From: a virus
Length of the DNA: 35,160 nt
Direction: 5' to 3' (one strand)
IMG/VR virus record: IMGVR_UViG_3300024517_001028
Coordinates: 1 to 35,160 of that record
Every line of letters starts with the position of its first letter. Positions within the stretch are counted from its first letter, which is position 1. A model generated the notes under the pieces. It was not told the DNA's origin. It searched no databases and saw only the letters and a list, made by a program, of their open reading frames with translations. Position numbers and translations under genes: made by a program. Shown in pieces: positions 1 through 35,160 of the stretch.

Positions 1-1
1 C

Positions 2-430
2 GGTGCTCAAGTCATTGGTCACACGAAAGCTATTGCGCTTGACGCGACAGCTTACGTTGGCGATATCCTGAACATCGAACACACTGACGCCACCATCGGG
101 ACCTACACCGTTGTTGACGTTGACGGTTCCGACGTTTGGTTGGATCGCCCGCTGGACAAAGCCATTGCCGATGCGGCAGCGGTTGCGTTCTGGCCCATGG
201 GTTCCTACAACCTGGCCCTCGAACCGGATGCCATCATGATGGCTTCTCGTCCTCTGCCCGCTGTACCTCCCGAAACTGGCGCTAAGTCGGTGACGGTGAA
301 TTACGACGGCATGACCGTGCGGATCACCATGAGTTACGAAGGGCGTGGACAAGCCATGCTCGTGACCATGGACATCCTCTACGGTCTGAAAGTGCTCCGC
401 GAAGAAAAGGGCGGCGTACTCTTCGGCTAA
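2..430 (+). CDS. Major capsid protein, P22 coat-like, C-terminal part
   Basis: The reading frame is open from the window edge (first full codon at base 2), so only the last 142 residues are seen. It would form the icosahedral shell. The tail end, with NYDGMTVRITMSYEGRGQ and VTMDILYGLKVLREEKGGVL, resembles the C-terminus of P22 gp5-type coat proteins, where a conserved D-x-LYG segment precedes the end. An earlier stretch (VGDILNIEHTDATIGTYTVV) looks like the small beta-rich inserted domain of that family. An ATG exists at 140, but in-frame coding sequence continues upstream of it with the same character, so it is not taken as the start. The gene is followed directly by a strong hairpin, as expected for a highly expressed gene. 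Family assignment is from pattern memory only. Confidence 0.72.
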   Translation, partial: GAQVIGHTKAIALDATAYVGDILNIEHTDATIGTYTVVDVDGSDVWLDRPLDKAIADAAAVAFWPMGSYNLALEPDAIMMASRPLPAVPPETGAKSVTVNYDGMTVRITMSYEGRGQAMLVTMDILYGLKVLREEKGGVLFG

Positions 431-436
431 CAGCCA

Positions 437-478
437 CCGGCGACCTAAACATTGTTTAGGTCGCCGGACCCCTCTTTA
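437..478 (+). terminator. Hairpin terminator after the capsid gene, built on the dispersed palindrome
   Basis: Arms CCGGCGACCTAAACA (437-451) and TGTTTAGGTCGCCGG (453-467) are perfectly complementary around one base and are followed by the T-rich stretch CCCTCTTTATTT. The inner 17 bp are copy 1 of the dispersed palindrome; the outer arms are specific to this place. It probably ends capsid transcripts, although the U-tract is broken. Confidence 0.65.
444..460. repeat. Dispersed 17-bp palindrome, copy 1
   Basis: CCTAAACA-T-TGTTTAGG, perfect 8+1+8 palindrome, intergenic, at the core of the capsid terminator. Confidence 0.9.
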
Positions 479-486
479 TTTATCCA

Positions 487-918
487 ATGAACACTCGCAA
501 AACAGTTAAAGGTAACTTACGCCGCTTGAAGAAGAACGGCGAAAGGGTTACTATTGTCTCTGCCCGCGAGGAATCAGACTTCGATGTTGTTTCGGGTAAA
601 CAGGTAGTTAAGAAAAAGCAATTGGTTGTGCGGAAGGCCATTCCAATGCCCGCCAGTACCTTGCGTAAATTCTTCTACGACCTCGACTACATCGCAGCAA
701 ATAACAATTTCACGCAAGGTGGTTATTTTGACGTCACCATGCGCTTTATTTTAATTGACGGCGGCGACCTAAAGGGTTTCGTGCCAGCTATCGACGACGA
801 GATGATCGTCGATCGTGTGCGTTACGGCATCAAGGAAATTAAACCAACAGACTTTAATCTTGGTTTCATTTTTCGGATCGAAGCAGTGGGAGGGATTAAA
901 GATGTCTTTACCGCCTAA
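487..918 (+). CDS. Putative head-tail joining protein
   Basis: A 143-residue protein between the capsid gene and the tail genes, where head completion (adaptor or stopper) proteins normally lie. The N-terminal 30 residues are basic. The C-terminal half (FVPAIDDEMIVDRVRYGIKE followed by FNLGFIFRIEAVGG) reads as a beta-rich segment of the kind seen in small head-closure proteins, where a buried strand reports that a defined coordinate or position was set. No firm family recognised. There is no clear Shine-Dalgarno sequence before ATG 487 (the leader is TTTATTTATCCA), which is unusual here. The next gene overlaps its end by 17 bases, implying coupled translation. Confidence 0.6.
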   Translation: MNTRKTVKGNLRRLKKNGERVTIVSAREESDFDVVSGKQVVKKKQLVVRKAIPMPASTLRKFFYDLDYIAANNNFTQGGYFDVTMRFILIDGGDLKGFVPAIDDEMIVDRVRYGIKEIKPTDFNLGFIFRIEAVGGIKDVFTA

Positions 919-1399
919 CACAAATCTACGTCGCTGGTGCCTCGCCACGTTTCTTGAGCACTTTAAAGGTGTTTTCGTGAACAACAAGTACCCGTACATC
1001 CAAGGACAGTTTCAAGACGGCAACGCTGGCGACAATCCCGACACGTTGGAGCGCATAGAGTTACGTATCGACGGACCTTGGACGCAATCTCAGCATATTT
1101 ACGAGAAGCACGGTTTTGAAGTCAACATTTTGGTGATCACGTCAAAAGAAGCACGCGATGTGTTTAAGCACGACGAGCGCGTGGACACAGTCCGGCAGTT
1201 GTTCACGGACTGCTTACCTCTTTACAAGATCGAAAAGGGTCTTAATTCTCCTTGGGAAGTCGTAGGAACTCTCTACGCCGAGAAGAGTAAAAGACGCCCG
1301 ATGCAGGTCAAGAATTTTGGTCAGATTGACCCTAACGTACCCATTTTACAGTCGACCGTCGAAGGTCGTTACTTTCTCGAATACGCGAGAAACGGATAG
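902..1399 (+). CDS. Putative tail terminator / tail completion protein
   Basis: 165 residues. ATG 902 is chosen because GGGAGG lies eight bases upstream; the longer open frame back to 815 has no ribosome site and merely runs through the previous gene. Position just before the tail tube gene is that of tail terminator (lambda gpU or SPP1 gp17-like) proteins, which cap the growing tail and join it to the head. The sequence has alternating hydrophobic strands (FEVNILVITSKEAR) and a YRIEKGL-like middle (YKIEKGLNSPWEVVGTLYAE). Function is inferred from gene order; the sequence itself is not recognised. Confidence 0.55.
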   Translation: MSLPPNTNLRRWCLATFLEHFKGVFVNNKYPYIQGQFQDGNAGDNPDTLERIELRIDGPWTQSQHIYEKHGFEVNILVITSKEARDVFKHDERVDTVRQLFTDCLPLYKIEKGLNSPWEVVGTLYAEKSKRRPMQVKNFGQIDPNVPILQSTVEGRYFLEYARNG

Positions 1400-1483
1400 A
1401 ATTGCTCACCACCCCGCGAGATTACCTCAGGTCTTGATAAGGGTTTAACTGAGGGCCACTGAACACTAAACGGAGAATAAGTC

Positions 1484-2218
1484 ATGGCACCTAAACTTGC
1501 ACGTATTGACTTGAAGAATGTGACCATCAAGATTCTTGATGGTAAAGCAATCGCCTCCACCGCCCTTTTGGACGGCGCAGTCAGCGTAGGGGACACAACT
1601 GTGACCCTTGCCACTGGCGGTGTCGCCGCAGAAGGTTTGGCGGTGGGTGATTGGATTTCGCCCGATAGTACCGGTTTCCGACCGCGCTATTGGATTACGA
1701 AAATCGACGCCGACGAATTGACGCTCGACCGCGCTTCTACCGAAGCATGGATCGATGCCGCTGTCTTCGGTCGGCAGAGCCCGAACGAAGTTGAAATCAA
1801 CATCGGCGAAGGTAATATCACTTGGAGCACGAAAGACGCTAACGAGTACCGCTTGAACAAGCGTAGTCTCGACACTGTTGTGAGCGGCGACGAGCAACCG
1901 ATGGATGTTTCCTTCTCAATCGTCTGGGACGCGTTGATTGACCGCATTGGCGGCTCAGCACCGCGACCTTACGAAGCGCTGAAGAACATCGGCGAAGCGG
2001 CGGCGTGGATTTCTGCCGGCGAGCTGTGCGAAAAGTTCGCTGTGGACATTGTTGTTTACAATGAACCTGATTGCGCCACGCTGACGGACCCCAGTGAGCT
2101 GTACATCTTCCCGATGTTCCGTTGGGACGAGATTGCTGGCGACATGAGCAATAACGCTCTTGAAGCAACAGGACGTTGTAACGTTCTGGAGCCCGTAATT
2201 GCACGTTACGGTAGCTAA
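1484..2218 (+). CDS. Major tail (tube) protein
   Basis: 244 residues, good Shine-Dalgarno (ACGGAGAATAAGTC before ATG). Located after the candidate tail terminator and before the frameshifted chaperone, the standard place for the tail tube subunit. The N-terminal part (about residues 25-85: SVGDTTVTLATGG, LAVGDWISP, WITKIDADELTLDR) looks like a small beta domain of the type often attached to or inserted in phage structural subunits; the remainder (EVEINIGEGNITWSTK, MDVSFSIVWDALID) fits the beta-sandwich tube fold. It is followed directly by a strong hairpin terminator, consistent with abundant expression. An 84-base spacer (1400-1483) precedes it, where no promoter is convincing. Confidence 0.7.
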   Translation: MAPKLARIDLKNVTIKILDGKAIASTALLDGAVSVGDTTVTLATGGVAAEGLAVGDWISPDSTGFRPRYWITKIDADELTLDRASTEAWIDAAVFGRQSPNEVEINIGEGNITWSTKDANEYRLNKRSLDTVVSGDEQPMDVSFSIVWDALIDRIGGSAPRPYEALKNIGEAAAWISAGELCEKFAVDIVVYNEPDCATLTDPSELYIFPMFRWDEIAGDMSNNALEATGRCNVLEPVIARYGS

Positions 2219-2224
2219 AACCTA

Positions 2225-2266
2225 GCTCAAGCACCTAAACATTGTTTAGGTGCTTGAGCACCCTTT
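2225..2266 (+). terminator. Hairpin terminator after the tail tube gene, built on the dispersed palindrome
   Basis: Arms GCTCAAGCACCTAAACA (2225-2241) and TGTTTAGGTGCTTGAGC (2243-2259) are fully complementary around a single T and are followed by ACCCTTT. The core is palindrome copy 2; the outer arms differ from those after the capsid gene but are still complementary. Confidence 0.62.
2234..2250. repeat. Dispersed 17-bp palindrome, copy 2
   Basis: CCTAAACA-T-TGTTTAGG, perfect, intergenic, at the core of the tail tube terminator. Confidence 0.9.
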
Positions 2267-2283
2267 AACCCTAGGAGAACAAG

Positions 2284-2820
2284 ATGAAAATTAAAGGCTT
2301 AGACCCAAAACCATATAAAACCCTCTTTGTCAATTTTATGGACAGTGAGGTCGAGTTCCGCGCAGAGCCCGTCACCGACTTGGAAGACTTTGAAAAGACC
2401 TTCCCTCAACCGACCATTCCAAAAAAGACGTTGGCCAGTGGCGAAGTGATTCCCATTCCCAATGACAAGAAGTACCGAAAAGAGTTCAACACGTGGGCCG
2501 AAGCGCGCACCGTTTGGCTTATCGCTAAATCGCTTCTTGCCACGGAAGGTTTGGAATGGGATCAGATCAAATTCGATGATTACTTGACGCTGACCTTTGA
2601 CACCCTTACAGGTGAGTTCAAGAGCGTCGGATATCCCGAAGCTATCGGCGTGCAACTGAGCAATCTCGGAATGGACGCTAACGCGCTGTCTGACAGTATT
2701 GTGAAGGAATCCCGTGGCACTTTTTTGCCTGGAGCGGAACCTCGCGACCCCGTCAATTCCTCGCGCCGTTCCGAACCGCCGAGTACGCCAAATGGAGAGC
2801 CTGCGAGCGCCTCGGACTAG
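2284..2820 (+). CDS. Tail assembly chaperone, short form (gpG-like)
   Basis: 178 residues, with CTAGGAGAACAAG just before ATG 2284. It lies directly upstream of the tape measure region, the conserved place of lambda gpG-type chaperones, which coat the tape measure during tail assembly. The N-terminal 150 residues contain conserved-looking aromatic and acidic segments (LFVNFMDSEVEFRAEPVTDL, FNTWAEARTVWLIAKSLL). The last 30 residues are low complexity, rich in Pro, Ser, Arg and Ala, as expected for a zero-frame tail that is not the main functional part. A slippery heptamer at 2721-2727 leads to the longer GT form. Confidence 0.78.
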   Translation: MKIKGLDPKPYKTLFVNFMDSEVEFRAEPVTDLEDFEKTFPQPTIPKKTLASGEVIPIPNDKKYRKEFNTWAEARTVWLIAKSLLATEGLEWDQIKFDDYLTLTFDTLTGEFKSVGYPEAIGVQLSNLGMDANALSDSIVKESRGTFLPGAEPRDPVNSSRRSEPPSTPNGEPASASD

Positions 2821-2933
2821 TACCGCCAGGCGTTAAGAAAGAGTGGGACGCTAATCACGCATTAGCCCAAGGACAAATTTTAGCATATGCCGGAATAAGA
2901 GACGAAGAAGAGTATGATCAACAGCGCGACTAA
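2284..2933 (+). CDS. Tail assembly chaperone, -1 frameshift fusion (gpGT-like)
   Basis: Reading through TTTTTTG (2721-2727) with a one-base back-slip continues in the -1 frame from GCC at 2727 to TAA 2931-2933: 148 plus 68 codons, 216 residues. The added part contains FRTAEYAKWRACERLGLVPP and later ILAYAGIRDEEEYD, which is the typical T-domain pattern (W-x-x-C/L, LP, then AY..IR.EE) that recruits tape measure and tail tube protein. The absence of stops over 68 codons and this domain pattern make the shift convincing. The -1 segment ends by overlapping the next gene start (ATG 2914). Confidence 0.8.
2721..2773 (+). promoter_or_regulatory. Programmed -1 ribosomal frameshift signal
   Basis: Heptamer T TTT TTG (2721-2727) is in the X-XXY-YYZ phase of the zero frame. 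Seven bases later a hairpin can form: CGGAAC (2735-2740) pairs with GTTCCG (2768-2773), then after a 2x2 internal loop CGCGA (2743-2747) pairs with TCGCG (2761-2765). Slippery site, spacer and stem together are the usual parts of a -1 frameshift element. Confidence 0.78.
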
Positions 2934-3489
2934 ATTTAGAATACGCCATCAGAAGTGGAAACCCACTTCTGAGGCTATGGCTCGCGAACTGCACAATCAA
3001 CTCGAAATCGCTTCCCGAAAAGCTGTGCGTGAAATGTATGCGTCTATCTCTGTTTGGACGGGCCGCAGCGCAGGATCACTCCTGCCTGCGGCCCAAGCTC
3101 TTGGCATTCAATTGAACATTCAAGTCCCGAAAACAGTAGATTACACGACGAAAGAAGGCAAGAAACGTGTTTACAAGATTGTCGACCAAATTCAAAAAGG
3201 CTTGAGCGAAGGTAGTTTCTTCATTTCAGACCCTAAGCCTGGACAAAAGAGCTACACCGTACGCGTGAAGTCCGCCGTGCCTTATTTTGGCCAGAACGAT
3301 AATTTTGCCGTGAGTGGTCCACCACCTGCCTCTACAAAACCAGCCGCTTCTCACCACTGGAACCCTACGCCTTGGAACTCACAAGACAAAGGGATGACGC
3401 TTCTCGCGCAAGAGATGCACGAACGGGTTCCTAAAATCGCCTCCACACTCCTAGTGCGTGGAATGCACATAGTCCTCGAATACAGTTAA
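2914..3489 (+). CDS. Uncharacterised protein between chaperone and tape measure
   Basis: 191 residues; ATG 2914 overlaps the end of the GT frame and has the purine-rich GAAGAAGAG as ribosome site. N-terminal half is helical and basic (MARELHNQLEIASRKAVREMY), with VWTGRSAGSLLPAAQALGI, a pattern reminiscent of small neck or tail completion proteins of the HK97 gp10 type in which T-G-x-x-x-x-S is conserved. A Pro-rich stretch (GPPPASTKPAASHHWNPTPW) follows near residue 135. It probably belongs to tail or neck assembly from its place; the family is not certain. Confidence 0.5.
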   Translation: MINSATKFRIRHQKWKPTSEAMARELHNQLEIASRKAVREMYASISVWTGRSAGSLLPAAQALGIQLNIQVPKTVDYTTKEGKKRVYKIVDQIQKGLSEGSFFISDPKPGQKSYTVRVKSAVPYFGQNDNFAVSGPPPASTKPAASHHWNPTPWNSQDKGMTLLAQEMHERVPKIASTLLVRGMHIVLEYS

Positions 3490-3493
3490 AATA

Positions 3494-6400
3494 ATGGCAA
3501 ATAACGTCAATCAAGAATATAACTTAGACACATCCAAAACCGTTAAGGCTTTGGATGCGGTCAACGGTGCACTACTGAAACTCGATAAGTCGTCGGAGAC
3601 GCTCAACAAGACGAACGAGGGCGTTATTAAAAAGACTGAGCGTCTCATTGACTGGCAGAAGAAGCTGCGGGACGCCACGGATCGCAATAGCGAGTTAATG
3701 AAAACTAATTCGCGGAACACAGGTAAGAACACGACCCAGACTAGAAAAAATACCGAAGCTGTTCGCGATCAGATCAAAGCATCGGATGCTTTGAATACTA
3801 CAATGAAGGCGAACGCGGACACCCAAAAAGGCGTGTTGGCTACGCAGGAAAAGACTGAACGCAACACCGAAAGCCTTGCGCGCAGCATGGCCGGATTGAA
3901 TACGGTTTACGCGGAACAGGCTGCCGCCTTACGGAAAGTAACCGCGGAGCAAAACAAAAAGAATGCCGCAGCATCGCGCGCACAATCTCGTCAAAACTTA
4001 GTCGGGAATCTGCGCGGCGACACCACTGTTGGAGCACTTCAGCGAGCCGTTCCTTTAGACCTCAAAACGCAAAAAGCCATTAACGAGGCCGCAAAGCTCG
4101 AAACAGCACTACATAAGGTCGCAGCACAAAGCGGTATTGCGGGCAGAAAACTTCGAGAAATGGTCAGTGACGCGGCCAAAGGTAAACTGGTCACTTACAC
4201 GGCAGCTACCCGTAGAGCGGGCGCAGCTATTACTGATCTTGTCGCAAGATACAGAGAAGTTGGTCGTGCGCAGGAACGCTGGGCGACCCAAAGTTTAACA
4301 AATATTAACAAAGTTACCTTGTCTTGGCGCTCATACGCCCGATTCTTTGCGACACATTTAACGTACCGCGCGTTTACGCAGTCAGCTACCGCCATTCGGG
4401 AGGGGATCACACTTGCTGCGGACTTCGAGAAGAGTATCGCGGAGATTCGCACCATTTCCCAAGACAGCTCAAAGTCAGTAAACGACTGGGCTAAGGAATT
4501 ACGTGAGCTATCAGACGCCTTCCCGCAATCGACATTGGAGATTGCCGAAGGCGCTTATCAAGCCCTGTCTAATCAGGTTGTGGATGCCGCAAACACCACG
4601 AGCTTCTTACGAGAATCCTTGCGTTTGGCTATCACGGCTGTTTCTAGTAACGCTGACGCTGTGAATGCGCTATCGTCTGTGCTCAATTCCTATGGACAGT
4701 CTGCTGAGCACGCTGGTGAAGTCTCAGCCCAACTCTTTAAAATTGTTGAGTTGGGTCGAATCCGTTTGAAGAACATCGCTAACGATCTTGGTAATATAAC
4801 TATTCTTAGTTCGCAGTTAGGTGTCTCTTTTGCCGAAGTGGGTGCTTCTTTGACCACTCTGACAACGCAAGGGGTTAAAGAGGCGACAGCCATGACGCTC
4901 CTGCGAAACGTGATGCTGAAGCTTATTAAACCTACGGGTGAAATGACCGATTTGTTGAATCAATTTGGTTACGAGACTGCAGAACAAGCTGTCGCGGCTG
5001 AGGGTTGGATTGGTCTTGTTAAGAAGATGGCTGACGCCACTAAAGGCAGTACCACTGAAATAGGTAAATTATTCTCACGGGTCCGCGGCATCGTAGGTTT
5101 TGCGGGTTTGACCTCCGTAGAGAGTCTCAAGACGTTTGCGTCAGACTATTCGGAGATACTTTTCGAGTCCGCCGCCGCTTACGACGAGGCAACAAAACGC
5201 GCTTTCGACATCCCTGCCAGACGCGCAGAGATCGAGTTGCAGAAACTTAAGAACTTTTTCACCGTCGATCTTGGGCGTGAGGCTTTATCTCGTCTCGTCG
5301 AAATGACTGAGGCTTTCGGCGGCCTCACTAACGCCGTCAAAGTTCTCGGTAAAGCGGTAGCGATTACTTTTGCCGCCCTTATCTCGAAAGGGATTTTCGT
5401 CAAACTAACCCAAAAAGCGATCTTACTCACGGAAGCTTGGAAAAAGTTGGCCGCCGCACAAAGCGTTCTAAAAGCGTTGACAACAACGTACTTAACCTCC
5501 ATCGTCGGCTTAACCGCCGCAGTGGTGGGCGCGGGAGCTGCTTATGTTTACATGAAGCATAAGTCCCAAGAAGCGGCGAAGCAGAATTTAAGGGACGCGC
5601 GCCTAATAGCCGAGGCTACAGATGCGACTAATAAAGCAATCGTTCGCGAAAAAGAACAACGCGTGATTTACACACAAGCTGTTATCGCGTCCACGCAATC
5701 GGCATTAAAGATCACGGCTAGTTACCGCGCTAAGAGTCTCGAAACGACTAAAATTCTTTCAGCGGCGTGGGATTCTGCAGCTAAGAACACAACACGCGCC
5801 TTGAAAGCGATGGAAAAGGCGCTAGACACCCAGACGTTAGACGACCTGAAAGACGACCTCAAGAGTATCGAAGACGGACAACCTGACTTTAAGCTCGAAG
5901 CGAGTAAGTTAACGTTCGAGCTTGAGTTCGAGGACTTACAGACAGTTAACGCTAAGATTGACGCGTTAACTGCCCGCGCACAAGCGCTCAAAGAAACAGC
6001 TATTCAGTTCTACGATAAGGGCGAGTTAGACGAAGCGCGCAAGTACTGGGATCAGGCTAAGACGCGCGCACAAGAAATTGTTGCGCTGCAAGAAGAGCGT
6101 TTTAAAGACGGACCTGGCGCCTACGGTTTTGATGCCTTAGAGGAAAGTAAACGGGCAGTCATCTCTCTGCTGGAAGAACAAAGACTTAAAGAGGTTGAGA
6201 TATCTGGCGTCATCCAAAAAAGAATCGATGCTGAGCGCGAAGCCCTACTCGCACGTAAAGCCACCTTTAAAGCTTTTTACGCTGCGCAAACTGAACTGAC
6301 ACGCACGCGTGAAGCTCTTCCCGACGCCACGCCACAAGAGCTAGCTAGCGACAACAAACAGAATAGAGCTAACCTAGAAGAACTGCGACGAATAGTTGGG

Positions 6401-8137
6401 GAGAATCCAACTCTTGAAGCGCAGCAAGCCTTGCGCGAATTGCAAGCGCAGTTCACAGAACAAGTGCGACTTGGGGCTGAGCGCGTAGCCATCGCAACAC
6501 AGAACGCTTTTGACAAAGTAACAAACTCTTTCAGTGAAGGCCAAACTGAGTTAGTTGGTGCGCTGTCCGATAACACGACTAAACTGCGATCGGCTTTGAC
6601 GAACTCCGTCGCGGATATCGCTAGCACGCTTAAGGGGTCTGAGGCAATCACGTCCCCTGCTGTTCAAGGTCTAGTTGAGTCGTTTCAAGACATGGTGAGC
6701 AAAGGAACCATCCCGCTCACTGAAGGTGTGTTAGCCGACCTAGAAGCGTTCGGGGCGGCTTGGGATGTTCAGATCACTGAAGCAGAAGCACGTGTCGCGC
6801 TTCTCGAAAAAGTATATGCTGCATCTAGTAACAATATCGCACTAATTGCGGCAGGTGCGCCTAGTCGTAAGGCGGCGACGAAAGCCCTCGAAGAAGGGAA
6901 AGAAGAACTAAAAGACATGGTTGCGCAAGCTGAAAAGCTGGACGCGCTCCCTGGCTTCTTCGAGCGTGCGGCAAAAAGCGCCAAAACATTGAAGGACTAC
7001 ACAAACAGTACAGCGGCAATCGCTGCCCAAAACTTTGTTATTAACAAGGCTATCAAAGCAACAGAGGGCGATCCCGAGAAACTCGTTAAGTTGGCGCAAA
7101 ACCTCAGCGTCGCGACAGATGAGGTACTTAACCGCTGGCGAACAATGGCTGGTCTTCCGCCCGTTGTTAAAAATGCGATTGACGAAGTTACTGACGCAAC
7201 AGAGAATACTTTTGAAGCTGCTGCTAAGCTACCAACGGCTTTTGACAACACCGTCAGTGCCGCAAGAGAATTAAAGGCCCAGCTTGAGGGCGGTGCTGCT
7301 GCGGCCGCGCGTATTGATCCTCGAATAACTGTTATTAAAACAGACGAAACCACCAGCGGCCGGTTTACTGGAAAATCGCGCTTCGACGACACGGTTTCCC
7401 GTTTCAATAAGGGCGGCGAAGTTCCTGGCTTTAGTACAGGTGGTCGAGTGAAAGGCGCGGGTAATCGCGACACCGTGCCCGCGTGGTTAACTCCTGGTGA
7501 GTTCGTTGTGCGCGCTGAGGCGTCGCGCAAGAACTTTGGTATGATTAGTGCGCTAAATAAGAACCCCGACGTCGTTAACAACGCCTTATCAAACGTGCAA
7601 CAGGGTCTATCTAATTTTGTCGAGCGTGAGCTAGGCGCGGGGCGTAGCGCGAATGCCGCGCTCTTGCACGGTCTAAATAGAATGAGCACGGATATGGCGA
7701 GATTAACTTTAATCTCACTCGAACAAAAGCGGCACCAAGAAGCGACGGTGCCCCGTTTCAGAAAAGTCTCTGGGGACTACTTCAACGGGATCGCTAAAGC
7801 AGGAACGGCTGGCGAGTGGACGTCAGTTCGACCCTCTTTCTTCAACGAAGGTGGCCAAGTCCCAGGATCGGGTAACACGGACAGCGTTCCGGCTATGTTA
7901 ACTCCTGGTGAGTATGTCGTTAACAGCGAAGCCACGAGTAGGAACGCGCCTCTACTGGCGGCAATTAACGCTGGCCGTTCACCGGTTAACAATAATACGA
8001 ATAGCAGTCAGGTTGTAGGGGACATTCACTTGAACCTCGCGGCACCTGCTAACGGAGCATATACTGATAATCAAGTCATTGCGCTTGGTAAGCAATTGAA
8101 TAAAGTAATTAGACGGGGAGCTTTGAAGTTAGGATGA
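3494..8137 (+). CDS. Tail tape measure protein
   Basis: 1547 residues, by far the longest gene. Tape measure proteins fix tail length and may help DNA ejection. N-terminal 300 residues are predicted coiled coil, rich in Lys, Asn, Thr and Ala. Residues about 308-540 (ADFEKSIAEIRTISQ to RVRGIVGFAGLTS) match the TP901-type tape measure core. Hydrophobic stretches follow near 615-640 and 668-690 (SIVGLTAAVVGAGAAYVYM). Two C-terminal copies of GG-x-VPG-x(n)-D-x-VPA-x-LTPGE(F/Y)VV occur near residues 1310-1345 and 1452-1478, a repeat common in this family. No strong ribosome site precedes ATG 3494, four bases after the previous stop. No copy of the dispersed palindrome lies in this gene. Confidence 0.92.
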   Translation: MANNVNQEYNLDTSKTVKALDAVNGALLKLDKSSETLNKTNEGVIKKTERLIDWQKKLRDATDRNSELMKTNSRNTGKNTTQTRKNTEAVRDQIKASDALNTTMKANADTQKGVLATQEKTERNTESLARSMAGLNTVYAEQAAALRKVTAEQNKKNAAASRAQSRQNLVGNLRGDTTVGALQRAVPLDLKTQKAINEAAKLETALHKVAAQSGIAGRKLREMVSDAAKGKLVTYTAATRRAGAAITDLVARYREVGRAQERWATQSLTNINKVTLSWRSYARFFATHLTYRAFTQSATAIREGITLAADFEKSIAEIRTISQDSSKSVNDWAKELRELSDAFPQSTLEIAEGAYQALSNQVVDAANTTSFLRESLRLAITAVSSNADAVNALSSVLNSYGQSAEHAGEVSAQLFKIVELGRIRLKNIANDLGNITILSSQLGVSFAEVGASLTTLTTQGVKEATAMTLLRNVMLKLIKPTGEMTDLLNQFGYETAEQAVAAEGWIGLVKKMADATKGSTTEIGKLFSRVRGIVGFAGLTSVESLKTFASDYSEILFESAAAYDEATKRAFDIPARRAEIELQKLKNFFTVDLGREALSRLVEMTEAFGGLTNAVKVLGKAVAITFAALISKGIFVKLTQKAILLTEAWKKLAAAQSVLKALTTTYLTSIVGLTAAVVGAGAAYVYMKHKSQEAAKQNLRDARLIAEATDATNKAIVREKEQRVIYTQAVIASTQSALKITASYRAKSLETTKILSAAWDSAAKNTTRALKAMEKALDTQTLDDLKDDLKSIEDGQPDFKLEASKLTFELEFEDLQTVNAKIDALTARAQALKETAIQFYDKGELDEARKYWDQAKTRAQEIVALQEERFKDGPGAYGFDALEESKRAVISLLEEQRLKEVEISGVIQKRIDAEREALLARKATFKAFYAAQTELTRTREALPDATPQELASDNKQNRANLEELRRIVGENPTLEAQQALRELQAQFTEQVRLGAERVAIATQNAFDKVTNSFSEGQTELVGALSDNTTKLRSALTNSVADIASTLKGSEAITSPAVQGLVESFQDMVSKGTIPLTEGVLADLEAFGAAWDVQITEAEARVALLEKVYAASSNNIALIAAGAPSRKAATKALEEGKEELKDMVAQAEKLDALPGFFERAAKSAKTLKDYTNSTAAIAAQNFVINKAIKATEGDPEKLVKLAQNLSVATDEVLNRWRTMAGLPPVVKNAIDEVTDATENTFEAAAKLPTAFDNTVSAARELKAQLEGGAAAAARIDPRITVIKTDETTSGRFTGKSRFDDTVSRFNKGGEVPGFSTGGRVKGAGNRDTVPAWLTPGEFVVRAEASRKNFGMISALNKNPDVVNNALSNVQQGLSNFVERELGAGRSANAALLHGLNRMSTDMARLTLISLEQKRHQEATVPRFRKVSGDYFNGIAKAGTAGEWTSVRPSFFNEGGQVPGSGNTDSVPAMLTPGEYVVNSEATSRNAPLLAAINAGRSPVNNNTNSSQVVGDIHLNLAAPANGAYTDNQVIALGKQLNKVIRRGALKLG

Positions 8138-9558
8138 GTGATTCACTGTTAATTAAAAGTGGGGTCGCGGCCCTTATAGCTGCGACTATCGACCTAAACA
8201 ATGTTGTGGTGCAATTCCCGCCTAATCGCGGGGACTTCTTCGTCCCTGGTGATGAGGTTGTCATTGACTACGCCGACGGCAGTTACAGCGAACATGAGGT
8301 GACGGTTATTGACGAAGAAAATAGTCAAGTAACGATCGACACAAATCTCACGGCAGACAAAACACCCATCAACATGTATCTTCCGACGAAGATGGCTTTC
8401 TCGGACGTGGAAATCACACCGGCGTTAGATGACAATATCGAACAAGAAGCGCAAGAAAATGCGTTGCGCGTTCCTATCTACAACGCGCCACGTGTCGACA
8501 CTGAGTGGCACAACCTGACTGTGACTACTACGCTACAAGGAACGACGGTAGGTAAACCACGTCCCGCGCCCGAGAACCCCGATAGCGTGGAACCCACTGA
8601 GTACGAAACGTTTGACAGTTTCAGGACCAAGATTCCTCAAATGGTGGGGCGTAGCGTGGTCCTAGAAGCTGACGACTCTTACGTCTACCTCGCGCTCGAC
8701 GAAGCTTATATCACCGACGAAGATATTACAATAACCGCCCTTGACGGTTTCCGGTTCGAGGTCACGTTAAGTGTTTCTGGGTACGGTTATCGTATGGACA
8801 AGGACGATTACCCCGCACAACCGGTGAATAACTACAATCCCATCGCGACGGAGCAGAACGTGTTGCCTTGGGGCATTGACGCTAGTGGGTGGTATGTTTC
8901 TGCGTTTGCCGATGCTGCGACTGTTGGTGAGCGTGGAGTGTTTTATAACAACTCAAGCTACACGTTTCCACCGCTCCCCGATACTTTCTGGTACAAGACT
9001 ATTGGAACGCTACCTTACGATAGTGGTGTTGATGACTGGCTAGGTAACGCCGCGTGGTCGGCAGCTTTTTGGTTAGTTAACGCAACCGACGTTGTTAGTA
9101 ACACCCTTGAACTGTTACGTTTCCAAGGGATCACGGACCCAGGTATTTTGGCTGCTATCACCTTTTCTGATAGCACGAAAACCACTTTCTCTTTCTACGT
9201 TGGAACGGACATAGAAATAACGAAGTGGGTGTTTCCCGTACAGAGCCGTCATTCTTTTGTGCTGGTCCAAGACAGTTCATTTAACTACAAGTTGTACGTG
9301 GATGGCGCGCTACTATCCCCGACAACCGGAACGGGCTTAGGTGCAAACACAGACGACATTATTGTGTCGCAAGCCTGTAGCGGCGTCCGTTGTGTTTGGG
9401 ACAATATGGCCATGTGGACCTCGGAACTTTCCGCAGCTCAAGCCCTAGCTTTCCACAACGCTGGTCGCAGAACACCCGCAGCAGACACCATCGCTTCGCC
9501 TAAAGTGTTCGCAAGAGCCAAGTACAACGTAACCCCTGCCGTACCGGTGACGCCGTGA
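8134..9558 (+). CDS. Tail protein with LamG / concanavalin-like lectin domain
   Basis: 474 residues; ATG overlaps the tape measure stop (ATGA). The N-terminal 110 residues are beta-rich (VPGDEVVIDYADGSYSEHEV). The C-terminal region (about residues 300-460) looks like a LamG jelly-roll: WSAAFWLVNAT, FSFYVGTD, HSFVLVQDSSFNYKLYVDG, WDNMAMWTSELSAAQALAFH. Such domains bind sugars or cell surfaces, so a role at the tail tip in adhesion is likely. Its position directly after the tape measure fits a distal tail or minor tail protein. The dispersed palindrome copy 3 is inside the gene and encodes LNNVVV near residue 22. Confidence 0.62.
   Translation: MSDSLLIKSGVAALIAATIDLNNVVVQFPPNRGDFFVPGDEVVIDYADGSYSEHEVTVIDEENSQVTIDTNLTADKTPINMYLPTKMAFSDVEITPALDDNIEQEAQENALRVPIYNAPRVDTEWHNLTVTTTLQGTTVGKPRPAPENPDSVEPTEYETFDSFRTKIPQMVGRSVVLEADDSYVYLALDEAYITDEDITITALDGFRFEVTLSVSGYGYRMDKDDYPAQPVNNYNPIATEQNVLPWGIDASGWYVSAFADAATVGERGVFYNNSSYTFPPLPDTFWYKTIGTLPYDSGVDDWLGNAAWSAAFWLVNATDVVSNTLELLRFQGITDPGILAAITFSDSTKTTFSFYVGTDIEITKWVFPVQSRHSFVLVQDSSFNYKLYVDGALLSPTTGTGLGANTDDIIVSQACSGVRCVWDNMAMWTSELSAAQALAFHNAGRRTPAADTIASPKVFARAKYNVTPAVPVTP
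8193..8209. repeat. Dispersed 17-bp palindrome, copy 3
   Basis: CCTAAACA-A-TGTTGTGG, inside the LamG tail gene; read as CTA AAC AAT GTT GTG. Confidence 0.85.
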
Positions 9559-9971
9559 AGCGCTCCGAGTTCACATTAGAAGTTTTACCTGAGGAAGGTA
9601 CCGCTAACCTCGGCCTTGATTTTAATGTTCTAGCGATTAACAATCTTGAAATCGCACTGCTTCTGAAATCACAGGTAGCCAAAACGTTCTCTAATAGGTT
9701 CTATGCGACATCGCGGACCGATGGTGCGGTCCGCGTGTCGATCACAACAGATATGTTAATCGGACCTGACCTGATAGGTTTACGGAATCTCCTTATCACG
9801 ACCCTTCAAGATCGGCCCGCGGCTCTAACGCTCCACTTTGGCGATGACGAAGGTAGCGAGAAAACTATCACAGGTCGTTACGTTCCTCAAACATTGAGCA
9901 TGATTTCCGTCAATAAGCGGAAAGAATGTAATCGCGAACTTACTTTTCAATTCCAAGGAATTATGGCATGA
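9555..9971 (+). CDS. Minor tail protein, unknown
   Basis: 138 residues; GTG start at 9555 overlaps the preceding TGA (GTGA), so translation is coupled. Hydrophobic strands alternate with charged turns (ITTDMLIGPDLIGLRNLLIT, LTLHFGDDEGSEKTITGRYV). It lies between two tail-tip genes, in the place of lambda gpL or gpM-like minor tail proteins. No family recognised. Confidence 0.6.
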   Translation: MKRSEFTLEVLPEEGTANLGLDFNVLAINNLEIALLLKSQVAKTFSNRFYATSRTDGAVRVSITTDMLIGPDLIGLRNLLITTLQDRPAALTLHFGDDEGSEKTITGRYVPQTLSMISVNKRKECNRELTFQFQGIMA

Positions 9972-12217
9972 TCACGTTACCGGCTTACTTACAAAACGAT
10001 TACTTCGCGAAAGACATCCTCTTCGCGTTTAAAGTTTACGACGCTGCGGACGCTGTTATCCTTACCTGCACGTCCGAAGGTAATGACAGTACCGATGACA
10101 TCTTACTGGGCTTCGCGGACATTACTACTCTGATCGGACAAGAGGCTTTAACTACTGTGGGCTCAACGAGTGTTGAAGTTATTAGCAACAAGTCGCTCGA
10201 CGCCTTTAACTTGGAATACAAAAAGGCCACTATTGAAGTGTACAAGGAGGGTGAGACTCCTTTATTACTGTTTACTGGTAAGATAGCCCCACCATTGGCA
10301 CTAAACCCTAGTAGTGGTATATATACTATTAGTCTAGTTACTGCTCAACTGGATGTTAAGATTCTCGCAGATATGTCTTTTACCGCAAAAAAGCCCAGTG
10401 AACATATCCAAGACCTCGTGGACACGCTCGACGATATTGATTACGACGCAACCACGTTCGCGGCACTGGACGCCAACGCGTCAAACACTGTTGGCGACGT
10501 GTTTGAAATCGAAGCAACAGAAAACGCCGACTATAAAACAACAATAGAACGCCTCGCGTGGATCGGCGCTTATGGGTTACTACTCAAGAACGATGTTCTT
10601 TACGGCTTCGATTTACGGCAACCTACACCCACAACCACTTCGACTGTCGACATCGGTGACGCGATCATCGAGGGGTTCACTATTGGGAGCAAGGACGAAA
10701 CCGAACTCTTTACCCGCGTGATCGTCCAGCAGGGCGACGACACCTTAACGTGGACCAGGAACCGCGAGCTCTATGGCGATCGGCAAACCACCCAAACATT
10801 GTTAGGGTACGATCTGCTCAACGAAACTGTCACGACGCGACTCAATTACTGGTTGTTCCAATACGGCCACCTGTGGAAGCGCGTTACCATGAGATTACCG
10901 CTGTCGTACGCGGGGTTGGAAGTCTATGACATCGTGGCCTTCGACGGGTTGGAGTACCTTTTTGGGCTGCCGACGGGCGGAATCACTGGAAGAGTTCTGT
11001 CCACAGGGTTGGATTTTGAGGGCTTCGTTACGGTTACGGTTGAAACGAACGTCGATGCGCGGACCAATGAACAGAATGACAAATACTGGGACACAGGAAC
11101 GTTTGCCTCGCTAGTGGTGCTCGAAGACGTTGAGTACGTTTCGGGTGACGACTTCAACGTAACGTGGCGACGACTGACTGCCAACGACGCAGGTGGTAAT
11201 CCGATTAACCGCTACCAGTTGCAGGTTATTAAAGATAGCGTACCTGAGACACCGTTAGAGTACACCGGCGAGCCTGATGAGGTTATCACGAAATTGATTA
11301 CTTTAACGGCTGCGCCAGCCAATCACGATTACGAGATAAAAGTGCGTCCGTACATTACTGATATTGGTCAGTGGGGTAATTGGAGTAACACGGTCGCGTT
11401 CCGCTATGTCAACGACCTCGCGCCGCTTAACCCCGACTGGGAAGAAAAGGACGAAACAGGGGAAATGTGGGCTACGAAAACGTCTTACGTTACTTTTGAA
11501 CTTCCCGAGTACGCCGAAACGTTAGAGATTGAGTTCTTTAAAGCTGACGACACTTCGCTAGGTACTCGGTCGTTTACCGCAGGTTACGAGGGTAAGGTTT
11601 ACGAACAGTTTCGTGTTGACGACATCCCACGTTACACGTCAAAATTTAAGCTGAGGTACACCAGTGTTGGTGGAGCCTCAGCTTGGAGTGGTTTCTCTGG
11701 AACGTTATTACACGATGTTCCTGATGCGGTTACGGGTACGGGTGCCATCATGAGCATAACTGACGAGAATTATCCCGACGTGGGTGGCGACACGAATCCT
11801 AGTTTCTCGTACACGCTCGCAGGTTGGGGCGGTGCCAATTGGACGTGTAAAGTTATTTGGCGCGCCGATCAACCTCGGGCCTCGAAACTTAAATTCGTGG
11901 AGCAGTATTACAGTGCGACAGGTACGCCTCTTTGGTATCCCGCGACGGTGGCCTCGTCACACAACATCACTGATGAACTAACCTACATCTACCCTGGCCG
12001 GAGGCACTGGTTCTCGCGCGACGACCTGAACAGTCATTACATCGGTGGGAGCCATAAGCAACACGCCCAAGGTGTTACTCCAGTTTACTCCAACGCTTAC
12101 GGCGATGCGATTTCTGGGGAAGTGATCTACTTCTTAATTGATTACCCGAGCGACACAACAAAACATGACGAAGCGAGCACATCGACCACTAACACGGCAC
12201 CTGGGGTTACACCATAA
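9968..12217 (+). CDS. Tail tip / central tail protein with fibronectin III-like region
   Basis: 749 residues, ATGA overlap with the gene before. The first 380 residues have the look of the baseplate hub or tail-associated protein (lambda gpJ or gp27-like) fold: ATIEVYKEGETPLLLFTGKI, LVTAQLDVKILADMSF, WLFQYGHLWKRVTMRLPLSY, YDIVAFDGLEYLF. Around residues 390-480 a fibronectin III-like module is plausible (DFNVTWRRLTANDAGGNPIN, YEIKVRPYITDIGQWGNWS), with a second similar part after it. It is the last gene of the structural module and probably forms the tail tip. Its stop codon (CCA TAA) lies inside palindrome copy 5. Copy 4 is inside the gene and encodes TLLGY. Confidence 0.68.
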   Translation: MITLPAYLQNDYFAKDILFAFKVYDAADAVILTCTSEGNDSTDDILLGFADITTLIGQEALTTVGSTSVEVISNKSLDAFNLEYKKATIEVYKEGETPLLLFTGKIAPPLALNPSSGIYTISLVTAQLDVKILADMSFTAKKPSEHIQDLVDTLDDIDYDATTFAALDANASNTVGDVFEIEATENADYKTTIERLAWIGAYGLLLKNDVLYGFDLRQPTPTTTSTVDIGDAIIEGFTIGSKDETELFTRVIVQQGDDTLTWTRNRELYGDRQTTQTLLGYDLLNETVTTRLNYWLFQYGHLWKRVTMRLPLSYAGLEVYDIVAFDGLEYLFGLPTGGITGRVLSTGLDFEGFVTVTVETNVDARTNEQNDKYWDTGTFASLVVLEDVEYVSGDDFNVTWRRLTANDAGGNPINRYQLQVIKDSVPETPLEYTGEPDEVITKLITLTAAPANHDYEIKVRPYITDIGQWGNWSNTVAFRYVNDLAPLNPDWEEKDETGEMWATKTSYVTFELPEYAETLEIEFFKADDTSLGTRSFTAGYEGKVYEQFRVDDIPRYTSKFKLRYTSVGGASAWSGFSGTLLHDVPDAVTGTGAIMSITDENYPDVGGDTNPSFSYTLAGWGGANWTCKVIWRADQPRASKLKFVEQYYSATGTPLWYPATVASSHNITDELTYIYPGRRHWFSRDDLNSHYIGGSHKQHAQGVTPVYSNAYGDAISGEVIYFLIDYPSDTTKHDEASTSTTNTAPGVTP
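10791..10807. repeat. Dispersed 17-bp palindrome, copy 4
   Basis: CCCAAACA-T-TGTTAGGG, inside the tail tip gene; read as CAA ACA TTG TTA GGG. Confidence 0.8.
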
Positions 12218-12228
12218 CAATGTTATGG
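12212..12228. repeat. Dispersed 17-bp palindrome, copy 5
   Basis: CCATAACA-A-TGTTATGG, perfect palindrome with one further complementary pair outside (9+1+9). It contains the stop codon of the tail tip gene and lies at the convergent end of the two operons. The following 83 bases to 12311 contain no other feature I can support. Confidence 0.85.
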
Positions 12229-12311
12229 TATCTTGAGACAGAGACAGAGCGCAACAAAACAAATGACAAAGATAATCCAAGCCAGTACAAAGAATTCTTC
12301 AAAATCTAGTT

Positions 12312-12557
12312 TCATCTTTCGCAAAGCTCCCTGTATATTTTCTTACAGTGTTTAAAATCCTCCCACGCGTACTCCAGTCTAAAACCTGACCAGAAACGTA
12401 GGTATATCCGATGGCCTGTATTCTCATAGGACCAAGATTCTCTTTCAAGGGATCTGCATACGCAAATGTTCGGAAGAAATGCCGTACGTAGTCGCCAGAA
12501 AGGTGATCCTTCCTTTGCCCTGTCAAGTAGCATGTACCATTTTACGCTTGCTTTCAT
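12312..12557 (-). CDS. Small uncharacterised protein, end of minus-strand operon
   Basis: 81 residues, rich in Arg, Trp, Tyr and Cys. ATG 12557 overlaps the stop of the gene before it (ATGA), which is the main reason for choosing this frame. A competing frame (12299-12526, TTG start) is also open and its product has a more ordinary composition, but it lacks both coupling and a ribosome site. Either may be real, or the two may be one gene disrupted by a frameshift. Function unknown. Confidence 0.42.
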   Translation of the reverse strand: MKASVKWYMLLDRAKEGSPFWRLRTAFLPNICVCRSLERESWSYENTGHRIYLRFWSGFRLEYAWEDFKHCKKIYRELCER

Positions 12558-12772
12558 CTTTGCACCGGAAATATTTTGTCGAAGTGGATTCTCAAATCAA
12601 CCTTCGGGATTTTCGTTTTACGCTCAGTGGCTAACCATTCTGAGATGTTGACGCTTGGACCTTCTTCGATAAGAGCATCGAAGCACTCGTTACAGATGTA
12701 ACCGTACTCGTAAGAATACCTGTCACACATGATGTTCTCGCAATCTATCTTCTGACAAGTTAGGACACCCAT
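12554..12772 (-). CDS. Small cysteine-rich phage protein
   Basis: 72 residues from ATG 12772, which overlaps the upstream stop (TGATG); a GTG one codon earlier is less likely. Four or five cysteines in the first 35 residues (LTCQKIDCENIMCDRYSYEY then GYICNECF) suggest a zinc-binding site. The MCDRYS-x-x-YGYIC-x-x-CF arrangement is one I associate with small conserved phage proteins of unknown role. It is in the operon of the primase-helicase. Confidence 0.65.
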   Translation of the reverse strand: MGVLTCQKIDCENIMCDRYSYEYGYICNECFDALIEEGPSVNISEWLATERKTKIPKVDLRIHFDKIFPVQR

Positions 12773-12987
12773 CACAGCACCTTATCAGGGAAAGCCGCGA
12801 GAAGCGTGTGTATTATGTCTACGAATGTGTGATTACCGCAATCTTTATAGACTACGATCCGTGTCTCCAAAGCTCCCGACGGTGCCAGCAGGGTATTAAA
12901 CAGGTGGATAGTGATGTCCGTGTAACCCTTCTGGATCGTTTTGGAACTTGTTGCGTGGTGTGGTCCGCCGACGTGTAGATATTTCAT
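12772..12987 (-). CDS. Small uncharacterised protein
   Basis: 71 residues. ATG 12987 is chosen because AAGGAGA lies six bases upstream; the open frame continues to a GTG at 13005 that has no ribosome site and lies in the palindrome. The sequence has a His-rich start (LHVGGPHHATSSK) and a beta-strand-like middle (ALETRIVVYKDCGNHTFVDI). No family recognised. Confidence 0.6.
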   Translation of the reverse strand: MKYLHVGGPHHATSSKTIQKGYTDITIHLFNTLLAPSGALETRIVVYKDCGNHTFVDIIHTLLAAFPDKVL

Positions 12988-13004
12988 GATTTCTCCTTGG
13001 TTCA

Positions 13005-13021
13005 CCTAAACATTGTTATGG
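13005..13021. repeat. Dispersed 17-bp palindrome, copy 6
   Basis: CCTAAACA-T-TGTTATGG. On the minus strand it contains the stop of the exonuclease gene (CCA TAA) and lies 18 bases before the next gene start. Confidence 0.88.
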
Positions 13022-13690
13022 TCGGGGACGCATCCCTCGGCTGTATGTTTCAATCAATCTCTTGTAAATCTGCGCGGTCACTAAGCTGTCGTTAAGTGCG
13101 TCGTGGTGGCCAGGGTTCGAGATGTTGAAAAATCGGGCGAGAGCGGCAACAGAACACTGTCTGATGTCCGGCGGCTCTCCTTGCCAAACCAATGCGTCGT
13201 TGATAAACTGCACGGCAGAAATAATGTCCCTGTAGTACGGGTGAAAAAGATTGTGGAAAAGCTCATCGCCCAACCAACTTTGTATGTAGGGTCGATCATT
13301 TGGCCAATTGGCCGCGATGGGACACAGCCGCCGATCTGGGGCCAGTTCCAAAGACTGTACCCAATCACATAACATGTCCTGCGCCTTTTCAGCCGTAACA
13401 CCAACGCTTTGAATCTCCATAAATTTACCGCGGTTGTAAGACGCTTTCGCAATACCGTTCCAGTCAACGTTTTCAAGGCACTCGACCTTCATGTTCACGT
13501 AAAAAGGTCGAATGTCTTCGCGGCGCTCATAGTCCGCGTTTAGAGGCACGGCGGCGAACTGAAAGATTTCACCTAACAGCGGGTTGAGGTTCGTGAACTC
13601 AATGTCCACGGCCACAGGAACGCTGCCGTGAAAATGCCACGGTGCTTTTTTGTTCGGTGCTGGTTTACCTACTTCGGGATACTTAGCCAT
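13016..13690 (-). CDS. DEDD-type 3'-5' exonuclease (DnaQ/RNase T-like)
   Basis: 224 residues, start ATG with GCAGGAG nine bases upstream. Motifs of the DEDDh fold are visible: Exo I VAVDIEFTNLNPLLGEIFQF (D29, E31 region), an Exo II-like stretch ANWPNDRPYIQSWLG near residue 130, and Exo III HHDALNDSLVTAQIYKRLIE near residue 195, where HDAL-x-D supplies the last His and Asp. It would remove nucleotides from 3' ends and might serve DNA repair, RNA turnover or proofreading in trans. The polymerase encoded later in the window has its own exonuclease domain. The stop lies in palindrome copy 6. Confidence 0.8.
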   Translation of the reverse strand: MAKYPEVGKPAPNKKAPWHFHGSVPVAVDIEFTNLNPLLGEIFQFAAVPLNADYERREDIRPFYVNMKVECLENVDWNGIAKASYNRGKFMEIQSVGVTAEKAQDMLCDWVQSLELAPDRRLCPIAANWPNDRPYIQSWLGDELFHNLFHPYYRDIISAVQFINDALVWQGEPPDIRQCSVAALARFFNISNPGHHDALNDSLVTAQIYKRLIETYSRGMRPRP

Positions 13691-13880
13691 CTGTCAATAC
13701 TCCTGCGGACCATTTTCCGCGTTGTTGTTTAATTTTATACTTGGTTGAATTTTTAAGGTCCGAGTTCACCGCGATGAAGAACTTGTCGCACGTAACCACG
13801 CGACTGCTTCCTCGGTTGAACGAGACCGTTAGCGAACGGCGTTCGCCAGCGCTCAATTTCTTATATACTTCGTCGATCAT
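13683..13880 (-). CDS. Small basic uncharacterised protein
   Basis: 65 residues, starting eight bases after AGGAG that lies within the end of the primase gene. Lys, Arg and Ser rich (SAGERRSLTVSFNRGSSRVV, then YKIKQQRGKWSAG), compatible with nucleic acid binding but without a known motif. It overlaps the exonuclease start by eight bases. Confidence 0.62.
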   Translation of the reverse strand: MIDEVYKKLSAGERRSLTVSFNRGSSRVVTCDKFFIAVNSDLKNSTKYKIKQQRGKWSAGVLTDG

Positions 13881-13881
13881 T

Positions 13882-16563
13882 TTATATCTCCTGATAAAGT
13901 TTACCGTCGCGCAACTTCCACGCTTTCGGGTTGTCTGGTGCGCCTATGTTGTCGCCATTCCAGCAAATATTTCCAATGTAGCTCTTGTTGGCCTCGCGCG
14001 GTAATCCTCCTGACGGGAACTTGACCTTTAACGCTTTGCTCACTTTCACTTTGCTCCACGCTCCGCGTTCCTCCTGCTCAAGTCCCGCAGTAAAGCGTGC
14101 GTAGAACTGCGCGAATTTAATCAAACCGCCGACCTGCTCGGTACAGTGGTTACTGATGAACGTGTCCACAGGATTCTGGTTGTAGGAAGAAACAACTTCC
14201 TTCGCGTCCGTGTTGACCACAGGCACATTCAACCGCGAACCGCTGGGCGGAATCTCAAGGTTCATTACGTGCGTGATGAAGTCCGTTGCCTCAGCTTCCA
14301 AGTGCTCGATCAACTCGTCCCTTGGAATCAACTCCGTCGGGTTTAGGTCCGGTACTTCAATAACCACGATACGTGTGTCGCCAGGGAAAACAGGGCAGTA
14401 ACTAGCATTATTTGCACATTGTACCCAGTGTGTCGAGTTCGGCATTACGCAAACCTGTTTGAATTTTGCCTCAATTGCAATTTTTCTATCTGTCACCAGC
14501 GATTTGATTTTATCGTAGGCTGTCTTCTCTTTGCTCAGGTCAACTTCCTCCACGGCACACAGGACTTGTCCCGCTAACTCACCGTTGAAACTGTCTTTCT
14601 TACGAAGGGTTCTTTCAGCCAACATGTAGCCTTTCGACAGTAGCAGGTTAAGGGACTCGTGAAAACTACTCTTACCTGAATCCTGGTTCCCGAACATGAA
14701 AAGATAAGGGAGCTGTTTCAAAGGCTGTTGAAACAAACTCGCGGTCCACAGTTTCAAGTAATCGGCACCTGTGGAAACGTCATTCAATTGACACCACGTA
14801 TCTTTTTCCACGGCAGAAGTTATGCTCTGTCCACAGTGGTCGAGAATCTTTTGCCAGTGAGGAAAGCGTAAATCTTCTCGCGTGTTATCTGGCGTGAATC
14901 TCAGTTTAGCTGGATCGCGGTTCCATTTACGATCACCAACATACTCAGGTTGGAAAGGCTCATTGACGATTTCCCAAGCGCACGCAATCCCTTTTCCGAG
15001 AATACGATTAACCTCGTCGCCTTTCTTGCCGTCACCCAATAACATCGTTTTGACGTGTTGTAACGGTTCCTCGCGCCAACCGTCCTCAGTTTGGATGCAC
15101 CAACCCAAGTCGCGGCCTGTCGCGTAAATGTGCCGAATGTAATCGTCGTAATTTTCCGTGTCGTCATTCACCTGATGTGTTTCACGGCCCACGACCTTTA
15201 CGTACTTTGTTTTCTCACCGATCCACCCGTCAGGCGTTCCGCGGTCCTTGTTCTCCCTTTCGAGCTCCAAGCTAATCTGGCCCTTTGCGTTCACGCGAAC
15301 ACGAACATCTCTCATTGCCATCTGCACAGGTACGTCAAAAGGCATCCCGAGAGCGCGAAAAGCACTAACAGCCAACTCCGTTTGAGAAAAATAGTAGCCG
15401 CCCTTTGGATGCTCTACGCCGCCAAAACAGCGGACAGCGCCTTCGAGGGACAAGGGCTTATTGTAGAAACAGCGTGTCCAACCGCTGTTATCCTGATCCC
15501 ATGAAGGATGCTCCGAAACGCCTTGCGAGTAACGGCGTACCGACCAAACGCCGTTTCTCATCGGGAAAAGGAAGCAGTTGTGTTCTGACGAACCAGAGGA
15601 TGTTGTGTCAAACAATCCTTTAAAACCTAGCGCGAGGTGCGCCTCCTTTAAATACTGCGTGTGCGTCACGAGCATGTGCATGTCTTGTTCCCACCACCAA
15701 ATGCACTCGTTAGCGTTCAAATAGTCAACGAGCTTTTTGTGCTCGGGGTCCAGCTTCAACCGTTGATACTGACCAACGAGTTCTTCCAACGTGGAAATTT
15801 GTCTTTCTGGAATGTACGACGGACGCGTGCGTTTGGATGTTCCCTTAATCACTTTAACGTGATCGCGCCAATTCTGAGGGATGTCCTTTTGCGGGATACA
15901 ATGACCTTGCTTCAACATCTCGAAAGAACGAGGTTTGTCTCCTTTGCGGTGCCAAAGCCAGAGGACCGCGCCACAAACGTCCACTTGTCCCTCAAGAGGT
16001 TGACCAGACATTCCTGCCATTTTGCCCAAAACCGCTCGTGCCAGAGCCGCGTGCTCCGTATGGTTGACGGTTGGAACATCGGGCAGGTGAACGTAGATGT
16101 GCAACCCGTTACCGCTCGTTGATTTCTGAATCGTCACCCAGTCAATACTTTTCAAAGAAGTGACAATAGAAGAAAGTTCCTCGGGACTGAGGCCCTCTTT
16201 CTTGTGGCCGACGATACTGTCGAAATCAAATCCTACCCACTTACTAACCTTGTTCCGCCAATCCCACCCCGTTGCCCCTACAGCTTCAACGTGTTCCTCG
16301 AAATTAAAACCGTTCATTTCAACGTCGTTGTCGATCGGATCGCTCATCGAGTTGCGCGGCAAGCGTAGCACGGCTGGCCAGGTTTGTACGCCGTCAGTGT
16401 AATCTTTGATCTTTCTATTTTTAAATGTTCTAAGTTCCACGTCGCCGCCGTCCTGTGCGAAGTTAACTTGAACTTCGATGTCCGGCGTGAAGAGGTCTTT
16501 AAGGTGCTCGTGCCGCGCACTCTTTTCGAGGAACGCTTTAATAATGGTGGTTCTTTTTGACAT
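13882..16563 (-). CDS. Primase-helicase: archaeo-eukaryotic-type primase plus SF3 helicase
   Basis: 893 residues from ATG 16563; an in-frame TTG at 16575 would add four residues but lies in the palindrome. N-terminal primase: motif I KWVGFDFDSIVGH (D113 and D115), motif II STSGNGLHIYVHL (about 149-160), and a possible motif III GQVDVCGAV near 192. C-terminal SF3-type helicase: Walker A FGNQDSGKSSFHE near 625, Walker B VLCAVEEVDLS near 667, sensor WVQCANNAS near 712, arginine finger GDTRIVVIEVP near 727. It probably unwinds and primes phage DNA at the origin. It is the first gene of the minus-strand operon, next to the long intergenic region, and palindrome copy 7 is 8 bases before its start. 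Confidence 0.88.
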   Translation of the reverse strand: MSKRTTIIKAFLEKSARHEHLKDLFTPDIEVQVNFAQDGGDVELRTFKNRKIKDYTDGVQTWPAVLRLPRNSMSDPIDNDVEMNGFNFEEHVEAVGATGWDWRNKVSKWVGFDFDSIVGHKKEGLSPEELSSIVTSLKSIDWVTIQKSTSGNGLHIYVHLPDVPTVNHTEHAALARAVLGKMAGMSGQPLEGQVDVCGAVLWLWHRKGDKPRSFEMLKQGHCIPQKDIPQNWRDHVKVIKGTSKRTRPSYIPERQISTLEELVGQYQRLKLDPEHKKLVDYLNANECIWWWEQDMHMLVTHTQYLKEAHLALGFKGLFDTTSSGSSEHNCFLFPMRNGVWSVRRYSQGVSEHPSWDQDNSGWTRCFYNKPLSLEGAVRCFGGVEHPKGGYYFSQTELAVSAFRALGMPFDVPVQMAMRDVRVRVNAKGQISLELERENKDRGTPDGWIGEKTKYVKVVGRETHQVNDDTENYDDYIRHIYATGRDLGWCIQTEDGWREEPLQHVKTMLLGDGKKGDEVNRILGKGIACAWEIVNEPFQPEYVGDRKWNRDPAKLRFTPDNTREDLRFPHWQKILDHCGQSITSAVEKDTWCQLNDVSTGADYLKLWTASLFQQPLKQLPYLFMFGNQDSGKSSFHESLNLLLSKGYMLAERTLRKKDSFNGELAGQVLCAVEEVDLSKEKTAYDKIKSLVTDRKIAIEAKFKQVCVMPNSTHWVQCANNASYCPVFPGDTRIVVIEVPDLNPTELIPRDELIEHLEAEATDFITHVMNLEIPPSGSRLNVPVVNTDAKEVVSSYNQNPVDTFISNHCTEQVGGLIKFAQFYARFTAGLEQEERGAWSKVKVSKALKVKFPSGGLPREANKSYIGNICWNGDNIGAPDNPKAWKLRDGKLYQEI

Positions 16564-16570
16564 ATTTGGA

Positions 16571-16587
16571 CCCAAACAATGTTATGG
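16571..16587. repeat. Dispersed 17-bp palindrome, copy 7
   Basis: CCCAAACA-A-TGTTATGG, 8-24 bases upstream of the primase-helicase ATG, where a bound protein could block transcription or initiation complex formation. Confidence 0.88.
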
Positions 16588-16699
16588 TGAGAGTTGGTAG
16601 TTATATACTACTTCTTTTAAAAGATTATTAACTCCTATTCTTTAAAGTAGACGTAACTATACAACTATAAACAGTTTAGCGTTAATTCGGAAGTTTAGT

Positions 16700-16796
16700 C
16701 ATTTACTGGTTTATTTATGCCTAAATCGGCACGTGCTCTTTTAGAGGTACGATTTTTGTATGACATCCATATTTTAATCAAACCAACCAGTAAATG
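16700..16796. repeat. 12-bp inverted repeat pair
   Basis: CATTTACTGGTT (16700-16711) and its exact reverse complement AACCAGTAAATG (16785-16796), separated by 73 bases, in the intergenic region. It could be paired protein-binding sites or the base of a large cruciform. Confidence 0.6.
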
Positions 16797-16810
16797 GATA
16801 AACTTTGAAA

Positions 16811-16853
16811 TTTTCTATGATAGAAAAAATATTTTATTTTCTATCATGGAAAA
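16811..16853. repeat. Tandem pair of a second 17-bp palindrome
   Basis: TTTTCTAT-G-ATAGAAAA (16811-16827, perfect 8+1+8) and TTTTCTAT-C-ATGGAAAA (16837-16853, one mismatch), centres 26 bp apart. Sequence is unrelated to the dispersed palindrome. Candidate operators for another regulator or initiator iterons. Confidence 0.7.
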
Positions 16854-17016
16854 TCTCGCGCGTGATCATTAAAATAACGCGCCCGTGTAGCGCACGCGCC
16901 CGCGCGAGAAAAGTCCCTCACAGCCCATTTCCGCACTTTCCTCATTTCGTTTATAGTTCTATACGCTGACAGCAACTAGGCTGTCGTTACAGTTAACTGC
17001 AACCGCAAATACAAGA

Positions 17017-17033
17017 CCTAAACATTGTTTAGG
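17017..17033. repeat. Dispersed 17-bp palindrome, copy 8
   Basis: CCTAAACA-T-TGTTTAGG, perfect; ends 18 bases before the ATG of the first ParB-like gene, just upstream of its ribosome site. Suited to autoregulation if that protein binds it. Confidence 0.9.
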
Positions 17034-17051
17034 CAAACAGGAGACAAGAAT

Positions 17052-18059
17052 ATGTCAACCAAACGTGAACAACTCACCATCGACCTCGACCTCATCAAAG
17101 AACCGCGGATCAAGTTGCGGGACGTCGATACCGACAGCACCTACTTCAAAGGCATCGTCGACACCCTGCGTGAAGACGGTCTGCTCAACCCGATCAACGT
17201 TGAGCGTTACGTCAAGTACAACGAAGAAGACCCCGAGAAGATCGACTTCGAAGGCTTCCGCATCGTTGACGGAATGCACCGTGTTTACGGCGCTCGTGAA
17301 CTCGGGTGGACCACCATCGAAGCTCTCGTCGGCGAACAAACGGACGAAGAAACTCTTCTCATCCGTTCGATGCTCGCCAACTTGGCACGCGTCGAAACCA
17401 AACCTGCTGAGTATGCTCGCGGGATCAAAGCCCTCCTCGACGCCAATCAGAACTGGACCGAAAACCAGTTGGCCACTCGCCTGGGTTGCCCCGCGTCCTT
17501 CATCAAGCAGCGCTTGAAGTTGAACAAGTTGGCTGAGTCGCTGAAAGGCAAGCTCGACAACGACGAAATGACTCTGAGCAAAGCGCAAGCTTTGGCAGAG
17601 CTTCCCGAAGCCGAACAGATCGAACTGTTCGGGACTTCCGAAGGCGAAGACAACGATGCGTTCCTCGCTCGTGTCTCGGATCGCAAGCGCGAAATCCAAC
17701 AGGCGTTGCGCGAACAGAAAAGCAACGAACCCGTCGTGTTCGAACCCGTGGCACGTCTGCGGAAAATCGTCGACGTTAAGACTGCAATGGACACTCCGGC
17801 TGAAATCGGAACCATTTGCGCCGCCGCCGGTGCCTCCAGCCCGCAGGAAGGAGCGATTGCCGCTCTCGCATGGATTCTGAACCTCGACAAGGAATCTGTC
17901 GAAGGCCAGAAAGCGGACTGGGACAAGCGCGAAGAAGACAAGAAAGCGAAAGCTGCCGCACGTACGGCTGGCAACGCTGCGAAGAAAGAAGCCAAGCTCC
18001 AGAAAGAGCTTGACGAAATTCGCGCAGCGAAAGCAGCCGCGGCGGACGCTGAGGGCTAA
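17052..18059 (+). CDS. ParB-like DNA-binding protein 1
   Basis: 335 residues. ATG 17052 has ACAGGAGACAAGAAT in front; an upstream TTG at 17025 lies in the palindrome and is rejected. The N-terminal half resembles the ParB/Spo0J nucleotide-binding domain: LREDGLLNPINVERY, DGMHRVYGARELGW (residues 73-86, in place of the GERR box), NLARVETKPAEYARGI near 110. A helix-turn-helix follows (NQLATRLGCPASFIKQRLKL, 138-157). The last 45 residues are a Lys/Ala/Glu-rich coiled coil. ParB proteins bind palindromic sites and can act in partition or regulation. No ParA lies in the window. The gene has strong codon bias and its own leader site and terminator, suggesting high expression. Confidence 0.75.
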   Translation: MSTKREQLTIDLDLIKEPRIKLRDVDTDSTYFKGIVDTLREDGLLNPINVERYVKYNEEDPEKIDFEGFRIVDGMHRVYGARELGWTTIEALVGEQTDEETLLIRSMLANLARVETKPAEYARGIKALLDANQNWTENQLATRLGCPASFIKQRLKLNKLAESLKGKLDNDEMTLSKAQALAELPEAEQIELFGTSEGEDNDAFLARVSDRKREIQQALREQKSNEPVVFEPVARLRKIVDVKTAMDTPAEIGTICAAAGASSPQEGAIAALAWILNLDKESVEGQKADWDKREEDKKAKAAARTAGNAAKKEAKLQKELDEIRAAKAAAADAEG

Positions 18060-18068
18060 TCGTCCTGC

Positions 18069-18108
18069 GTCAAACGGCGGTGCCGTTAGCGCCGCCGTTT
18101 GACAAATT
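18069..18108 (+). terminator. Hairpin terminator after ParB-like gene 1
   Basis: GTCAAACGGCGG (18069-18080) pairs with CCGCCGTTTGAC (18092-18103), loop of 11 bases, followed by AAATTTCCC. The 3' arm contains most of the -35 box of the next promoter, so termination and initiation elements overlap. Confidence 0.65.
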
Positions 18109-18126
18109 TCCCTGTTGTGTTACAAT
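18099..18126 (+). promoter_or_regulatory. Sigma70-type promoter P1
   Basis: TTGACA (18099-18104), 16-bp spacer, TACAAT (18121-18126). The predicted start is close to 18133, which is the first base of palindrome copy 9. It would drive the 223-residue protein gene and the genes downstream. Confidence 0.78.
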
Positions 18127-18132
18127 AGGGTT

Positions 18133-18149
18133 TCTAAACAATGTTGCGG
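18133..18149. repeat. Dispersed 17-bp palindrome, copy 9 (degenerate)
   Basis: TCTAAACA-A-TGTTGCGG; the least conserved copy (first C replaced by T). Lies on the predicted start of promoter P1, an operator position. Confidence 0.65.
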
Positions 18150-18153
18150 GCGA

Positions 18154-18170
18154 CCACAACATTGTTTAGG
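18154..18170. repeat. Dispersed 17-bp palindrome, copy 10
   Basis: CCACAACA-T-TGTTTAGG. Its centre is 21 bp from that of copy 9, two helical turns, so proteins on the pair would face the same side of the DNA. Confidence 0.85.
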
Positions 18171-18214
18171 TCTATCGAACCAATAAACAAGAACCAAGAA
18201 CGAGAAATAAGATT

Positions 18215-18886
18215 ATGAATGACTTACAAGCACTGAAGAATGGTCTCGCGCCGAAGAAACAAGACAAAACAGAATTGGCCGAAGCCGGTTTGCTCGGGGG
18301 TAGTTTCCTCGGACAGATGCGTATTGTCTCCGGTTCTTCCGACCTCGCGAAGAAACAGAAAATGCCTGTCGGCAACTGGGCGTACGCAAAAAGCTCCACG
18401 GTCCAAGACCTTGGCGAGAAAGTCCTGGCTTTTGTCGTCGCCTTCATTCCGAAAGCGACGGACAGCAGCGGCGGCACTTTCGTTGTCGATTTTGACAACA
18501 ACAGCGAAACGTACCAGAACATCAAAGCGCGTTCCGATGCGGAACGCACCAACCAGAATCTCCACTACGGTGTCGATTTCCTCGTCTGGCTTCCCGCCCG
18601 TAAGGAGTTCGTTTCACTGTTCTGCGGATCGCCGTCCCTGCGTGTGGCGGCAGAAACCCTGCTGGACTTCGTGCAGGAACCCGTTGCTTTCGGCGTCGAG
18701 CTGATCGAGAAACCGGACTTCAGTTATCACGTTCCGGTGATCAACGGCACCGATTCCGAAATGCCTCTCCCGTCCCTCGAAGAGTGCGAGAAAGAAATCA
18801 ACACCTTCATGTCCCGCAAAGCACAGGGTCCTGAAATCGTTGAAGAAGAAACCGCATCTGCGGAAACTGGTGGACGCGTAGAGTGA
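18215..18886 (+). CDS. Uncharacterised protein with acidic tail, possible ssDNA-binding role
   Basis: 223 residues, ribosome site ACGAGAAATAAG. The middle has beta-strand-like stretches (GEKVLAFVVAFIPKAT, YGVDFLVWLPARKEFVSLFC) and the C-terminus is acidic and polar (GPEIVEEETASAETGGRVE). Size, acidic tail and position next to replication genes are compatible with a phage single-strand DNA-binding protein, but no OB-fold motif can be asserted. It is the first gene after promoter P1 with paired palindromes, so it is likely regulated. Codon use is biased, like that of the ParB-like gene before it. Confidence 0.6.
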   Translation: MNDLQALKNGLAPKKQDKTELAEAGLLGGSFLGQMRIVSGSSDLAKKQKMPVGNWAYAKSSTVQDLGEKVLAFVVAFIPKATDSSGGTFVVDFDNNSETYQNIKARSDAERTNQNLHYGVDFLVWLPARKEFVSLFCGSPSLRVAAETLLDFVQEPVAFGVELIEKPDFSYHVPVINGTDSEMPLPSLEECEKEINTFMSRKAQGPEIVEEETASAETGGRVE

Positions 18887-19260
18887 TCCAAATTGCACTA
18901 ACCCCTGTTTTCAACACGGTAACACCACGCGTACTTGGTGATTACAGGGGTTGGTGTACCAAACGCCATTTAGATTTTGGTATGCCAGACTCGTTGGAAC
19001 GATACTTTAAAGCAAATGACGCCGACCTCCTTGTGCATATGTCTGTTGCGTTATCGGCCGATTTTGAAGACGTTACAGATGAGAGCGTAATTATTCTAAA
19101 TCGGAGGGGTGTACTTGTCTCAACGTTTCCTGACAAGTATCTCCTTTCCGCGAGTCTGGCACTTTTTAAATCGTTTATTCTCGAAGTGGATTCTGACCTT
19201 TCGAGAAAAATACGTAAAACTTTTCTTTCAGCGGGGTTCCAAAATGTCTTGCATGTATGA
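18883..19260 (+). CDS. Uncharacterised protein
   Basis: 125 residues, GTG start overlapping the preceding stop (GTGA). Mixed helix and strand composition (SLERYFKANDADLLVHMSVA, ESVIILNRRGVLVSTFPDKY). No known motif. It overlaps the helicase start by 17 bases, so it is likely co-translated with it. Confidence 0.55.
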   Translation: MIQIALTPVFNTVTPRVLGDYRGWCTKRHLDFGMPDSLERYFKANDADLLVHMSVALSADFEDVTDESVIILNRRGVLVSTFPDKYLLSASLALFKSFILEVDSDLSRKIRKTFLSAGFQNVLHV

Positions 19261-21322
19261 ACCGCTCACAGCGGGTATCTATAAATTTAAACTACCGCAA
19301 CCGGCCTACAAAGGTAAGCGCCGGTTTGCGCTCGTACCCGTCGAAATTGAAGTCGTTAACGGAATGTATATCTTGGCATTCGGCTTCAATAACGTTATCA
19401 AAGATAAAGTCAAAACGCTGAAGAATCGTCGTTTTGATTGGGACACAAAGACTTGGCGCGCACCAGTGTGCCAACGTAACAATTTCAATCTTCGCCGTTT
19501 TATTGGCGAAGATGTTTTCGGCGACTACGACGCGGACCCAAACAATGTTGTGGTGACTTTTTCTCGCCCACTCTTCGACCACCAAAAAGATTTGGTTAAG
19601 CACGGTCTGAGCGCCAAGCGCGTAATCTGGGCCGCGGAAATGGGAACAGGTAAAACGTTAGCCGGTATCGAGCTGATGGAACGTAGCGGTAAGCGCGAGT
19701 GGTGGTGGGTCGGTCCGAAGTCCGCGGTCGCAGCCGTCAAACTAGACTTCCGTAAGTGGGACGCTCAGATCAAACCGACCTTTATGACTTACGAGGGCAT
19801 GGTTAAGCGTGTCAAAGAACATCCCGAGTACGTCCCAGAAGGCGTTATTTTTGACGAATCGTCGAAGCTCAAAACGGAAACAGCGAAACGCTCACAGTAC
19901 GCTTTAGCTCTCGCAAACGCAATCAGAGACGACCACGACGGGTACGTAATTCTGATGTCGGGAACACCCGCACCAAAAAGCCCTGTCGATTGGTGGAACC
20001 AGACTGAGGTTGCTTGCCCTGGCTTTCTACTGGAAGGTTCGGCAAACACTCTTCAATACCGCTTGGCTCACTTTGAGCAGTGCGAGGGTGTTGGCGGACA
20101 AACTTATCCGAAACTCGTCGCGTGGAAAGACAGCGATGATGTTTGTTCCGAGTGCGGTAAGCATGAGAACGATTTAGCGCACTCGCTACGAGCGTGTGAA
20201 CAAGCGGTCCAATCTAAACTGCAAGCAGCCGCGTTAGCGATGAAAGCGGCAATTAAAGCGGGCGACCTTGATAAACGTGTCGAGTGCAAAGAAACAATCG
20301 ACCGGCTTAAATTGGAACGCGAGCGCATCAAGCGGACCAAGGACCCTTTGGGTAAAACCCATCAGTTCGTGAGGGGCGTCAATGAAGTTGACCTCCTTTA
20401 TCAGCGCATGAAGGGGTTGACTCTTGTTAAGTGGAAGAAAGACTGTCTCGATTTGCCAGACAAGGTTTATCGGCGCGTCCATTGCGAGATTCCGCTCGCT
20501 TATAAGCGGGCCGCGGACCTTATTAAAGCGACTGAGAAACGCACGATCACGGCCTTGGCTAAACTCCGTGAGCTTAGTGACGGCTTCCTCTACGACAAAG
20601 AACAAGACGGAACAACCACCTGCCAAACCTGCGAAGGCAATGGTCAGTACGACTTTTGGTGGGATGAGGTTCGGCAAGAGCATGTTCTCGAAGGCGACCC
20701 CGACGACCCAAACATTGTTAGGGTGGTTGAAGCAACGTGCGACACCTGCAATGGTTCAGGCCAGGTTCCCAAGTACAAACCTGTGACCAAGAACATCGAA
20801 GGACCGAAAGAGAAAGTCCTTGCTGAACTTCTCGAAGAGTTCGACGGCGTAGGTCGCGTGGTAATCTTTGCGGGTTTCAAAGCGTCCATCGACAAATGTG
20901 TCGCCGTCTGTGACCGCGAGGGTTGGGAAACAATTCGTGTCGATGGTCGCGGTTGGAAAGCGTCATACACGGATCGTATCCTGCCGGAAGACGCCCTTTT
21001 GGATTTCCAATCGCCCGATCGCTTGCGGCAAAAGTGTGCCATCATTCTGCACCCGCAGTCTGGAGGCATGGGTTTAACCCTCACGGCGTCACCAGTGGCG
21101 ATTTACTACTCTAACGATTTTCAAGCGGAGAATCGTATTCAGTCGGAAGATCGTATCCACCGGACAGGCATGGACTTGAAACGCGGAGCGACGATCATCG
21201 ACATTACGTGTTTGGAAACCGATCAACTCATCCTCGACAACCTACAGAAAAAGCGCGACCTGCAACGAATGTCTATGGGCGACATTACAGCCGCTTTGGA
21301 GAAAGACAGTGACAGAACATAA
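19244..21322 (+). CDS. SNF2-like superfamily 2 helicase/ATPase with zinc knuckles
   Basis: 692 residues; ATG 19244 chosen because the longer frame (from 19109) only shadows the preceding gene. Motif I WAAEMGTGKTLAGIE near 130, motif II VIFDESSKLK near 203, motif III MSGTPAPKSP near 238, motif V-VI SGGMGLTLTASPVAIYYSND and RIQSEDRIHRTG near 631. Inserted between the two ATPase lobes are a CSECGKHENDLAHSLRACEQ segment near 300 and two CxxCxGxG knuckles (CQTCEGNG near 460, CDTCNGSG near 500) as in DnaJ. It probably remodels DNA or displaces proteins in replication or recombination. Palindrome copies 11 and 12 are inside the gene. Confidence 0.85.
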   Translation: MSCMYEPLTAGIYKFKLPQPAYKGKRRFALVPVEIEVVNGMYILAFGFNNVIKDKVKTLKNRRFDWDTKTWRAPVCQRNNFNLRRFIGEDVFGDYDADPNNVVVTFSRPLFDHQKDLVKHGLSAKRVIWAAEMGTGKTLAGIELMERSGKREWWWVGPKSAVAAVKLDFRKWDAQIKPTFMTYEGMVKRVKEHPEYVPEGVIFDESSKLKTETAKRSQYALALANAIRDDHDGYVILMSGTPAPKSPVDWWNQTEVACPGFLLEGSANTLQYRLAHFEQCEGVGGQTYPKLVAWKDSDDVCSECGKHENDLAHSLRACEQAVQSKLQAAALAMKAAIKAGDLDKRVECKETIDRLKLERERIKRTKDPLGKTHQFVRGVNEVDLLYQRMKGLTLVKWKKDCLDLPDKVYRRVHCEIPLAYKRAADLIKATEKRTITALAKLRELSDGFLYDKEQDGTTTCQTCEGNGQYDFWWDEVRQEHVLEGDPDDPNIVRVVEATCDTCNGSGQVPKYKPVTKNIEGPKEKVLAELLEEFDGVGRVVIFAGFKASIDKCVAVCDREGWETIRVDGRGWKASYTDRILPEDALLDFQSPDRLRQKCAIILHPQSGGMGLTLTASPVAIYYSNDFQAENRIQSEDRIHRTGMDLKRGATIIDITCLETDQLILDNLQKKRDLQRMSMGDITAALEKDSDRT
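19537..19553. repeat. Dispersed 17-bp palindrome, copy 11
   Basis: CCCAAACA-A-TGTTGTGG, inside the SNF2-like gene; read as CCA AAC AAT GTT GTG. Confidence 0.85.
20707..20723. repeat. Dispersed 17-bp palindrome, copy 12
   Basis: CCCAAACA-T-TGTTAGGG, inside the SNF2-like gene, in the loop between the two DnaJ-like knuckles; read as CCA AAC ATT GTT AGG. Same sequence as copy 4 but in another reading frame. Confidence 0.83.
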
Positions 21323-22139
21323 AACAAAAAGCATTCCCTTATCCTCAATTTTCGTGGATGAGAGTATAAACTCGCGGAGCAAGATCGGTTACTCCGACTA
21401 CTCGGCCTTGGCTCAAAACATTGCAGAACAAGGTCTGATTCAGCTTCCAGCCGTTGTAGCCCGCGAAAACGGGCAGTATCAGGTTATCGCCGGTTTCCGC
21501 CGCATGAGGGCTATCGAACACTTGAAATGGCCGGAAGTAACCTGTGTCGTGTACGAGGGGCTCACGGACGCGGAAATCATTAAGATTAACCTTACGGAAA
21601 ATCTTGAGCGCAAAGACCTAAATCCTCTGGAAGAAGCGATCACTCTTCGACGCTTCGCGGACACCGGTTACACTCCCGAGGAAATGGCTGAAGCTATCTC
21701 GCGATCCCCGCAATGGGTTTACTCGCGCCTGAGTATCCTAAGTCTTCCTGACCCCATTCAGGAAGATGTGGCAACCGGAGCGCTGACGCTCAAACAGGTA
21801 AAAGTCATTGAGGGTCTCTCCGAAGAAATGCAATACAATTACGTCCGGCTTTATAAAGAGCGCGCCGAGAAAGCATCGGACATTAAAGTGCATCTGAAAA
21901 GACACCAGAAGAAGATGCCACGCGTCTCGAAGGGCAAAGCGCGCACGCAAAGCGATATGGAGCGCGTGCGTGACTATCTTTATCACATGTTCGGTACGTC
22001 CATCGAAGTGATGGCGTTGCAGTGGGCAAGCGGTAACGTTACTTACGCGGCGCTGGAAAAGGAAATCGAAGAGCAAGCAAAGATGTTTAACATCACATAC
22101 AGGGGCATTGAAGAATATGAAAAATGTGATCGCGTTTAA
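21309..22139 (+). CDS. ParB/RepB/Spo0J-family protein 2
   Basis: 276 residues. GTG 21309 overlaps the helicase end by 14 bases and has TTGGAGAAAG in front. This is the more typical ParB of the two: IPLSSIFVDESINSRSK start, LAQNIAEQGLIQLPAVV, AGFRRMRAIEHLKWPEV near residue 61 (GERR box), INLTENLERKDLNPLEEAIT near 93-112 (the ENxxR...PxEEA box involved in CTP binding), then a helix-turn-helix (YTPEEMAEAISRSPQWVYSR) near 119. The C-terminal part is basic (KRHQKKMPRVSKGKAR), then a helical tail. In phages such proteins may serve partition of a plasmid prophage, gene control or nuclease functions. No ParA is seen. Confidence 0.82.
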   Translation: MTEHKTKSIPLSSIFVDESINSRSKIGYSDYSALAQNIAEQGLIQLPAVVARENGQYQVIAGFRRMRAIEHLKWPEVTCVVYEGLTDAEIIKINLTENLERKDLNPLEEAITLRRFADTGYTPEEMAEAISRSPQWVYSRLSILSLPDPIQEDVATGALTLKQVKVIEGLSEEMQYNYVRLYKERAEKASDIKVHLKRHQKKMPRVSKGKARTQSDMERVRDYLYHMFGTSIEVMALQWASGNVTYAALEKEIEEQAKMFNITYRGIEEYEKCDRV

Positions 22140-22770
22140 TGGTGCGAAAGAAAGCGGTAAATCCTTTCTTTCTACAGAACTGGCCTATTTATTAACGAAC
22201 ACACACAACATGCCCGCGCGTGTGGTGAGCTTTGCGACGCCCTTGAAACTCCTGGTTAACGGGGCGTGCCACCTAAACAATGTTATGGTCCGCGACGACT
22301 ATATTCGCCGGTGGGCCGAAACTTTTGAGCTGGATGAAAACACAACGGATCGCCTCCTAGTCTTCATCCACGACAAGTTCGCCACGTTGAGCGAACCGGA
22401 CGCTAAAGGTAAGCTTCGTATCGCGTTGCAGATTATCGGCACCGAGTTCTTTCGCGACACCGTGGACGTGAACTTCTGGACCAAGATAATGCGCCACAAG
22501 ATTCGCGAATCGCGAGCGCAGGTCGTAATTATTGACGACATGCGTTTCGAGAATGAGGAAGCGTTGGTCCTCAAATACGAAGCAGGACAAACCGTTGGTG
22601 TCCTCGGCGGAGTGCTTGGTGACGGGCATCGCAGCGAGACATCGCTACATCCGAAGGATTGTCACACTGTTTTCGACAACAGCGCAAAAGATAAGTTCGT
22701 CGCGATCCCATTCGTCAAACAGTTGGCGATGAGTACCGCCCGCTTGACAAATCTCAAAAAGATGGTATAA
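22117..22770 (+). CDS. Deoxynucleoside monophosphate kinase
   Basis: 217 residues from ATG 22117 (AGGGG upstream); a TTG at 22108 is less likely. Phosphorylates dNMPs to dNDPs using ATP, supplying precursors for phage DNA. P-loop FNGAKESGKSFLS near residue 6-18; RIALQIIGTEFFRDTVDVNF with following WTK near 105-127, the QxxGTE-x-x-R...FW pattern of T4 gp1-type kinases; VVIIDDMRFENEEALVLK near 140 is the second acidic motif. It overlaps ParB-like gene 2 by 23 bases. Its stop codon is part of the -10 box of promoter P2. Palindrome copy 13 encodes LNNVMV near residue 53. Confidence 0.82.
   Translation: MKNVIAFNGAKESGKSFLSTELAYLLTNTHNMPARVVSFATPLKLLVNGACHLNNVMVRDDYIRRWAETFELDENTTDRLLVFIHDKFATLSEPDAKGKLRIALQIIGTEFFRDTVDVNFWTKIMRHKIRESRAQVVIIDDMRFENEEALVLKYEAGQTVGVLGGVLGDGHRSETSLHPKDCHTVFDNSAKDKFVAIPFVKQLAMSTARLTNLKKMV
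22272..22288. repeat. Dispersed 17-bp palindrome, copy 13
   Basis: CCTAAACA-A-TGTTATGG, inside the dNMP kinase gene; read as CTA AAC AAT GTT ATG. Confidence 0.87.
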
Positions 22771-22771
22771 T
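22744..22771 (+). promoter_or_regulatory. Sigma70-type promoter P2 for the DNA polymerase gene
   Basis: TTGACA (22744-22749), 16-bp spacer, TATAAT (22766-22771). Both boxes are perfect matches. The -10 box contains the stop codon of the dNMP kinase gene, and the polymerase ATG begins seven bases after it, about where transcription should start. Confidence 0.82.
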
Positions 22772-22777
22772 AGGCGT

Positions 22778-25078
22778 ATGCACTTTTGGGACACAGAAAC
22801 ATGTGGTTTTCACGGAATGCCCGTTCTATTGCAATACGCAATAGATGACGGGCCTTCTGTGCTTGTGGAGCTATTCAACGAAAAGCTCGACGTAGTGAAC
22901 GATACGATTGTCGATATCGTCCACAGCGATAGCTGTCTTTTTAACGCAACGTTTGATATTTTCCACCTCTACAAATTCTGGACCACGGCCCAAGTGTTCA
23001 TCGAACGATATGGCCATAACAATGTTGTGGTAGCTGATCACATCGACGAGTTCGCCCTTTGTGAGATGGCGGCGAGAGACTATCCGAAAACATGGCGCTT
23101 GAAGGGTGTCGTTGACTTGATGCTCGTCGCCCAGCAAACGAAGTACCAAGCGATGATGAATCGTAAGGACATTAGAATCAGACGCGTGCCGCGGTTGTTG
23201 GCAGAGCGCCTTGTGGGTGAGCTTGAAGAACGCATTAAGTTCTCCGACATCTACTTCGCTCGACGCAAGAACAAGTTTCCTATTTGGCGACTGGGTGACG
23301 TTAAAGACGATTTTGGTGACGTGATCCCTGACCTTGTTGACATCGTTTGTCCCTTCGCACCTAGTAAGGCGTTGAAGGCTTTAGCGGTCGAAGCCGGTTT
23401 GGTGGACGTCTCTGAGGTAATGAAGTTCTCCGACATCGAAGTACCCAAAGAGTACCGTCCTGTCGAAGCTGGTTTCGCACCTTGCGCACAAACCAGTTAC
23501 TTGGACGGGCCAACACCTGGTCCTGACGATTGGCGCGGTACATGGCCCGCGGTCATTAAACACCACATCCACCATTGGCAACATAACGACAGGGCTAGAA
23601 AGTACGCTGAACTTGATCCCGAGTACACCAGAGGTATCTGGGAGCATCTTGGTCGGCCGCAAGTCAATGACACTAACAGCATGTTAGCCAACATGGTAGC
23701 TGTTTGTCGCTGGCGGGGTTACAATGTTGACGTGGAGCGCCTCAGACAAATGAGAGTCCTCGCGGTTAAGAAGAAGATGTCTGCGCCTACCGCCCCGCGT
23801 AAAGTGAAAGATTACATCTTTCCGCACCTTGAAGAAGCCCAATTAGCTGTCATCGGGGACAGTACCAAGCGCGTCATTCTCGAAGAAATCGCCGAATGGG
23901 GCGGTGTGGCCGGTGAGAAAGCTGCTGAGGTCCTCGAAGCGCGGTCAGCGCAAAAGGAAGTTGAGTTGTTTGACAAGATCATTCAAGCCGGTCGTTTCCA
24001 TGCTTCGTTCCGCGTCATTGGCGCTAAATCCGATAGGATGTCTGGTTCCGACGGACTCAACGCTCAGGGTATCAAGTCCACAAAAGAGGTACGTTCATCG
24101 TTCCCGTTGGCGTGGGACGACATGCTCCTGACAGGTGGCGACTTCGATTCCTTCGAGGTAGCAATCGCAGAAGCTGTTTATGGTGATCCTGAGTTGCGTA
24201 AAGCGTTAACAGAGGGTATGGAGTGCCCCGATTGCTTCGGCGGCGGGTGTTCTTTCTGCGAGGGTACCGGCAAAATAGTAGCAAAACTACACGCACTGTT
24301 TGCTGAAGCACTCTACCCCGATAAGACGTACCGCGAAATTATGGAATCTAAGGGCCAAGAACCTGACCTTTACACAAATGGTAAACGTGGCGTCTTTGCT
24401 CAACTCTATGGCGGTAACGAGAACACGTTGCAAGAGCGTATCGGTATTCCAGAGGACGTGGCCCTCGCGGCGATGCAGTCTTTCCAAGACAGATTCGTTG
24501 GAGTTAAAGACTTCCAAGACGGAATCCGTAGCGATTACTGTTCGATGACACAACCGAACGGCCTCGGCACACCTGTCGTTTGGAAAGACCCCAAAGAATA
24601 TGTCGAGAGCATGTTTGGTTTCAAACGTTTCTTCGACGTTGAGAACCGCGTCTGTAAGACACTTTTTGCGTTGGCGGAAGACCCACCTAAATCGTGGCTA
24701 AGCCTGAAAGTTAAAATAACCCGACGAGATAGAGAACAGAAAATCGGGAACGCCGTAAGGTCCGCGCTCTTTGCGGCGGCTTTTAACATTCAAGGCCAAA
24801 ACATGAGGGCTGCCGCCAACCACCTTATCCAAAGTCCTGGCGCACACATGACGAAGGACCTCCAATGTCGGTTGTGGTGTGTCCAACCCGTTGGAATCTC
24901 AACGTGGGCCGTACAACCACTAAACGTTCACGACGAGATTATGAACCCTTGCCTAAACAATGTTGTGGTAGAGTGCGCCAACATTGTTGACGATTTCATT
25001 GAAGAACACAAGTCACTCGTGCCGATGCTCGAAATGACTTGGGACAAACAACTAAAGTCGTGGGCAGGTAAGTCGTGA
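22778..25078 (+). CDS. Family A DNA polymerase with 3'-5' exonuclease
   Basis: 766 residues. Exonuclease: HFWDTETCGFHG (residues 2-13) and NATFDIFHLYKFW near 57. Polymerase: motif A LTGGDFDSFEVAIAEAVYGD near 450, motif B GKRGVFAQLYGG near 535-546, motif C NVHDEIMNPC near 716. Between motifs A and B there is a compact cysteine insert CPDCFGGGCSFCEGTGK (about 482-500), unusual for the family and like DnaJ zinc knuckles. It is the likely replicative polymerase. ATG 22778 lies at the predicted transcription start of P2 and lacks a good ribosome site. Palindrome copies 14 and 15 are inside the gene, both encoding NNVVV. Confidence 0.9.
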   Translation: MHFWDTETCGFHGMPVLLQYAIDDGPSVLVELFNEKLDVVNDTIVDIVHSDSCLFNATFDIFHLYKFWTTAQVFIERYGHNNVVVADHIDEFALCEMAARDYPKTWRLKGVVDLMLVAQQTKYQAMMNRKDIRIRRVPRLLAERLVGELEERIKFSDIYFARRKNKFPIWRLGDVKDDFGDVIPDLVDIVCPFAPSKALKALAVEAGLVDVSEVMKFSDIEVPKEYRPVEAGFAPCAQTSYLDGPTPGPDDWRGTWPAVIKHHIHHWQHNDRARKYAELDPEYTRGIWEHLGRPQVNDTNSMLANMVAVCRWRGYNVDVERLRQMRVLAVKKKMSAPTAPRKVKDYIFPHLEEAQLAVIGDSTKRVILEEIAEWGGVAGEKAAEVLEARSAQKEVELFDKIIQAGRFHASFRVIGAKSDRMSGSDGLNAQGIKSTKEVRSSFPLAWDDMLLTGGDFDSFEVAIAEAVYGDPELRKALTEGMECPDCFGGGCSFCEGTGKIVAKLHALFAEALYPDKTYREIMESKGQEPDLYTNGKRGVFAQLYGGNENTLQERIGIPEDVALAAMQSFQDRFVGVKDFQDGIRSDYCSMTQPNGLGTPVVWKDPKEYVESMFGFKRFFDVENRVCKTLFALAEDPPKSWLSLKVKITRRDREQKIGNAVRSALFAAAFNIQGQNMRAAANHLIQSPGAHMTKDLQCRLWCVQPVGISTWAVQPLNVHDEIMNPCLNNVVVECANIVDDFIEEHKSLVPMLEMTWDKQLKSWAGKS
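23014..23030. repeat. Dispersed 17-bp palindrome, copy 14
   Basis: CCATAACA-A-TGTTGTGG, inside the polymerase gene; read as CAT AAC AAT GTT GTG. Confidence 0.85.
24952..24968. repeat. Dispersed 17-bp palindrome, copy 15
   Basis: CCTAAACA-A-TGTTGTGG, inside the polymerase gene just after motif C; read as CTA AAC AAT GTT GTG. Confidence 0.87.
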
Positions 25079-25425
25079 GCATTGATTACGAGAAGATTAT
25101 TAGTCGGGCGAAATCTAGGGCGTCCGACGCACGGCGCGTGGAACGCTTCGTTAAAACAGATACCTTCATGGCGTTCATGACCGAGTGCCGTAGGCACCCT
25201 TCTGGCGGCAACACGTACCGCCGCGCATTGACGCTCATTGCCGACAGTGATCTGGCTGGCTTAAAGAATCTGGTTTACTTAATAACAAGAGATTTGTCAC
25301 TGTGTTCAACGGGTAAGTTAAGGGACCTCTGCAAGCAAACCGGCGTAACATATTACAGCGACATGTCAAAAGAACAAATGGCGAAAGCCTTAGAAGGTTT
25401 AGTATGGATCGACCATGTAGAATAA
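25075..25425 (+). CDS. Uncharacterised helical protein
   Basis: 116 residues; GTG 25075 overlaps the polymerase stop (GTGA). Mostly helical and basic (YEKIISRAKSRASDARRVER, KLRDLCKQTGVTYYSDMSKE, QMAKALEGLVWID). The LRDLCKQTGV...MSKEQMAKAL part resembles a SAP- or Rho-N-like helix-extended-loop-helix, which often binds nucleic acid; this is only a visual likeness. Confidence 0.6.
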   Translation: MSIDYEKIISRAKSRASDARRVERFVKTDTFMAFMTECRRHPSGGNTYRRALTLIADSDLAGLKNLVYLITRDLSLCSTGKLRDLCKQTGVTYYSDMSKEQMAKALEGLVWIDHVE

Positions 25426-25673
25426 ACAAGGCTTACGACACGCTCCAAGGCACAAGAGCGTCCTTTAGCGGTGATGAGCACGAGTTCGACGCTTTTTGTT
25501 TCGCGCTCCGCTGTCAAAGTGACCCTCAGTTAAAACGCGTAGAGGACTGGCTACCCCAGTTCGTTGAGGCAATAACCAAGTACCGCCGAGGACCCTCAGC
25601 AAAACGAAAAAGATTTTTAGACTTAGTGTGGCAAGTACGCCCCACGTTAAAGCAACCAAAGAGGAAACGATAA
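25404..25673 (+). CDS. Small basic uncharacterised protein
   Basis: 89 residues; ATG 25404 lies within the end of the previous gene. C-terminus strongly basic (YRRGPSAKRKRFLDLVWQVR, then LKQPKRKR). No motif recognised. Stop overlaps the next start (TAATG). Confidence 0.6.
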   Translation: MDRPCRINKAYDTLQGTRASFSGDEHEFDAFCFALRCQSDPQLKRVEDWLPQFVEAITKYRRGPSAKRKRFLDLVWQVRPTLKQPKRKR

Positions 25674-25915
25674 TGTTAAATCAAACGAAGTTATGTAAAC
25701 GAAACATTCAAGCTGTCTTGCGAGAGTGTGCTTTTACGCCTAAAGATGAATCAGAGTTCAACCTCATTGCGCGCCTGAATGACCCAGGGTATACGGCAAA
25801 ATACGCTTTCACGGAATTGGGTTTGCAACTGCAACAAGGCGCGGTCGACGCGAAACGCATTATCTCTCTTCTCGCTCTCGCAGAAGCACAGGAGTCACAA
25901 AATGCCGGGAATTAA
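25673..25915 (+). CDS. Small uncharacterised helical protein
   Basis: 80 residues; ATG 25673 has AAAGAGGAAACGATA before it, while the longer open frame back to 25628 does not. Contains CKRNIQAVLRECAFTPKDES and IISLLALAEAQESQN, amphipathic helices. Function unknown; it precedes the VRR-NUC gene and overlaps its start. Confidence 0.6.
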   Translation: MLNQTKLCKRNIQAVLRECAFTPKDESEFNLIARLNDPGYTAKYAFTELGLQLQQGAVDAKRIISLLALAEAQESQNAGN

Positions 25916-26252
25916 AACAGACCGTATCCGAGAAAATCCCGAAGCACTCGTACAAAAGCGCATTATCAAAATGCTCAAAGCGCGCGATTGGTACGTGACG
26001 GTAATGCACGCCAGTTTCGCGCTGCGTGGGATACCTGACCTGTACGCGGTCCATAAAAGACATGGCGCGCGTTGGATCGAAGTTAAGGACCCGAAGCGCA
26101 CAGGTAAACGAAGTCTGTTCACCAGCGCACAGCTCGAAACTTTCCCCCACTGGTCCGCGGCACATATCCAGATTTATGTACTAACAGGACCCGAACAGGA
26201 AGAGTACGATAAACTCTTCCGGCCAGGCAACTGGGCGAGGTACTTGGTATGA
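25902..26252 (+). CDS. VRR-NUC domain nuclease
   Basis: 116 residues from ATG 25902, with CAGGAGTCACAAA upstream. The stand-alone VRR-NUC fold (PD-(D/E)xK family) is clear: PEALVQKRIIKMLKARDWYV at the start, SFALRGIPDLYAV with the catalytic Asp near 45, ARWIEVKDPKRTG with Glu and Lys near 60-62, then SLFTSAQLETFPHW. In phages and eukaryotic FAN1 such nucleases cut branched or flapped DNA. Its place among replication genes fits a structure-specific nuclease. It overlaps the next gene by ATGA. Confidence 0.85.
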   Translation: MPGIKTDRIRENPEALVQKRIIKMLKARDWYVTVMHASFALRGIPDLYAVHKRHGARWIEVKDPKRTGKRSLFTSAQLETFPHWSAAHIQIYVLTGPEQEEYDKLFRPGNWARYLV

Positions 26253-26767
26253 AGAAACTGAAACAGGACAATCCGTACAATTGTCTGGTTTACGCTCTTG
26301 GGATGGCCCTTGACGTGGAACCAGACACTTTGTACCGCTACCTCACGCACACCGGTCTAGGCGATAAACGCAAAGGCTTCGTGCCCGAGGAATTTTACAC
26401 TGCTGTCGTTGAGAATGGGCGTTTACCTATTCTCGCGCACGTTTCATCCTTTGACGGAAAGAACGAGTCTTTTTTAAATGTCGCCGCCCTAACAATGTTT
26501 GGGTACACACGAGCCATTCTCACGGTTCTCAAAACAGATATCACGCTCCACCACGCTCTCGCGTGGGACGGAGAAACCAAAACGCTTGTTGACCCCGCCA
26601 AAGGTGAAGAAGTGGATTTTAACGACTACACGATTATTGAAGCGCTCATGCTTCCAACGCACAAGGAGATTACGAAATGGGTACCCCAACACGGCTTGAA
26701 TTGCCAAACACAATATGCACTAGAGAGCTTCGATACGGAAACGAAGTTCATATTAAGGAACTTATAA
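26249..26767 (+). CDS. Papain/C39-like cysteine peptidase fold protein (putative)
   Basis: 172 residues. KQDNPYNCLVYALGMALDVE places a Cys at residue 12 at the start of a helix, LHHALAWDGETKTLVDPAKG gives His near 100 and Asp near 114 at strand ends. This Cys-His-Asp layout matches papain-like or C39-like peptidase folds common in phage small proteins. It could process a protein, or be an inactive relative that binds a peptide. Overlaps the previous gene (ATGA) and the next by 91 bases. Palindrome copy 16 encodes ALTMFGY near residue 83. Confidence 0.55.
   Translation: MKKLKQDNPYNCLVYALGMALDVEPDTLYRYLTHTGLGDKRKGFVPEEFYTAVVENGRLPILAHVSSFDGKNESFLNVAALTMFGYTRAILTVLKTDITLHHALAWDGETKTLVDPAKGEEVDFNDYTIIEALMLPTHKEITKWVPQHGLNCQTQYALESFDTETKFILRNL
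26487..26503. repeat. Dispersed 17-bp palindrome, copy 16
   Basis: CCCTAACA-A-TGTTTGGG, inside the cysteine-peptidase-like gene; read as CTA ACA ATG TTT GGG. Confidence 0.82.
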
Positions 26768-27294
26768 TCTTTCTCGAACCGATGGCGCGGAGAATCATTG
26801 CGGCATGGTGTTCAAAGTATCCTTACCGCTGCGCCGAAATCGAATCCGAAGGACTGTACGCTCTCACCTACACGGCAAATAACATCAAACACGATAACCC
26901 TATCGCGCAAGTGAAAAAGGCGATCGAAGGAATGATTCGCAATGCCGTGAAGGGTAATAAGGTGGTACACGTTCCGCGGTCCTTTCAGGACAAGAACAAA
27001 GATTACGGGCAAACGACTGTTGAACACACGGTGGCCCTCGCTCTTTTCGGCACAAGCGATGCCAGTCAGGAGGTTGTCGAGTTCTACGAATTTTGTTTGA
27101 GCAAGATGCACCTGACCGCTTTGGAAAAGCAAATCATTAAGTACCGTCGGCAAGAGATTTCCGATGACGACATAGCCAAAATGTTGGGATACACAACACG
27201 CCACATCCGAGCAATAAGAGTGGACCTTCATGCCCGATTCAATACCTTCCGATTCAACAAAAAGATCAGAGCCAGATTTTTTGGCGAAAGTTAG
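26677..27294 (+). CDS. Sigma-70-like factor (putative)
   Basis: 205 residues; ATG 26677 has AAGGAGATTACGAA in front, which supports this start despite a 91-base overlap. A region 2-like segment (LEPMARRIIAAWCSKYPYRC, AEIESEGLYALTYTANNIKH, KKAIEGMIRNAV), then VHVPRSF as in region 3, and a region 4-like helix-turn-helix (LTALEKQIIKYRRQEISDDD, IAKMLGYTTRHIRAIRVDLH). This layout is that of small sigma factors. It could direct host polymerase to late phage promoters. No late promoter motif is apparent, so the role is inferred. Confidence 0.62.
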   Translation: MGTPTRLELPNTICTRELRYGNEVHIKELIIFLEPMARRIIAAWCSKYPYRCAEIESEGLYALTYTANNIKHDNPIAQVKKAIEGMIRNAVKGNKVVHVPRSFQDKNKDYGQTTVEHTVALALFGTSDASQEVVEFYEFCLSKMHLTALEKQIIKYRRQEISDDDIAKMLGYTTRHIRAIRVDLHARFNTFRFNKKIRARFFGES

Positions 27295-27529
27295 AAGCGC
27301 TATCGCAGCAGGTTCTCGTGTCGCGGTGTGCCTCGTTGATGGGGACAAAGTCCTTGTCGATTTGGACGAACGCGATCGGCGATTAGCCATTTGCGAACAG
27401 TGCGAGAACTTTCAAGCCGCTGACGTTACTTGTCGGCTTTGCGGGTGTTATCTCAACCTCAAAAAGACACTATCCACAGAAACTTGTCGGTTGGGCAAGT
27501 GGCCAAAGAGCGACCCAAACAATGTTTAG
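27230..27529 (+). CDS. Small zinc-ribbon protein
   Basis: 99 residues; ATG 27230 inside the end of the sigma-like gene. The C-terminal half, RLAICEQCENFQAADVTCRL with CGCYLNLKKTLSTETCRLGK following, has CxxC...CxxC-G-C...C spacing of a zinc ribbon as found in many small phage proteins. The N-terminal half is polar. Its stop codon TAG is part of palindrome copy 17 (DPNNV-stop). Confidence 0.68.
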   Translation: MPDSIPSDSTKRSEPDFLAKVRSAIAAGSRVAVCLVDGDKVLVDLDERDRRLAICEQCENFQAADVTCRLCGCYLNLKKTLSTETCRLGKWPKSDPNNV

Positions 27530-27530
27530 G
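27514..27530. repeat. Dispersed 17-bp palindrome, copy 17
   Basis: CCCAAACA-A-TGTTTAGG; contains the TAG stop of the zinc-ribbon gene and ends six bases before the -35 box of promoter P3. Confidence 0.88.
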
Positions 27531-27535
27531 TGCCG

Positions 27536-27575
27536 CTTGACAAATAACTCAGATGTGCTATAATGGTATTTCACC
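27536..27575 (+). promoter_or_regulatory. Sigma70-type promoter P3
   Basis: TTGACA (27537-27542), 16-bp spacer, TATAAT (27559-27564), then TGGTATTTCACC. A 40-bp block here is identical at 39 positions to that of P4. Palindrome copy 17 lies directly upstream. It would drive the 116-residue protein, DHH and helicase genes. Confidence 0.85.
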
Positions 27576-27587
27576 AAGGAGAACAAA

Positions 27588-27938
27588 ATGGAAACGAAAC
27601 TAAACTTCATCCAGCAAAATCACTGGATTGACCAGCGCGAGGTGCGAAGCCACCTTTGCGACAATGTCACAATCACGATCACTTCAACCACACGTCCGAG
27701 TGGGTTGGATTTTTGGTGTTTGTACTTGACGCTCGATGCCCCAGTTCTGCGGGCCGCGGTCGCAATACCGATGACCCGCGAGTTGACGAAACTCGACAAA
27801 CGACACACCACAACAATGTTTGGGTGGGACTATCCCGAGTACGCCGAAAGCGGCCTTGCTCCGCGGAACATCATACCTGAACAAGTAATTAAAGACGCAC
27901 ACACCATTCTCGAATGGGTGTTAAGGGGAATGAAATGA
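27588..27938 (+). CDS. Uncharacterised protein, parent of the chimeric relic
   Basis: 116 residues, strong ribosome site CCAAGGAGAACAAA. Contains FWCLYLTLDAPVLRAAVAIP and ends RNIIPEQVIKDAHTILEWVL. That last segment recurs in the next small gene. No family recognised. Palindrome copy 18 encodes TTTMFGW near residue 75. Confidence 0.68.
   Translation: METKLNFIQQNHWIDQREVRSHLCDNVTITITSTTRPSGLDFWCLYLTLDAPVLRAAVAIPMTRELTKLDKRHTTTMFGWDYPEYAESGLAPRNIIPEQVIKDAHTILEWVLRGMK
27808..27824. repeat. Dispersed 17-bp palindrome, copy 18
   Basis: CCACAACA-A-TGTTTGGG, inside the gene above; read as ACA ACA ATG TTT GGG. Confidence 0.82.
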
Positions 27939-28132
27939 GTAAAATTGGTATCTACCACAGTGCCGACAACGACGGCCTCGCTTGCGGAGCCATCCTTCAC
28001 CAGCAAGGGTACGAAGTCATCGGCTTCGACTACAATGAGTTTAAAGGTGAGCGTTTGCTCTCAATGAATATCATCCCTGAAACTGTGGTCAACGATGCAC
28101 ACGCACTTCTAAATTGGTTGGTGACGCTATGA
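27935..28132 (+). CDS. Chimeric small ORF: DHH N-terminus joined to a C-terminus like the gene before it
   Basis: 65 residues; ATG 27935 overlaps the preceding stop (ATGA), with AAGGGGAATGAA as ribosome site. Residues 2-36 (SKIGIYHSADNDGLACGAIL and following) match the start of the DHH phosphoesterase gene that comes next (MKLGIYDRTDFDGKACGALL). Residues 44-65 (MNIIPETVVNDAHALLNWLV) match the C-terminus of the 116-residue gene before it. It looks like the junction of a tandem duplication of the two genes followed by internal deletion. The frame is kept open and coupled, so a peptide may still be made; it lacks the DHH motif and is unlikely to be an active phosphoesterase. Confidence 0.65.
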   Translation: MSKIGIYHSADNDGLACGAILHQQGYEVIGFDYNEFKGERLLSMNIIPETVVNDAHALLNWLVTL

Positions 28133-28974
28133 AACTCGGCATTTACGACAGGACAGATTTCGACGGTAAAGCTTGCGGCGCGTTGCTACGAGAAATGGGT
28201 TGCCAAACCTTGCCTTACAATTATGGCGATAAGCTTCCATTACTCAGCGGGCTAACGGGCTACCAAGAGCTTTGGATTTGTGATACCTGCCTTCCAGACG
28301 ATATGATGCTTGACCTCGCGGCTATTTATGGTAGTCGCTTCCACTGGGTCGATCACCATAAATGTGCGTTCTTAAAGCTTGGTGAGCAAATTCGTAAGCT
28401 CAGAGGCATTGTTCACTATTCGCCTGATGACGCAGCTTGCTACGGGTTAGCTGAAATTGAGGGTATGCTCTTAACAGGGCACACAAACTTAGAGTGGCTT
28501 TCAGACTACGACACTTGGAAGCTCGGCTCAGGTAACTACGTTCTGGGCCACCAAACACAAGCCAATAGAATGTGGGGATGCTTAACGGCTGAACAGCTTG
28601 TCCATTCTGACAGCTTTCTCGGATGGCTCCGCGCTCCTGTGGATTCTGATTTTGTCGCCAAGGGTAGAAATCTGGTGAACTACAACCTTCAACAGTATAG
28701 GGCGTTAATTGCTGCTTACGGTTACGCTGTAAATTTCCAGAATCTGGACGCGCTAGCCATCAACACGCCATTAGTGGACTCGTATATGTTTGAGTCGGTG
28801 CGGGATAACTATGAAATCTGTATCGCTTACTATTGGAACGCGGAGCGAGACTCTTGGAAGTACAGTATCCGTTCAAATAACATTGGCGTCGATTGCGGTT
28901 TTATTGCCGACAACTACGGAGGCGGAGGCCATAAAGGGGCCGCAGGTTTCAGCACAAAGAAGTTAATACTATGA
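28129..28974 (+). CDS. DHH/DHHA1 family phosphoesterase
   Basis: 281 residues from ATG 28129 (ATGA overlap). Motifs: LGIYDRTDFDGKACGALL (metal Asp pair), WICDTCLPDD near 50, FHWVDHHKC near 73 (the DHH motif), a later Asp in WLSDYDTWKLG, and GGGGHKGAAGF near the C-terminus (DHHA1 motif). Relatives hydrolyse short RNA or DNA oligonucleotides, pAp or cyclic dinucleotides. Possible phage roles are nucleotide recycling or removal of host signalling nucleotides; the sequence does not decide. Confidence 0.87.
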   Translation: MKLGIYDRTDFDGKACGALLREMGCQTLPYNYGDKLPLLSGLTGYQELWICDTCLPDDMMLDLAAIYGSRFHWVDHHKCAFLKLGEQIRKLRGIVHYSPDDAACYGLAEIEGMLLTGHTNLEWLSDYDTWKLGSGNYVLGHQTQANRMWGCLTAEQLVHSDSFLGWLRAPVDSDFVAKGRNLVNYNLQQYRALIAAYGYAVNFQNLDALAINTPLVDSYMFESVRDNYEICIAYYWNAERDSWKYSIRSNNIGVDCGFIADNYGGGGHKGAAGFSTKKLIL

Positions 28975-29141
28975 GCGACCCTGATAAGATTTGCGAGAAC
29001 TGTAAACACAGTGTTGTTCACATTGAGCGTGATCGTCAAGCCTACTACACTTGCCACGTTTACGCTGAACCTGTGGACGTACGAGGGTCCGCGACTTGTC
29101 CCTTGTTTGAATACTTCCTACCAAAAGGAGAACGGAAATGA
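28971..29141 (+). CDS. Small Cys4 zinc-binding protein
   Basis: 56 residues, overlapping both the DHH stop and the helicase start (ATGA each side). CENCKHSVVHIERDRQAYYT then CHVYAEP...GSATCPLFEYF: four cysteines spaced CxxC-x(n)-C-x(n)-C as in a small zinc finger; an aromatic run YYTCHVY is typical of zinc-ribbon hairpins. The unbroken chain of overlaps strongly supports it as a gene. Confidence 0.72.
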   Translation: MSDPDKICENCKHSVVHIERDRQAYYTCHVYAEPVDVRGSATCPLFEYFLPKGERK

Positions 29142-30184
29142 TCGAACTAACAGTTGAACAACAAGGTGCTATCGCGGCCATTGAAGCGTGGTACAAGGGT
29201 GACAAGCAGATTTTTAAACTGTTTGGACCTGCCGGTTCCGGTAAGTCGTTCCTTTCGTATGCCATTCTTGAGACATTGGGTGTCCCTTTTGTCCAAGTGG
29301 TTTACACCGGTAAAGGCGCACAGGTCTTGAAGGAGAAGTCTGGGCATCCGACGCACACGATCCATCGAGCCATTTACAAATGCGTTTCACCTCCTGGCCG
29401 ACCGCCAACATACGTGTTCAATGACAAATCGCCTTTGAGTAAAGTGCCGCTTACTGTCGTCGATGAGGGCGGTATGGTCGGAGCGCGGATCGTTGCTGAC
29501 CTTAAACGCGCAGCAAACCGTATCTTGGTCCTCGGCGATCCACACCAATTGCCCCCGATTAAAGACAGTCTGTCTGAGTTGCAGAAGAATCCTGATTATC
29601 AGCTCACGGAGATTCACCGTCAAGCAGAGGGTTCCCCGATCCTCGAAATGGCGACGAGAGCGCGGAACGGGTTACACGTTCCGACGACTGTGAATCATCG
29701 TGATGTTAACTACGAAGATTACGATGTCGTCCTCGTCGGTCGAAATAATACGCGTAAAGCTATTATCCAGTCGGAACGTAAGCGCCAAGGTCTACCAGGC
29801 AATCGTGTCGAAGTTGGCGAGCGTCTGATCTGTATTCGCAACAATCACGACCTCGGTATCATGAACGGTACGATGTGGCACGTTCTCGGAGTCAGGGGTG
29901 AGCAACTGCTCGTCGCTTCCGAGGACGATGCCGAGCCTATTACCGTGGACTACGACCCGAAGGTTCTGTTCGAGAAAATTACGTGGCAGAAATCAGATCA
30001 CCTGCTCAACAAAGGAGCGGCGTTCTTCTACTTCTCAAATGCGATTACGGTCCACAAGGCCCAAGGTTCGGAGTGGGATAGTGTCCTACTCGTCGATGAG
30101 AGTTTCTGCTTCCGCGATAACGCGAGGAAGTGGCTCTACACAGGAATCACCCGCGCAGCTAAACACTTGGATATTGTACGATGA
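29138..30184 (+). CDS. Superfamily 1B helicase (Dda/RecD-like)
   Basis: 348 residues; ribosome site AAAAGGAGAACGGAA. Motif I KLFGPAGSGKSFLS near 28-40, motif II LTVVDEGGMVGA near 105, motif III RILVLGDPHQLPPIKD near 127-142, motif IV-like LTEIHRQAEGSP near 155, and C-terminal UvrD_C2 motifs AITVHKAQGSEWDSVLLVDE near 302 and WLYTGITRAAKHLDIV at the end. It would be a 5'-3' DNA helicase used in replication restart or origin melting, as Dda is in T4. Motif II reads DEGG, a variation on DEAx. Confidence 0.88.
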   Translation: MIELTVEQQGAIAAIEAWYKGDKQIFKLFGPAGSGKSFLSYAILETLGVPFVQVVYTGKGAQVLKEKSGHPTHTIHRAIYKCVSPPGRPPTYVFNDKSPLSKVPLTVVDEGGMVGARIVADLKRAANRILVLGDPHQLPPIKDSLSELQKNPDYQLTEIHRQAEGSPILEMATRARNGLHVPTTVNHRDVNYEDYDVVLVGRNNTRKAIIQSERKRQGLPGNRVEVGERLICIRNNHDLGIMNGTMWHVLGVRGEQLLVASEDDAEPITVDYDPKVLFEKITWQKSDHLLNKGAAFFYFSNAITVHKAQGSEWDSVLLVDESFCFRDNARKWLYTGITRAAKHLDIVR

Positions 30185-30234
30185 AAGTAAAAGCGAAACT
30201 GTTACACGAACTCGTCGAAGTGTCCCTCTTTTAA
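30181..30234 (+). CDS. Tiny ORF coupled to the helicase gene
   Basis: Seventeen codons (MKVKAKLLHELVEVSLF), ATG overlapping the helicase stop (ATGA). Coupling is the only support. A small hairpin (AACAGC 30233-30238, GCTGTT 30244-30249) begins at its stop. May be chance or a leader-like peptide. Confidence 0.25.
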   Translation: MKVKAKLLHELVEVSLF

Positions 30235-30276
30235 CAGCACGAAGCTGTTGAAGTAACAACCAACCAAGGAGCAAGT

Positions 30277-30498
30277 ATGAACATCTTGCAAGCCCTCGAA
30301 AACGTACGCGAAAAAGTACGTGCCGCCCGCGCCAGTCATCCGTCACTGGATACCAGTATCCTGTCGGACCTCGACGCGATTATCGCCGAAGCCGGTACCT
30401 TGCAGGACCGCGCGCCGGAAGACGACATGCCGGAACTGGAAGACGACATGCCGGAAGACGACATGCCGGACGGTCCTGAGCCGTTTCAAGTCGGTTAA
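30277..30498 (+). CDS. Small acidic protein with EDDMP repeats
   Basis: 73 residues, ribosome site CCAAGGAGCAAGT. N-terminal 40 residues form a likely helix pair (ILQALENVREKVRAARASHP, SILSDLDAIIAEAGTLQDRA). The C-terminal 30 are very acidic with three repeats of EDDMP, encoded by near-identical DNA repeats (GAAGACGACATGCCGGA). The strong terminator after it and biased codons suggest high expression. An acidic tail can mimic DNA or dock on basic partners; function unknown. Confidence 0.68.
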   Translation: MNILQALENVREKVRAARASHPSLDTSILSDLDAIIAEAGTLQDRAPEDDMPELEDDMPEDDMPDGPEPFQVG

Positions 30499-30505
30499 AC
30501 AACTA

Positions 30506-30541
30506 GGCGACCTAAACATTGTTTAGGTCGCCGCCCCTTTT
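30506..30541 (+). terminator. Hairpin terminator built on the dispersed palindrome
   Basis: GGCGACCTAAACA (30506-30518) pairs with TGTTTAGGTCGCC (30520-30532), followed by GCCCCTTTTT. It is the most canonical of the three palindrome-based terminators because it has a run of five T. Confidence 0.75.
30511..30527. repeat. Dispersed 17-bp palindrome, copy 19
   Basis: CCTAAACA-T-TGTTTAGG, perfect, intergenic, at the core of the terminator after the acidic protein gene. Confidence 0.9.
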
Positions 30542-30552
30542 TGGAGAACACA

Positions 30553-30753
30553 ATGCACTACGGTAAACACCACAAGACAGGTTCGATTCTTCGCATCGAC
30601 GAAAACGGTCAACCTGTGAAACGACTTCGGATTTCAAAGAAAAAGCGTCGCGTGTTACGTGACCTTAAGAAACAGGCGCGCGACCCGCAACTCACACATG
30701 AGGCGCGCGAAGAGATTGTCGCGAAAGTTAAACGACTCTTACGCGCCACTTGA
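30553..30753 (+). CDS. Small basic protein
   Basis: 66 residues from ATG 30553 with TTTTGGAGAACACA upstream. Highly basic (KRLRISKKKRRVLRDLKKQA, VKRLLRAT) and probably helical; a nucleic-acid-binding role is plausible. Its TGA stop is part of the -35 box of promoter P4. Confidence 0.65.
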   Translation: MHYGKHHKTGSILRIDENGQPVKRLRISKKKRRVLRDLKKQARDPQLTHEAREEIVAKVKRLLRAT

Positions 30754-30788
30754 CAAATAACTCAGATGTGGTATAATGGTATTTCACC
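30749..30788 (+). promoter_or_regulatory. Sigma70-type promoter P4, near-copy of P3
   Basis: TTGACA (30750-30755), 16-bp spacer, TATAAT (30772-30777), then TGGTATTTCACC. One mismatch (G for C just before the -10 box) to P3 over 40 bp. It drives the membrane protein, ligase and following genes. Confidence 0.85.
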
Positions 30789-30806
30789 CTCAACCAAGGA
30801 CACGAG

Positions 30807-31085
30807 ATGCTTGAATGGCTACTGACTGAGACTAACCACGTTGTAACGCGGCACGAAGTAATTTGTTTTATGCTTCTGCTCGTTTACAGCATCACAACCG
30901 CCCTAACATTGTTATGGCGGTTTCTTCAAGACCGGCGCTACGGGCCGCGGAGACGCTACCAAGACTGGAAGCGCTTCCAGTACGCCCAGATGTACGGCGG
31001 CTCAATCAAAACGCTGGCGGACCAACTCAATGTAACCGAAGACGCCGTAGAGCGTCTTACGAAAGCAGGTAAAGATAATGGCTAA
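30807..31085 (+). CDS. Small membrane protein with cytoplasmic helix-turn-helix-like tail
   Basis: 92 residues, ribosome site CCAAGGACACGAG. One transmembrane segment (VICFMLLLVYSITTALTLLW, residues 18-37) is followed by a strongly basic stretch (RFLQDRRYGPRRRYQDWKRF) that would stay in the cytoplasm, then SIKTLADQLNVTEDAVERLT, which looks like a small helix-turn-helix. No family recognised. Palindrome copy 20 encodes ALTLLWR at the end of the membrane segment. Confidence 0.65.
   Translation: MLEWLLTETNHVVTRHEVICFMLLLVYSITTALTLLWRFLQDRRYGPRRRYQDWKRFQYAQMYGGSIKTLADQLNVTEDAVERLTKAGKDNG
30901..30917. repeat. Dispersed 17-bp palindrome, copy 20
   Basis: CCCTAACA-T-TGTTATGG, inside the membrane protein gene; read as CTA ACA TTG TTA TGG. 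Confidence 0.83.
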
Positions 31086-32106
31086 ACGACAACTACTTCA
31101 AAAAATTGGATACGGCAAAGAAACGATGTCCATGGCCGCTGGCTACTTAGTCAGCGAGAAACTGGACGGTATCAGAGTCTTCTGGGACGGCGGCGTCACA
31201 CGAGGCCAACCAAAAGCTGACGTGCCGTGGGCCAACACCGAGAAAGACGATCGCTTCGTTAAGAAGCAAGTCTCGACGGGCCTCTGGACGAAAGACGGAC
31301 ACCCTGTGTACGCTCCCGATTACTGGCTCGACGCATTGCCGAAAGTCTTCGTGGAAGGTGAGTTGTACCTCGGACGCGGGTTATTTGAGAAGCTTGTCGG
31401 GATCGCTCGAAAGCAAACACCCGTAGGCCACGAATGGCAGGGCGTTAAACTTGTCGCCTTCGACGCGCCACACGTTCTTGAAATGCTCGGACCAGGAAAA
31501 GTCTCCTACCGCAACTACAACACAATGTTCGACGGAAATGCTGTGGACCTGATCTTCGGGGAAGTGGCGTGCATTGCAGAACATCTCGACTTTGAGGAAC
31601 GTGCGAAGTGGCTCGCGGACCGCTGGCCGACATGCGTTGATCAACGTTTGTTGTTCTCGACAGGGTTGATGAGACAGTTCTTCAAAGAGGTAACTGATTC
31701 CGGCGGAGAGGGCATCGTCCTTAAAGCCCGCAGTAACTTCTGGACGCCTCACCTTGCGAAGAACGCTTTCAAGATCGTTCCTATCCACACTTCCGAGGGA
31801 ATACTCAAAGGTTTCAAAACGGGTAAAGTCGGTAAGGAGGGACGCACTCTTGGCAAAATCGGTTCGCTGATCTTGGACTGGGGCGGCAAGCGTTTGGACG
31901 TTTCCGGTATGGATGCGCCACTCCGCGAGTTTGAGACAGGAGCTATGGAAACATGGGCCGAGGAACATCCTGGCGTTGACGCGCCATCTGACTTCTCCGG
32001 CGATTTCTTCGATGTTGGGATGCGAGTACAGTTCGAGTACAAAGAGTTGTCGGCATACGGGGTGCCAAAGAACGCGCGTTACAAAAGGATTCGCCATGAA
32101 GACTAA
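31078..32106 (+). CDS. ATP-dependent DNA ligase
   Basis: 342 residues. Motif I SEKLDGIRVFWDG with the adenylated Lys at about residue 28; motif III VFVEGELYLGRG near 90; motif IIIa LVAFDAP near 124; motif IV SGGEGIVLKARS near 209; motif V NAFKIVPIH near 228, where the usual K-x-K is partly changed. The C-terminal 90 residues fit an OB fold (SLILDWGGKRLDVSGMDAPL, MRVQFEYKELS). It seals nicks in phage DNA. Overlaps the gene before by eight bases and the next by eleven. Confidence 0.9.
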   Translation: MAKRQLLQKIGYGKETMSMAAGYLVSEKLDGIRVFWDGGVTRGQPKADVPWANTEKDDRFVKKQVSTGLWTKDGHPVYAPDYWLDALPKVFVEGELYLGRGLFEKLVGIARKQTPVGHEWQGVKLVAFDAPHVLEMLGPGKVSYRNYNTMFDGNAVDLIFGEVACIAEHLDFEERAKWLADRWPTCVDQRLLFSTGLMRQFFKEVTDSGGEGIVLKARSNFWTPHLAKNAFKIVPIHTSEGILKGFKTGKVGKEGRTLGKIGSLILDWGGKRLDVSGMDAPLREFETGAMETWAEEHPGVDAPSDFSGDFFDVGMRVQFEYKELSAYGVPKNARYKRIRHED

Positions 32107-32689
32107 CGAAGAGTGGAGAAAGGCACAGAAGGCGCTCAGAGCTAAGATAGCTCGCGACGTCAAAGAGCGCAAGGCGCAACCGGAAACGGCCGTACACCCG
32201 CAAAGAACTCAGGTTCAGCGTGACGCGCTTCGGGCGAAAAAAGCTAAAGCTAAGCGTGCCGAAGCCAAGGCTAAGCGCGAGGCCGTGATCAAAGCGAAAC
32301 AGTTCAAGGAGAAAGCGCCCCAGATTAAAGCGTTTTGCACCTACGCTTTGGCCACGTACCCAGAACAAAAGCCCTTAGTGGGATTGGTCGAAAAGCTGGC
32401 CGCAGGTGTGCCGAAAGGAACGCGGGCCGCGAACCTAAACATTGTTATGGTTCATCGGTCCGAGTCCATTGTCGCGCTGTTCGAGGTCGTTTGGCGTGGT
32501 TCGTTCGGCCACCCCGATAACGCCACGATCAACGCGATACAAGCCTACATCGCCAGTATCGAGCGATGCTCGCTCGCCTGTCACAAAGGTTTTCAGGAAC
32601 GTGGCCCTCGCCTGCCTAAAAGAAAATCTTTTGGTCTTCCAGCCGACGGATACAAAGTAACAACCATTAACAAGAACCGTGGAGAATAA
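32096..32689 (+). CDS. Lys/Ala-rich uncharacterised protein
   Basis: 197 residues from ATG 32096 (AAAAGGATTCGCC upstream); the longer frame back to 31913 shadows the ligase. The first 90 residues are a very basic coiled-coil-like helix (AKKAKAKRAEAKAKREAVIK); the rest is a mixed domain (YPEQKPLVGLVEKLAAGVPK, NATINAIQAYIASIERCSLA). Nucleic-acid binding is plausible. Palindrome copy 21 encodes NLNIVMVH near residue 114. Confidence 0.65.
   Translation: MKTNEEWRKAQKALRAKIARDVKERKAQPETAVHPQRTQVQRDALRAKKAKAKRAEAKAKREAVIKAKQFKEKAPQIKAFCTYALATYPEQKPLVGLVEKLAAGVPKGTRAANLNIVMVHRSESIVALFEVVWRGSFGHPDNATINAIQAYIASIERCSLACHKGFQERGPRLPKRKSFGLPADGYKVTTINKNRGE
32434..32450. repeat. Dispersed 17-bp palindrome, copy 21
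   Basis: CCTAAACA-T-TGTTATGG, inside the Lys/Ala-rich gene; read as CTA AAC ATT GTT ATG. Confidence 0.87.
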
Positions 32690-32690
32690 C

Positions 32691-33440
32691 ATGAACAATA
32701 ATCAAGTACGTGTCCAGCAATTCATGGCGAAAGCCAAACAACCTATCGCCTTCATCCCTCAGTTACCCGATGAGGCGACCCGACGCCTCGCGGCGCGATT
32801 GGTTCTGTCCGAGGCACTCGAAACTGTCGAAGCCCTTGGGTTTAATCTGACAGCCATCGGGTATGACATCGACCCGCAAGATTTTAATCTTCGCGTTAAC
32901 CCGTTTCGCGGCAGTGAGCAAGAACAACTCCGCGCCATTGCCGATGGACTGGCTGACGTCGAATACGTCAGCAATTGGACGTGGAGTGCTTGCGGGATGG
33001 CTAATCAACCCTTCTATGACGCCGTTTGCGACAACAACGATTTGAAGGTCATCGACCCGAAATTCGACGAGAACGGTAAAGTGAAGAAACCCGAAGGCCA
33101 CCTGCCGCCGGACCTGTTACGCGTTGTTGAGGAACAGGTCAAACACTCTTTGAGTGTTTGTTCAGACCTACTGATAACAGCAGCGGAAGGAGGTTCGAAC
33201 TATTGGGCCGACTTCGAGGAACTCGCAGACGGGGCTTATCGTATCGTAGAGCAAGAGCAGAGCGGTGACGCCGTAGTTCTGGCGGAAGTCACACCTCTGA
33301 TGATGGCTAAAGCCTGTCAGAAAGCTATCGAGCTTTACCCACACAACCACAAAATCATCGCCGATGTGGACCTGCACGACGCTGAAACCGCAGACATCGT
33401 GTTGCAGGTCGCTATGTTCGGGGAGCTGGTGTACGGATGA
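32691..33440 (+). CDS. MazG-like NTP pyrophosphohydrolase domain fused to a second domain
   Basis: 249 residues; ATG 32691 with CGTGGAGAATAAC in front. Residues 35-135 resemble all-alpha NTP pyrophosphatases of the MazG/HisE type in phages: RLVLSEALETVEALGF (E41, E44) and RAIADGLADVEYVSNWTWSA (D85, D89), then FDENGKVKKPEGHLPPDL. Where family members usually have DELAD, this has DGLAD, so one metal-binding acid may be missing. Residues 140-249 form a second part with AAEGGSNYWADFEELADGAY and VDLHDAETADIVLQVAMFGE, which I have seen as a separate small phage protein type. Role: removal of unwanted or signalling nucleotides, by inference. Confidence 0.68.
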   Translation: MNNNQVRVQQFMAKAKQPIAFIPQLPDEATRRLAARLVLSEALETVEALGFNLTAIGYDIDPQDFNLRVNPFRGSEQEQLRAIADGLADVEYVSNWTWSACGMANQPFYDAVCDNNDLKVIDPKFDENGKVKKPEGHLPPDLLRVVEEQVKHSLSVCSDLLITAAEGGSNYWADFEELADGAYRIVEQEQSGDAVVLAEVTPLMMAKACQKAIELYPHNHKIIADVDLHDAETADIVLQVAMFGELVYG

Positions 33441-33607
33441 AAGCTAATGCAGTGTACTTAGGCGACGGCGCCTATGCCGAATTAGATGACACCGGAGGCG
33501 TGAGAATCTTCACGTCGAACGGTGTAACGGAAGAAAATGAAATCTTCCTTGAACTCCCAATGGTGGGAATCTTAAACAGATACATTGAACGAGAGGTAAC
33601 GAAATGA
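33437..33607 (+). CDS. Small conserved-type phage protein
   Basis: 56 residues, ATGA overlaps at both ends. VYLGDGAYAELDDTGGVRIF then a TSNGVTEENEIFLELPMVGI and NRYIE ending: the LGDG-x-YAE...I-x-LE...YI pattern recalls small beta-hairpin phage proteins of unknown function. The coupling chain supports it. Confidence 0.7.
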   Translation: MKANAVYLGDGAYAELDDTGGVRIFTSNGVTEENEIFLELPMVGILNRYIEREVTK

Positions 33608-34146
33608 ACGCATCAGACATCGGAATGACAGAAGAACAGTTTCAAAAAGCTGTTATCAAACAAGCAGCAACGCAATTGTTATTCAACGAGCGCATGGAGG
33701 ATGGCGAAACTTGGTTGTCCGATAACAACAACGTTCGCGAACTCAAGGACGTCATTCGTGACGCGTCTGCAAATTTCTTTGCCACTTTTGCAGAACCCCT
33801 CGCAGCCAAGTGGATCGAGGAACACGTTAAAGATTTGATGTTCCAAGAGACGAATACCTATGGTGAACCCTTGCGTGGCTCGAAACCCAAAACGCTCCGC
33901 GAAACCGTGGTAGCTTGTATCGACAAGTTTCTCAATCGGAGCGTTGACGCGAAGGGTAAAGAGTGTCGGACAGGACTGAAAGGTTCTCGGACCTATATCG
34001 CTCACGAAGCAATGAAGGCCATTGAGAAAGACGTTTCAACAGAGTGCGCCGCTCAACTGGCCGCCTTGAACGAAACACTGGCTTCTGAAACAGCGAAAGC
34101 TCATGCCTCGGTCCTTGAACGCTTGAAGATCGAGGTGCAGTCGTGA
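33604..34146 (+). CDS. Uncharacterised helical protein
   Basis: 180 residues, starting at ATGA overlap. Helical throughout (ELKDVIRDASANFFATFAEP, IEEHVKDLMFQ, AHEAMKAIEKDVSTECAAQL) with a basic middle (CIDKFLNRSVDAKGKECRTG). No motif recognised. Might be a structural or adaptor protein. Confidence 0.65.
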   Translation: MNASDIGMTEEQFQKAVIKQAATQLLFNERMEDGETWLSDNNNVRELKDVIRDASANFFATFAEPLAAKWIEEHVKDLMFQETNTYGEPLRGSKPKTLRETVVACIDKFLNRSVDAKGKECRTGLKGSRTYIAHEAMKAIEKDVSTECAAQLAALNETLASETAKAHASVLERLKIEVQS

Positions 34147-34415
34147 ACCTACCCTATATCGAGTTTATGCGGCCTAATGGCAAGCAGACAGCGAAAGAGC
34201 TTTTGTTATGTGAACCTATGATAACTTCGCACGTCATCGAGAACGCAACGACACTGCTAGAAGCAGGTGTGTCGTTTACAATGGAAACTGGCTCGCTTCT
34301 CAGCTCGAAAGAAATCTGGTACGCGGAACTCGGAAATGCGGAGTATATCCACATCGGCGCGTTCAGCGGGGACTTCTTGATCAAAGCGGCCAAGTACCTC
34401 GGAGTTGAACTATGA
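34143..34415 (+). CDS. Small uncharacterised protein
   Basis: 90 residues, GTG start coupled to the preceding stop (GTGA). IEFMRPNGKQTAKELLLCEP, then ENATTLLEAGVSFTMETGSL and YAELGNAEYIHIGAFSG. A compact alpha/beta protein of unknown function. Confidence 0.62.
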   Translation: MNLPYIEFMRPNGKQTAKELLLCEPMITSHVIENATTLLEAGVSFTMETGSLLSSKEIWYAELGNAEYIHIGAFSGDFLIKAAKYLGVEL

Positions 34416-34735
34416 AACTGCAAAACATTATTCCAACAGCAAACCACGGCGAAACTACTCGGTACGTTGTGGTACTCACTGAGTACGAGATGCGCCACGT
34501 TACGGGTCAAGCAACCACCCGCAATGTTAACTTTCGGCGCGATCAGAAAACTGTTGATGCCTGTCAGCTTTCCGCTCTCGCAGAAGGTGACGAGGTTGTA
34601 ATCCACGATGCTTACGAGCAGGTCGAGAAGCTGATCAAGAACTTCCAAGACCTTCGGAAGTCAGTTTCAAGCTCCAAGGCACTGGCAACTCAGTTGGAGA
34701 ATGCCGTCGCTAAGCTATACGAGGAAGAACTATGA
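34412..34735 (+). CDS. Small uncharacterised protein with C-terminal coiled coil
   Basis: 107 residues, ATGA overlap. N-terminal half beta-rich and polar (TRYVVVLTEYEMRHVTGQAT), C-terminal half a heptad-like helix (DAYEQVEKLIKNFQDLRKSV, LATQLENAVAKLYEEEL). No family recognised. Confidence 0.62.
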   Translation: MKLQNIIPTANHGETTRYVVVLTEYEMRHVTGQATTRNVNFRRDQKTVDACQLSALAEGDEVVIHDAYEQVEKLIKNFQDLRKSVSSSKALATQLENAVAKLYEEEL

Positions 34736-35109
34736 GTAAAACCCACATTGTAGAGATGACGCTTGAAGAGGCGTGCAATGTCGAAATCGGTATTGCACAC
34801 TGTTCCAAGATGTATGACGAAGGGGCCGTAAAGTACGATGTAAAGCAATACTATCGGATGGAGGCTCAGGCACTTGTAGCTACAGTGCAAGCATTCTACA
34901 CCCGATCGCACGAAAAGGAGCAAATCGTACGCTACCCTAAAACGTGGTGGCAGCACTTTAAGCAGCGTTTCTTTACGGAGAAGATGCTGATAAAGTGGCC
35001 CGTTATTGAAGAAGAAGTTACAGTGTGCTTCCATCTCAAATTCCCGCGCTGTCAGTTACCTGAACGGTTGCAGGAGTACAACATTCACGCAGACCTAAAC
35101 AATGTTTAG
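34732..35109 (+). CDS. Uncharacterised protein ending in the palindrome
   Basis: 125 residues, ATGA overlap. Helical start (LEEACNVEIGIAHCSKMYDE), then YPKTWWQHFKQRFFTEKMLI and KWPVIEEEVTVCFHLKFPRC, an aromatic and basic pattern I associate with small phage proteins of unknown role. It ends in HADLNNV with the TAG stop supplied by palindrome copy 22. Confidence 0.65.
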   Translation: MSKTHIVEMTLEEACNVEIGIAHCSKMYDEGAVKYDVKQYYRMEAQALVATVQAFYTRSHEKEQIVRYPKTWWQHFKQRFFTEKMLIKWPVIEEEVTVCFHLKFPRCQLPERLQEYNIHADLNNV

Positions 35110-35110
35110 G
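35094..35110. repeat. Dispersed 17-bp palindrome, copy 22
   Basis: CCTAAACA-A-TGTTTAGG, perfect; contains the TAG stop of the preceding gene. Confidence 0.9.
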
Positions 35111-35141
35111 TCACAAACCAAAAAAGAAACGAGAAAACAAG

Positions 35142-35160
35142 ATGCAAAAGAACATAATCA
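35142..35160 (+). CDS. Start of a further gene (partial)
   Basis: ATG 35142 (MQKNII...) with the purine-rich AACGAGAAAACAAG before it, 32 bases after palindrome copy 22. Only six codons are in the window. Confidence 0.4.

Follow-up and report, generated by a model that had tools for sequence, protein, structure and literature searches.

Tandem duplications that ignore gene boundaries are reported to make chimeric genes in Drosophila yakuba (PMC5460883); as described there, a single duplication joins the 5' end of one gene to the 3' end of its neighbour, and the parent genes remain. In Drosophila melanogaster, Sdic is likewise described as a chimera of two neighbouring genes, both of which are retained, formed by a segmental duplication that was followed by fusing deletions and later by tandem expansion (PMC7475035). 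For phages, a literature search judged by titles and by the openings of abstracts returned no example of such a junction chimera.

Here we describe a gene of this kind in a virus record of 35,160 bases (IMGVR_UViG_3300024517_001028), the whole of which we call the window. The gene, B (27935-28132, + strand), has 65 codons running from an ATG at 27935 to a stop at 28132, and joins the start of its downstream neighbour, D, to the end of its upstream neighbour, A. Gene A (27588-27938, + strand; 116 aa), the upstream parent, comes from the list of open reading frames and is without a known family: it had no match in PHROGs, Pfam, NCBIfam or PADLOC. Gene B gave weak matches alone in the same four libraries (best E 0.038). 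Gene D (28129-28974, + strand; ATG at 28129), the downstream parent, encodes a DHH/DHHA1 phosphoesterase of 281 aa. It is followed by E (28971-29141, + strand), a Cys-rich protein of 56 aa, and by a Dda-like helicase (29138-30184, + strand; phrog_325, E 3.3e-75). These five consecutive genes are joined by four ATGA overlaps in a row: A/B at 27935-27938 and B/D at 28129-28132 (both + strand), D/E at 28971, and E/helicase at 29138. Three further junctions with ATGA or GTGA occur among the 26 genes listed. Small Cys-rich proteins (27230-27529 and 28971-29141) flank A-B-D and look alike by eye; the first of them matches DUF6171 (E 1.2e-7).

Gene B represents a known kind of event, in which a tandem duplication spanning a gene boundary creates a chimeric gene, and its likely history is simpler than that first proposed for it. 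It differs from the D. yakuba chimeras as described (PMC5460883) in lying in a phage operon, in having a unit of about 200 bp within overlapping genes, and in being known here from sequence alone; its repeat copies are only about 55% identical, and they are consequently either old or were already diverged when joined. Compared with Sdic as described (PMC7475035), B needs no deletion and is present in a single copy.

The first-pass annotation had claimed that the 65-codon gene begins like the DHH gene and ends like the gene preceding it, and protein alignment confirmed that B is a real chimera. Residues 3-35 of B (27941-28039, + strand), which form a DHH-like beta-alpha-beta unit with motif I (YHxxDxDG), align with D 2-34 at a score of 85 (14/33 identical; best of 5000 shuffles of B, 58). 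Residues 28-63 (28016-28123, + strand), an A-like strand and terminal helix with a predicted strand at 27-31 and helix at 49-64, align with A 77-112 (27816-27923, + strand) at a score of 92 (16/36 identical; best of 5000 shuffles, 50). Neither half's score was attained by any of the 5000 shuffles. The A and D proteins show no similarity to each other: their score of 34 was attained by 578 of 5000 shuffles. The two alignments overlap at a seam, B residues 28-35 (28016-28039, + strand), where VIGFDYNE of B aligns both with MFGWDYPE of A and with TLPYNYGD of D; several other DHH proteins carry GYDY, GWDY or GLDY at this position.

The pairwise resemblance that had been suspected across the locus is also present at the DNA level. 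The end of A plus the start of B (27816-28020, + strand) and the end of B plus the start of D (28016-28214, + strand) are two imperfect tandem copies of a single continuous direct repeat; identical letters fill 107 of the 196 aligned columns. This repeat has a local DNA score of 71, and none of 5000 pairs of adjacent stretches, drawn from the window with the A-B-D locus excluded, scored above 44; when the locus was included, 2 of 2000 pairs reached 71, and these are presumably the locus itself.

We compared the DHH half of B with a set of 96 DHH loci, comprising 37 viral loci, 56 bacterial or archaeal genome loci and three phage records. A second viral DHH scan returned loci already in the set, with no additions among the matches listed. 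Complete N-termini were available for 62 DHH relatives, near-duplicates being retained. Aligned with each other, the N-termini of B and D reach 85; the best scores among these 62 are 64 for B and 61 for D. Counted directly in B, 19 residues separate the motif-I Gly from the beta-2 Tyr; by profile alignment the spacing is also 19 in D and at least 21 in the other 62. In addition, B and D have in common the Cys of 'ACGA', which is present in 1 of the 62 relatives. No second DHH ORF was matched in the 96 other DHH loci. Because B and D are reciprocal best matches and share a spacing shorter than in any of the 62 as well as an uncommon Cys, we conclude that the DHH part of B is a local copy and that, judged against these relatives, B and D share derived features. 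The claim that B arose by local duplication is upheld by these features. For the A half, a local origin is suggested by the strong match to A, and no homologue of A was found outside the window in the collections searched.

Searches for relatives of the locus yielded little. In IMG/VR there was no convincing relative carrying A or B, and phage records gave matches to A and B at E 0.8 or worse. Nothing matched A or B at E 1e-2 or better in the 96 DHH loci, the nearest match being that of a DHH ORF (locus L092) with the N-terminal half of B (E 0.023). Eighty distant helicase loci contained no match to A or B up to E 1, and one weak match to gene E (0.38). For D, no close relative was found in IMG/VR, plasmids or genome contigs, and phage records gave two weak matches (E 7e-4 and 0.8). 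A polymerase scan had as its sole find a near-identical contig (G001), which ends at about window position 26670, before A-B-D. Another contig, L185 (IMGVR_UViG_3300035512_000599), found through the 19-bp sites described below, had no A, B or D/DHH match in the 11 kb examined. Some of the 80 helicase loci carry RecJ/DHH genes upstream of the helicase. In five loci (L070, L074, L075, L079 and L080), ORFs of 133-138 aa upstream of Dda-like helicases match the DHH profile, and in four others (L073, L078, L081 and L085) long ORFs of 577-594 aa occupy the same position; the short ORFs are possibly split or interrupted RecJ-type genes.

Gene D matches phrog_4771 (E 1.5e-23) and carries a DHH motif and a GGGGHKGAAGF end of the GGGH-type DHHA1 kind, with a Pfam DHHA1 score of 20.9 bits, under the cut-off of 25.9. 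The motif-I His is found in 55 of the 62 relatives; B keeps this His and D has Asp, given which the metal site of D may differ from that of the family. Like the DHH/DHHA1 phosphoesterases (phrog_4771; the RecJ and NrnA superfamily), B has the first beta-alpha-beta unit with motif I (H/D, D, D, G; here YHSADNDG), and its first 36 residues score 16.2 bits against the DHH-family HMM, compared with 13.2 bits for the first 35 of D. In contrast to these enzymes, B has no DHH motif, later motifs or DHHA1 domain. Its HMM match stops at model position 36 of 280, and B on its own therefore cannot act as a catalytic DHH enzyme; it is a fragment rather than a family enzyme. A structure model of B (mean pLDDT 75.7, from a seven-row alignment) has a strand at 4-8, a helix at 12-23, a strand at 27-31 and a helix at 49-64, which suggests that a small strand-helix-strand-helix fold is feasible. 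Against the PDB, this model matched nothing at E <= 0.001 (best E 0.49; RecJ 2zxo at rank 35, E 1.7). The model of A was poor (pLDDT 61.5), and its best viral structural match, at E 0.011, was to an unnamed entry. Neither model is counted as evidence of function.

From these results, we think it likely that B is the junction gene of a single short tandem duplication or, equivalently, of one unequal exchange between two copies of phage DNA. Ancestrally, D would have followed directly after A with a 4-base overlap, an order that we infer, the searches having turned up no relative in which A and D simply adjoin. Recombination or template switching would then have joined the second beta-strand of D, with ancestral codons of about G-x-D-Y, to the GWDY strand of A. 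At the seam, the ancestral D was probably enough like A to pair with it, since other DHH proteins read GYDY, GWDY or GLDY there and the seam aligns with both parents. Such a joining would repeat roughly 195-200 bp, from the end of A through the start of D, and would yield A, a fusion of the D start to the A end, and D, leaving both parents intact and copying the ATGA and the ribosome-binding site; the reading frame would follow from in-frame joining, with no deletion required. Both parents are present and open, in tandem order around B.

The window also contains a dispersed 19-bp palindrome (consensus ACCYAAACAWTGTTTRGGT), which occurs 18 times at up to 3 mismatches, against 0.01 expected. The sites start at 443, 2233, 8192, 10790, 13004, 16570, 17016, 18153, 19536, 20706, 22271, 24951, 26486, 27513, 27807, 30510, 32433 and 35093, and sit both inside and between genes. 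The near-identical contig has 23 such places, many of which coincide with sites of the window when coordinates are compared. In L185, four copies lie within about 185 bp (3036-3219), two exact and two with 1-2 mismatches, and a Bro-N gene and terminase genes lie downstream of them. Two ParB-type proteins (17025-18059 and 21309-22139) are encoded in the window, and a good guess is therefore that the palindromes are a dispersed set of partition or repressor-type sites. We rejected the idea that they drove the duplication: the site at 27807-27825 spans the breakpoint codons of A, yet the B seam and its D counterpart match that site no better than about 12% of the window's 21-nt stretches do.

The origin of B by a single joining is compatible with a variant in which one unequal exchange occurred between co-infecting phages that had already diverged. 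B would then be recent, its divergence from A and D would be inherited, and B would not have to be under selection. The two halves of B are about equally diverged, synonymous positions are near saturation, and B retains an ancestral residue that D lost, all of which fit this variant. There is no mosaic break in codon usage at the junction, a result that lends the variant no support but is compatible with it; and the 19-bp sites lie on both sides of the junction, as they would within one genome, although related phages could share them. A perfect 200-bp tandem repeat is prone to deletion, and the variant dispenses with the survival of one. We hold the full variant to be quite possible, if somewhat short of an even chance. 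Because a fresh perfect repeat of this length would readily be deleted again, we lean slightly towards a divergence of the copies that preceded the recombination of two related phages, rather than one that took place in this genome.

Whether B is kept bears on a second alternative, in which B is a relic, useless or untranslated, with a frame left open by chance. Over 61 codons aligned between B and its parents, the distance is 1.70 at position 3 and 0.49 at positions 1+2; we used codon-position distances instead of a standard dN/dS because synonymous sites were saturated. The ratio of positions 1+2 to position 3 has a bootstrap median of 0.28 (0.07-0.53), and 3.8% of bootstraps exceed 0.5, the value expected if B had drifted freely for half the time with the parents unchanged at positions 1+2. 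Identity to the parents is 26/61 residues; among 5000 neutral simulations set to the observed DNA identity, the highest count was 24 and none attained 26. We argue that B is not visibly decaying, since position 3 is near saturation while positions 1+2 are not, the DHH profile score of B is at least that of D over the same residues, and the motif-I His is retained. The codon-position data favour amino-acid constraint, with a modest signal. Part of the divergence lies on the parents' side, and part of the constraint may be older than the fusion if the recombining phages had already diverged; these data do not prove selection on B itself, because in that case the constraint would have acted on the parents before the joining. 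The relic reading draws on the roughly 10% of neutral simulations at d=0.9 that leave the 65-codon frame stop-free, and on the lack of a convincing family match for B in four libraries; against it stand the codon-position contrast, the residue identity, the profile score and a strong ribosome-binding site at B. On balance, we consider it doubtful. The first-pass annotation had argued for retention from the survival of the frame and the ATGA couplings. Retention is favoured by the codon positions; survival of the ATGA is weak evidence, because it is the rule in this operon and was copied with the unit.

The ribosome-binding site of B is estimated at -8.3 kcal/mol and that of D, which is weaker, at -4.7 kcal/mol; the repeat alignment has a 9-base gap in the end of B about where the end of A has AAGGGG. 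Gene B would thus have kept the strong site from the end of A and would be translated, and D would start from the stop of B. Since the site of D is the weaker one, D is likely reached by ribosomes finishing B, which probably couples its translation to that of B. Such coupling would not by itself keep the amino acids of B conserved, and a role as a small protein is possible; B would then persist as a small beta-alpha-beta-alpha protein. A more specific proposal, which we regard as a long shot, is that B arose in an already diverged state, from an unequal exchange between two related phages, and was retained because it works as a small protein. It would be a detached motif-I beta-alpha-beta unit with the His that D lost, docking on D, or on a partner of A through its A-type helix, and tuning or completing D.

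The history offered in the first-pass annotation as the simplest, duplication of the whole pair (A-D-A-D) followed by a deletion that ran from within the first D into the second A, loses that standing, because a single tandem duplication across the A/D boundary gives the same arrangement. The two-step history does yield the same gene order and homologies, and it has a precedent in Sdic, described as two neighbours that were duplicated and then fused through deletions (PMC7475035). It calls for a second event with its own breakpoints where a single one is enough, and no extra remnant of A or D can be seen between B and D, whose reading frames share 4 bases. We consider it unlikely; as both histories lead to the same end state, our preference for a single event is one of parsimony. 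That B is an independent gene family resembling its neighbours by chance or convergence is very improbable: the G-[WYL]-D-Y patch near the seam does recur in several DHH proteins and is not diagnostic by itself, but both halves beat 5000 shuffles, the repeat extends to the DNA, B and D have the derived spacing and Cys in common, and the searches made found no relative of B elsewhere.

Together, these results point to a compact form of gene birth in a phage operon, in which a single misaligned join, at a short protein motif common to both parents, would place a third gene between them and leave them intact. A junction gene of this type comes with a start, a stop, a ribosome-binding site and a 4-base overlap. 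If the exchange between diverged relatives is true, the new gene would have been stable from birth, easing the known loss of fresh tandem repeats. Junction genes may explain some of the small ORFs without families in phage operons, and a systematic search for them, as ORFs that begin like the following gene and end like the preceding one, is feasible.
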